Shown here piece after piece: positions 1 through 32,199 of a stretch of 32,199 nt of DNA (position 1 is its first letter; each line of letters starts with the position of its first letter). This stretch comes from an uncultured Spartobacteria bacterium (GTDB lineage Bacteria > Verrucomicrobiota > Verrucomicrobiia > Chthoniobacterales > Chthoniobacteraceae), in assembly GCA_903929475.1 (NCBI GenBank), contig CAIYUV010000209.1:1-32199 (forward strand), given 5' to 3'. A program made the position numbers and the translations under genes. The notes beneath the pieces were generated by a model that was not told the DNA's origin, ran no database searches, and was given only the letters and a program-made list of their open reading frames with translations.

Positions 1-1
1 C

Positions 2-1141
2 GGCGCGGAATCCATCGCGCAACTCGGCGCGCGCAACATCTCCCGCCGCCGCGGACGCAGCCTCGCGACCATCGCCGTGCTCGCGAGCGGCGTCTTCATG
101 GTCATCGCCGTGGATTCCTTCCGCAAAGGCGCGCCCGAAGACTCCGCGCGCCGCGACTCCGGCACTGGCGGCTTCGCCTTCATCGGCGAGAGCAGCGCGC
201 CGATTTACGAAAACCTCAACTCCGCCAAAGGCCGCGACGCCTACGCACTCGATGACAAGCTGATGTCCGGCGTCCGCGTCGTGCAGATGCGCGTGCGCGA
301 CGGCGACGACGCAAGCTGCCTGAACCTCAACCGCGCCGTGCAGCCGCGCCTCCTCGGCGTGGATTTCGCCGAGCTGCGCGAAAAGCAGTTCGGCCTCGAC
401 TGGCCCGGCGTGAAAGCCGCCGCCGCCGTCCCCGGCATCGTGGACGCAAACACGCTGCAATGGGCGATGCAGAAAAAACTCGGCGACGTGCTCGAATACG
501 CAGGCGAGCGCGGCGAGCCCGTGCGCGTGAAATTTTCCGCGACCGTGGACGGCAGCGTGTTGCAAGGCTTCGTCATCATCCCTGAGCGCGACTTCGTGGC
601 GAAATTCCCAAATACCGCCGGCTACCGTTTCTACCTCGTGGACTGCCCGCGTGAGAAAATGGACACCGTGCGCGAACACCTCACGCGTCAGCTCGGCGAC
701 CGCGGTCTCGAACTCGTTCCTGCCGTGAAACGCCTCGCGGAATTCAACGAAGTCGAGAACACCTACCTCTCGATTTTCCAAGTGCTCGGCGGACTCGGGA
801 TGCTGCTCGGCAGCGCCGGACTCGGCATCGTCGTCGCGCGGAATGTCTTCGAGCGCCGCCGCGAATTCGGCCTGCTCGAAGCCGTCGGCTTCACGCCGCA
901 GACGCTGCGCCGCCTCGTCTTCGCCGAGCACAGATGGCTCATCATCGGCGCGCTCGGCATCGGAGCCATCAGCGCGCTCACCGCCGTCTGGCCGCGCCTC
1001 TCCGCGCAGGCCGCACATTTTCCCTGGCGCGGAATCCTCACGCTCCTCGCGGGCATGGCGCTGCTCGGAGCATTCTGGGCCTGGCTCGCCACGCGGCTTG
1101 CATTGAGAGGTTCGCAACTCGCGGCGCTGCGGAACGAGTGA
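2..1141 (+). CDS. FtsX/MacB-type ABC transporter permease, C-terminal part (5' truncated by window)
   Basis: The reading frame is open from base 2, so the gene begins outside the window; the GTG at 77 is internal. The visible 379 residues start with an Arg-rich segment (ISRRRGRS) followed by a membrane helix at about residues 23-41. A roughly 200-residue extracytoplasmic domain comes next, then three C-terminal helices of the FtsX permease type, with the typical cytoplasmic loop RRREFGLLEAVGFTP between the first two. This layout matches the second half of a large two-domain permease (YbbP-like) or a MacB-like permease. Such proteins work with an ATPase in lipoprotein or lipid extraction or in export of small molecules; the substrate cannot be told. 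It converges on the TPR gene ending at 1154. Confidence 0.85.
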   Translation, partial: GAESIAQLGARNISRRRGRSLATIAVLASGVFMVIAVDSFRKGAPEDSARRDSGTGGFAFIGESSAPIYENLNSAKGRDAYALDDKLMSGVRVVQMRVRDGDDASCLNLNRAVQPRLLGVDFAELREKQFGLDWPGVKAAAAVPGIVDANTLQWAMQKKLGDVLEYAGERGEPVRVKFSATVDGSVLQGFVIIPERDFVAKFPNTAGYRFYLVDCPREKMDTVREHLTRQLGDRGLELVPAVKRLAEFNEVENTYLSIFQVLGGLGMLLGSAGLGIVVARNVFERRREFGLLEAVGFTPQTLRRLVFAEHRWLIIGALGIGAISALTAVWPRLSAQAAHFPWRGILTLLAGMALLGAFWAWLATRLALRGSQLAALRNE

Positions 1142-1148
1142 TTTCCGC
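1129..1148. terminator. Hairpin between convergent genes
   Basis: A 6-base perfect stem (GCGGAA and TTCCGC) encloses an 8-base loop that includes the stop codon of the permease gene. It lies in the 12-base gap between convergent genes, so it could end transcription from both sides. There is no clean T-tract; a T-rich stretch follows on the + strand (tctatttctgaatttt). Functional assignment is inference. Confidence 0.35.
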
Positions 1149-1153
1149 CGCGT

Positions 1154-1486
1154 CTATTTCTGAATTTTCCCGCCCCAACTCAAAATGCGCGCCTTGGCTC
1201 CTGCGGCTTCGGCTTCCTTGATTTGATGATTTTTCACGTAGCAGATGCTGAGGCTGCTCCACGCGAGTTGATCGTTCGGGCGAAGCTCGGTGTTGCGCAG
1301 CGCGGCGGTGATGGCCTCGACGGAGCGACCAAGTTTTACGAGCGCCATGGCGAGTGCGTGCCAGCCGTCGGCGAAGTCGGGCGCGAGTTCCGTGCAACGA
1401 CGGTATTTTTCCACTGCGGGTTCGAGATCGCCCAGTGCGAGATCGCCGTTGGCGTCGTCAAAGAGGGACTCGACCTCGGGTGACAT
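1154..1486 (-). CDS. Small tetratricopeptide-repeat protein
   Basis: A 110-residue protein made almost entirely of TPR helices: AVEKYRRCTELAPDFADGW, then ALAMALVKLGRSVEAITAAL, then NTELRPNDQLAWSSLSICYV. These have the TPR spacing and the usual Pro/Asp turns. It has no signal peptide, so it is probably a cytoplasmic scaffold. The ATG at 1486 is preferred over a start at 1543 because it shares its A with the stop codon of the upstream chaperone gene (TGATG), an arrangement typical of translational coupling. The extra 19 residues of the longer frame look non-native. It may assist the coupled PpiD-like protein, but the partner is unknown. The last residues (SWGGKIQK) carry no recognisable domain. 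Confidence 0.8.
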   Translation of the reverse strand: MSPEVESLFDDANGDLALGDLEPAVEKYRRCTELAPDFADGWHALAMALVKLGRSVEAITAALRNTELRPNDQLAWSSLSICYVKNHQIKEAEAAGAKARILSWGGKIQK

Positions 1487-3060
1487 CAGCTCTGTTTCGG
1501 GGATGCCCCAACGCCGGCCTCCATACTTCGATCCGAAAACCACATTTGAAAGGTGCGGGATTTGAGCCCGGGCCGGCGGAGTTGATTGCGGAATCGTGCA
1601 CGGATTTCAGGCGGAAGGTTGGCACCGCTGTCGTTGTCCTCTTCGATTTCCTTGGCGATCGTGGCTTTGTCCGTGTTGAGCATTTCCTCATCGAGCGTGT
1701 AGCGGCGATCCACATTCACGAGGAGTTCATCTTTGTCTGCGTTGACTACGTCGCTGACATTGCCGGGGGCGAGCCGTCCTGCGGCCTGCACGATGTATCT
1801 GGCGTATTCGTTTTTTCCCATCGGGGGAACCTTTGAGCTGAACATTGGAAGCGGCTCCGCCTTGAGTCCGAGGGCCTCGGCGGCTTGGTAGAAAGATTTT
1901 CCGGCTTTCTGCGCCTCGGCGATTTTCACCTGCATTTCGGCGGCCTTTTTGCGAGTTGCTTCGTCGGCTTTTGCATCGAGCAGATCGTTTTCGATTTGGG
2001 ATTTCGCCATTTCGAATGTTTGCGGTTCGGGGGCCTTTGTGTCGGCGAGCATGAGCACGTAGGCACCTTTTTGCAGCGTGAGGTGGTCGCTGTAGGGTTT
2101 TTCCTTGGTCAGTTTGAAGATTGTAGTCGCCGCATCGGCTGCAGACTCGATTTCGGCCGGCGGGTGCTCTGCGTCGAAGAACTCCTTGGTTTCGCCGATT
2201 GTCGCGCCGGCTTTCGTTGCGAGTTGTTCAAAGTTTGCGTTTGGCAGCACGAGATCCTGACGCAAATCGTAGGCTTTTTGCACGAGCGGCTGGAGTTGTT
2301 CGGTGCGGGCTTTTTCTTCCAGTGGCTTGCCGTCCGGTGCGGGCGGCATCAGGAACGCAGCGTAGCGGGCCTTGCGCAGCTCGGGGGTTTTAAGAAACGC
2401 CTTTTTTTCCTCGAAGCTCTTTTTTAGTTCTTCGTCGGTCACCTTTTGTTCCTTGCGGAAATCGACGCGCTTGAACGCCACGTAAGAGGCCTCGGTGCTT
2501 GTGTGCTCCTGCTGGATGTAATCTTTCACCTGCTCCGGCGTCGCGGCGACCGTGGAGCCGATGATGTCGCGCATCTTTTTCAGCCGAACCTCATCCGCGA
2601 CGAACTGGACGATTTGTTCTTTGTTATAGCCTTGGGGAGTCAGGAATTTTTGGGCGAAGAAATCACACAACTGTCCGTCGAACTTTCCATCCTGCTGAAA
2701 CACGCTGCATTCATCCAGTTGTTTTTGGATTTCCTCATCCGTCACGGTAATGCCGAGTTCATTCGCCTCGCGGTCGAAAACAAACAAATTTTCCACGCCT
2801 ATGCGTGTGGGTTCGCCAGTGCGTGACATCGGGTCCATCACGGCAAAAACCTCGCTGCCCATTCTGGCGAAAATTTCGAGTCTGCGGGCCTGATGCCGGT
2901 ATGCATCCGCATTGACCGGCTTTCCGTAGAGGATGGCCGCAGTCGCGTTGCCGCGGTCGGAGTTGCTCCTGTTTCCGCCCCAGAATACGAAGCTGACAAT
3001 GACGATGACTGTGACAAAACCCATGATGGGCGTGCTCCAGCGGCGAAGGGTGTTTACCAT
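1486..3060 (-). CDS. PpiD/SurA-like membrane-anchored periplasmic folding factor
   Basis: A 524-residue protein with a short cytoplasmic N-terminus, one membrane helix (about residues 10-28) and a large hydrophilic periplasmic part. This is the layout of PpiD: an anchor, a SurA-N-type helical chaperone domain (about 35-190, with the typical FVADEVRLKKMRDII stretch), then a parvulin-like region (about 220-370). The central region keeps parvulin-like pieces (GAYVLMLADTKAPEPQTFE) but no clear catalytic motif, so it may be a chaperone without isomerase activity. The ATG at 3060 begins MVNTLRRWSTP and gives a normal anchor. It is divergent from the secreted TPR gene at 3140 and translationally coupled to the small TPR gene downstream. 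A general role in outer-membrane protein folding is inferred from the family. Confidence 0.8.
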   Translation of the reverse strand: MVNTLRRWSTPIMGFVTVIVIVSFVFWGGNRSNSDRGNATAAILYGKPVNADAYRHQARRLEIFARMGSEVFAVMDPMSRTGEPTRIGVENLFVFDREANELGITVTDEEIQKQLDECSVFQQDGKFDGQLCDFFAQKFLTPQGYNKEQIVQFVADEVRLKKMRDIIGSTVAATPEQVKDYIQQEHTSTEASYVAFKRVDFRKEQKVTDEELKKSFEEKKAFLKTPELRKARYAAFLMPPAPDGKPLEEKARTEQLQPLVQKAYDLRQDLVLPNANFEQLATKAGATIGETKEFFDAEHPPAEIESAADAATTIFKLTKEKPYSDHLTLQKGAYVLMLADTKAPEPQTFEMAKSQIENDLLDAKADEATRKKAAEMQVKIAEAQKAGKSFYQAAEALGLKAEPLPMFSSKVPPMGKNEYARYIVQAAGRLAPGNVSDVVNADKDELLVNVDRRYTLDEEMLNTDKATIAKEIEEDNDSGANLPPEIRARFRNQLRRPGLKSRTFQMWFSDRSMEAGVGASPKQS

Positions 3061-3139
3061 GATTTTTTAGTGAATTTTGGATTCTTAGTTGCGTTCTTTT
3101 GCACGTGTCGCGTAGTTTCCCGCGCACTCAATCAAGCAA
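3061..3139. promoter_or_regulatory. Divergent intergenic region with presumed back-to-back promoters
   Basis: These 79 bases separate the start codons of the PpiD-like gene (leftward) and the secreted TPR gene (rightward). The part next to the leftward gene is AT-rich (gattttttagtgaattttgg) against a GC-rich background, as expected for a promoter or leader. I see no convincing -35/-10 pair with standard spacing on either strand, so this is called from position and composition only. Confidence 0.35.
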
Positions 3140-3949
3140 ATGAACCTACGTGCCATGCTCCCTTTTCGGCAACTTCTTTCTGCCACAGCCGGTGTGCTAA
3201 CGCTCACCGGAGCTTCGCTTGCTTTTGCGCAAACACCTGCCACACCTCCGCCGACCGGTTCCGACTATGTGGTCTTGAAATCCACGGGGCCGAACGTTCC
3301 ACCCACGGTGAAGTCCGGCGTGTTGATTACAGGAATGCAGGGTTCGCGGGTGATGGTGAAGGAGGGTGCCGGCGAAGGCGGATACGAAGTGGCGGGGATT
3401 CAGGAAGTGCGCAAGGCGGCGCCGCCGGAGTTTGCGCAGGCGCAGCAATTCGTGGAAGCGGGCGACTTCGCAAAGGCAGTGCCGCTCCTCAAGGGAATAG
3501 CGGATAAATTCAAGGGCCTGCCGACTTACTGGGCGCAGGATGCGACCGGGATGCTGGGCAATCTTTACCTCAATCTCGACAGGGTGCCCGAAGCCGAGGT
3601 TGCCATCTCCGCCTTTGAAACCGCTTATCGCGGCACCAACGCGAGCGGAGCGAATGCGGCCAAGGCACGGCTCGCTGCCGCGAAGGGCAGATTTTCCGAA
3701 GCGAAGGCCCTGGCGTCGAGCGTTGTCGCCGGCGCATTGAGCAGAAAGACGGTCACCCGTGCCGAGAGTCAGAATTTCGGACAGGGCTACTTTGTCCTCG
3801 GACAATGCGCCGAGAGCGATGGCAATCTTCCCGAAGCAATGGAGAATTACGCGCGAGCCGTGGCGGTCTTCTATCACGAGCGTTCCATTGTAGCTCAGGC
3901 GCAAAAGCGTATTGACGCACTACGCAAGAATGGTGTTACGACACCCTGA
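3140..3949 (+). CDS. Secreted tetratricopeptide-type protein upstream of the ExbB/ExbD genes
   Basis: 269 residues. A signal peptide is clear: MNLRAMLPFRQ, a hydrophobic stretch, then ASLAFAQ, with cleavage after AFA at about residue 30. A short beta-rich segment follows (about 40-90, DYVVLKSTG, VLITGMQGSRVMVKEG). Helical TPR-like repeats then run to the end, including EFAQAQQFVEAGDFAKAVPLL, NLYLNLDRVPEAEVAISAFE and YFVLGQCAESDGNLPEAMEN. It should be periplasmic. The 29-base gap to exbB and common direction suggest one operon, so it may be a periplasmic partner of the ExbB/ExbD motor, as TPR proteins are in several Tol/Exb-like loci. An internal ATG six codons in is an alternative start. No named family is assigned. 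Confidence 0.8.
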   Translation: MNLRAMLPFRQLLSATAGVLTLTGASLAFAQTPATPPPTGSDYVVLKSTGPNVPPTVKSGVLITGMQGSRVMVKEGAGEGGYEVAGIQEVRKAAPPEFAQAQQFVEAGDFAKAVPLLKGIADKFKGLPTYWAQDATGMLGNLYLNLDRVPEAEVAISAFETAYRGTNASGANAAKARLAAAKGRFSEAKALASSVVAGALSRKTVTRAESQNFGQGYFVLGQCAESDGNLPEAMENYARAVAVFYHERSIVAQAQKRIDALRKNGVTTP

Positions 3950-3978
3950 TACTTTTTTAAAACACTCACAAACCAACA

Positions 3979-4905
3979 ATGATCAAAAACCACCTCCGTC
4001 GTTACCTGCCAGCAATTCTGCCAGCAATCCTCACCCTTCTTACCACATCTGGCGCGTTCGCCCAGGCGGCAGGGCACAAAAGTGAAAGCGTATTCAGCGC
4101 AATCGTCCATGGAGGTGCGCTCGTCATTTTCATCTGGCTCTGTATTCTGACCACCTCGACCATCATGGTAACGCTGATCATCCAACTTGCACTCAGCCTC
4201 AAAAAGGAAAAGCTCGCACCGCCGCCGCTCGTGGACAGCCTGCGCCAGCTCATCGGTTCCGGCAATTACCAGGAGGCGTGGGAAACCTGCAACGCAAACC
4301 GCAATTACTTCGCAAACGTTCTAAAGAGCGGCCTTAATCGCATTGGACGCGGCAAGGATGCCGTCGAGGCATCACTCGCAGAACACGGAATGCGCGAGGC
4401 CACCCTTCTCCGCACGCGCAACAGCTATCTCTCCGTTATCGGCGTTGTCTCGCCCATGATTGGATTGCTCGGCACCGTCATCGGAATGATGGGCGCATTC
4501 GCCGCCCTCGGCGACACTGGCATGAGCGACCCGCGCGCACTCTCCGCAAAAATCTCCGAGGTGCTCCTTGCCACCGCAGCCGGTCTCTTCATCGCCATCC
4601 CGGCCTTCGTTTCCTATTACATCTTTCGCAACGTATCGCAGGCATCCATCGTCCACGCCGACGACATCGTGAACCAACTCGTCACGGACATTCCCTTCGA
4701 GGAGCTGGCCGGGATGCAGATTGGCGAAAACTTCGCCCATGCAGGCGCACCGGCTCCCGCTGCTGCAGCCGCAGGCCGCCCGATGATGCCTGGCATGCCA
4801 CGCGCTGCCGCCGCTCCCGCTGCCGCAGCCTGCCCGGTTTGCGCCGGCTCAATCACCGTCGGCCAGTCACCGTGCCCGCACTGCGGCTCGGTTCTCAGCT
4901 GGTAA
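3979..4905 (+). CDS. exbB: ExbB/TolQ/MotA-family proton channel with C-terminal zinc-ribbon-like tail
   Basis: 308 residues. A cleavable signal-like N-terminus (ending SGAFAQ, about residue 29) is followed by a first membrane helix (about 44-68). A cytoplasmic helical region is next, then the conserved two-helix core containing SVIGVVSPMIGLLGTVIGMM and EVLLATAAGLFIAIPAFVSYY. These are the hallmarks of ExbB/TolQ/MotA subunits, which form a pentameric proton channel around an ExbD dimer and pass energy to envelope processes. The odd part is the C-terminus: after an Ala/Pro/Met-rich linker (about 247-284) come four cysteines in a CX2C-X10-CX2C pattern (C285, C288, C299, C302), resembling a zinc ribbon. 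In the usual ExbB topology this tail lies in the cytoplasm. It is followed after 6 bases by an exbD gene. Confidence 0.92.
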   Translation: MIKNHLRRYLPAILPAILTLLTTSGAFAQAAGHKSESVFSAIVHGGALVIFIWLCILTTSTIMVTLIIQLALSLKKEKLAPPPLVDSLRQLIGSGNYQEAWETCNANRNYFANVLKSGLNRIGRGKDAVEASLAEHGMREATLLRTRNSYLSVIGVVSPMIGLLGTVIGMMGAFAALGDTGMSDPRALSAKISEVLLATAAGLFIAIPAFVSYYIFRNVSQASIVHADDIVNQLVTDIPFEELAGMQIGENFAHAGAPAPAAAAAGRPMMPGMPRAAAAPAAAACPVCAGSITVGQSPCPHCGSVLSW

Positions 4906-4911
4906 TTTTTC

Positions 4912-5418
4912 ATGGCTCAACAAACCAATGCACAAAAGGCAAGGGCTGCCACGCGCGTCCTACCCGAACAGGATCCGGAGTTTCAAATCGCTCCGATGAT
5001 TGACATCCTGCTCGTGCTCCTTGTGTTTTTCATGACCATCGCCACCGATCAGGTGCTACAGGTGAACAAAGAAGTCATCCTCCCCGTCGCCAAAGAAGCG
5101 GCACCCGACGACAAAGGTCCAAAGAGCGAAGTCTATGTGAACGTGCTCTGGAACATGGATAACACCGGGAGAATCGAAGTGGACACTGCCGGACCAAAAG
5201 ACATTGCGGGGCTGCCCGAGTATCTCACCAAAAAGCGCGCAAGCGCCGAGGAAGCCGGGCTTCCCCCTGATCGTTTCAAGGTCGTCATCCGAGCCGACAA
5301 ACGCTCGAAGTATCAATATATCCGCACCGTGATGGTCGCCATCGGGCAGGCCAAGGTGCCCCACGTGATCTTCAGCGCCGTGGACAAAGAGATGAGCAAA
5401 CCCGCCGCAACTGAATAA
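4912..5418 (+). CDS. exbD: ExbD/TolR-family protein, first copy
   Basis: 168 residues: a short cytoplasmic N-terminus, one membrane helix (about 27-45) carrying the essential Asp in APMIDILLVLLVFFM (D31), and a periplasmic domain ending in the typical ExbD fold. The C-terminal VVIRADKRSKYQYIRTVMVA segment matches the region that precedes the last helix in TolR/ExbD. ExbD uses proton flow through ExbB to move its periplasmic domain. The domain is longer than that of the second copy because of an insert (GRIEVDTAGPKDIAGLPEYL) that may contact a different partner. It lies between exbB and the second exbD on the same strand. Confidence 0.92.
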   Translation: MAQQTNAQKARAATRVLPEQDPEFQIAPMIDILLVLLVFFMTIATDQVLQVNKEVILPVAKEAAPDDKGPKSEVYVNVLWNMDNTGRIEVDTAGPKDIAGLPEYLTKKRASAEEAGLPPDRFKVVIRADKRSKYQYIRTVMVAIGQAKVPHVIFSAVDKEMSKPAATE

Positions 5419-5423
5419 CAGCC

Positions 5424-5447
5424 ATGAACCAGAAAGGAACCCACTAA
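5424..5447 (+). other. Seven-codon mini-ORF between the two exbD genes
   Basis: ATG AAC CAG AAA GGA ACC CAC TAA fills most of the 30-base spacer and stops one base before the ATG of the second exbD (TAATATG). The same bases contain the AGGA ribosome-binding motif (5435-5438) at a good distance from 5449. Ribosomes translating the mini-ORF would cover that site, so it could modulate the second exbD, but it has no clear ribosome-binding site of its own and may be chance. Confidence 0.15.
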
Positions 5448-5448
5448 T

Positions 5449-5862
5449 ATGGCCGGAGGAGGAGGAGGAGAAGACGGAGATTTCGGATTTCAAATCGCAC
5501 CGATGGTGGATGTCGTATTCGTCCTCCTGTTGTTTTTCATGGCCTGTGCAGGCCAGAACATCACGGAGGGTTTTTTAAAAGTAGCACTTCCATCGGGGGT
5601 CACGGAAACCGGCGCACCAAAGGTGCCAATCGTCATAGACATTGATTCAGCAGGCAACGTGTCTGTGAACAACGAACCCAAAGGCGGCGGGAAAAATGAT
5701 CACGAACTGTCACAACTCACCGCGGATTTGACCCGCTCGATGGAATCCGATCCTGAGGATCCCGTCATCATCCGCCCCTCAATGGAAGCCACGCACGAGC
5801 GAGTCATTGATGTTCTCAACTCCTGCCGCAAGGCGCGGGTGAAGAACCTCAGCTTCGGCTAG
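5449..5862 (+). CDS. exbD: ExbD/TolR-family protein, second copy
   Basis: 137 residues. The Gly-rich N-terminus (five Gly after MA) leads into FGFQIAPMVDVVFVLLLFFMA, the ExbD membrane helix with its proton-carrying Asp at D21. The periplasmic domain ends with VIIRPSMEATHERVIDVLNSCRKARVKNLSFG, the usual ExbD C-terminal fold. It is clearly a different protein from the first copy (shorter periplasmic part, different helix sequence), so the motor may hold an ExbD heterodimer or two alternative homodimers. An AGGA motif 10 bases before the ATG supports the start. The gene ends at a hairpin shared with the opposing lipoprotein gene. Confidence 0.92.
   Translation: MAGGGGGEDGDFGFQIAPMVDVVFVLLLFFMACAGQNITEGFLKVALPSGVTETGAPKVPIVIDIDSAGNVSVNNEPKGGGKNDHELSQLTADLTRSMESDPEDPVIIRPSMEATHERVIDVLNSCRKARVKNLSFG
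5455..5469 (+). repeat. (GGA)5 trinucleotide run at the start of the second exbD
   Basis: Five consecutive GGA codons follow ATG GCC. The run encodes poly-Gly and is also a dense series of GGAGG motifs, complementary to the 3' end of 16S rRNA, lying just downstream of the start codon. Being a triplet repeat, length changes would not shift the frame. Confidence 0.7.
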
Positions 5863-5877
5863 GCAATCGCTAAGGTT
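5845..5877 (+). terminator. Hairpin at the end of the exbB-exbD-exbD cluster
   Basis: AACCTCAGC (5845-5853) pairs with GCTAAGGTT (5869-5877) with one mismatch, followed by TTAT. Alternatively, inside it, CCTCAGC-TTCG-GCTAGG (5847-5863) forms a bulged stem closed by a stable C(UUCG)G tetraloop across the exbD stop codon. The site lies at a convergent gene junction. No long T-tract follows, so termination strength is uncertain. Confidence 0.4.
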
Positions 5878-6433
5878 TATCTTCCGGCGTCGAACTGGGA
5901 TTTGGCGCGGTCACACGAAATCCGGGCTTTGGCTTGGGATAACGGAACTCAGGCTTCGAACCGTTTCCTTCGCGCTCAGGCAACGGTGGTAAATCACCGG
6001 GACCGAACAACGGGCCGCCTTGGAGGACGTGGTTATTCGATGAACTGACACCGGGACGACTCGTGCCGGTTGGCGGCACATTGATCAGCGGTGGCAGTTT
6101 TCCTGTGCGTGCCGAGTTGTTGTGCTTCGGCTCCGGCGGCGCGGGCACGATGTCCTCGGTCGCCACGTAGCCTGTTTGTCCGCTATCGGTCATCACTCGG
6201 CTGTAGCCGTATTCCCTGCGCAACATCACCACGCGCTGGCCCTGCTGGAGATTAAAATCCGCACCGAAACTCTGCGCGGGGCCGTAGCGGAACATCGGCG
6301 TCTGCGGCACATTGACCAAATAAAGGCCCACGTCGCGCGAACTGTCCATCGTGCTGCATCCGGCGAAAGCCAGCGCGCACAAAGCTAGCGCGGCAACGGT
6401 CATCTGTTTCGTGCATGGCGGATTTTTCTTCAC
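5870..6433 (-). CDS. SH3-type (bacterial SH3-like) lipoprotein
   Basis: A lipoprotein signal is clear: a hydrophobic stretch (TVAALALCALAFAGC) ends in a lipobox, so the Cys should be acylated and the protein membrane-anchored. After it comes a small SH3b-like beta domain (about 30-80 of the mature part) with FGADFNLQQGQRVVMLRREY and SGQTGYVATEDIVPAP. The C-terminal half is Pro/Asn/Gly-rich and probably disordered. SH3b domains bind peptidoglycan or proteins in the envelope. The start is not settled: GTG at 6433 gives a charged n-region (VKKNPPCTK), ATG at 6403 gives almost none, and the frame extends to a TTG at 6463 directly after the leuC stop. It is the last gene of the leftward run, abutting leuC. 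Confidence 0.75.
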   Translation of the reverse strand: MKKNPPCTKQMTVAALALCALAFAGCSTMDSSRDVGLYLVNVPQTPMFRYGPAQSFGADFNLQQGQRVVMLRREYGYSRVMTDSGQTGYVATEDIVPAPPEPKHNNSARTGKLPPLINVPPTGTSRPGVSSSNNHVLQGGPLFGPGDLPPLPEREGNGSKPEFRYPKPKPGFRVTAPNPSSTPEDKP

Positions 6434-6463
6434 GCGCAGTCTAGCTTGTTTTTCCGTCGGCAA

Positions 6464-7837
6464 TCAGCTCAAAAATTCGCGCGGGTCGGTGATGTGTCCG
6501 GTGAGTGCGCTGGCGGCGACGGTGTATGGCGAGGCGAGGAAAACCTGCGATTCCTTGTGGCCCATGCGACCGGGGAAATTGCGGTTCGTCGCGCTGATGC
6601 ACTTGAGAGCCTTTTCATTCATGCGGCCAAAAGTGTCCTGCGGCCCGCCGAGGCAGGCTGCGCATGAGGCGTTCTCCGTCATCTGCACGCCGGCGTTTTC
6701 GAGGATGCTCCACACGCTTTCGTTGCCCCACATCGTGTCCTTCAATTCGCGCACGACCTTCGTAGTCGCGGGCACGCCGAAGGTGTGAATCTTCACGCTC
6801 TTGCCACGCACGATGCGCGCAAAGGCGAGGAAGTCGCTCGTCTTTCCGCCGGTGCAGGAGCCGATGTAGGCGCGATCCAGTTGCACACTGCTCATTTCCT
6901 TCGCCGACTTGCGCTGGCCGGGATCGGGATGGCAGGCGACGGTCGGTTCGAGCTTCGAGAGATCGTAGGTTTTGTCGAAAACGAACGACTGTTCGCGATC
7001 CACCCCAACCGGCTCGAAGGACGACTTCGTGCCATTCTCGGCGACGCGCTCGCGCACGTATTCGCCGGTCTTTTCGTCGTAGGGAAAAATGCCGTTCTTC
7101 CCGCCAGCCTCGATGGCCATGTTGGCGATGGTCATGCGGTCGTCCATGTTCATCGCGTTCACGCCGGGGCCTTCCCACTGCATCGCGCGGTAGGTCGCAC
7201 CATCGAAACCGATGTCGCCGATGACGTGCAGGATCACGTCCTTCGCCATGACGCCGGGCGCGAGTTCACCTTCGCAATAAAAGCGCATCGTCTCCGGCAC
7301 CTTCAGCAAAATTTTCCCCGTGCCGAGCACGAAGCCCGCATCCGTGTTGCCGATGCCCGTCGCAAACTGGTTGAAGGCGCCCGCCATGCACGTGTGCGAA
7401 TCCGTTCCTACGAGCACTTCGCCGGGGCGCGTGTGGCCCTTCCACGGCAGCGTGGTGTGGCAGACGCCCGCGAAATTTTTTCCATACTGCTGTTTGAGCT
7501 GGCCCTTCGATGCATCGAATTTCCAATGCCCGGATGGATCATCAATCACGTCGTAAAAATACGGCAGTCCCTGCTCGCGCACAAAGTCGCGGAGAATGTC
7601 CACGTTGCGATTGCTCATCGAGTCGGCGGTGAAGATGTAGTGATCGGGGATGATGACCACTTTCTCCCGCGCCCAGACTTTCGCATCCGCGCCGAATTCG
7701 CGCTTAAAAACGCCGATGGTGCCCGGGCCGCACACGTCGTGAGTCATGAGAATGTCCACATTCACCCAGACATTGTCGCCGGGTGCGGTGTGCGCCTTGC
7801 CACTGGCGCGAGCGAGCAGTTTTTCCGTAAGTGTCAT
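6464..7837 (-). CDS. leuC: 3-isopropylmalate dehydratase large subunit (aconitase family)
   Basis: 457 residues from the ATG at 7837; upstream extension of the frame has no aconitase-like sequence. The [4Fe-4S] cluster ligands are visible: C328 in YIGSCTGGKTSDF, and C392 and C395 in SCAACLGGPQDTF. Aconitase signature residues GTDSHTCMAGAFNQF lie at 144-158. LeuC with the small subunit LeuD isomerises 2-isopropylmalate to 3-isopropylmalate in leucine synthesis. The SCTGGKT form and the SNRNVDILRDF region resemble plant-type isopropylmalate isomerases more than the common proteobacterial LeuC (from memory of the families). A related hydro-lyase such as homoaconitase is possible. No leuD is present nearby. 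It sits 35 bases after the last polysaccharide gene, an unrelated pathway. Confidence 0.88.
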   Translation of the reverse strand: MTLTEKLLARASGKAHTAPGDNVWVNVDILMTHDVCGPGTIGVFKREFGADAKVWAREKVVIIPDHYIFTADSMSNRNVDILRDFVREQGLPYFYDVIDDPSGHWKFDASKGQLKQQYGKNFAGVCHTTLPWKGHTRPGEVLVGTDSHTCMAGAFNQFATGIGNTDAGFVLGTGKILLKVPETMRFYCEGELAPGVMAKDVILHVIGDIGFDGATYRAMQWEGPGVNAMNMDDRMTIANMAIEAGGKNGIFPYDEKTGEYVRERVAENGTKSSFEPVGVDREQSFVFDKTYDLSKLEPTVACHPDPGQRKSAKEMSSVQLDRAYIGSCTGGKTSDFLAFARIVRGKSVKIHTFGVPATTKVVRELKDTMWGNESVWSILENAGVQMTENASCAACLGGPQDTFGRMNEKALKCISATNRNFPGRMGHKESQVFLASPYTVAASALTGHITDPREFLS

Positions 7838-7872
7838 ATTGAAAGGGCGCGCAAGATGCAGCCCTCTGAGCT

Positions 7873-8382
7873 TTAGCGCAAATGGAAACTCCCCTGCCGG
7901 ATCACTCGTGCCGGATTCCCGGCGACCACCGCCCCGGCAGGCACATCTTTGACGACCACACTGCCTGCACCGATTACTGCGCGCGCGCCTATTTTCACCG
8001 GGCCGAGGATCACCACATTCGCTCCCACATCCACGCCGTCGCCCAGCACCGGGCAGGCACTCTGCGTGCCGTCCGCAAGCCGCTTCGCGCCAATGGTCGT
8101 GCTCTGCCGCAGTGTGCATCCTGCACCAATCACGGTTCCTTCATGGACGACGAGTGCCTGCGCGTGGAAGAGCCCGAGGCCGGAGCCGATTTTCGTTTTG
8201 TAACGCACTTCGATTCCGAGAGTCCAAATAATGGTGATTTCATACCACGCGAGATACGGAATCGTGATCCACCACAGCGGAGTTGGCAGCGCGCGGCACC
8301 ACGCAGCGAGGCGGAAAAGGAACATCACCAGCCTGCCCTTGATGTTTCCCCGGTTGGCATCCCAGTCGCAAAGCAGATTCAT
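7873..8382 (-). CDS. WcaB/serine-acetyltransferase-like hexapeptide O-acetyltransferase
   Basis: 169 residues. The N-terminal helical part ([20 protein letters not shown]) and the following left-handed beta-helix of hexapeptide repeats ([60 protein letters not shown]) match the WcaB / putative colanic-acid acetyltransferase group within the serine acetyltransferase family. The expected reaction is acetyl-CoA-dependent O-acetylation of a sugar residue. The pocket His is present in [12 protein letters not shown]. The long N-terminal domain of true CysE is missing, and the position at the end of a glycosyltransferase run favours a polysaccharide role. The start at 8382 overlaps the preceding stop by 4 bases (ATGA). 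Confidence 0.85.
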
Positions 8383-9515
8383 TGTTTTTCGCCCTCCAGG
8401 TAACGCAGATAGATCGCCTCGACGTTGCGCGCCATGGCCTGCGCGGAATAGCCCGCGCGAACCGTCGCAAGTGCGGCCTCCGCGTAACGGGCGGCGAGCG
8501 ACGGCTGTTCGATCAAAGTGCGCACACCCGCGACAAACGTCGCTGCTTCGCCCGGCGGCACAAGCGTCGCATTTTCTCCGTCGCGGAGGATTTCGCGCAT
8601 CCCGTCGAGATTGCTGGCTACGATTGGCACACCACACGCCATCGCCTCCAGAATCGTAATCGGCAAGCCTTCATAGCGTGACGTCAGCAGCAGGCCGTCG
8701 AGCGCCGGCCATAGCGCAGGCATGTCGCCGACGTAGCCGAGGAAGCGCACGCGCTCGCCGAGGCCGAGCCGCGCTGCTTGATTGCGGAGGGTCGGCTCAT
8801 CCTCGCCCGTGCCTGCAATCACGAAAACGGCATTGGGATGCGAGCGCACGATCCCGGAAGCGACATCGAGGAACAGTGCAAAGTTTTTTTGAAAGGTGAG
8901 CCGCCCGATGCCGCCAACGACAAAGGCTCCCACAGGCAGCGAAAATTTCTCCCGAGCCGCCGCGCGCTGTTCGGGTCGCGGGCGATACGTTTCGAGATCG
9001 ATGCCATTGTGAATCGTGGTCACGCGGCCCTGCGGCACTCCTTCGTGCTCCACTAGGAAATTTCGCGTGCTTTCCGAGACTGCGATGACGTGAGTTGAAA
9101 AGCGGTTCGTGATGCGGTCGGCGGGAAGCGTCCACTTGCGGGGGTCGGCGAGCCTGTCGTTGCAGTGGTCGTGATTGATACGAACACGCACGCCGCAAAA
9201 AGTGGCGACCGGCTTCGCGATGACATTTGACGCGAGCAGGTGCGTGTGAACGACATCGTAGCGCCTTGTGAGACACAGCCACGCGAGGCGCGGAACATAG
9301 AGCGGCACCTTGTGATGAAAGGAAAGCGAATGCAGCGGCACGCCGAGCGCACTAAGTCGATCCCAATACACGCCGCGTCCATGCATCGCCGCAGCCTCAA
9401 ACTCGAAACGCTCGCGATCCCCGTGCCGGATGAGATTTTCCAAAACAACCTGCGCGCCGCCAAGGTCGAGCGAATCAATCACATGCAGCACGCGATATGG
9501 ACGGGCGGTTTTCAT
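8379..9515 (-). CDS. GT4-family glycosyltransferase
   Basis: 378 residues from the ATG at 9515, which overlaps the upstream stop (ATGA). The N-terminal domain opens with [20 protein letters not shown], the glycine-rich acceptor-side loop of retaining GT-B enzymes. The C-terminal domain shows [11 protein letters not shown] (nucleotide-sugar side), [17 protein letters not shown] and the EX7E motif E282/E290 in [14 protein letters not shown]. This is a complete, canonical GT4 enzyme transferring a sugar from a nucleotide donor with retention; the sugar and linkage cannot be read from sequence. It should act at the cytoplasmic face of the inner membrane. Of the GT4 genes in the window it has the most standard set of motifs. 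Confidence 0.9.
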
Positions 9516-10564
9516 TTCGTCGCGCTTTGATAAATGTGCCGTGCCCGACCGCCGAGCGCCGTGAGAGCAAGCGCACGCAGCCACGGGATCGAGGAGGCCG
9601 CGCTGCCATCCACACGGAGCGCACGCAACATCTCGCGCCATGCCGCACCGCGTGCATGCGGCAGCAGATTGTAGCCGAGGCGGATGAACTGCCGCGCAAT
9701 GGTGCTGTGAAAGTCACGGCTCCACGCGGCCTCGGGCTCCTTCGCAATGAAAGCCTCGCGCGCCCGCGCAAACAGTCGGTGAAACTCGGGAACATCACCC
9801 GGCGGGACTGCGGTGCGCAGCCGCCCGAGCAGCGCGAGTTCAGCCTCCGTCCATTTCTCACCGGCAAACTCGGCGGAAAAATTCGCCGCTTGAATCCGCG
9901 CGCAAGCCTCCTGCAGCGCGCCGGAGCCTGCGTTGCACATCGAGGCGGTATGCACCCGGATTGTTGCGAGCGTGTCGGGTAAATTTTCTGCGCGATGGCT
10001 GCGAAGCACGGCGGACCAGAGCGGCCAGTCCTCGCAGATGCGCCACGTTTCATCGTAGCCGCCAAACTCCTCCAGCAACGCCGCACGACGGTAAAAAACG
10101 GTGCTGTGTGCGAAGGGATTATCGAAGAGCGACGCCCATCGCAGCGCGACTGTCGAGCATGGCAGCCGGATGCGCCCGTGGGAACGGCCCGCGAGATCGG
10201 CGAGATGGGCCTGGCTGCCAAGGAGGAAAAGAGACGGCTCTGCTTCCATGCGGGCAAGCTGGCGCGCGAGGCGCTCGGGGTGCGAGAGATCGTCAGCGTC
10301 CTGCCGCGCGATGAAAGTGCCGCGCGCCTCGCGCAGTCCGTGGTTCAGCGTGGCGGCGAGGCCGAGGTTGCGCCCGTTGGTGAGCACGCGCACGCGCGGG
10401 TCGTTCACGCCGCGGGCGATGGCGAGCGTTTCGTCTTTTGATCCATCTTCCACGATCAGTAGTTCGAAATTCCGCCATGTCTGTGCCAGCACGCTTTCGA
10501 TGCCTTCGTGAAGAAATGCCGCCGCGTTGTAGGCGGGCATGAGCACGGTGATGGCAGGTGTCAT
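9512..10564 (-). CDS. GT2-family glycosyltransferase
   Basis: 350 residues. The GT-A domain begins PAITVLMPAYNAAAFLHEGIES and carries ELLIVEDGSKDET and the metal-binding acidic motif QDADD (88-92), then EDWPLWSAVLRSH, which resembles the ED(Y/W)-type catalytic base motif of GT2 enzymes. The C-terminal 130 residues are helical and lack membrane segments (two-domain GT2). A start at 10606 is possible but adds an unlike N-terminus (MGGCTWPNFRG), whereas 10564 makes the 4-base ATGA overlap seen at neighbouring junctions. It probably adds one residue of the repeat unit by inversion. Confidence 0.88.
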   Translation of the reverse strand: MTPAITVLMPAYNAAAFLHEGIESVLAQTWRNFELLIVEDGSKDETLAIARGVNDPRVRVLTNGRNLGLAATLNHGLREARGTFIARQDADDLSHPERLARQLARMEAEPSLFLLGSQAHLADLAGRSHGRIRLPCSTVALRWASLFDNPFAHSTVFYRRAALLEEFGGYDETWRICEDWPLWSAVLRSHRAENLPDTLATIRVHTASMCNAGSGALQEACARIQAANFSAEFAGEKWTEAELALLGRLRTAVPPGDVPEFHRLFARAREAFIAKEPEAAWSRDFHSTIARQFIRLGYNLLPHARGAAWREMLRALRVDGSAASSIPWLRALALTALGGRARHIYQSATK

Positions 10565-11679
10565 GGCAGCAGTCCCTCGAAAATTCGGCCATGTGCATCC
10601 ACCCATGCCCCGGCACCAAACAATCTCACGGCCCGCGCACGTGCGGCTGCGCTACGCTGCGGCCATTCGCCCATCACACGAGCGACAGCCGCCGCGATGC
10701 GCCGAGGCGGCGGATAGCTCGCCCTCCACCAGTCGGCTGGCACGTGGATCAATTCACCGCCATCATCTCCCACAATCTCCGGCATACCACCGCTGTGCGA
10801 CGCGACGACAGGCAAACCGCACGCGAGAGCCTCGACGGCCACGGTGGGACACGGATCGTGGTATTTGAGGTGCAGCAAAATGTGCGCGGACTCATAGAGC
10901 TTCACCGCCTCCTCCTGCGTGAACGCGGGCCGCAGCGTGACAAGTTCAGCGAGCCGAAGCCGCGTAATGGCGGAGTGGACTTCCGCATCGGCACCGGGCC
11001 AGCGCATTTCACCGGCGACAGTGAGCGCCGCACGATGCCCGGCATCGAGCAGGACGCGCAGCGTCTCCAGCGCGCCGATCACGCGGAAAGGCTGATAGTG
11101 CGTCCCCGCTGCAAGCAGCCGCCAGCCTTCGCGAAGACCGGGCGGATTTGCTGCGGGCTTGAAAAGCGCGGTGTCCGCAGGATTGATGAGCACGCTCGAC
11201 GCGCAGCGCGCAGGGCCGAGCCAGCGATCCGCACTCTCGCGGCAAAATTCACTTTGATACACGACATGATCCGCAAGCTGCAGCAGCGCACGCATGGGGC
11301 GGTTCGTCTCCGGCGAGCGCCAGCCCGCCCACGCCGGGAAGCCCACTCCGTTTTGATTCCACACAAATTTCGCGCCGCAACGATGCGCCCGGCGCACAAG
11401 CTCGGTGGCAAAAGGCGGCGGCGCGCTGCTCACGAGATAGAGCACATTGAAAACAGCACGCTCCGGCCAGCGCCCGGCAAGGTGCAGCAATTTCACCCGC
11501 CCGCCCGCCACGGGCTCGGGGCCGCCGGGAACGCCGCCATAATTCAACGCGAGTTCGCCCTTCGGTGCTACGAAGTCGTGCCCGGCCAATTCCCGACGAA
11601 AAGCTGTGGCGCTGCGGAGCGACATTGCGTCGCGAGCGATCGCAATACCGGAGGAGAGTATGTCGAGCAGCGGGTTCAT
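10561..11679 (-). CDS. GT4-like glycosyltransferase
   Basis: 372 residues from ATG 11679 (4-base overlap with the upstream stop). The N-terminal part is short on the usual Gly loop (LALNYGGVPGGPEP), followed by VKLLHLAGRWPERAVFNVLYLVSS. The C-terminal donor domain is clear: WRLLAAGTHYQPFRVIGALETL, AALTVAGEMRWPGADAEVHS, then the region equivalent to EX7E, HDPCPTVAVEALACGLPVVAS, in which only the second Glu is kept. The DPCPTVAVEAL form occurs in a recognised subgroup of O-antigen GT4 enzymes (from memory). Donor and linkage are unknown. Confidence 0.83.
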   Translation of the reverse strand: MNPLLDILSSGIAIARDAMSLRSATAFRRELAGHDFVAPKGELALNYGGVPGGPEPVAGGRVKLLHLAGRWPERAVFNVLYLVSSAPPPFATELVRRAHRCGAKFVWNQNGVGFPAWAGWRSPETNRPMRALLQLADHVVYQSEFCRESADRWLGPARCASSVLINPADTALFKPAANPPGLREGWRLLAAGTHYQPFRVIGALETLRVLLDAGHRAALTVAGEMRWPGADAEVHSAITRLRLAELVTLRPAFTQEEAVKLYESAHILLHLKYHDPCPTVAVEALACGLPVVASHSGGMPEIVGDDGGELIHVPADWWRASYPPPRRIAAAVARVMGEWPQRSAAARARAVRLFGAGAWVDAHGRIFEGLLP

Positions 11680-12761
11680 GCGGCCAGCACCTCCTCGATA
11701 AAGCGCCGGTGCTCCTTCGCAACGACGGGTGTGCTGTAGTGATGTCTCACGACGGTGCGCGCCGCCTCCTCCTCGGCGGAAAAATCGAAGCCCCCGGAGA
11801 GCACAGCATCCAGTGCCTCGCACCATTGTTCCTCCGTTTCACAAAGTCGCAGACCTCGGCCGCCGGAACGCGCTGCAACGTCACGATAGCTCGGCACCGG
11901 GCAGCCGAGAACGACGCGACCGCAAGCCATCGGCAGCGTGATTTTCCATTCGGTGTGGCCAAGGTTGTAAGTGTTGTCGAGGAAGCGCGGGGAGATGAAG
12001 ACGCCGCCCTGTGCGTAGGTTTCCAGCAGCGCGGGAATGGAACGGAACGGCAGCACCTGCGTCTCGAATTCGCCGAGCAGCGCATCCACACGCTCGCTCA
12101 GATCACCAAACCATCTCGTGCGCGCCGCGAGTGAATTTGTGACGAGCACCAGCCTCACGTGCGCGGAATAGCGCCGGAGGACGGGCGCAATTTTCAGCAG
12201 CTCGAAAAGCTTCACGGATTCGCCCGACCACAGCAGCGGCAGCTTCCCATCGCGCCGCCATGCATGTGGTGCCGGGACGATGCCGGGAGCGACATTGTCC
12301 GGCACCCATCGCACGTGCGGATGATGCGCGGCGGCGATGGTGGAAAGGTGACTGGAATCGGCGATCACACCATCGGACAGCGTGAACATATCCAACACAT
12401 CGGCACGCTGCGCAGCCGTGGGTGCCATGCCTTCGTAGTAAAACGCACCGGCGGCGGGAGTGAGATAGTCCACGTTCAAATCAAAGACCACTCGCGTGCC
12501 GCGGGCGCGCAGCCGCGCAGCGAGGGCGGCACACTGCGGGCTCATGGATTTTAAAAAAACGACAGCCGCATAATGGCGGTGCGGACGATAGGTTTCGTAG
12601 TGCAATGCGGAATCCCTGTTCACCTCGCGCGCGATCCAGCCGTGGCGCATCGAGCCGACGGCGCTGGTGCTTGGCCAGCCGAGCAGCAGCCGCCACGGGC
12701 GCGTGAGGCTGCTGGCGAGCGTGGGGATTTTCCCGTCGGTGATGAAGCCGATGCGTTGCAC
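11676..12761 (-). CDS. Glycosyltransferase-like protein, GT-B fold (GTG start)
   Basis: 361 residues from a GTG at 12761 (VQRIGFITDGKIPTLASSL). It starts 2 bases after the upstream TAA. The frame is open further but the added residues (MSRILRADPAAP) are antisense-like sequence from within the upstream gene. Rossmann-like pieces are seen: VVFDLNVDYLTP, DGVIADSSHLSTIAAAHHP, then VRWVPDNVAPGIVP and LPLLWSGESVKLFELLK. The C-terminal part has GVFISPRFLDNTYNLGH and PMACGRVVLGCPVPSY, which stand in place of the EX7E region of GT4 enzymes but without the glutamates. It is therefore a divergent GT-B enzyme, possibly of changed mechanism. It is the one junction in this stretch that does not use ATGA. 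Confidence 0.72.
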   Translation of the reverse strand: MQRIGFITDGKIPTLASSLTRPWRLLLGWPSTSAVGSMRHGWIAREVNRDSALHYETYRPHRHYAAVVFLKSMSPQCAALAARLRARGTRVVFDLNVDYLTPAAGAFYYEGMAPTAAQRADVLDMFTLSDGVIADSSHLSTIAAAHHPHVRWVPDNVAPGIVPAPHAWRRDGKLPLLWSGESVKLFELLKIAPVLRRYSAHVRLVLVTNSLAARTRWFGDLSERVDALLGEFETQVLPFRSIPALLETYAQGGVFISPRFLDNTYNLGHTEWKITLPMACGRVVLGCPVPSYRDVAARSGGRGLRLCETEEQWCEALDAVLSGGFDFSAEEEAARTVVRHHYSTPVVAKEHRRFIEEVLAA

Positions 12762-12763
12762 TT

Positions 12764-13744
12764 TTAGTCGGATCGTTCGGCGAGGAGCCGCTGGATCAGC
12801 TCGCAGTATTCGAGACACATGCGGTCGCCCGAGGGCGGTGCTGCCAGCACCTTCGCGCGCAACTCCGCATAGCGCCCGCGGGCCGCGAGCAGCGCGGATT
12901 TCACATCGTCGTGAAAACCAACTCCGTAACGTTCGCCGGCTTCAACCACACCACCGCCGTCGCGGTGAAAAACCAACGGCAGTCCGCATTGCGCGCCCTC
13001 GACATGGTGCATTCCGCATGGCTCCCATCGGGTGGCGGTCAGATAGAGATGGCACTGCCGGAGCTGCGTGCCGAGCGCCGCGCCGTGCGACGGTGGAAAT
13101 GTGCGCGACGCGCGCCATGTGATTTTTTTTGGCCAGCGGCCAATGATCCACTGCTCGAAGCCCGGCAGCTCGCCCTCTGCGATGAGGCGATCCACCTCCT
13201 CATACACGTCGAAACCTTTCAGCATGTGGTCCGACCAATGATGCGTGACGACACGCAGCGGCGCGATGCCATCCCACACGGCGGCCCCGATGGGATGAAA
13301 GTCCCGGGTCGCCGCGCCGTTGTAGATCACCGAGTGCGGACGCATCAGCTCAGCCCAGCGGCTGGCAAAGTAATCGCGCAGCCACCCGGAGATGAAAACC
13401 GTGTGGTCGGCGAGCTTGTTCGCCTCTGCGAGCAGCGGATCCATGAAGGCGGTGGCCTTGCGCTGGTCGCACTCGTTCACGCGATGGATCACGCGCACGC
13501 GCGGGTGTTCGCGGCGATAGTCTGTGATTTCGCGGAGACCGAACGCCCTGCCCTGCAAATCCTCGCGTGGATCGATCAGGAGAATCACATCCGTCTCGCG
13601 CCGGAGATCGAAACGCACCGCATAACCGCGCGATTCGAGGAAGGATCGAAGCTGCCAGACAAATGGACTGCTTCCTCCCCACGGGCCGGAAACGGGCTTC
13701 ATGTTCACCGCGACGGTGGCGATGGATTTGGAAAAGAAACTCAT
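12764..13744 (-). CDS. GT4-like glycosyltransferase
   Basis: 326 residues from ATG 13744 (ATGA overlap with the upstream stop). The N-terminus has the unusual donor-free loop NMKPVSGPWGGSSPFVWQL in place of the standard GT4 glycine loop, followed by VRVIHRVNECDQRK and HTVFISGWLRDYFASRW. The C-terminal domain holds FEQWIIGRWPKKITW and a modified EX7E region: TRWEPCGMHHVEGAQCGLPLVF, where W-E-P-C-G and V-E-G-A keep two glutamates. This proline-rich, NECDQRK-containing subgroup is found in polysaccharide clusters but I know of no characterised member. It is shorter than most GT4 proteins. Substrate unknown. Confidence 0.8.
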   Translation of the reverse strand: MSFFSKSIATVAVNMKPVSGPWGGSSPFVWQLRSFLESRGYAVRFDLRRETDVILLIDPREDLQGRAFGLREITDYRREHPRVRVIHRVNECDQRKATAFMDPLLAEANKLADHTVFISGWLRDYFASRWAELMRPHSVIYNGAATRDFHPIGAAVWDGIAPLRVVTHHWSDHMLKGFDVYEEVDRLIAEGELPGFEQWIIGRWPKKITWRASRTFPPSHGAALGTQLRQCHLYLTATRWEPCGMHHVEGAQCGLPLVFHRDGGGVVEAGERYGVGFHDDVKSALLAARGRYAELRAKVLAAPPSGDRMCLEYCELIQRLLAERSD

Positions 13745-14334
13745 GGCAGCAAAAGACGCGGCTGACGAATTACGTTGAACATGCGGGCCAGCCATCCCCC
13801 GCTGCGCGGCGACTGCCAGCGGCACCAGCCCACGCGGCCTTTGCCATGAAGACGGCAGTGGCCGAGATAGCGCAGTGCGAGGCGACGCTCGTGCGCGCGG
13901 TCGTGGTCGTGCCAGACAATGAGCGCGCCGGGCGCGGCATGCTGCGTGGCGAAACGGAATGTGCCGCTACGCCCGTAGTTTTGCGGATGTGCCGAGCGCG
14001 GGCCGTCGAGAAAAAGAAAATCAAACGGCTCGCCGCTCCACGGCACGGCGTCCTTTTCCACATCGCGGGGGCCGTCGGGTGTGACGGTGTAGCTGCGCCA
14101 CTCGACGCGCGGCATCCACTCGGCACCGTTGAAGGCGGTCCGTAATTCGGAGATCCAGTCTGGGTAGTTATCCCACGTCACGATGCGCGCATCCGGAGCG
14201 TTCTCCGCCCAGAAGCGTGTGGTGAGTCCACTGCCGAATTCAGCAATGTGCCTCGGGCGCGCGAGCGCGAGCACGGCACGCAGTTCCGCGTCCTCGGCGG
14301 CGGACATTTTGAATTGGTTGAGTTCAATTGGCAT
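13741..14334 (-). CDS. Class I SAM-dependent methyltransferase-like protein
   Basis: 197 residues from ATG 14334. The SAM-binding glycine motif is IAEFGSGLTTRFW (31-42), with an acidic strand end about 20 residues later (RIVTWDNYPDWISEL) and the motif IV-like FDFLFLDGPRSAHP. Near the C-terminus is LIVWHDHDRAHERR, where a His/Asp pair may be catalytic. It is similar in layout to the protein at 22936-23649 (FEWGSGGSTLFYARR, FDLVVVDGRARP), so the two look like distant paralogues. The likely role is methylation of a sugar or of the chain end. The start sits 3 bases after a heptamer repeat; the frame reads through the repeat in-frame (VIRHLSSVIQ), but those residues are repeat-derived, not family sequence. 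Confidence 0.75.
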   Translation of the reverse strand: MPIELNQFKMSAAEDAELRAVLALARPRHIAEFGSGLTTRFWAENAPDARIVTWDNYPDWISELRTAFNGAEWMPRVEWRSYTVTPDGPRDVEKDAVPWSGEPFDFLFLDGPRSAHPQNYGRSGTFRFATQHAAPGALIVWHDHDRAHERRLALRYLGHCRLHGKGRVGWCRWQSPRSGGWLARMFNVIRQPRLLLP

Positions 14335-14337
14335 TTG

Positions 14338-14368
14338 AATGACGGATGACAAATGACGGATGACGGGC
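14338..14368 (-). repeat. Heptamer tandem repeat, locus A
   Basis: Read on the minus strand the bases are GCCCGTC, ATCCGTC, ATTTGTC, ATCCGTC, ATT and then CAA ATG. They form a 7-base periodic tract that ends 3 bases before the start codon at 14334 of the methyltransferase-like gene. It occupies most of the 75-base gap after the GT2 gene ending at 14410. The rest of the gap (14369-14409) is AC-rich with no other feature seen. Confidence 0.75.
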
Positions 14369-14409
14369 GAAAAAGCGAACAACAACAGCGGATGAATGTC
14401 TGGCGTTCT

Positions 14410-15192
14410 TCATTTCAGAAAATCCGCCGCATCCACGGTCACGATTTTGCCGCGGCGGTATTTTTCGAGCTTGTAGTCGCTTTCAGCGCTGCGTCCGAAC
14501 AGACGTGCGATGAACACGCGTGCGCGGTTGAGCAGTCCGAGGCTCTCGGACACATTGCGACGTGCGCCTGATTTCGAGTCGAGACTGCTGCGCGGGACAA
14601 AGCAGGCGTGAAGACAGCGGAAGTCAGCGGCCTCCCATGGAGTCTGCTCATGGAGATTCAGCCGTAGTTCCGTGCTGAAACCTGCCCGGAAAACATCGCC
14701 CGTGCTGTGCAGGCGCTGGCGTGCGTCAGGGTCTGTGCGTTCGAGCATTTGGAAATTATAGAGCTTGGTCATGCTGCGGCAGGGCGGTGCGAGGTAGCCT
14801 GTGGCTGTCTTGTGATCGAAGGAAATGTCGGTGCAATTCAGCACGTTTCCGAAAACGACCCACCATTCATCGTAGCGTCCTTCGAGCAGCGCGACGCGCA
14901 TCCGCGCAAGGCCGACGGGGTCATAGATTTCATCGCCGTCCACACCGAATATCCAAGTTGGTGTGCCTGCGTAGCCAGCGATCATCTGCGCGGACTCGCG
15001 CGGGTGAGCGATGGAGCGGACTTTGATTTGCGGATGCGCGGCTGCGAGTCGCGCGAGGATGGCGGGAGTGCCGTCGGTCGAGCCGTTGTCGGCGACGAGC
15101 AGTTCGTCGCAAAGCGGGAGTGCGTTGAGAAGGGCCCGCTCGATCCAGATGTCTTCGTTGCGCACGAGGGCGATGCCGATGATGCGTGTCAT
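14410..15192 (-). CDS. GT2-family glycosyltransferase
   Basis: 260 residues from ATG 15192 (ATGA overlap). The N-terminal GT-A signature is IIGIALVRNEDIWIERALLNA, then ELLVADNGSTDGTPAIL and the acidic motif VDGDEIYDP (84-92). The middle (GNVLNCTDISFDH, KLYNFQMLERTDPDARQRLH) and C-terminal part fit the short, soluble GT2 proteins that begin RNEE/RNED and act late in glycan assembly (WaaE/KdtX-like subgroup). No membrane helix is present. It precedes the 75-base gap containing heptamer locus A, so it closes one translationally coupled block. Confidence 0.85.
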   Translation of the reverse strand: MTRIIGIALVRNEDIWIERALLNALPLCDELLVADNGSTDGTPAILARLAAAHPQIKVRSIAHPRESAQMIAGYAGTPTWIFGVDGDEIYDPVGLARMRVALLEGRYDEWWVVFGNVLNCTDISFDHKTATGYLAPPCRSMTKLYNFQMLERTDPDARQRLHSTGDVFRAGFSTELRLNLHEQTPWEAADFRCLHACFVPRSSLDSKSGARRNVSESLGLLNRARVFIARLFGRSAESDYKLEKYRRGKIVTVDAADFLK

Positions 15193-16271
15193 GACGAGAG
15201 AGTTTTGCGCGCCAGCTCTGCGATGCGACCGGCAAAAGCGTGGATATCGCCATGCTGCCCGGCAGTGGCGCGTGCGGCGGTGCCCAGACGCGCCGCAAGT
15301 GTGGAGTCGGTGAGGATGCGGCGCACTGCGGATACGAGTGCGGCCGGGTTCCCGGCGGGGTAAAGCAACACGTTTTCTCCATCGCGGAGCGATGCGCGAT
15401 TCCAGAGTCCGGGGAAATCCGCGAGCACTACGGGGCAGCCACATGCCATCGCCTGCAACGTCACGCTCTGGCCGGATGGCTGGAGCGTTTTCAACACGGG
15501 CACGACCACGCAGGCGGCGCGCTGGTAGCGTTCACGCAGTGCAAGGTCGCTCAATTCCGCGCCCTGCCAGCTGCCGGGCCGGAGGCTTACATTTTCCGGT
15601 AGCGGCGAGGGTAGTATCCGGCGGGTGATGATTTCGATGGGCGCGCGAATTTCCGCAGCGGCGGCGAGCAGCGTGGTGTAGTCGCGTCGTCCGTCGTTGC
15701 CGATGGAGAGCACGCTTCCGTCCCGCGCTGTGTCAGGCGAGGGATGCCAGAAATTCAGGTCCACTCCGAACTGGTTCACGCTCACGGAATCCGCGCCGAG
15801 CGCGAAAAAGCGGCGGAACGGCTCCAACTCCGCGTCGCCGAAAAGCATGGTGTGGCTGGCGAGCAGCAGACGGCGTGAACGACGACGGCGGAGCCAGCCG
15901 TGATGGTAGTCCAGCGTGCCGGAATGGATGCCGAGCACGGGCGGGCGCATGTGCGCGGCAGCGGTGGCAAAGGCGAGATTTCCAGTGGTTGCCACAATGA
16001 CTTCGGAACATTCCAGCCGCCCACGTTCACGGCGCACGGCCTCGGCGAGACACGCGCTCGTTTTCACAGGCCGCCAGCGGAGCGGCGTGCATAGGTCGGT
16101 GATCTTTGCGGCAAGGGACGGGCGGGATTCGTCCACTTCGACATTTTTCACAGAGTGTCCGGCGCGCGCGAGTTCTATGGCACCATAGAAAAACTCGCTG
16201 GGCGCTTCACCGAGCTCCAGCAAGCGCTGGCGGGCGTTCCGGCCCGGCGTGAAGAGGAATGTAAAGTTCAT
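15189..16271 (-). CDS. GT4-like glycosyltransferase with altered EX7E motif
   Basis: 360 residues. Start ATG 16271 overlaps the upstream stop by 4 bases (ATGA). The N-terminus is MNFTFLFTPGRNARQRLLELGE, not the glycine-rich loop usual in GT4. The C-terminal donor domain is clearly GT4-like: VLSIGNDGRRDYTTLLAA, then LQPSGQSVTLQAMACGCPVVL, DGENVLLYPAGNPAALV. In the last motif both glutamates of EX7E are replaced (Q in LQAMACG, P/S at the first site), a variant I remember from some GQSV-type GT4 proteins, so it need not be inactive. It is the middle member of a five-gene coupled block (19129 down to 14410). Confidence 0.83.
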   Translation of the reverse strand: MNFTFLFTPGRNARQRLLELGEAPSEFFYGAIELARAGHSVKNVEVDESRPSLAAKITDLCTPLRWRPVKTSACLAEAVRRERGRLECSEVIVATTGNLAFATAAAHMRPPVLGIHSGTLDYHHGWLRRRRSRRLLLASHTMLFGDAELEPFRRFFALGADSVSVNQFGVDLNFWHPSPDTARDGSVLSIGNDGRRDYTTLLAAAAEIRAPIEIITRRILPSPLPENVSLRPGSWQGAELSDLALRERYQRAACVVVPVLKTLQPSGQSVTLQAMACGCPVVLADFPGLWNRASLRDGENVLLYPAGNPAALVSAVRRILTDSTLAARLGTAARATAGQHGDIHAFAGRIAELARKTLSS

Positions 16272-17119
16272 GACGGCCAGCCCTGCACCATGAAGTTTTT
16301 TTCGCCGAGCGTGCGGCGCATCGTGGCGTCCACGATTTTACGCGCGAGCCGCCCGAGCGGCGCGGGGCGGATGCGCGCGACGATTTCGCGGATGCGCAGT
16401 GAAAGCCAGTTGCGGTCGAGCGGGCCGTGCATCCGGCGTCCGATGTTTGCGATTTCGCGCATGCGCGCCCAGCCGCCGGTGTTTGATTTTGTCTCGCCGT
16501 AAACCCGCAGGCGCCCGACGGGGTCGGGTATGCCGATCACTGGCGCGATGCGTGCGAGCTTGAGGAGGAGTTCCCAGTCCATCGCGTAATGCGAGTTTTC
16601 ATCCAATCCGCCGACCTGCTGGAAAAGCGCGCGGCGAAAAAACATGGAGGGCTGCAAAACATAGAACGCACTGCGCAGCCGCCGCGCGTCGTAGGGCACA
16701 GCGGGAATGATTTTCACTGTGCGACCTTCGGGGTCCATCTTCTCCCCGGTGCCATACACCACGCCCGCGTCGGGCTGTGCGGCGAAGGCGCGCGCGATGG
16801 CGTCTAGCGCACCATCGTAAAGCAGATCATCGCTGTTGAGCCAGCCGACGATCTCTCCCGTGGCGAGCGCAACGCCTTTGTTGATCGCGTCGCTTTGCCC
16901 GCGGTCGCGTCCCGAGTGCCATTGGAAGCCGGGGCGCGGGCCCCATTCACGCAGCACCTCCACCGAGCCGTCCGTCGAGCCGCCGTCCATGACGATGTGT
17001 TCGTGCGCTGGATAGGTCTGAGCGGCCACGGAGGCGAGAGTCTCGCGCAGGTAGCGCGCCTGGTTGAAAGACGGCGTCACCACCGAGATGGTCGGCAAAC
17101 TCGTGGATTCGCTACGCAT
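16268..17119 (-). CDS. GT2-family glycosyltransferase, tandem copy 2
   Basis: 283 residues starting at ATG 17119, eight bases inside the end of the upstream GT2 gene (the two frames overlap over 17112-17119). GT-A motifs: ISVVTPSFNQARYLRETLAS, HIVMDGGSTDGS, the acidic motif WLNSDDLLYDG (93-103) and YAMDWELLLKLARIAP. The MDGGS and WLNSDD forms are also in the neighbouring GT2 gene, which indicates local gene duplication. These enzymes belong to the subgroup annotated as WcaA-like or rhamnosyl-type transferases; specificity unknown. No membrane helix. Confidence 0.87.
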   Translation of the reverse strand: MRSESTSLPTISVVTPSFNQARYLRETLASVAAQTYPAHEHIVMDGGSTDGSVEVLREWGPRPGFQWHSGRDRGQSDAINKGVALATGEIVGWLNSDDLLYDGALDAIARAFAAQPDAGVVYGTGEKMDPEGRTVKIIPAVPYDARRLRSAFYVLQPSMFFRRALFQQVGGLDENSHYAMDWELLLKLARIAPVIGIPDPVGRLRVYGETKSNTGGWARMREIANIGRRMHGPLDRNWLSLRIREIVARIRPAPLGRLARKIVDATMRRTLGEKNFMVQGWPS

Positions 17120-18023
17120 GACCCGGTTGCCCGCCCATGAACATCGCTGAGCAAAAACGCGCCTCGCGCGCGGTCATCCCTTCGGGCCACGCAAGCTTCC
17201 ACAAACGCGGGGTGAACAATTTTGCCAGCGTTCCCGCACCAGGAATTCGCGCCGCACGCCAGCGTTTTTCCATTGCTGCACGCCGTTCAAAATCCCCCCA
17301 TGTGCGCAACACCCATTCGTAGGCCCGCACAATTTCAGCAGGAGCGTGTCTCTGCGCGATGGATACGATTTCCTCCCGCCGCTTCGTGCCGCCGCTTCCG
17401 GTTTTGTGCGCTTCATGATGGCGGTAGGCGGAAAAAATTTCGCCCGACAGATCAAAAGGCGCGTGCTGTGCGGCGCGAATGAACCACTCCCAATCGAAGG
17501 TAAAACTCAGCGTCGCGTCGAGCGTTCCCGTTTTCTCCCAGAGCGCCCGTGTCCAAAACGTGCTCGGCTGCACGAGGTAGTCGAGAACGGCGAGCGTGGC
17601 GGAATCGTGCGCCCTTGGACGTGCGACTTTTGCCCAGCGCCCGCCCTCCTGAAAACACAAGCAGCCGCCATAAACGAGCCCCGGCTCCTTCACGCGCCCC
17701 GCGAAGTGCGCCGCGATGCGATGCAGTGTGCCGGGAAGAAAATAATCGTCGCTGTTCAGCCAGCACAGGATGTCGCCAGACGCCTGCGCAAAGCCCGCAT
17801 TAATCGCAGAGGCTTGCCCGCCGTCGCGCTCACTCACCCAGCCCGCGAGCCGACTTTCGTAGCGGCGGATGATATCCGCGCTGCCATCGCCGCTACCACC
17901 GTCCATGACGAAGTATTCGAGGTTCGGATAGCACTGGCCGAGCACGCTGAGGATCGTTTGTTCCAGGAATTGCGCCTGGTTGAACGACGGCGTGACAACC
18001 GTGATCCGTGGCGGCGCACTCAT
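17112..18023 (-). CDS. GT2-family glycosyltransferase, tandem copy 1
   Basis: 303 residues from ATG 18023 (ATGA overlap with the aminotransferase stop); the frame upstream adds an unsupported 12 residues. It shares with its neighbour TVVTPSFNQAQFLEQTILS, YFVMDGGSGDGSADII, and CWLNSDDYFLPGTL (88-101), and has FTFDWEWFIRAAQHAP in the place of the copy's AMDWELLLKL. The C-terminal region (YRHHEAHKTGSGG) also has a counterpart (YGETKSNTGG). The two proteins probably add two related sugars or carry out alternating steps. Stop is TAG at 17112-17114. Confidence 0.87.
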   Translation of the reverse strand: MSAPPRITVVTPSFNQAQFLEQTILSVLGQCYPNLEYFVMDGGSGDGSADIIRRYESRLAGWVSERDGGQASAINAGFAQASGDILCWLNSDDYFLPGTLHRIAAHFAGRVKEPGLVYGGCLCFQEGGRWAKVARPRAHDSATLAVLDYLVQPSTFWTRALWEKTGTLDATLSFTFDWEWFIRAAQHAPFDLSGEIFSAYRHHEAHKTGSGGTKRREEIVSIAQRHAPAEIVRAYEWVLRTWGDFERRAAMEKRWRAARIPGAGTLAKLFTPRLWKLAWPEGMTAREARFCSAMFMGGQPGHA

Positions 18024-19129
18024 GCGTTTTGCTCCAGCACGCTGCGCAGCGACGCGCACACGCGCTCCACGTCTTCGCGCGAGAGATGCGCGCCGGTGGG
18101 CAGATTCAGCCCGCGGCGAGAGAGGTCTTCGCCGACGGGCAGGGAGCCGGGCGCGGTGAGATGTGCATAAGTCGGCAGCAGATGCATCGGTGGAAATACC
18201 GGGCGTGTTTCGACGCCCTTCGCCAGCAGGGCGGTGCCAACGGCGTCGCGGTCAAACTTCGGCGCCAGCAGCGCCGTGAACATCCAGCATGCGTGATTCG
18301 CCCACTCCGCCTCGGGCTGCCATTCCACCACGTCACTGAGCCGCTCTTTATAGAGCGCAAACACCTCGCGCCGCCGTGCCAGATGCCATTCCAGTCGCTC
18401 GAGCTGCGCCACTCCGAGGGCTGCGGCGATATTCGTCATGCGATAATTGTAGCCGACGACGGGGAACCAGTATCGCCGCACGGGATCCATTCCCTGCCAG
18501 CAAAGCTGCCGCATTTTTTCGCGCAGCGGACCATCGTTCGTCACGCACATGCCACCCTCTCCCGTCGTTAGATTTTTGTTTCCGTAAAAAGAGAACGTCG
18601 CCACGTCGCCGAGGCTTCCAGCCCTTCGCCCGCGATACAATGCGCCATGCGCCTCCGCAGCGTCCTCCACGAGCGAGAGGCCGTGTTTTTTTGCGAGCGT
18701 CGCGAGCGCATCCATGTCCGCCGGTTGCCCGTAGAGGTGCACTGCGATGATCGCCTTTGTCCTCGCTGTGATTTTTCGCGCCACGTCTGCCGGATCCAGA
18801 TTCCACGTAGCGCGGTCGCTGTCTGCAAACACCGGCGTCGCCCCCACGTAATGCACCGCATTCGCTGTAGCGACAAACGTGATCGTCGGCACGATCACCT
18901 CATCCCCCGGTCCGATGCCCAGCGCCAGCAGCGCCACATGCAGCGCGACCGTCCCATTACAGCAAGCCACCGCGTGCCCGACTCCGCAATACGCCGCAAA
19001 CTCCTTCTCGAAGCGCGCAATGTATTTTCCATTCGAGGAAATCCAGCCAGTGTCCAGGCAGTCATTCACGTAGGCTTTTTCATTCCCGTTGAGGACAGGT
19101 GCTGCGATGGGGATGAAAGACGGGTTCAT
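18020..19129 (-). CDS. DegT/DnrJ/EryC1/StrS-family sugar aminotransferase
   Basis: 369 residues from ATG 19129. PLP-dependent features: the Schiff-base lysine K185 in FSFYGNKNLTTGEGG, D156 in EDAAEAHGA for the pyridine ring, the N-terminal GWISSNGKYIARFE and the CCNGTVALHVAL helix. The length and the EAHGA/GNKNLTTGEGG forms place it with perosamine synthetase-like (RfbE/Per) enzymes that make 4-amino-4,6-dideoxy sugars on nucleotide donors. This substrate call is inference. It is next but one to the N-formyltransferase gene, the usual partner that formylates the amino group. The 4,6-dehydratase that would supply the keto-sugar is not in the window. Confidence 0.9.
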   Translation of the reverse strand: MNPSFIPIAAPVLNGNEKAYVNDCLDTGWISSNGKYIARFEKEFAAYCGVGHAVACCNGTVALHVALLALGIGPGDEVIVPTITFVATANAVHYVGATPVFADSDRATWNLDPADVARKITARTKAIIAVHLYGQPADMDALATLAKKHGLSLVEDAAEAHGALYRGRRAGSLGDVATFSFYGNKNLTTGEGGMCVTNDGPLREKMRQLCWQGMDPVRRYWFPVVGYNYRMTNIAAALGVAQLERLEWHLARRREVFALYKERLSDVVEWQPEAEWANHACWMFTALLAPKFDRDAVGTALLAKGVETRPVFPPMHLLPTYAHLTAPGSLPVGEDLSRRGLNLPTGAHLSREDVERVCASLRSVLEQNA

Positions 19130-19213
19130 GGATGAAATGTGATGTGTCAGTGGTGCGCAATAAACCATCGCGCCGTCAAACAAGAGTTACCAGCGCGGCA
19201 GAGGACGGTTTTT
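19130..19213 (-). other. 84-base gap within the leftward polysaccharide run
   Basis: The largest gap inside the long leftward run, between the GT4 stop (19214) and the aminotransferase start (19129). On the minus strand it begins GTGAAAAAACCGTCC and is otherwise unremarkable. It could hold an internal promoter or a weak processing site. I see no clean -35/-10 pair or terminator. Confidence 0.3.
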
Positions 19214-20476
19214 TCACGCGCGCCGCTCTTTCATCCAATCCCAGGCAAGGAGCGCGGCGTCATCCGCGGCGAGTTGGAGCCCGGCGGCTTTGCGATAGGT
19301 GGCGCGGTAGGCGCGGGCGGTGCGCTCCCATGGGAAGTCTGCGAGGCGGCGCTGGCCGTTCGCTTTCAAATGTCCGCGATACGAGGCGTCGGTGCTCATT
19401 TTCTCCAACGCATGGGCGATGGCGGGAACTGAATACGGATCGAAAAGGTGGGCGGCATCTGCGGCCTGCTGCGGGAGCGATGTGACGGTGCTGCACGCGA
19501 CCGGGATGTTTTCCTGCCACGATTCCCAGACGGGACCGCTGGCGGCTTCAAAAAGGGTGGGCACGATCACGAATTGTGCCGAGCGATAGATGGCGCGGAG
19601 TTCTGAGAAGCTGACAGCACCGAGGAAGCGCACGCTGTTTGTGAGTTCGAGGCGGCGGAGTTCGGCTTCGACTTTCGTCCACTGCGGTTCGTATTTGTGA
19701 CCTGTGCAGATGAGCGGGACGGTGATGTTGCGCGCATCACGAAGGTGCGCGAGGGCGGCGAGGAGTCGCAGATGGTTTTTGTGCTCCCACGTGACTGCGG
19801 GGTAGAGGGCAAAGTTTTCTGGAAGGTTAAATTTTGCACGCGCAGCGGAAACCGCGTCCGTGGCGAGGGCGGCTGCGACGGTGGGCGGAGCCCACGGAAT
19901 GATTTGGATTTTGGACGCGGGAAGTGCGTATCGTGCGGCGATGTCATCGCGCATCCACTCGCTGGCAACAACGACAGTGTGCGCGATACGGCAGGCGACC
20001 GGGTAGAGGGCTTCGCGCTCGATGATCTGGCGCGGGACGAAAAACTGCGGGTGGTGGAGATGGAGGAGGTCGTGGGGATTGAAGACACTGGGGAGCGCGG
20101 TGACGTGGAAACGCTGCCACGGCCAGTGAATGACTTGCGCGCCGAGCGATTCGTAAAAGCCGTCGGAGCGCGTGACTTCGGGCCACTCGCGCATTTTTTC
20201 GCCGGTGATAAGGCGGAAAGCGCGGCCCGCCCATCGCTGGGCCGCGCGCCGCCATGCAGGACGGGGGTTTTGCGGGCGGTTGACAAGGCGTGTGTTGGGG
20301 CCTGCAAGCGGTTCGATCCATGCGCGATTTTCCGGATGGCAGATGAGCAAGTATTCCTCGGGGCCTCCGAGTTGGCCAAGGGCGTGGACGAGGCCGGAGA
20401 CGACACTCTGTGTGCCGCCAGCCTGAAGGCCGGGGGTGAGTTCGCAATTGATGGCGATGCGGAGAGGGTCAGTCAT
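19214..20476 (-). CDS. GT4-family glycosyltransferase
   Basis: 420 residues from ATG 20476, eight bases inside the end of the upstream formyltransferase gene. GT4 features: IAINCELTPGLQAGGTQSVVSGL (N-terminal glycine loop), VFNPHDLLHLHHPQFF, VVVASEWMRDDIAARY, ALYPAVTWEHKNHLRLL for the donor domain, and VPTLFEAASGPVWESWQENIPV for the EX7E region (E-X7-E kept as FEAASGPVWE). The FNPHD/LHLHHP and FEAASGPVWE forms recall the WbaZ-like mannosyltransferase subgroup (from memory). It is one of the longest glycosyltransferases in the cluster, with complete donor and acceptor domains. Confidence 0.88.
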   Translation of the reverse strand: MTDPLRIAINCELTPGLQAGGTQSVVSGLVHALGQLGGPEEYLLICHPENRAWIEPLAGPNTRLVNRPQNPRPAWRRAAQRWAGRAFRLITGEKMREWPEVTRSDGFYESLGAQVIHWPWQRFHVTALPSVFNPHDLLHLHHPQFFVPRQIIEREALYPVACRIAHTVVVASEWMRDDIAARYALPASKIQIIPWAPPTVAAALATDAVSAARAKFNLPENFALYPAVTWEHKNHLRLLAALAHLRDARNITVPLICTGHKYEPQWTKVEAELRRLELTNSVRFLGAVSFSELRAIYRSAQFVIVPTLFEAASGPVWESWQENIPVACSTVTSLPQQAADAAHLFDPYSVPAIAHALEKMSTDASYRGHLKANGQRRLADFPWERTARAYRATYRKAAGLQLAADDAALLAWDWMKERRA

Positions 20477-21119
20477 GGATGAAACGATGTCCGTGGAGTT
20501 CGATGAACGGGCGCCACTTTCCCATGGTGACGGCGCGAGTGCGACGTGCGATTTCCTCGCGGGTCATGCCGGGCGTGATGCGGTGGAGTTCTTCGAGTTG
20601 AGTTTTGCGGAAAGGCGGGCGCGTCCATGTCTCGCTGCTCACAGGTAGCGGGTCGTTGCGGACGATAGTGGAGATAATTTCGGAAAAGAGCGCGAGGAGC
20701 GCGTCGTGGGTTTTTTCGAGGAGGGAAGCGACGTCGCCGCAGGGCTGGATGGGGAATCGGCGGACTGCGACGATCGCACCGCTATCCACGCGCTGCTGCA
20801 TGTGGTGGCAGGTGACGCCGTAAGCCGCGGCGTTTTCATAGAGCGCGAAGTTGTAGCAGCCGAAGCCGGGATACTCGGGAGGGCCGGGATGAAAATTAAT
20901 CGCGGCTCCTGCTGCGCGAGCGAGCAGCGGCGCAGGGACGACCCAGCGCGAGAGATAGGAGATGATGAATTCCCCGGACCAATCCAGCAAGTGCGCGGGG
21001 AATGGCGTGCCCCACTCACCCATCGCGGCGGTGACGCCGGGAAAGTGCTCGCGGAGCAGCGCCAGCGCAAGTTCGCAGCGCGGGTCATTTTTTTTGCTGA
21101 GAAAGAGAACGGTAGACAT
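20469..21119 (-). CDS. Formyltransferase-family protein, probable nucleotide-sugar N-formyltransferase
   Basis: 216 residues. The formyltransferase catalytic set is present: N75 and H77 in INFHPGPPEYPGFG, and D112 in QQRVDSGAIVAV. The HPGPPEYPGFG version of the loop is usual for sugar-amine formyltransferases rather than methionyl-tRNA formyltransferase, which is also longer. It would use N10-formyltetrahydrofolate to formylate an amino sugar on a dTDP, GDP or UDP carrier. The C-terminal 60 residues (PPFRKTQLEELHRITPGMTREEI, RAVTMGKWRPFIELHGHRF) form a small extra part that may bind the sugar. The DegT aminotransferase two genes downstream fits this job. ATG 21119 is the only good start. Confidence 0.85.
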   Translation of the reverse strand: MSTVLFLSKKNDPRCELALALLREHFPGVTAAMGEWGTPFPAHLLDWSGEFIISYLSRWVVPAPLLARAAGAAINFHPGPPEYPGFGCYNFALYENAAAYGVTCHHMQQRVDSGAIVAVRRFPIQPCGDVASLLEKTHDALLALFSEIISTIVRNDPLPVSSETWTRPPFRKTQLEELHRITPGMTREEIARRTRAVTMGKWRPFIELHGHRFIHD

Positions 21120-21124
21120 GCGGG

Positions 21125-22027
21125 CTACGCGGGAACTTCGACAAGCGGGAGGTGTGCGATGAGCGCGGCGGCTTTTTCCGCGTCGAGAAAAGTGAGCGCG
21201 CCCTGCTCGTCGCGGGATTCACGAAACTGCGCGGGCGTGTAGCCTTGCGCAGCGGTCAGGCATGGAAGCGCTGCGGGGCGCAAATCGGAGCGGACAAAAA
21301 AAGCATTATTACCCGCGCCATTGGTGCCGACGAAGGCGTAGCCCTTCCGCGTGCCCAGCGAGACGAGCGCGGCAAGCGAGGCGCCCGCGTAGAGATTGGA
21401 AAAATGGGCGCGGCTGCGGACGAAATGAGGATCGTAGGGGATGGTCACGCGGCGCTCGGGGCCGAAGAGAGCGTTGTATTCGCAGACGACGATGGCCGGT
21501 TCGACGACGTTGACGGCCTCCCAGATCCAGTAGTCATTGCCATCAATATCCACGCTGAGAATTCCGATGGGCCCGCTGATGCCGTTCGACGCAATCAGGT
21601 CATTGATGTTTTCGCGCGTGATAAATGCGGCAGCGGCGGAGAGCTGGTGCCGCCAGTAAATTTCGTCGCGCGGGATGCGTGCGATATTTTTTTCCGAGCC
21701 GTCGAGCACGAGGCCGCTCCAGCCGCGCTGCGTGAGCAGAAAGCGCGTGTTCGCCTCGCTGTAGTCCTCGACTCCGAACTCGACGAAGACCTTTCGCGGC
21801 ACGGCGATGATGCGCGTCAACCAGTCCAGAATCCCGTCCTCGCCCCATTGTGAAAACACGCGGAACTCGGCGTCGCGCAATGTGGCCGGCGGATGCGCGG
21901 CCATCTGGCGGGACTCGATGCGCCCGAGTGTTTCGCGCAGACGTGTGTTTTCGCGTTCGAGCCGTGCGAGCCGTTCGGCGAGTGTGTCGAGCCGCAGTGC
22001 GCGGCGAAGTTTATCGAAGAGCGACAT
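21125..22027 (-). CDS. FkbM-like class I methyltransferase-fold protein with N-terminal coiled coil
   Basis: 300 residues. Residues 1-45 are a charged amphipathic helix (LFDKLRRALRLDTLAERLARLERENTRLRETL split by no Gly or Pro), probably a coiled coil. Then FSQWGEDGILDWL (58-70), the SAM-site-like FVEFGVED (81-88), SGLVLDGSEKNI and LSVDIDGNDYWIW follow. These are typical of FkbM-like proteins, which often O-methylate sugars but include members of unknown activity. The acidic DIDGND stretch fits the motif IV position. It overlaps by 17 bases the GT2-like gene upstream and leaves 5 bases to the formyltransferase start downstream. Confidence 0.75.
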   Translation of the reverse strand: MSLFDKLRRALRLDTLAERLARLERENTRLRETLGRIESRQMAAHPPATLRDAEFRVFSQWGEDGILDWLTRIIAVPRKVFVEFGVEDYSEANTRFLLTQRGWSGLVLDGSEKNIARIPRDEIYWRHQLSAAAAFITRENINDLIASNGISGPIGILSVDIDGNDYWIWEAVNVVEPAIVVCEYNALFGPERRVTIPYDPHFVRSRAHFSNLYAGASLAALVSLGTRKGYAFVGTNGAGNNAFFVRSDLRPAALPCLTAAQGYTPAQFRESRDEQGALTFLDAEKAAALIAHLPLVEVPA

Positions 22028-22919
22028 GGCTAGTTTGAAAAAATGCGCGCAAATGCCGGAGCAGCCCGCGTGGTTTTGGCGACGGTGTGTGGAGCCGTTC
22101 GCGCATCGCTACGCGGGCACCTGCGTGTGGTTCGACGGGAATATCACCCACCGCGATGCTCGCGGCGAGCCGGGAATTTGCGAAACGTTCATCGGGGGCG
22201 CAATGGGTGCCGCTGTGGTCGTGACCTATGTTTTCCACGAGTGACTGGCGCGGATGCAATGTCAGCCCGCCACGAAGAAAGATGCTTGCATACCATAGCA
22301 CTGCCCACGTTTTCAGCCGGCCCTCGATATTCAGGCGAAGCTGCTCGAAATAGTCGTAGCCGCCATCGAGATTGAAGCTATCGAGTTGTCCTGTTTTGCG
22401 GATGCGTTCCGCGAGCGACCGGGCGTCGGGCTCATAATCGGCCCACGCGCGCCGCCATGTCGCCCAGCCCCAGCTTGTCGTCGTCCGCATCAAAAATGTC
22501 TCCGGCAGTTCGGCGTCGAGCGGCGGCAGATAGCCTGCGACGGACATCACGCGCTCGTCGCCGGCATAGCGTTCGAGTGCTGCATTCATGTAGGCGAGAA
22601 AGCCGGGAGAAAGTTCGAGATCGTCTTCGAGGACGATGATGCTTTCACTTTCAGAAAGAAGCGCGCTGACTCCGCTGACGATGCTCACAGCGAGCCCGCA
22701 ATTCTCCGACGACTCACGCAGCTCGACTTCGCCGCACCACGCGCGCTCGCGGACGATGGCGCGCACTGCGGCAACTTTGCTTTCGTCGCCCGCGCGCGGG
22801 CCGTCGCTGAATACAACCAGCCTGCTTGATGAGGCTTGGGGATTTGCGGCGAGCGATTCGAGCGTCCGGCGTATGTGCGACGGACGTGCGTAGGTAAAAA
22901 GGGCGATGTTCGCAGGCAA
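22011..22919 (-). CDS. GT2-like glycosyltransferase (TTG start)
   Basis: 302 residues from a TTG at 22919, 16 bases past the upstream stop; in the longer frame the residues before LPANIALFTYARPSHI have no family sequence, and no ATG or GTG lies between. GT-A pieces are LVVFSDGPRAGDESKV, then SIIVLEDDLELSPGFL with the acidic EDD (98-100), AGYLPPLD, and TTTSWGWATWRRAW (146-159). The WGWATW motif and VLEDDLE are shared with a group of GT2-like proteins found next to methyltransferases and sulfotransferases in surface-glycan clusters. The fold is close to that of N-acetylglucosaminyltransferase I-type enzymes, but specificity is unknown. Confidence 0.78.
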   Translation of the reverse strand: MPANIALFTYARPSHIRRTLESLAANPQASSSRLVVFSDGPRAGDESKVAAVRAIVRERAWCGEVELRESSENCGLAVSIVSGVSALLSESESIIVLEDDLELSPGFLAYMNAALERYAGDERVMSVAGYLPPLDAELPETFLMRTTTSWGWATWRRAWADYEPDARSLAERIRKTGQLDSFNLDGGYDYFEQLRLNIEGRLKTWAVLWYASIFLRGGLTLHPRQSLVENIGHDHSGTHCAPDERFANSRLAASIAVGDIPVEPHAGARVAMRERLHTPSPKPRGLLRHLRAFFQTSHVALR

Positions 22920-22935
22920 ATGATGGAAGGCGGCG

Positions 22936-23649
22936 CTATCGTGCTTTGCGCCAGATGACGGTTTGTGAAAATTGTGCGCAGTATGGTGCCGGGCCGGAAA
23001 AATCGTGCATTTTCCATCCGTCGAGCAGCGCGCAGGCACGTTGATACCACGCTCGATCCGCATTATCGAGGACTAGCAAGCCCCCCGGCTTCACTTTCGG
23101 AATTGCCTGCTGAAGACAGGAAGGCCGGGCCCGTCCATCAACAACGACAAGATCAAAATGGGTGTCAGGAAATTGTGCGATGTGCGTAGCGTAGCGCCGG
23201 AAGCTGGCACCATGATGCAGTCTGGAATTCGAGATGAATGCACCGGGATCAGCAGCGTCGAATTCAAGCGCCGCTGGCGTGTCGTCCTGTGGAATGTATT
23301 CGATGCTGACGTTTGAATATCCGCGCTCGCGACACGCAGTGCGCACTTTTTCCGCCCATTCAGCGTCGTTTTCAATGGCAATGACTTCCTTTGCGCGCCT
23401 TGCGTAAAACAACGTGGAGCCACCGCTTCCCCACTCGAAGACGCTCATCCCGGGTTTCAGTTCATTATCTAGAAACTTGATGGAGTTGAATGTCATCCAC
23501 GGCCGCTCGTCGTTCATGGAGGATGCGTTTTTTCGCAGAGAGCGCGACCATTCATCAAGCCACCGGACGTGAGGGAGCCACGATTGGCGGGTGAGGGAGA
23601 TACTGGCTGCGGTGCGAAAATCGCGGAGGCGTTTTAGAAAAGAAAACAT
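22936..23649 (-). CDS. Class I SAM-dependent methyltransferase-like protein
   Basis: 237 residues from ATG 23649; the frame upstream runs through the opposing sulfotransferase gene and is not used. The glycine motif is SVFEWGSGGSTLFYARR (69-85), followed by EVIAIENDAEWAEKVR (acidic end of the second strand) and HFDLVVVDGRARPSC, then GGLLVLDNADRAWYQRA. This matches the layout of the 13741-14334 protein. The C-terminal strand (YCAQFSQTVIWRK) completes the Rossmann-like fold. It starts with an amphipathic MFSFLKRLRDF segment that may lie on the membrane. It is the first gene of the long leftward run, so it is the best candidate for its promoter-proximal gene. Confidence 0.78.
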   Translation of the reverse strand: MFSFLKRLRDFRTAASISLTRQSWLPHVRWLDEWSRSLRKNASSMNDERPWMTFNSIKFLDNELKPGMSVFEWGSGGSTLFYARRAKEVIAIENDAEWAEKVRTACRERGYSNVSIEYIPQDDTPAALEFDAADPGAFISNSRLHHGASFRRYATHIAQFPDTHFDLVVVDGRARPSCLQQAIPKVKPGGLLVLDNADRAWYQRACALLDGWKMHDFSGPAPYCAQFSQTVIWRKAR

Positions 23650-23686
23650 GGTGGTTTTATGAAGCGGAGCGTCACGCAGTCTGGCG
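23650..23686. promoter_or_regulatory. Short divergent intergenic region
   Basis: Only 37 bases separate the start of the leftward methyltransferase-like gene from the first possible start of the rightward sulfotransferase-like gene. Promoters for the long leftward run must overlap this spacer or the 5' end of the sulfotransferase gene. No standard promoter boxes are evident. Confidence 0.3.
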
Positions 23687-24481
23687 ATGCTTGACCGATT
23701 TTCGCGGGCAGCGTTCTCTGCGCGGATGTTCGGCTTTTTGAAACGGAAAAAATTTCCGGCAGTGATCCATTTTACACACGCGAAAGCGGGCTCGACCTGG
23801 ATTGACGGGATTTTGCGCGAGCTTTTCGGCAAACGCGTGAAGCCGCGTTTTTGGAGCAGTCCGGATTTCGACGGAGCGGCGGGTTGTGTTTTTCCATCCG
23901 TCTTCATGGTGCGCGACGAAGCGATGGCAGTGCCGGAGGTGCAGGCGGCGAAGCGATTTTTCGTGCTGCGCGATCTGCGCGACACGCTCATCTCGCGCTA
24001 TTTCAGCATCCGTGATTCGCACAAGCCGGACCCTGCTGGAAAAATCGAGGCGATGCGCGCGCGGCTGCGCGACCTGACCGTAGAGGACGGGCTGATGGAA
24101 GTCATGGGCGATGCAGGGATGGAGACGACGGCGCGCATCCAGCGTTCGTGGATGGGATCGGGCGAGATTGTTTTGCGCTACGAAGATTTGATCGTGGATG
24201 ACGCGTCGCTTTTTTCGGATTTGTTCGTGGAAAAACTCGGGCTGCCCGTGACGGAGGCGGAGGTCGTTCGCGCCGTCATATCGCAGCGGTTCGACACGGT
24301 GTATGGGCGCAAGCCGGGCGAAGAGGACGTGATGTCGCACGGCCGAAAGGGAATTTCCGGGGATTGGAAAAATCATTTCACGCGACGGCTGGCGGAGCAC
24401 TTTCACTCGATCTACGGCGAATTGCTGAAGGGTGCCGACTATGAGCGTGACGCGGCGTGGGTGATGGCTTTGCAAGGCTGA
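23687..24481 (+). CDS. Sulfotransferase-family protein
   Basis: 264 residues (251 if the ATG at 23726 is used, which gives MFGFLKRKKFPAVIHF and fits the family start better). PAPS-binding features are clear: HFTHAKAGSTWID (5'-phosphosulfate loop, 28-40), FFVLRDLRDTLISRYFS (3'-phosphate site, R95 and S103), and GRKGISGDWKNHF (219-231), the GXXGXWK-type nucleotide-binding motif near the C-terminus. Such enzymes transfer sulfate from PAPS to a hydroxyl of a sugar or lipid. It is the only rightward gene between 5.9 and 27.7 kb, divergent from the long leftward run and convergent with wzt. No PAPS synthesis genes are present here. Sulfation of the glycan made by this cluster is inference from position. 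Confidence 0.85.
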   Translation: MLDRFSRAAFSARMFGFLKRKKFPAVIHFTHAKAGSTWIDGILRELFGKRVKPRFWSSPDFDGAAGCVFPSVFMVRDEAMAVPEVQAAKRFFVLRDLRDTLISRYFSIRDSHKPDPAGKIEAMRARLRDLTVEDGLMEVMGDAGMETTARIQRSWMGSGEIVLRYEDLIVDDASLFSDLFVEKLGLPVTEAEVVRAVISQRFDTVYGRKPGEEDVMSHGRKGISGDWKNHFTRRLAEHFHSIYGELLKGADYERDAAWVMALQG

Positions 24482-24492
24482 TTTAGGCGTCA

Positions 24493-25740
24493 TCATGCAG
24501 ATGCGGGTTCCACGCGCCATGTGCCGCTCACAAGTATGTGACCGTCGCCTGCCGCTGCGTAGGGCAACTTTCCACCACCAAAATAATTGCCGGCCATGAC
24601 TTGAAGTTCCGCCGCATTTTTTACTTCATCAATCGGCACGCGGAGTCGGAAATGCGGGTAGAGGCCGATGTCGAAACGATATGTGCCCTCGATGAGCGGC
24701 AATGTGTCCAGACGGCAGACGAGCGCGCCGCGCAGGGGCGGATTTGCGAGCGGCTGCGCGGTGAAGTTGTTCGATTGTGTGATGAGCGGCGCGCCGACGG
24801 GCGTGGTGATGGTGAGGTTTGCCGTCAACTTCGGCAGCGGCGAGGCGCACTCGTAATGGATCCACACCTCGATGGGGTCGGCGCTCGTGACGGCCTGTGT
24901 CGCGCGGCCCTGCGCATCACGAAATTCGACCTCAGTGATGCGAGCCTCACCCGTGCCAGTGCGATCGGTGCGCGCACGGAGATCGCTGCCGCTATTTGCA
25001 AAACGGCTCGCATAATGCCGCAGCGCCTCGGTCTGCGTGCCGTCGAAATCCATGCGCCCATGATGCAGAACGATGCCGCGCGTGCAGAGATTCTCGACCG
25101 CCGCAGCGTTGTGGCTGACGAAGAGCACCGTGCGGCCGCTCCGTGAAACCTCGCCCATTTTTCCCACGCAGCGCTGCTGAAATGCCGCGTCTCCCACGGC
25201 GAGAACCTCATCCACGATTAGAATCTCCGGTTCCAGATGTGCGGCAACGGCGAAGGCGAGGCGCACGCGCATCCCGCTGCTGTAGCGCTTCACCGGCGTG
25301 TCTATGAAATCCGCGATCTCGGAAAAGGCCACGATTTCGTCGAACTTTTTGGCGACTTCACGCGTGGTCATGCCGAGGATCGCGCCGTTGAGGAAGACGT
25401 TGTCGCGCCCGGTAAGTTCATTATGAAAGCCGGTGCCCACTTCGAGCAGCGATGCGACGCGACCACGCAGTTTCGCCGAGCCGCGCGTGGGGGATGTGAT
25501 GGAGCTGAGGATTTTCAGCAGCGTGGATTTGCCCGCGCCGTTGTGCCCGATGACCGCGACGACCTGACCCTGCTCGATGTCGAAGCTAATGTCGCGCAGC
25601 GCCCAGAAATTTCCCGGCGCATCGTCCGGCTCGGCGATGTGCAGCAGTTTGTTTTTCCAGTCGTGTAAAAACGAGCGCCGCCCCAGCTCGCCGAGGCGGT
25701 AGAGCTTGCTGAGGGATTCGACTTTGATTGCCAGTGACAT
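24493..25740 (-). CDS. wzt: Polysaccharide ABC exporter ATPase, Wzt type with C-terminal domain
   Basis: 415 residues. The N-terminal 240 are an ABC ATPase: Walker A GHNGAGKST (65-73), signature YSSGM (153-157), Walker B ILIVDE (173-178) and the H-loop His (VLFVSH, H210). The YSSGM signature and LLEVGTGFHNELTGRDN are characteristic of Wzt/TagH-like exporters. Residues 255-415 form a beta-sandwich-type extension (EVWIHYECASPLPKLTANLTI, YRFDIGLYPHFRLR), the position of the domain that in Wzt O9a binds the modified non-reducing end of the glycan before export. Gene partner is wzm, 20 bases upstream. Together they flip finished chains across the inner membrane, so this is an ABC-dependent rather than Wzy-dependent system. 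Confidence 0.93.
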   Translation of the reverse strand: MSLAIKVESLSKLYRLGELGRRSFLHDWKNKLLHIAEPDDAPGNFWALRDISFDIEQGQVVAVIGHNGAGKSTLLKILSSITSPTRGSAKLRGRVASLLEVGTGFHNELTGRDNVFLNGAILGMTTREVAKKFDEIVAFSEIADFIDTPVKRYSSGMRVRLAFAVAAHLEPEILIVDEVLAVGDAAFQQRCVGKMGEVSRSGRTVLFVSHNAAAVENLCTRGIVLHHGRMDFDGTQTEALRHYASRFANSGSDLRARTDRTGTGEARITEVEFRDAQGRATQAVTSADPIEVWIHYECASPLPKLTANLTITTPVGAPLITQSNNFTAQPLANPPLRGALVCRLDTLPLIEGTYRFDIGLYPHFRLRVPIDEVKNAAELQVMAGNYFGGGKLPYAAAGDGHILVSGTWRVEPASA

Positions 25741-25760
25741 TTTAAAAGCGTCTTACCTGC

Positions 25761-26633
25761 TTACACCGTATCCATCACCGTCTGCTCGGTTTTGCAGAAC
25801 ATCATCAGACCGACGAAGAACACGACCACGCAGGTCGCGGCGCTGATGGCGAGGTCGCCTTTCGTGACGACGCCTTCGCCGAGGAATGCGAAGCGGAACG
25901 ATTCGATGATGGGCACCATCGGGTTCAGTTTGAGCAGCGCGACATAGGCAGAGTCTTTGATTTTCGAGAGCGGGAAGACGACGCTGCTCGCATACATCCA
26001 GAGTTGCACACCGAAGCCGACCGCCATTTGCAAGTCGCGGTAGCGTGTGGTGAGTCCGGCGATGATAAAGCCAACGCCGAGCCCGAGCAGCGCCGCCAGC
26101 ACGAGGAGAAAAGGAAAGATTGCGATGCGCCAGTTGGGAGCGAGGTGGACGAGGTGTTGGGGGTCCGGGAACCAGTGCATTTTTGCCCAATAAAATGCGA
26201 GACCGATGAGGAAGACGGCGAACTGCACGCCGAAGCCCGCGAGATTGGTGAGCATCTGCGAGAGCGGTGCGGCCAGGCGGGGAAAATAGACTTTTCCAAA
26301 AAGCTGTGCGTTGCGCGTGAAGGTGATCGCCGTTTTGTTCACGCACTCGCCAAAGAAACCAAAGACGACGAGGCCGCTCATGTAGAAAAGAAAGTGCGGG
26401 ATGTGGTCGGTGCCCATGCCCGCGACACGCCCGAAGAGGAAGCTGAAGACGACGGTGGTGAGCAGCGGCTGAATGATAAACCACGCGGGGCCGAGCACGG
26501 TCTGCTTGTATTGCGCGGTGAGGTTGCGCTTCGCCATCAGCCACACAAGATCGCGGTATTGCCACAACTCGCGCCACGGGATGTCGAGCAGCCGGCGGCG
26601 GGGAAGGATCGTTTTGGTCCAGTCGGTGTTCAT
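25761..26633 (-). CDS. wzm: Polysaccharide ABC exporter permease, Wzm type
   Basis: 290 residues from ATG 26633 (4-base ATGA overlap with the upstream methyltransferase gene); longer frames add a non-native N-terminus. The N-terminal cytoplasmic helix (LLDIPWRELWQYRDLVWLMAKRNLTAQYKQTVLG) continues into the ABC-2 type six-helix membrane domain, including FIIQPLLTTVVFSFLFGRVAG, a helix of the FLFYMSGLVVFGFFGECVN type, and LLGLGVGFIIAGLTTRYRDL. The RYRDLQ stretch is the cytoplasmic coupling segment common to Wzm/KpsM/TagG. The ATPase partner follows immediately. It exports lipid-linked polysaccharide or O-antigen across the inner membrane. Confidence 0.93.
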   Translation of the reverse strand: MNTDWTKTILPRRRLLDIPWRELWQYRDLVWLMAKRNLTAQYKQTVLGPAWFIIQPLLTTVVFSFLFGRVAGMGTDHIPHFLFYMSGLVVFGFFGECVNKTAITFTRNAQLFGKVYFPRLAAPLSQMLTNLAGFGVQFAVFLIGLAFYWAKMHWFPDPQHLVHLAPNWRIAIFPFLLVLAALLGLGVGFIIAGLTTRYRDLQMAVGFGVQLWMYASSVVFPLSKIKDSAYVALLKLNPMVPIIESFRFAFLGEGVVTKGDLAISAATCVVVFFVGLMMFCKTEQTVMDTV

Positions 26634-27388
26634 TCCTTTGCTTTCTGCCAGTGCTTGTGCGCGCCGCCCACCCAATAGTGCTGCGGGTGCTCTGCGGCAA
26701 GGGCGCTGTCCTTTGTGCAAAGGAATGTCCCTCGGATGATTTTCCCGTCTGTGCGCTTGCGATCCTTGTCGCTCATGTAGTCCACGGCATCCACGCGCAG
26801 GCCGAAAGTTTTTAGCGAGTCCACCATCCCTTTGCGATTGTAGAAAGTGACGCTCGAAGGCTCGTAGGGGCTTTCTTTACCCACGGGGCAAAAAAGCAGC
26901 GCCCGCTTGTTCTCGTCGGCAAAAATCCCCGTCTCGATGATCATCCGCCCGCCATCCGGCAGCAGATCAGCGAGCGTCTTCAGCGCGCTAAACGGATAGC
27001 GCAGATGGTAGAGCACGCCGGGGAAGAGCACGATGTCGAACTGCCCGTGCTCCGCCACATTCAGATCGTAAAGCCCCATCTCAAGCATCCGCACCTTGCT
27101 CTTAAAAAACGGAATCAACAGTTCCACCGCACCGAGCGACAGCGAAGTATCAATCCCCATCACCTCCCCCGCCCCACGCCGCTCCGCCTCGAAGCAAAAC
27201 TTCCCGTCCCGGCAGCCGATGTCCACCACACGCTTGCCCCGGAAGTCCACCGCATCCATCTGCCGCAGCACCGGCGGGTGGTAGCTGGCAAAATCAGCCC
27301 GCCCTGGCGTGGAGACGGCGGACGTGAGCGGAATGATGTGATACCACTTGTAGCGTTCGAGCTGCGCGGAAAGTTCGGAGTCAGTCAT
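26630..27388 (-). CDS. CmoB-like (DUF1698-type) SAM-dependent methyltransferase
   Basis: 252 residues. The SAM-binding motif VVDIGCRDGKFCFEAERRGA (54-73) and EVMGIDTSLSLGAVELL are typical of the DUF1698/CmoB-like group, and the downstream LFPGVLYHLRYPFSALKTLADLL matches motif IV-to-post-I of that family. CmoB itself makes 5-carboxymethoxyuridine in tRNA, is longer and uses carboxy-SAM; the shorter relatives in surface-glycan clusters probably methylate a sugar or chain end. The gene heads the wzm-wzt transcription unit. Methylation at the non-reducing end is a known stop signal in several Wzt systems, so a chain-length role is plausible but not shown. Confidence 0.8.
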   Translation of the reverse strand: MTDSELSAQLERYKWYHIIPLTSAVSTPGRADFASYHPPVLRQMDAVDFRGKRVVDIGCRDGKFCFEAERRGAGEVMGIDTSLSLGAVELLIPFFKSKVRMLEMGLYDLNVAEHGQFDIVLFPGVLYHLRYPFSALKTLADLLPDGGRMIIETGIFADENKRALLFCPVGKESPYEPSSVTFYNRKGMVDSLKTFGLRVDAVDYMSDKDRKRTDGKIIRGTFLCTKDSALAAEHPQHYWVGGAHKHWQKAKE

Positions 27389-27685
27389 TTGAAAAGAAAA
27401 TCAACATACGCTTGTGCCCTCGCAAGCCGGGAAAGGCACGAAAAAGTCGCAGCAGCAGACGAGAATGAGGGTATGGCCTGCCGCCCCCGCTCATCCACAG
27501 CCGTGCTTTGGCGAAACCTTCCATTGAAGATTTCTGTTTTCGCCCAGCCTGCCAGCAACCGTTGATCCGGATGCCTTGCAGTGTGGGTGTATATCGGGGA
27601 AGTCTGGCGGCGAAGCACGACACGATTCGACATTCGACATCCGTCATTTACACCCTCGCCCGTTTTTTAGAAAAGCATCGCGCAC
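27389..27685. promoter_or_regulatory. 297-base divergent intergenic region
   Basis: No convincing gene is present; the overlapping frames at 27381-27647 on the minus strand lack any known sequence and overlap the 5' end of the methyltransferase gene. The region must carry the promoters of the leftward wzm/wzt unit and of the rightward GT2-asnB unit. It contains a short hairpin-like GCTTG...CAAGC (around 27412-27428) and heptamer locus B (27625-27649). A TATATC sequence at 27590-27595 is the best -10-like candidate, with no correctly spaced -35. Confidence 0.4.
27625..27649 (+). repeat. Heptamer tandem repeat, locus B
   Basis: Units on the + strand are ATTCGAC, ATTCGAC, ATCCGTC, then ATTT. 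The 11 bases ATCCGTCATTT are identical to a stretch of locus A, and the orientation is the same relative to the downstream gene. It lies about 36 bases before the start codon of the GT2 gene at 27686. Confidence 0.7.
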
Positions 27686-28633
27686 ATGCTCTCCATCGCC
27701 ATTCCGATTTGTAACGAAGCCGCCAATATCGGGCCGCTTTATGAAAAAGTTCGCGGCGCGATGGAAAAAATCGCGCGTCCGTGGGAATTGATTCTCGTGA
27801 ACGACGGAAGCACGGACGGCTCGGATGAATTGCTCGACGAGATCGCGGCGAAGGACGAGCGGGTAAAAGTGGTGCATTTCCGCCGCAATTTCGGACAGAC
27901 GGCGGCGATGATGGCCGGGTTCGATTTTGCGAAGGGGGACATCATCATCCCGATGGACGGCGACCTGCAAAACGACCCCGAGGACATCCCGCTGCTGCTC
28001 GCGAAACTGGAGGAGGGCTTCGATGTGGTAAGCGGTTGGCGCAAGGACAGGCAGGACAACGCCATTAAAAGAAACGCGCCAAGCATCATGGCGAACCGCC
28101 TCATCTCGTGGGTGAGCGGCGTGCGGCTGCACGATTTCGGTTGCTCGCTGAAGGCGTATCGCCGCGAAGTCGTCGAGGGCGTGCGGCTCTACGGCGAGAT
28201 GCACCGCTTCCTTCCCATCTACGCAAAATGGCACGGCGCGGAAATCACCGAGGTCGTCGTGCGCCACTACGCGCGCACTGCGGGCACGAGCAAATACGGG
28301 CTGGAGCGCGTGCTGAAAGTTCTCGCCGATCTCATCACCGTCAAATTCCTCGACCGCTATCAGCAAAAGCCGATGTATCTTTTCGGCGCGTGCGGATTGC
28401 TCTCGCTCGCATTCAGCGGCTTTTCCGGAGTCTATGCACTGTGGCGGAAGTTTGTGAACGGCGAATCTTTCATCCAAAATCCGCTGCTCATGCTCTGCGT
28501 GGTGACGGGGATGATCGGCATCATGTGCTTCCTCATGGGCCTGCTCGCCGAGATGATCATGCGCACCTTTTACGAGAGTCAGGGAAAGAGCGTCTACATC
28601 GTGCGGGCCACGCGCAACGTGGAGGGAAAATGA
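27686..28633 (+). CDS. Membrane GT2 of the ArnC/DPM1 type (polyprenyl-phosphate sugar transferase)
   Basis: 315 residues. GT-A motifs: LSIAIPICNEAANIGPLYE, ELILVNDGSTDGSDELL, the metal site PMDGDLQNDPED (89-100), and VVSGWRKDRQDN. Two membrane helices follow at the C-terminus (about 231-253 and 266-290). This is the GtrB/ArnC/DPM1 family, which transfers a sugar from a nucleotide to undecaprenyl phosphate to give a lipid-linked donor for periplasmic glycosylation. The ArnC-type tail (ESQGKSVYIVRA) is present. ATG 27686 follows heptamer locus B and fits the family start. A lipid-linked donor would be used by a GT-C enzyme outside this window. Confidence 0.9.
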   Translation: MLSIAIPICNEAANIGPLYEKVRGAMEKIARPWELILVNDGSTDGSDELLDEIAAKDERVKVVHFRRNFGQTAAMMAGFDFAKGDIIIPMDGDLQNDPEDIPLLLAKLEEGFDVVSGWRKDRQDNAIKRNAPSIMANRLISWVSGVRLHDFGCSLKAYRREVVEGVRLYGEMHRFLPIYAKWHGAEITEVVVRHYARTAGTSKYGLERVLKVLADLITVKFLDRYQQKPMYLFGACGLLSLAFSGFSGVYALWRKFVNGESFIQNPLLMLCVVTGMIGIMCFLMGLLAEMIMRTFYESQGKSVYIVRATRNVEGK

Positions 28634-28640
28634 GCGCGCC

Positions 28641-30533
28641 ATGTGCGGCATAGCCGGTTTTGTCGGGCGTGGCGACCTCGATACGCTGCGCCGCATGACC
28701 GACCGCATATCCCATCGCGGGCCGGATGCGGAGGGGCTTTGGCGCGGGGAAAGTGACGGCGTGCATCTCGGGCACCGGCGTCTCAGCATCGTGGACATCG
28801 GCGGCGGCGCGCAGCCGATGTGGAGCGCCTGCGCAAAGTGCGGCGCGCACGGCGATGTGGGCGTCACTTTCAACGGCGAAATCTACAACCACGCCGAACT
28901 CCGCGCCGAACTCCGCGCGCTCGGTCACGAATTCCAGACCGACCACAGCGACACGGAAGTCCTGCTCCACGCCTATCGCGAATGGGGCGATGCGTTCGTC
29001 GAGCGTCTCAACGGGATGTGGGCCTTCGTCATCCACGACCGTGCGCGGCGGAGGCTCTTCGGCTCGCGGGATCGCTTTGGAAAAAAGCCGCTCTATTGGT
29101 TCCATGAACACGGCACGTTTGCGTGGGCCAGCGAACTTCCCGCACTCACGGAGCACCCCGACTGCCCGCGTTCGCTCGACGCACTCTCGCTCAAAAAATA
29201 CTTCGCTTACTGCTACGTGCCCGCGCCGCGCAGCATCTACGAGCGCGTCTGGAAGCTGCCCGGCGGCCACTCGTTCGTTTTCGATCTCGATTCCGCCGCG
29301 CCGCCTCGCATCTCGCGCTGGTGGTCTTTTGAAATCGAACCCGACACCACGCCGACCGCCGATGAGTGGAGTGAACGTCTCCGCGCCGCCCTCGAACGCG
29401 CCACGCAACGTCGCCTCATGTCCGACGTTCCGCTCGGCGTTTTCCTCAGCGGGGGCATTGATTCCAGCGCCATTGCCGCCTTCGCCGCGCGCCATGTCGC
29501 TGCGGATAAACTGAACACCTTCAGCATCGGCTTCACCGATCCATCCTTCGACGAAACCAGCCACGCGAAGCTTGTCGCTGACACGCTCGGCACTTCGCAC
29601 CGTCACGAAACGCTCGACCTCGAAAAATCGCGCGAGCTTTTGCCCGGCCTCATTGCGCGCCTCGATGAACCACTCGGCGACGGCTCGCTGCTGCCCACGT
29701 ATTTGCTCAGCCGTTTCACGCGCCAGCACGTCACCGTCGCGCTCGGCGGCGATGGCGGCGACGAGCTTTTCGCGGGTTACGATCCGTTCAAGGCGCTGCG
29801 CGCAGCAGAACGATACACGCGTTTCGTTCCACGACCGCTGCATACGGCGGTGAAAATGCTCGCGAGCCTGCTGCCCGTGTCGCACGCGAATATGAGTTTT
29901 GATTTCAAAGTGAAGCGATTCCTCCGCGGGTTGAGCCATCCGCCTGCGCTCTGGAACGCCGCATGGATGAGCGCGCTCGAACCGCGCGACATCGCGGAGC
30001 TGACCGGTTCGCCGTGCGACCCGGAGGAGATTTTCAGCGAGAGCATCGTTGCGTGGGATGCGTGCAAACAGCCGGACATCGTGGATCGCTCGCTGCAATG
30101 GTGGGCGCAACTTTACCTGCAGGACGGCATCCTCGCGAAAGTGGATCGCGCCTCAATGCTCTGCTCGCTCGAAGCACGCAGCCCGTTTCTCGACATCGAA
30201 GTCGTGGACCTCGCCCGACGCATCCCGCACCAGCTCAAACTCCGCAACGGCGAGACAAAATGGATCCTCAAACAAGCACTGCGCGGCGTGATTCCGGATG
30301 CGATCATAGACCGTCCGAAGAAAGGTTTTGGAATGCCCATCGGTCGCTGGCTTCGCGAAGGCCGCTTCGATTTTGATCTCCAAAAAACACCCGCAGGACT
30401 CAACAGGGATTTCATTTCAAAAAAACTCGCCGCCCATCGCGCTGGAAAGGCGGACGAGCGCCTCTTCCTGTGGTGTGAATGGGTGCTGGCTGAGTGGAAA
30501 AATCCGCAATCCGCAATCCGCAATCCGCAATGA
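28641..30533 (+). CDS. asnB: Glutamine-hydrolysing asparagine-synthase-family amidotransferase
   Basis: 630 residues. The N-terminal glutaminase starts directly with the catalytic Cys2 (MCGIAGFVG), with RLSIVDIGG, FNGEIYNH (77-84) and SRDRFGKKPLYW. The synthetase domain has the PP-loop FLSGGIDSSAIAAF (268-281), VALGGDGGDELFAGYDPF, and DRASMLCSLEARSPFLD. Such proteins make asparagine or, in surface-glycan clusters, transfer ammonia to a uronic-acid carboxyl (WbpS-like). The neighbouring WbpP-type epimerase makes the second use plausible. There is a Cys-pair insert (WSACAKCGAHGD, 61-72). The last residues (NPQSAIRNPQ) are encoded entirely by heptamer locus C, so this C-terminus is repeat-derived and probably not part of the fold. 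Start ATG 28641 is 7 bases after the GT2 stop. Confidence 0.92.
   Translation: MCGIAGFVGRGDLDTLRRMTDRISHRGPDAEGLWRGESDGVHLGHRRLSIVDIGGGAQPMWSACAKCGAHGDVGVTFNGEIYNHAELRAELRALGHEFQTDHSDTEVLLHAYREWGDAFVERLNGMWAFVIHDRARRRLFGSRDRFGKKPLYWFHEHGTFAWASELPALTEHPDCPRSLDALSLKKYFAYCYVPAPRSIYERVWKLPGGHSFVFDLDSAAPPRISRWWSFEIEPDTTPTADEWSERLRAALERATQRRLMSDVPLGVFLSGGIDSSAIAAFAARHVAADKLNTFSIGFTDPSFDETSHAKLVADTLGTSHRHETLDLEKSRELLPGLIARLDEPLGDGSLLPTYLLSRFTRQHVTVALGGDGGDELFAGYDPFKALRAAERYTRFVPRPLHTAVKMLASLLPVSHANMSFDFKVKRFLRGLSHPPALWNAAWMSALEPRDIAELTGSPCDPEEIFSESIVAWDACKQPDIVDRSLQWWAQLYLQDGILAKVDRASMLCSLEARSPFLDIEVVDLARRIPHQLKLRNGETKWILKQALRGVIPDAIIDRPKKGFGMPIGRWLREGRFDFDLQKTPAGLNRDFISKKLAAHRAGKADERLFLWCEWVLAEWKNPQSAIRNPQ
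30501..30529 (+). repeat. Heptamer tandem repeat, locus C (4 units) at a gene overlap
   Basis: AATCCGC is repeated four times without mismatch (30501-30528) and the next bases AATGA supply the ATG of the GT4 gene (30530) and the TGA of asnB (30531-30533). A period of 7 read in triplets gives all three frames in turn, so the asnB frame reads N P Q S A I R N P Q over the tract. A change of one unit would shift the asnB frame. Confidence 0.9.
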
Positions 30534-31684
30534 AAGTCTTCACCCTCTGCTACGAATACCCGCCCGTCGGCGGCGGCGGCGGACGTGTGGCGCAGACGGT
30601 CGCGCGCGAACTAGTCCGGCGCGGACATGAAGTGCGCGTGCAGACCGCCGCGCTCGGCTGGAAAAGCTCGGAGGAGGATGACGAAGGTGTCCGCATTTTC
30701 CGCACGGCGAGCGGGCGCGCAAAGGCGGACACCTGCCGCGTTCACGAAATGGGTCTTTTTTGCGCGACTAGTTTTTTTTCCACACTGCGACACATCCGCA
30801 TCTGGAAGCCCGATGTCATCCACGCGCACTTCGCGATGCCCACCGGCCTCCTCGCGTGGGCGGCGCACAAATTTACGCGGACGCCCTACGTCCTCACGGC
30901 CCACCTCGGCGACGTGCCCGGAGGCGTGCCCGAGCAAACATCCACGCTCTTCAGGCTCGTCGCTCCCATCGCGCGGCGCGTCTGGGTTTCCGCCGCAACG
31001 TGCACCGCAGTCAGTTCGTTTGTGCAGGAGCTTGCGCAGCGCGCCTACGGCCGGCCCGTCGAGCGCATCTTGAACGGGATTGATCTCAGCGATGCCCCAC
31101 CACCGCGCGCGCTGTCGCAGGCACCGCGTCGGTTACTTTTTGTCGGACGACTGAGTGTGCAAAAAAATCCCGTCTTTCTCATCGAGGCGCTCGCAAAACT
31201 GCCGCGTCGCGACTGGCATCTCACCATCGTCGGCGACGGCCCGCTTCTCCCCGCTGTCCGCGAGAGCATCCAGACGCACGGCTTTGCCGCCAACGTCACG
31301 CTCGCCGGTTGGCTCGCGGCTTCCGCAGTGCAGCAAAAGCTCCGCTCGTCCGATATTCTCCTCATGCCATCGCTGAGCGAAGGTCTTCCTGTCGCAGCCA
31401 TTGAAGCTCTGAAATACGGCCTCGCCATCGTCGCGAGCGACATCCCTGGTGTGCGTGACGTTTTGGAAAATGGAGTGAACGGCTACACATTTCCAGTCGG
31501 CGACAGCGCAGTATTCGCGCAGCGCCTGGGCAGTCTTTTGTCATCGGAGCAGACGCTAGCGACCATGCAGCAGGCGAGTCTGGAAAAGGCGCGCGCATTT
31601 GATCTCGCCGCAATCACCGATGCCTACGAGCGCACCCTTCGCCTCGCAGCGATGAGCAGGGCGGGCAAAGATAATCCACGTTGA
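30530..31684 (+). CDS. GT4-family glycosyltransferase
   Basis: 384 residues from ATG 30530, which overlaps the asnB stop (ATGA). A GTG at 30494 in the same frame would add repeat-encoded residues and is not preferred. The N-terminal loop is VFTLCYEYPPVGGGGGRVAQTVA, followed by PDVIHAHFAMPTGLLAWA. The donor domain has RLLFVGRLSVQKNPVFLIEAL, HLTIVGDGPLLPAVRES and the EX7E motif E284/E292 in EGLPVAAIEALKYGLAIV. It is a complete, canonical GT4 enzyme. After the stop there is a 75-base gap to the epimerase gene. Confidence 0.9.
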   Translation: MKVFTLCYEYPPVGGGGGRVAQTVARELVRRGHEVRVQTAALGWKSSEEDDEGVRIFRTASGRAKADTCRVHEMGLFCATSFFSTLRHIRIWKPDVIHAHFAMPTGLLAWAAHKFTRTPYVLTAHLGDVPGGVPEQTSTLFRLVAPIARRVWVSAATCTAVSSFVQELAQRAYGRPVERILNGIDLSDAPPPRALSQAPRRLLFVGRLSVQKNPVFLIEALAKLPRRDWHLTIVGDGPLLPAVRESIQTHGFAANVTLAGWLAASAVQQKLRSSDILLMPSLSEGLPVAAIEALKYGLAIVASDIPGVRDVLENGVNGYTFPVGDSAVFAQRLGSLLSSEQTLATMQQASLEKARAFDLAAITDAYERTLRLAAMSRAGKDNPR

Positions 31685-31759
31685 GGTCAGCGTTCGCGCT
31701 TGTCGCAGTGACTCTTTCTAACTACCCAACTTTGCGACGGCTCCCCGTGACGCACCTAC
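31685..31759 (+). other. 75-base gap before the epimerase gene with a long-loop inverted repeat
   Basis: GTCGCA (31702-31707) can pair with TGCGAC (31733-31738) around a 25-base loop. This could be a weak leader or attenuator structure in front of the epimerase, or chance. No T-tract follows and no promoter boxes stand out. Confidence 0.25.
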
Positions 31760-32199
31760 ATGACCGCATACGACAAAACCATCTCTTCGCTCCGCACGCA
31801 GCCCCGCAAATGGCTGGTAACGGGTTGCGCTGGTTTCATCGGCTCGCATCTTGTTCAGACGCTGCTCGCACTCGGGCAGAAAGTGATCGGGCTGGATAAT
31901 TTCACCACCGGCTCGCAGCGAAACCTCGACGATTGCCTGAATAATGTGGGGCGTGAAGCATGGGAAAAATTTTCGCTCCTGCTTGGCGACGTAAATGATC
32001 TGGTGGCATGTCGCGCAGCGTGCGCCGGTGTGGATGTGGTCCTGCACCATGCGGGTTTCATTTCCGTGCCGATGAGCGTGGAGGATCCGCTTTTCTGCCA
32101 TGAGACGAATGTGACCGGGACTCTCAACATGCTCCTTGCCGCGCGCGATGCGGGCGTGAGCCGCTTTGTCTATGCGAGCAGCAGTGCGGTGTATGGCGA
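31760..32199 (+). CDS. wbpP: NAD-dependent epimerase, WbpP/TviC type UDP-GlcNAc (GlcNAcA) C4-epimerase, 3' truncated by window
   Basis: 146 codons are visible and the frame is open to the window end. The N-terminal extension MTAYDKTISSLRTQPRKWLV before the Rossmann glycine motif TGCAGFIGSHLV (G22, G25, G28) is typical of WbpP, as are LGLDNFTTGSQRNLDD-type residues (VIGLDNFTTGSQRNLD), the GDVNDL strand, and the YASSSAVYG stretch that holds the catalytic Ser. These enzymes interconvert UDP-GlcNAc and UDP-GalNAc, or their uronic acids, using bound NAD+. The extended SDR YXXXK lies beyond the window. It would supply a GalNAc-type donor for the cluster. Identification rests on the N-terminal third. 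Confidence 0.9.
   Translation, partial: MTAYDKTISSLRTQPRKWLVTGCAGFIGSHLVQTLLALGQKVIGLDNFTTGSQRNLDDCLNNVGREAWEKFSLLLGDVNDLVACRAACAGVDVVLHHAGFISVPMSVEDPLFCHETNVTGTLNMLLAARDAGVSRFVYASSSAVYG

Follow-up and report, generated by a model that had tools for sequence, protein, structure and literature searches.

A four-unit AATCCGC array at an asnB–glycosyltransferase junction as a probable copy of a dispersed heptamer element

The heptamer array that closes the asnB-type gene described here is probably one copy of a dispersed four-unit heptamer element, retained as a length-stable passive tail, rather than a working slipped-strand switch. The element, AAT(CCGCAAT)4 with a length of 31 bp, would have spread by some process of copying or insertion among genomes of a single uncultured genus in the Verrucomicrobiota, the surviving intragenic copies being those that keep the reading frame and lie in protein loops, linkers or ends. 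At the 3' end of asnB such a copy would add a dispensable NPQSAIRNPQ tail and finish right at the ATGA that asnB shares with the following GT4-family glycosyltransferase gene, and since its arrival it would have kept its length while decaying by point mutation. Phase variation should not be read from the mere presence of a tandem repeat between two genes.

The array at the asnB/GT4 junction

The window, by which is meant the whole 32,199-nt stretch of DNA analysed, is contig C209 of a draft genome of 295 contigs (G000). Direct reading of the sequence confirmed four perfect AATCCGC units followed by AATGA at 30501–30533, and Tandem Repeats Finder returned the same array with a period of 7, 4.4 copies, 100% matches and a score of 62, the highest of all 16 rows for the window. 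The element itself, four units plus a closing AAT, occupies 30501–30531 (+ strand), and the same core recurs in six congeneric genomes (see below). The asnB-type gene (28641–30533, + strand; 630 aa) contains Pfam Asn_synthase and GATase domains and scores above the cut-off for TIGR01536 (asparagine synthase), while the GT4 gene (30530–31684, + strand; 384 aa) matches Pfam Glyco_transf_4 and Glycos_transf_1; the upstream neighbour of asnB is a GT2 gene as judged by Pfam. Start and stop codons overlap as ATGA at 30530–30533 (+ strand), the AT of the GT4 ATG forming the end of the 31-bp element, such that its final AAT plus GA yields both the ATG and the TGA. Translation confirmed that AsnB residues 621–630 (NPQSAIRNPQ) are encoded wholly by the array. 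The preliminary description had made the same reading of the junction and of the last ten residues, and on both points it was correct.

Two other heptamer arrays are present in the window, one at 14338–14366 (roughly four ATGACGG units, about 80% matched) and a decayed one at 27625–27648 (ATTCGAC, 3.4 copies), which precedes the GT2 open reading frame (ORF) at 27686 by some 40 bp.

It had been proposed that slippage of the AATCCGC units could switch the translational coupling of the GT4 gene, and the arithmetic of that proposal proved sound: a 7-nt unit does not divide into whole codons, and frames computed for 0–8 units agreed that a change in unit number not divisible by 3 would alter the AsnB tail and uncouple stop from start, the TGA/ATG overlap being kept with 1, 4 or 7 units only. 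With 2, 5 or 8 units AsnB would be fused to GT4 (five units giving a single 1016-aa frame), and with 0, 3 or 6 units about 30 further residues would be read in another frame, which for three units ends 101 nt into GT4. The ATG itself sits 3' of the array, and a change in unit number would therefore leave it in place.

The switch fared less well when species were compared, the array being of equal length in all three genomes with the allele (the window genome, G005 and G007). Exactly four units in an identical array were found in G005, where the DNA around the site is 86% identical to the window; in G007 (85% identical) the array has the same length, its units carry point mutations, and the encoded tail is TQQSSISNPQ. 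Because its position is common to all three, the array would be older than the split of these genomes, and the aligned sequences indicate that it is apparently length-stable and decaying in place by point mutation rather than slipping. Rare slippage at asnB may be compatible with this between-species comparison of three genomes.

Homologous asnB ends provided a second line of evidence. From 31 loci, 30 tails could be read (L021 yielded none): those of the window and G005 end in NPQSAIRNPQ, that of G007 in TQQSSISNPQ, and the other 27 otherwise. The preliminary description had named two observations as telling against a switch, namely a fixed unit number, which is what was found as far as the window genome, G005 and G007 reach, and the occurrence of NPQSAIRNPQ in homologues lacking the repeat, for which the count was 0 of 27. 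A 4-nt ATGA or GTGA overlap was present in 11 of the 13 array-less homologues having GT4 downstream, and in the remaining two GT4 starts 2 nt (L017) or 7 nt (L052) past the stop. Since so many array-less homologues have the overlap, coupling of asnB to GT4 appears independent of the array, and the overlap would predate it. As a separate matter, a functional role for the AsnB tail is disfavoured, 27 of the 30 readable tails being without it; the added residues would be neutral. In a distant relative (G036, locus L023, from 3342 onward) another heptamer array, composed of GAGTTCG, GAGCTCG and GGGTTCG, lies a few bases past the asnB stop.

An event of the kind that the preliminary description imagined was recorded, but at another gene. 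In a glycosyltransferase gene on contig C159 of G000 (L130/L334, about 30524–30848) the array measures 18 bp as compared with 32 bp in G007, a difference of two units (14 bp). The two parts of the G000 gene do not share a frame, but the gene is open in G007 and G005; the G000 version may be defunct, may be switched off or may stem from an error of assembly. This frame loss and the unit arithmetic speak for a slipped-strand phase switch acting on the coupling of GT4, which is nonetheless very unlikely given the same unit number in G005, the decayed array of unchanged length in G007, an ATG that persists at any unit number, coupling without any array in homologues, an array of four units only, and a family whose host genes are mostly housekeeping. 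Nor is the repeat tied to glycan genes, for it occurs in genes of DNA repair and of GMP, NAD and thiamine synthesis.

Dispersal, core length and host genes of the AATCCGC family

Pattern searches demonstrated that the asnB array belongs to a dispersed family. With no more than one mismatch allowed, a 17-base pattern gave 33 matches in G000, and a three-unit pattern gave 9 matches located in 5 arrays, the reversed control of each giving 0. In total G000 contains 17 arrays, 13 of them 31–34 bp in length and none longer. The three-unit pattern was present in 11 of 57 genomes searched (G000 included), and a 24-base pattern in 6 of 387 genomes across the phylum (again including G000); since the reversed control word also matched 3 of those 387, the family appears concentrated in the genus rather than in the phylum.

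With the core taken to run between the two outermost in-phase AATs, both included, 64 arrays were measured in G000, G002, G003, G004, G005 and G007, and 50 of them had a core of exactly 31 bp. The set includes mutual orthologues, and rows scoring below 15 were dropped from it (L195 excepted); outside G000 arrays were found by a seed of three perfect units, and shorter ones are consequently under-counted. This predominance makes the unit of spread look like AAT(CCGCAAT)4. Its true left border is uncertain, since 47 of the 50 cores of 31 bp follow directly on an A or a C. The family therefore displays both features of dispersed four-unit heptamer repeats, many copies at unrelated places and a preference for about four units. 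Against an element of fixed size stand the other 14 of the 64 cores (10, 17, 24, 38, 45, 52 or 157 bp), changes in unit number at the GFO/IDH/MocA gene and at C159, and long arrays in G007 (159 bp) and G010 (141 bp).

A census of 432 kb of G000, conducted on contigs mostly already known to carry the repeat, returned 8 period-7 arrays above threshold, and a Markov control returned 0; periods 4–6, 8–13 and 15–20 together gave 3, and period 14 gave 6 rows that were mostly re-counts of period-7 arrays. In stretches picked by contig number alone and scored at a looser threshold, period 7 was not the dominant period, accounting for 1 of 6 arrays in G007 (200 kb), 3 of 12 in G003 (185 kb), 0 of 2 in G001 (200 kb) and 0 of 4 in G018 (187 kb). 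The G000 data all derive from one draft assembly of 295 contigs, which is the point in favour of chance or an assembly artefact as the origin of the arrays; such an origin is scarcely credible in view of the empty Markov control, the same asnB allele in the separate G005 assembly, the recurrence of that 31-bp core across numerous independent records, and an array length that should be below that of a usual short read.

Host genes were characterised by a Pfam scan that took in ORFs of 40 of 53 loci and gave a match for 39 of the 40 ORFs scanned. They include those for UvrA, UvrC, GuaA (GMP synthase), NadE (NAD synthase), ThiC, a CysN/APS-kinase protein and quinolinate phosphoribosyltransferase, together with U32 peptidases, an FtsJ-type methyltransferase, CobW, GFO/IDH/MocA, GntP and several PSCyt2 (DUF1549) proteins. 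In 36 ORFs, 36 arrays lie in the sense and 3 in the antisense orientation, a count confined to arrays scoring at least 18 (below this were an antisense 17-bp array at L179 and two sense 16-bp arrays at L182) and made without L130, L214 and L215. The AATCCGC repeat is stop-free in all six frames, and the sense bias may reflect better tolerance of the NPQSAIR peptide than of ADCGLRI. These 39 arrays fall within the span of Pfam-supported ORFs, a count drawn from the 40 scanned loci of the 53; some of them may lie 5' of the true start, as may some of the 36 sense arrays, for example those at L190, L192 and L209.

Copies also occur just before start codons, namely those of GntP (L190) and BatA (L209). 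On contig C58 of G007 (L209/L346) the stretch before the BatA-type gene is an extra one, absent there from G000 and G005, and contains two opposed four-unit arrays; convergent array pairs are also reported by Rehm et al. (PMC4692102).

The 31-bp core was found, too, in copies with no surrounding ORF of at least 150 aa (L140, one of those at L123 and one of those at L193), which shows that the length is not fixed by selection on the frame alone. Viral contigs gave a comparable result, with 68 of 90 AATCCGC cores at 31 bp in a set that was not de-duplicated and may include host DNA, and 60 of 77 arrays at 28–34 bp after de-duplication by flanks. Other heptamer words in these contigs behaved variously: AACTCTC had 32 of 49 arrays at 28–34 bp; TAACTGA a broad spread, 24 of 85 arrays measuring 28–34 bp and 25 of 85 at least 42 bp; AGTGCTC a lower peak, with 8 of 13 at 24–27 bp; and AATCCCC a mixed distribution, with 6 of 13 at 28–34 bp and 4 of 13 at 42 bp or more. 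This comparison of words was de-duplicated by flanks only, and its 24-base seeds hide arrays shorter than 24 bp. AGTGCTC and AATCCCC both speak against a universal four-unit rule, and the four-unit quantum thus belongs to some heptamer families rather than to all. On three viral contigs (L403, L417 and L429) several AATCCGC-type arrays per contig have TCTTC-like words on one or both sides, and these are perhaps parts of a longer composite repeat.

Orthologous sites and the route of spread

Comparison of orthologous sites demonstrated that in other species some of the same places hold different heptamers of similar size. The GuaA site contains AATCCGC in G007 and G003, an AATTCAA/AATCCAA array in G004 and CTCTCAA in G002, with no array in G000, G001, G006, G008 or G009; the ThiC site contains AATCCGC in G007, a TCACCAG-like array in G004 and an ACTGATT-like array in G003, with none in G000, G001 or G006. 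Corresponding series were recorded for aldehyde dehydrogenase (AATCCGC in G003, CTCTCAA in G002, GAGCACT-like in G004), CysN (AATCCGC in G007, AATCCGA-like in G004, AAATCTT-like in G002) and U32b (AATCCGC in G005 and G007, CATCCGA-like in G000). For NadE, with AATCCGC-type arrays in three genomes and ACTCCGC in G003, the result is that of the orthologous-site DNA alone, the anchor used for word-independent scoring having located no NadE site.

When 28 orthologues without the perfect family were scored independently of any word, a level of 17 self-matches out of 24 was attained by 10 at period 7 and by none of the 28 at periods 5, 6, 8 or 9; by this measure the other 18 have no array. Two of those ten, in the UvrC genes of G004 and G002, are AATCCGC arrays decayed at about constant length, and the CysN array of G004 is a near variant. 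In the arrays of GuaA and ThiC in G004 and of U32b in G000 one triplet again recurs five times, every 7 nt, over 31 bp. Around the UvrC array (L217–L225) two unlike alleles exist in the genus, and G005 and G007, elsewhere close to G000, have the array-less form, a pattern of sequence that suggests gene exchange.

An ordinary microsatellite, generated by replication slippage and owing its four units within genes to selection on the frame, which permits 1, 4 or 7, would account for several of these observations. The GFO/IDH/MocA array is 21 bp shorter in G003 than in G004, an in-frame change of three units, and words that differ between species at one site while remaining homogeneous within an array are what slippage would give. 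Such an origin is distinctly unlikely, however, when set against the same word in many unrelated genes with a fixed phase and a 31-bp core, arrays that also occur in viral contigs and without a long surrounding ORF, and the broad lengths of TAACTGA arrays by contrast. Selection for frame alone was rejected as a sufficient cause, since it accounts neither for the constant phase nor for copies that lie outside any long ORF or in viral contigs.

It counts against the dispersed element that among the orthologues compared no clean empty site was found, the net difference from array-less alleles varying (21 nt at GuaA, 36 nt at U32a), and no target duplication was visible against those alleles. A search for candidate machinery was conducted on ten congener drafts, 76–100% complete. 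Reverse transcriptase was matched in three of them (G001, G003 and G006), with no match in 5 of the 6 array-bearing genomes, and Ku in one (G002); neither set of matches tracks the arrays, and both were set aside as the spreading machinery. Y1 transposase, matched in all ten, does not discriminate.

A bolder and rather unlikely proposition is that these bacteria actively create heptamer arrays, or rework existing ones, to a set size of about 31 bp (three turns of DNA), at favoured positions within genes that tolerate them and with little regard to the word, and that the same process accounts for the four-unit heptamers seen in Xanthomonas, Nostoc and Geobacter. If that were so, the four-unit rule would reflect length-measuring machinery and not quadruplex folding. 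More generally, a kept size without G-runs and an in-frame seat in genes of repair and nucleotide synthesis, with other heptamers at some of the same sites, point to some further repeat-making route.

Comparison with known heptamer systems

One open-access literature collection returned no publications linking heptamer repeats with Verrucomicrobia, STRR or Chthoniobacter. Cyanobacterial STRR heptamers are dispersed tandem heptamers, and in that dispersal the present family resembles them. Rickettsia palindromic elements are likewise small, dispersed and in frame inside protein genes, and the in-frame spread is alike; they are longer and palindromic, whereas the AATCCGC element is a 31-bp tandem array with weak predicted folding of its sense strand. 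In-frame copies and array-less alleles were both seen at GuaA and U32a, but with unequal net lengths and no target duplication.

The TAACTGA direct repeats of Beggiatoaceae are reported to be dispersed in sets of 2–6 copies, lie mostly just upstream of start codons with some in or overlapping the ends of ORFs, and have a manner of spread that is left unexplained (PMC4679880). AATCCGC arrays, by contrast, are often inside coding frames, and TAACTGA arrays have the broad length spread in viral contigs given above. Geobacter metallireducens is reported to have 49 elements of four tandem heptamers within and between genes, their GC-rich word GGGACCG being proposed to act in regulatory RNA elements (PMC2700814); four tandem heptamers in genes are common to both systems, and the word differs.

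Another precedent is provided by the GGGAATC and GGGGA(C/T)T heptamers of Xanthomonas and Nostoc, which in Rehm et al. 2015 (PMC4692102) are four-unit, dispersed and explained by G-quadruplexes, and differ in array length and sequence between related species at shared places. Two xanthomonads are credited there with 186 and 183 arrays, 89% and 93% of them intergenic, G-rich and quadruplex-forming. Dispersal and four-unit size are alike in the two systems; G000, on the other hand, has 17 arrays, many in coding frames, with no G-runs and no predicted quadruplex. When ViennaRNA was run with quadruplexes allowed, none was predicted for either AATCCGC strand, while GGGAATC and GGGGATT were positive at the same settings. 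This outcome bears on the idea that the arrays are quadruplex-forming or RNA-binding regulatory elements selected near genes, an idea encouraged by the four-unit preference and dispersal shared with Xanthomonas and Nostoc (PMC4692102) and by the copies just before the GntP and BatA start codons; it is highly improbable, with no quadruplex predicted, 39 arrays inside the span of Pfam-supported ORFs, and some orthologues having unrelated words or no array at all.

The AATCCGC family is best filed among the dispersed heptamer repeats, as a variant for which no quadruplex is predicted and whose size therefore calls for a different cause. Four-unit heptamers have so far been explained by quadruplexes, and a family of the same size without G-runs makes that explanation testable.
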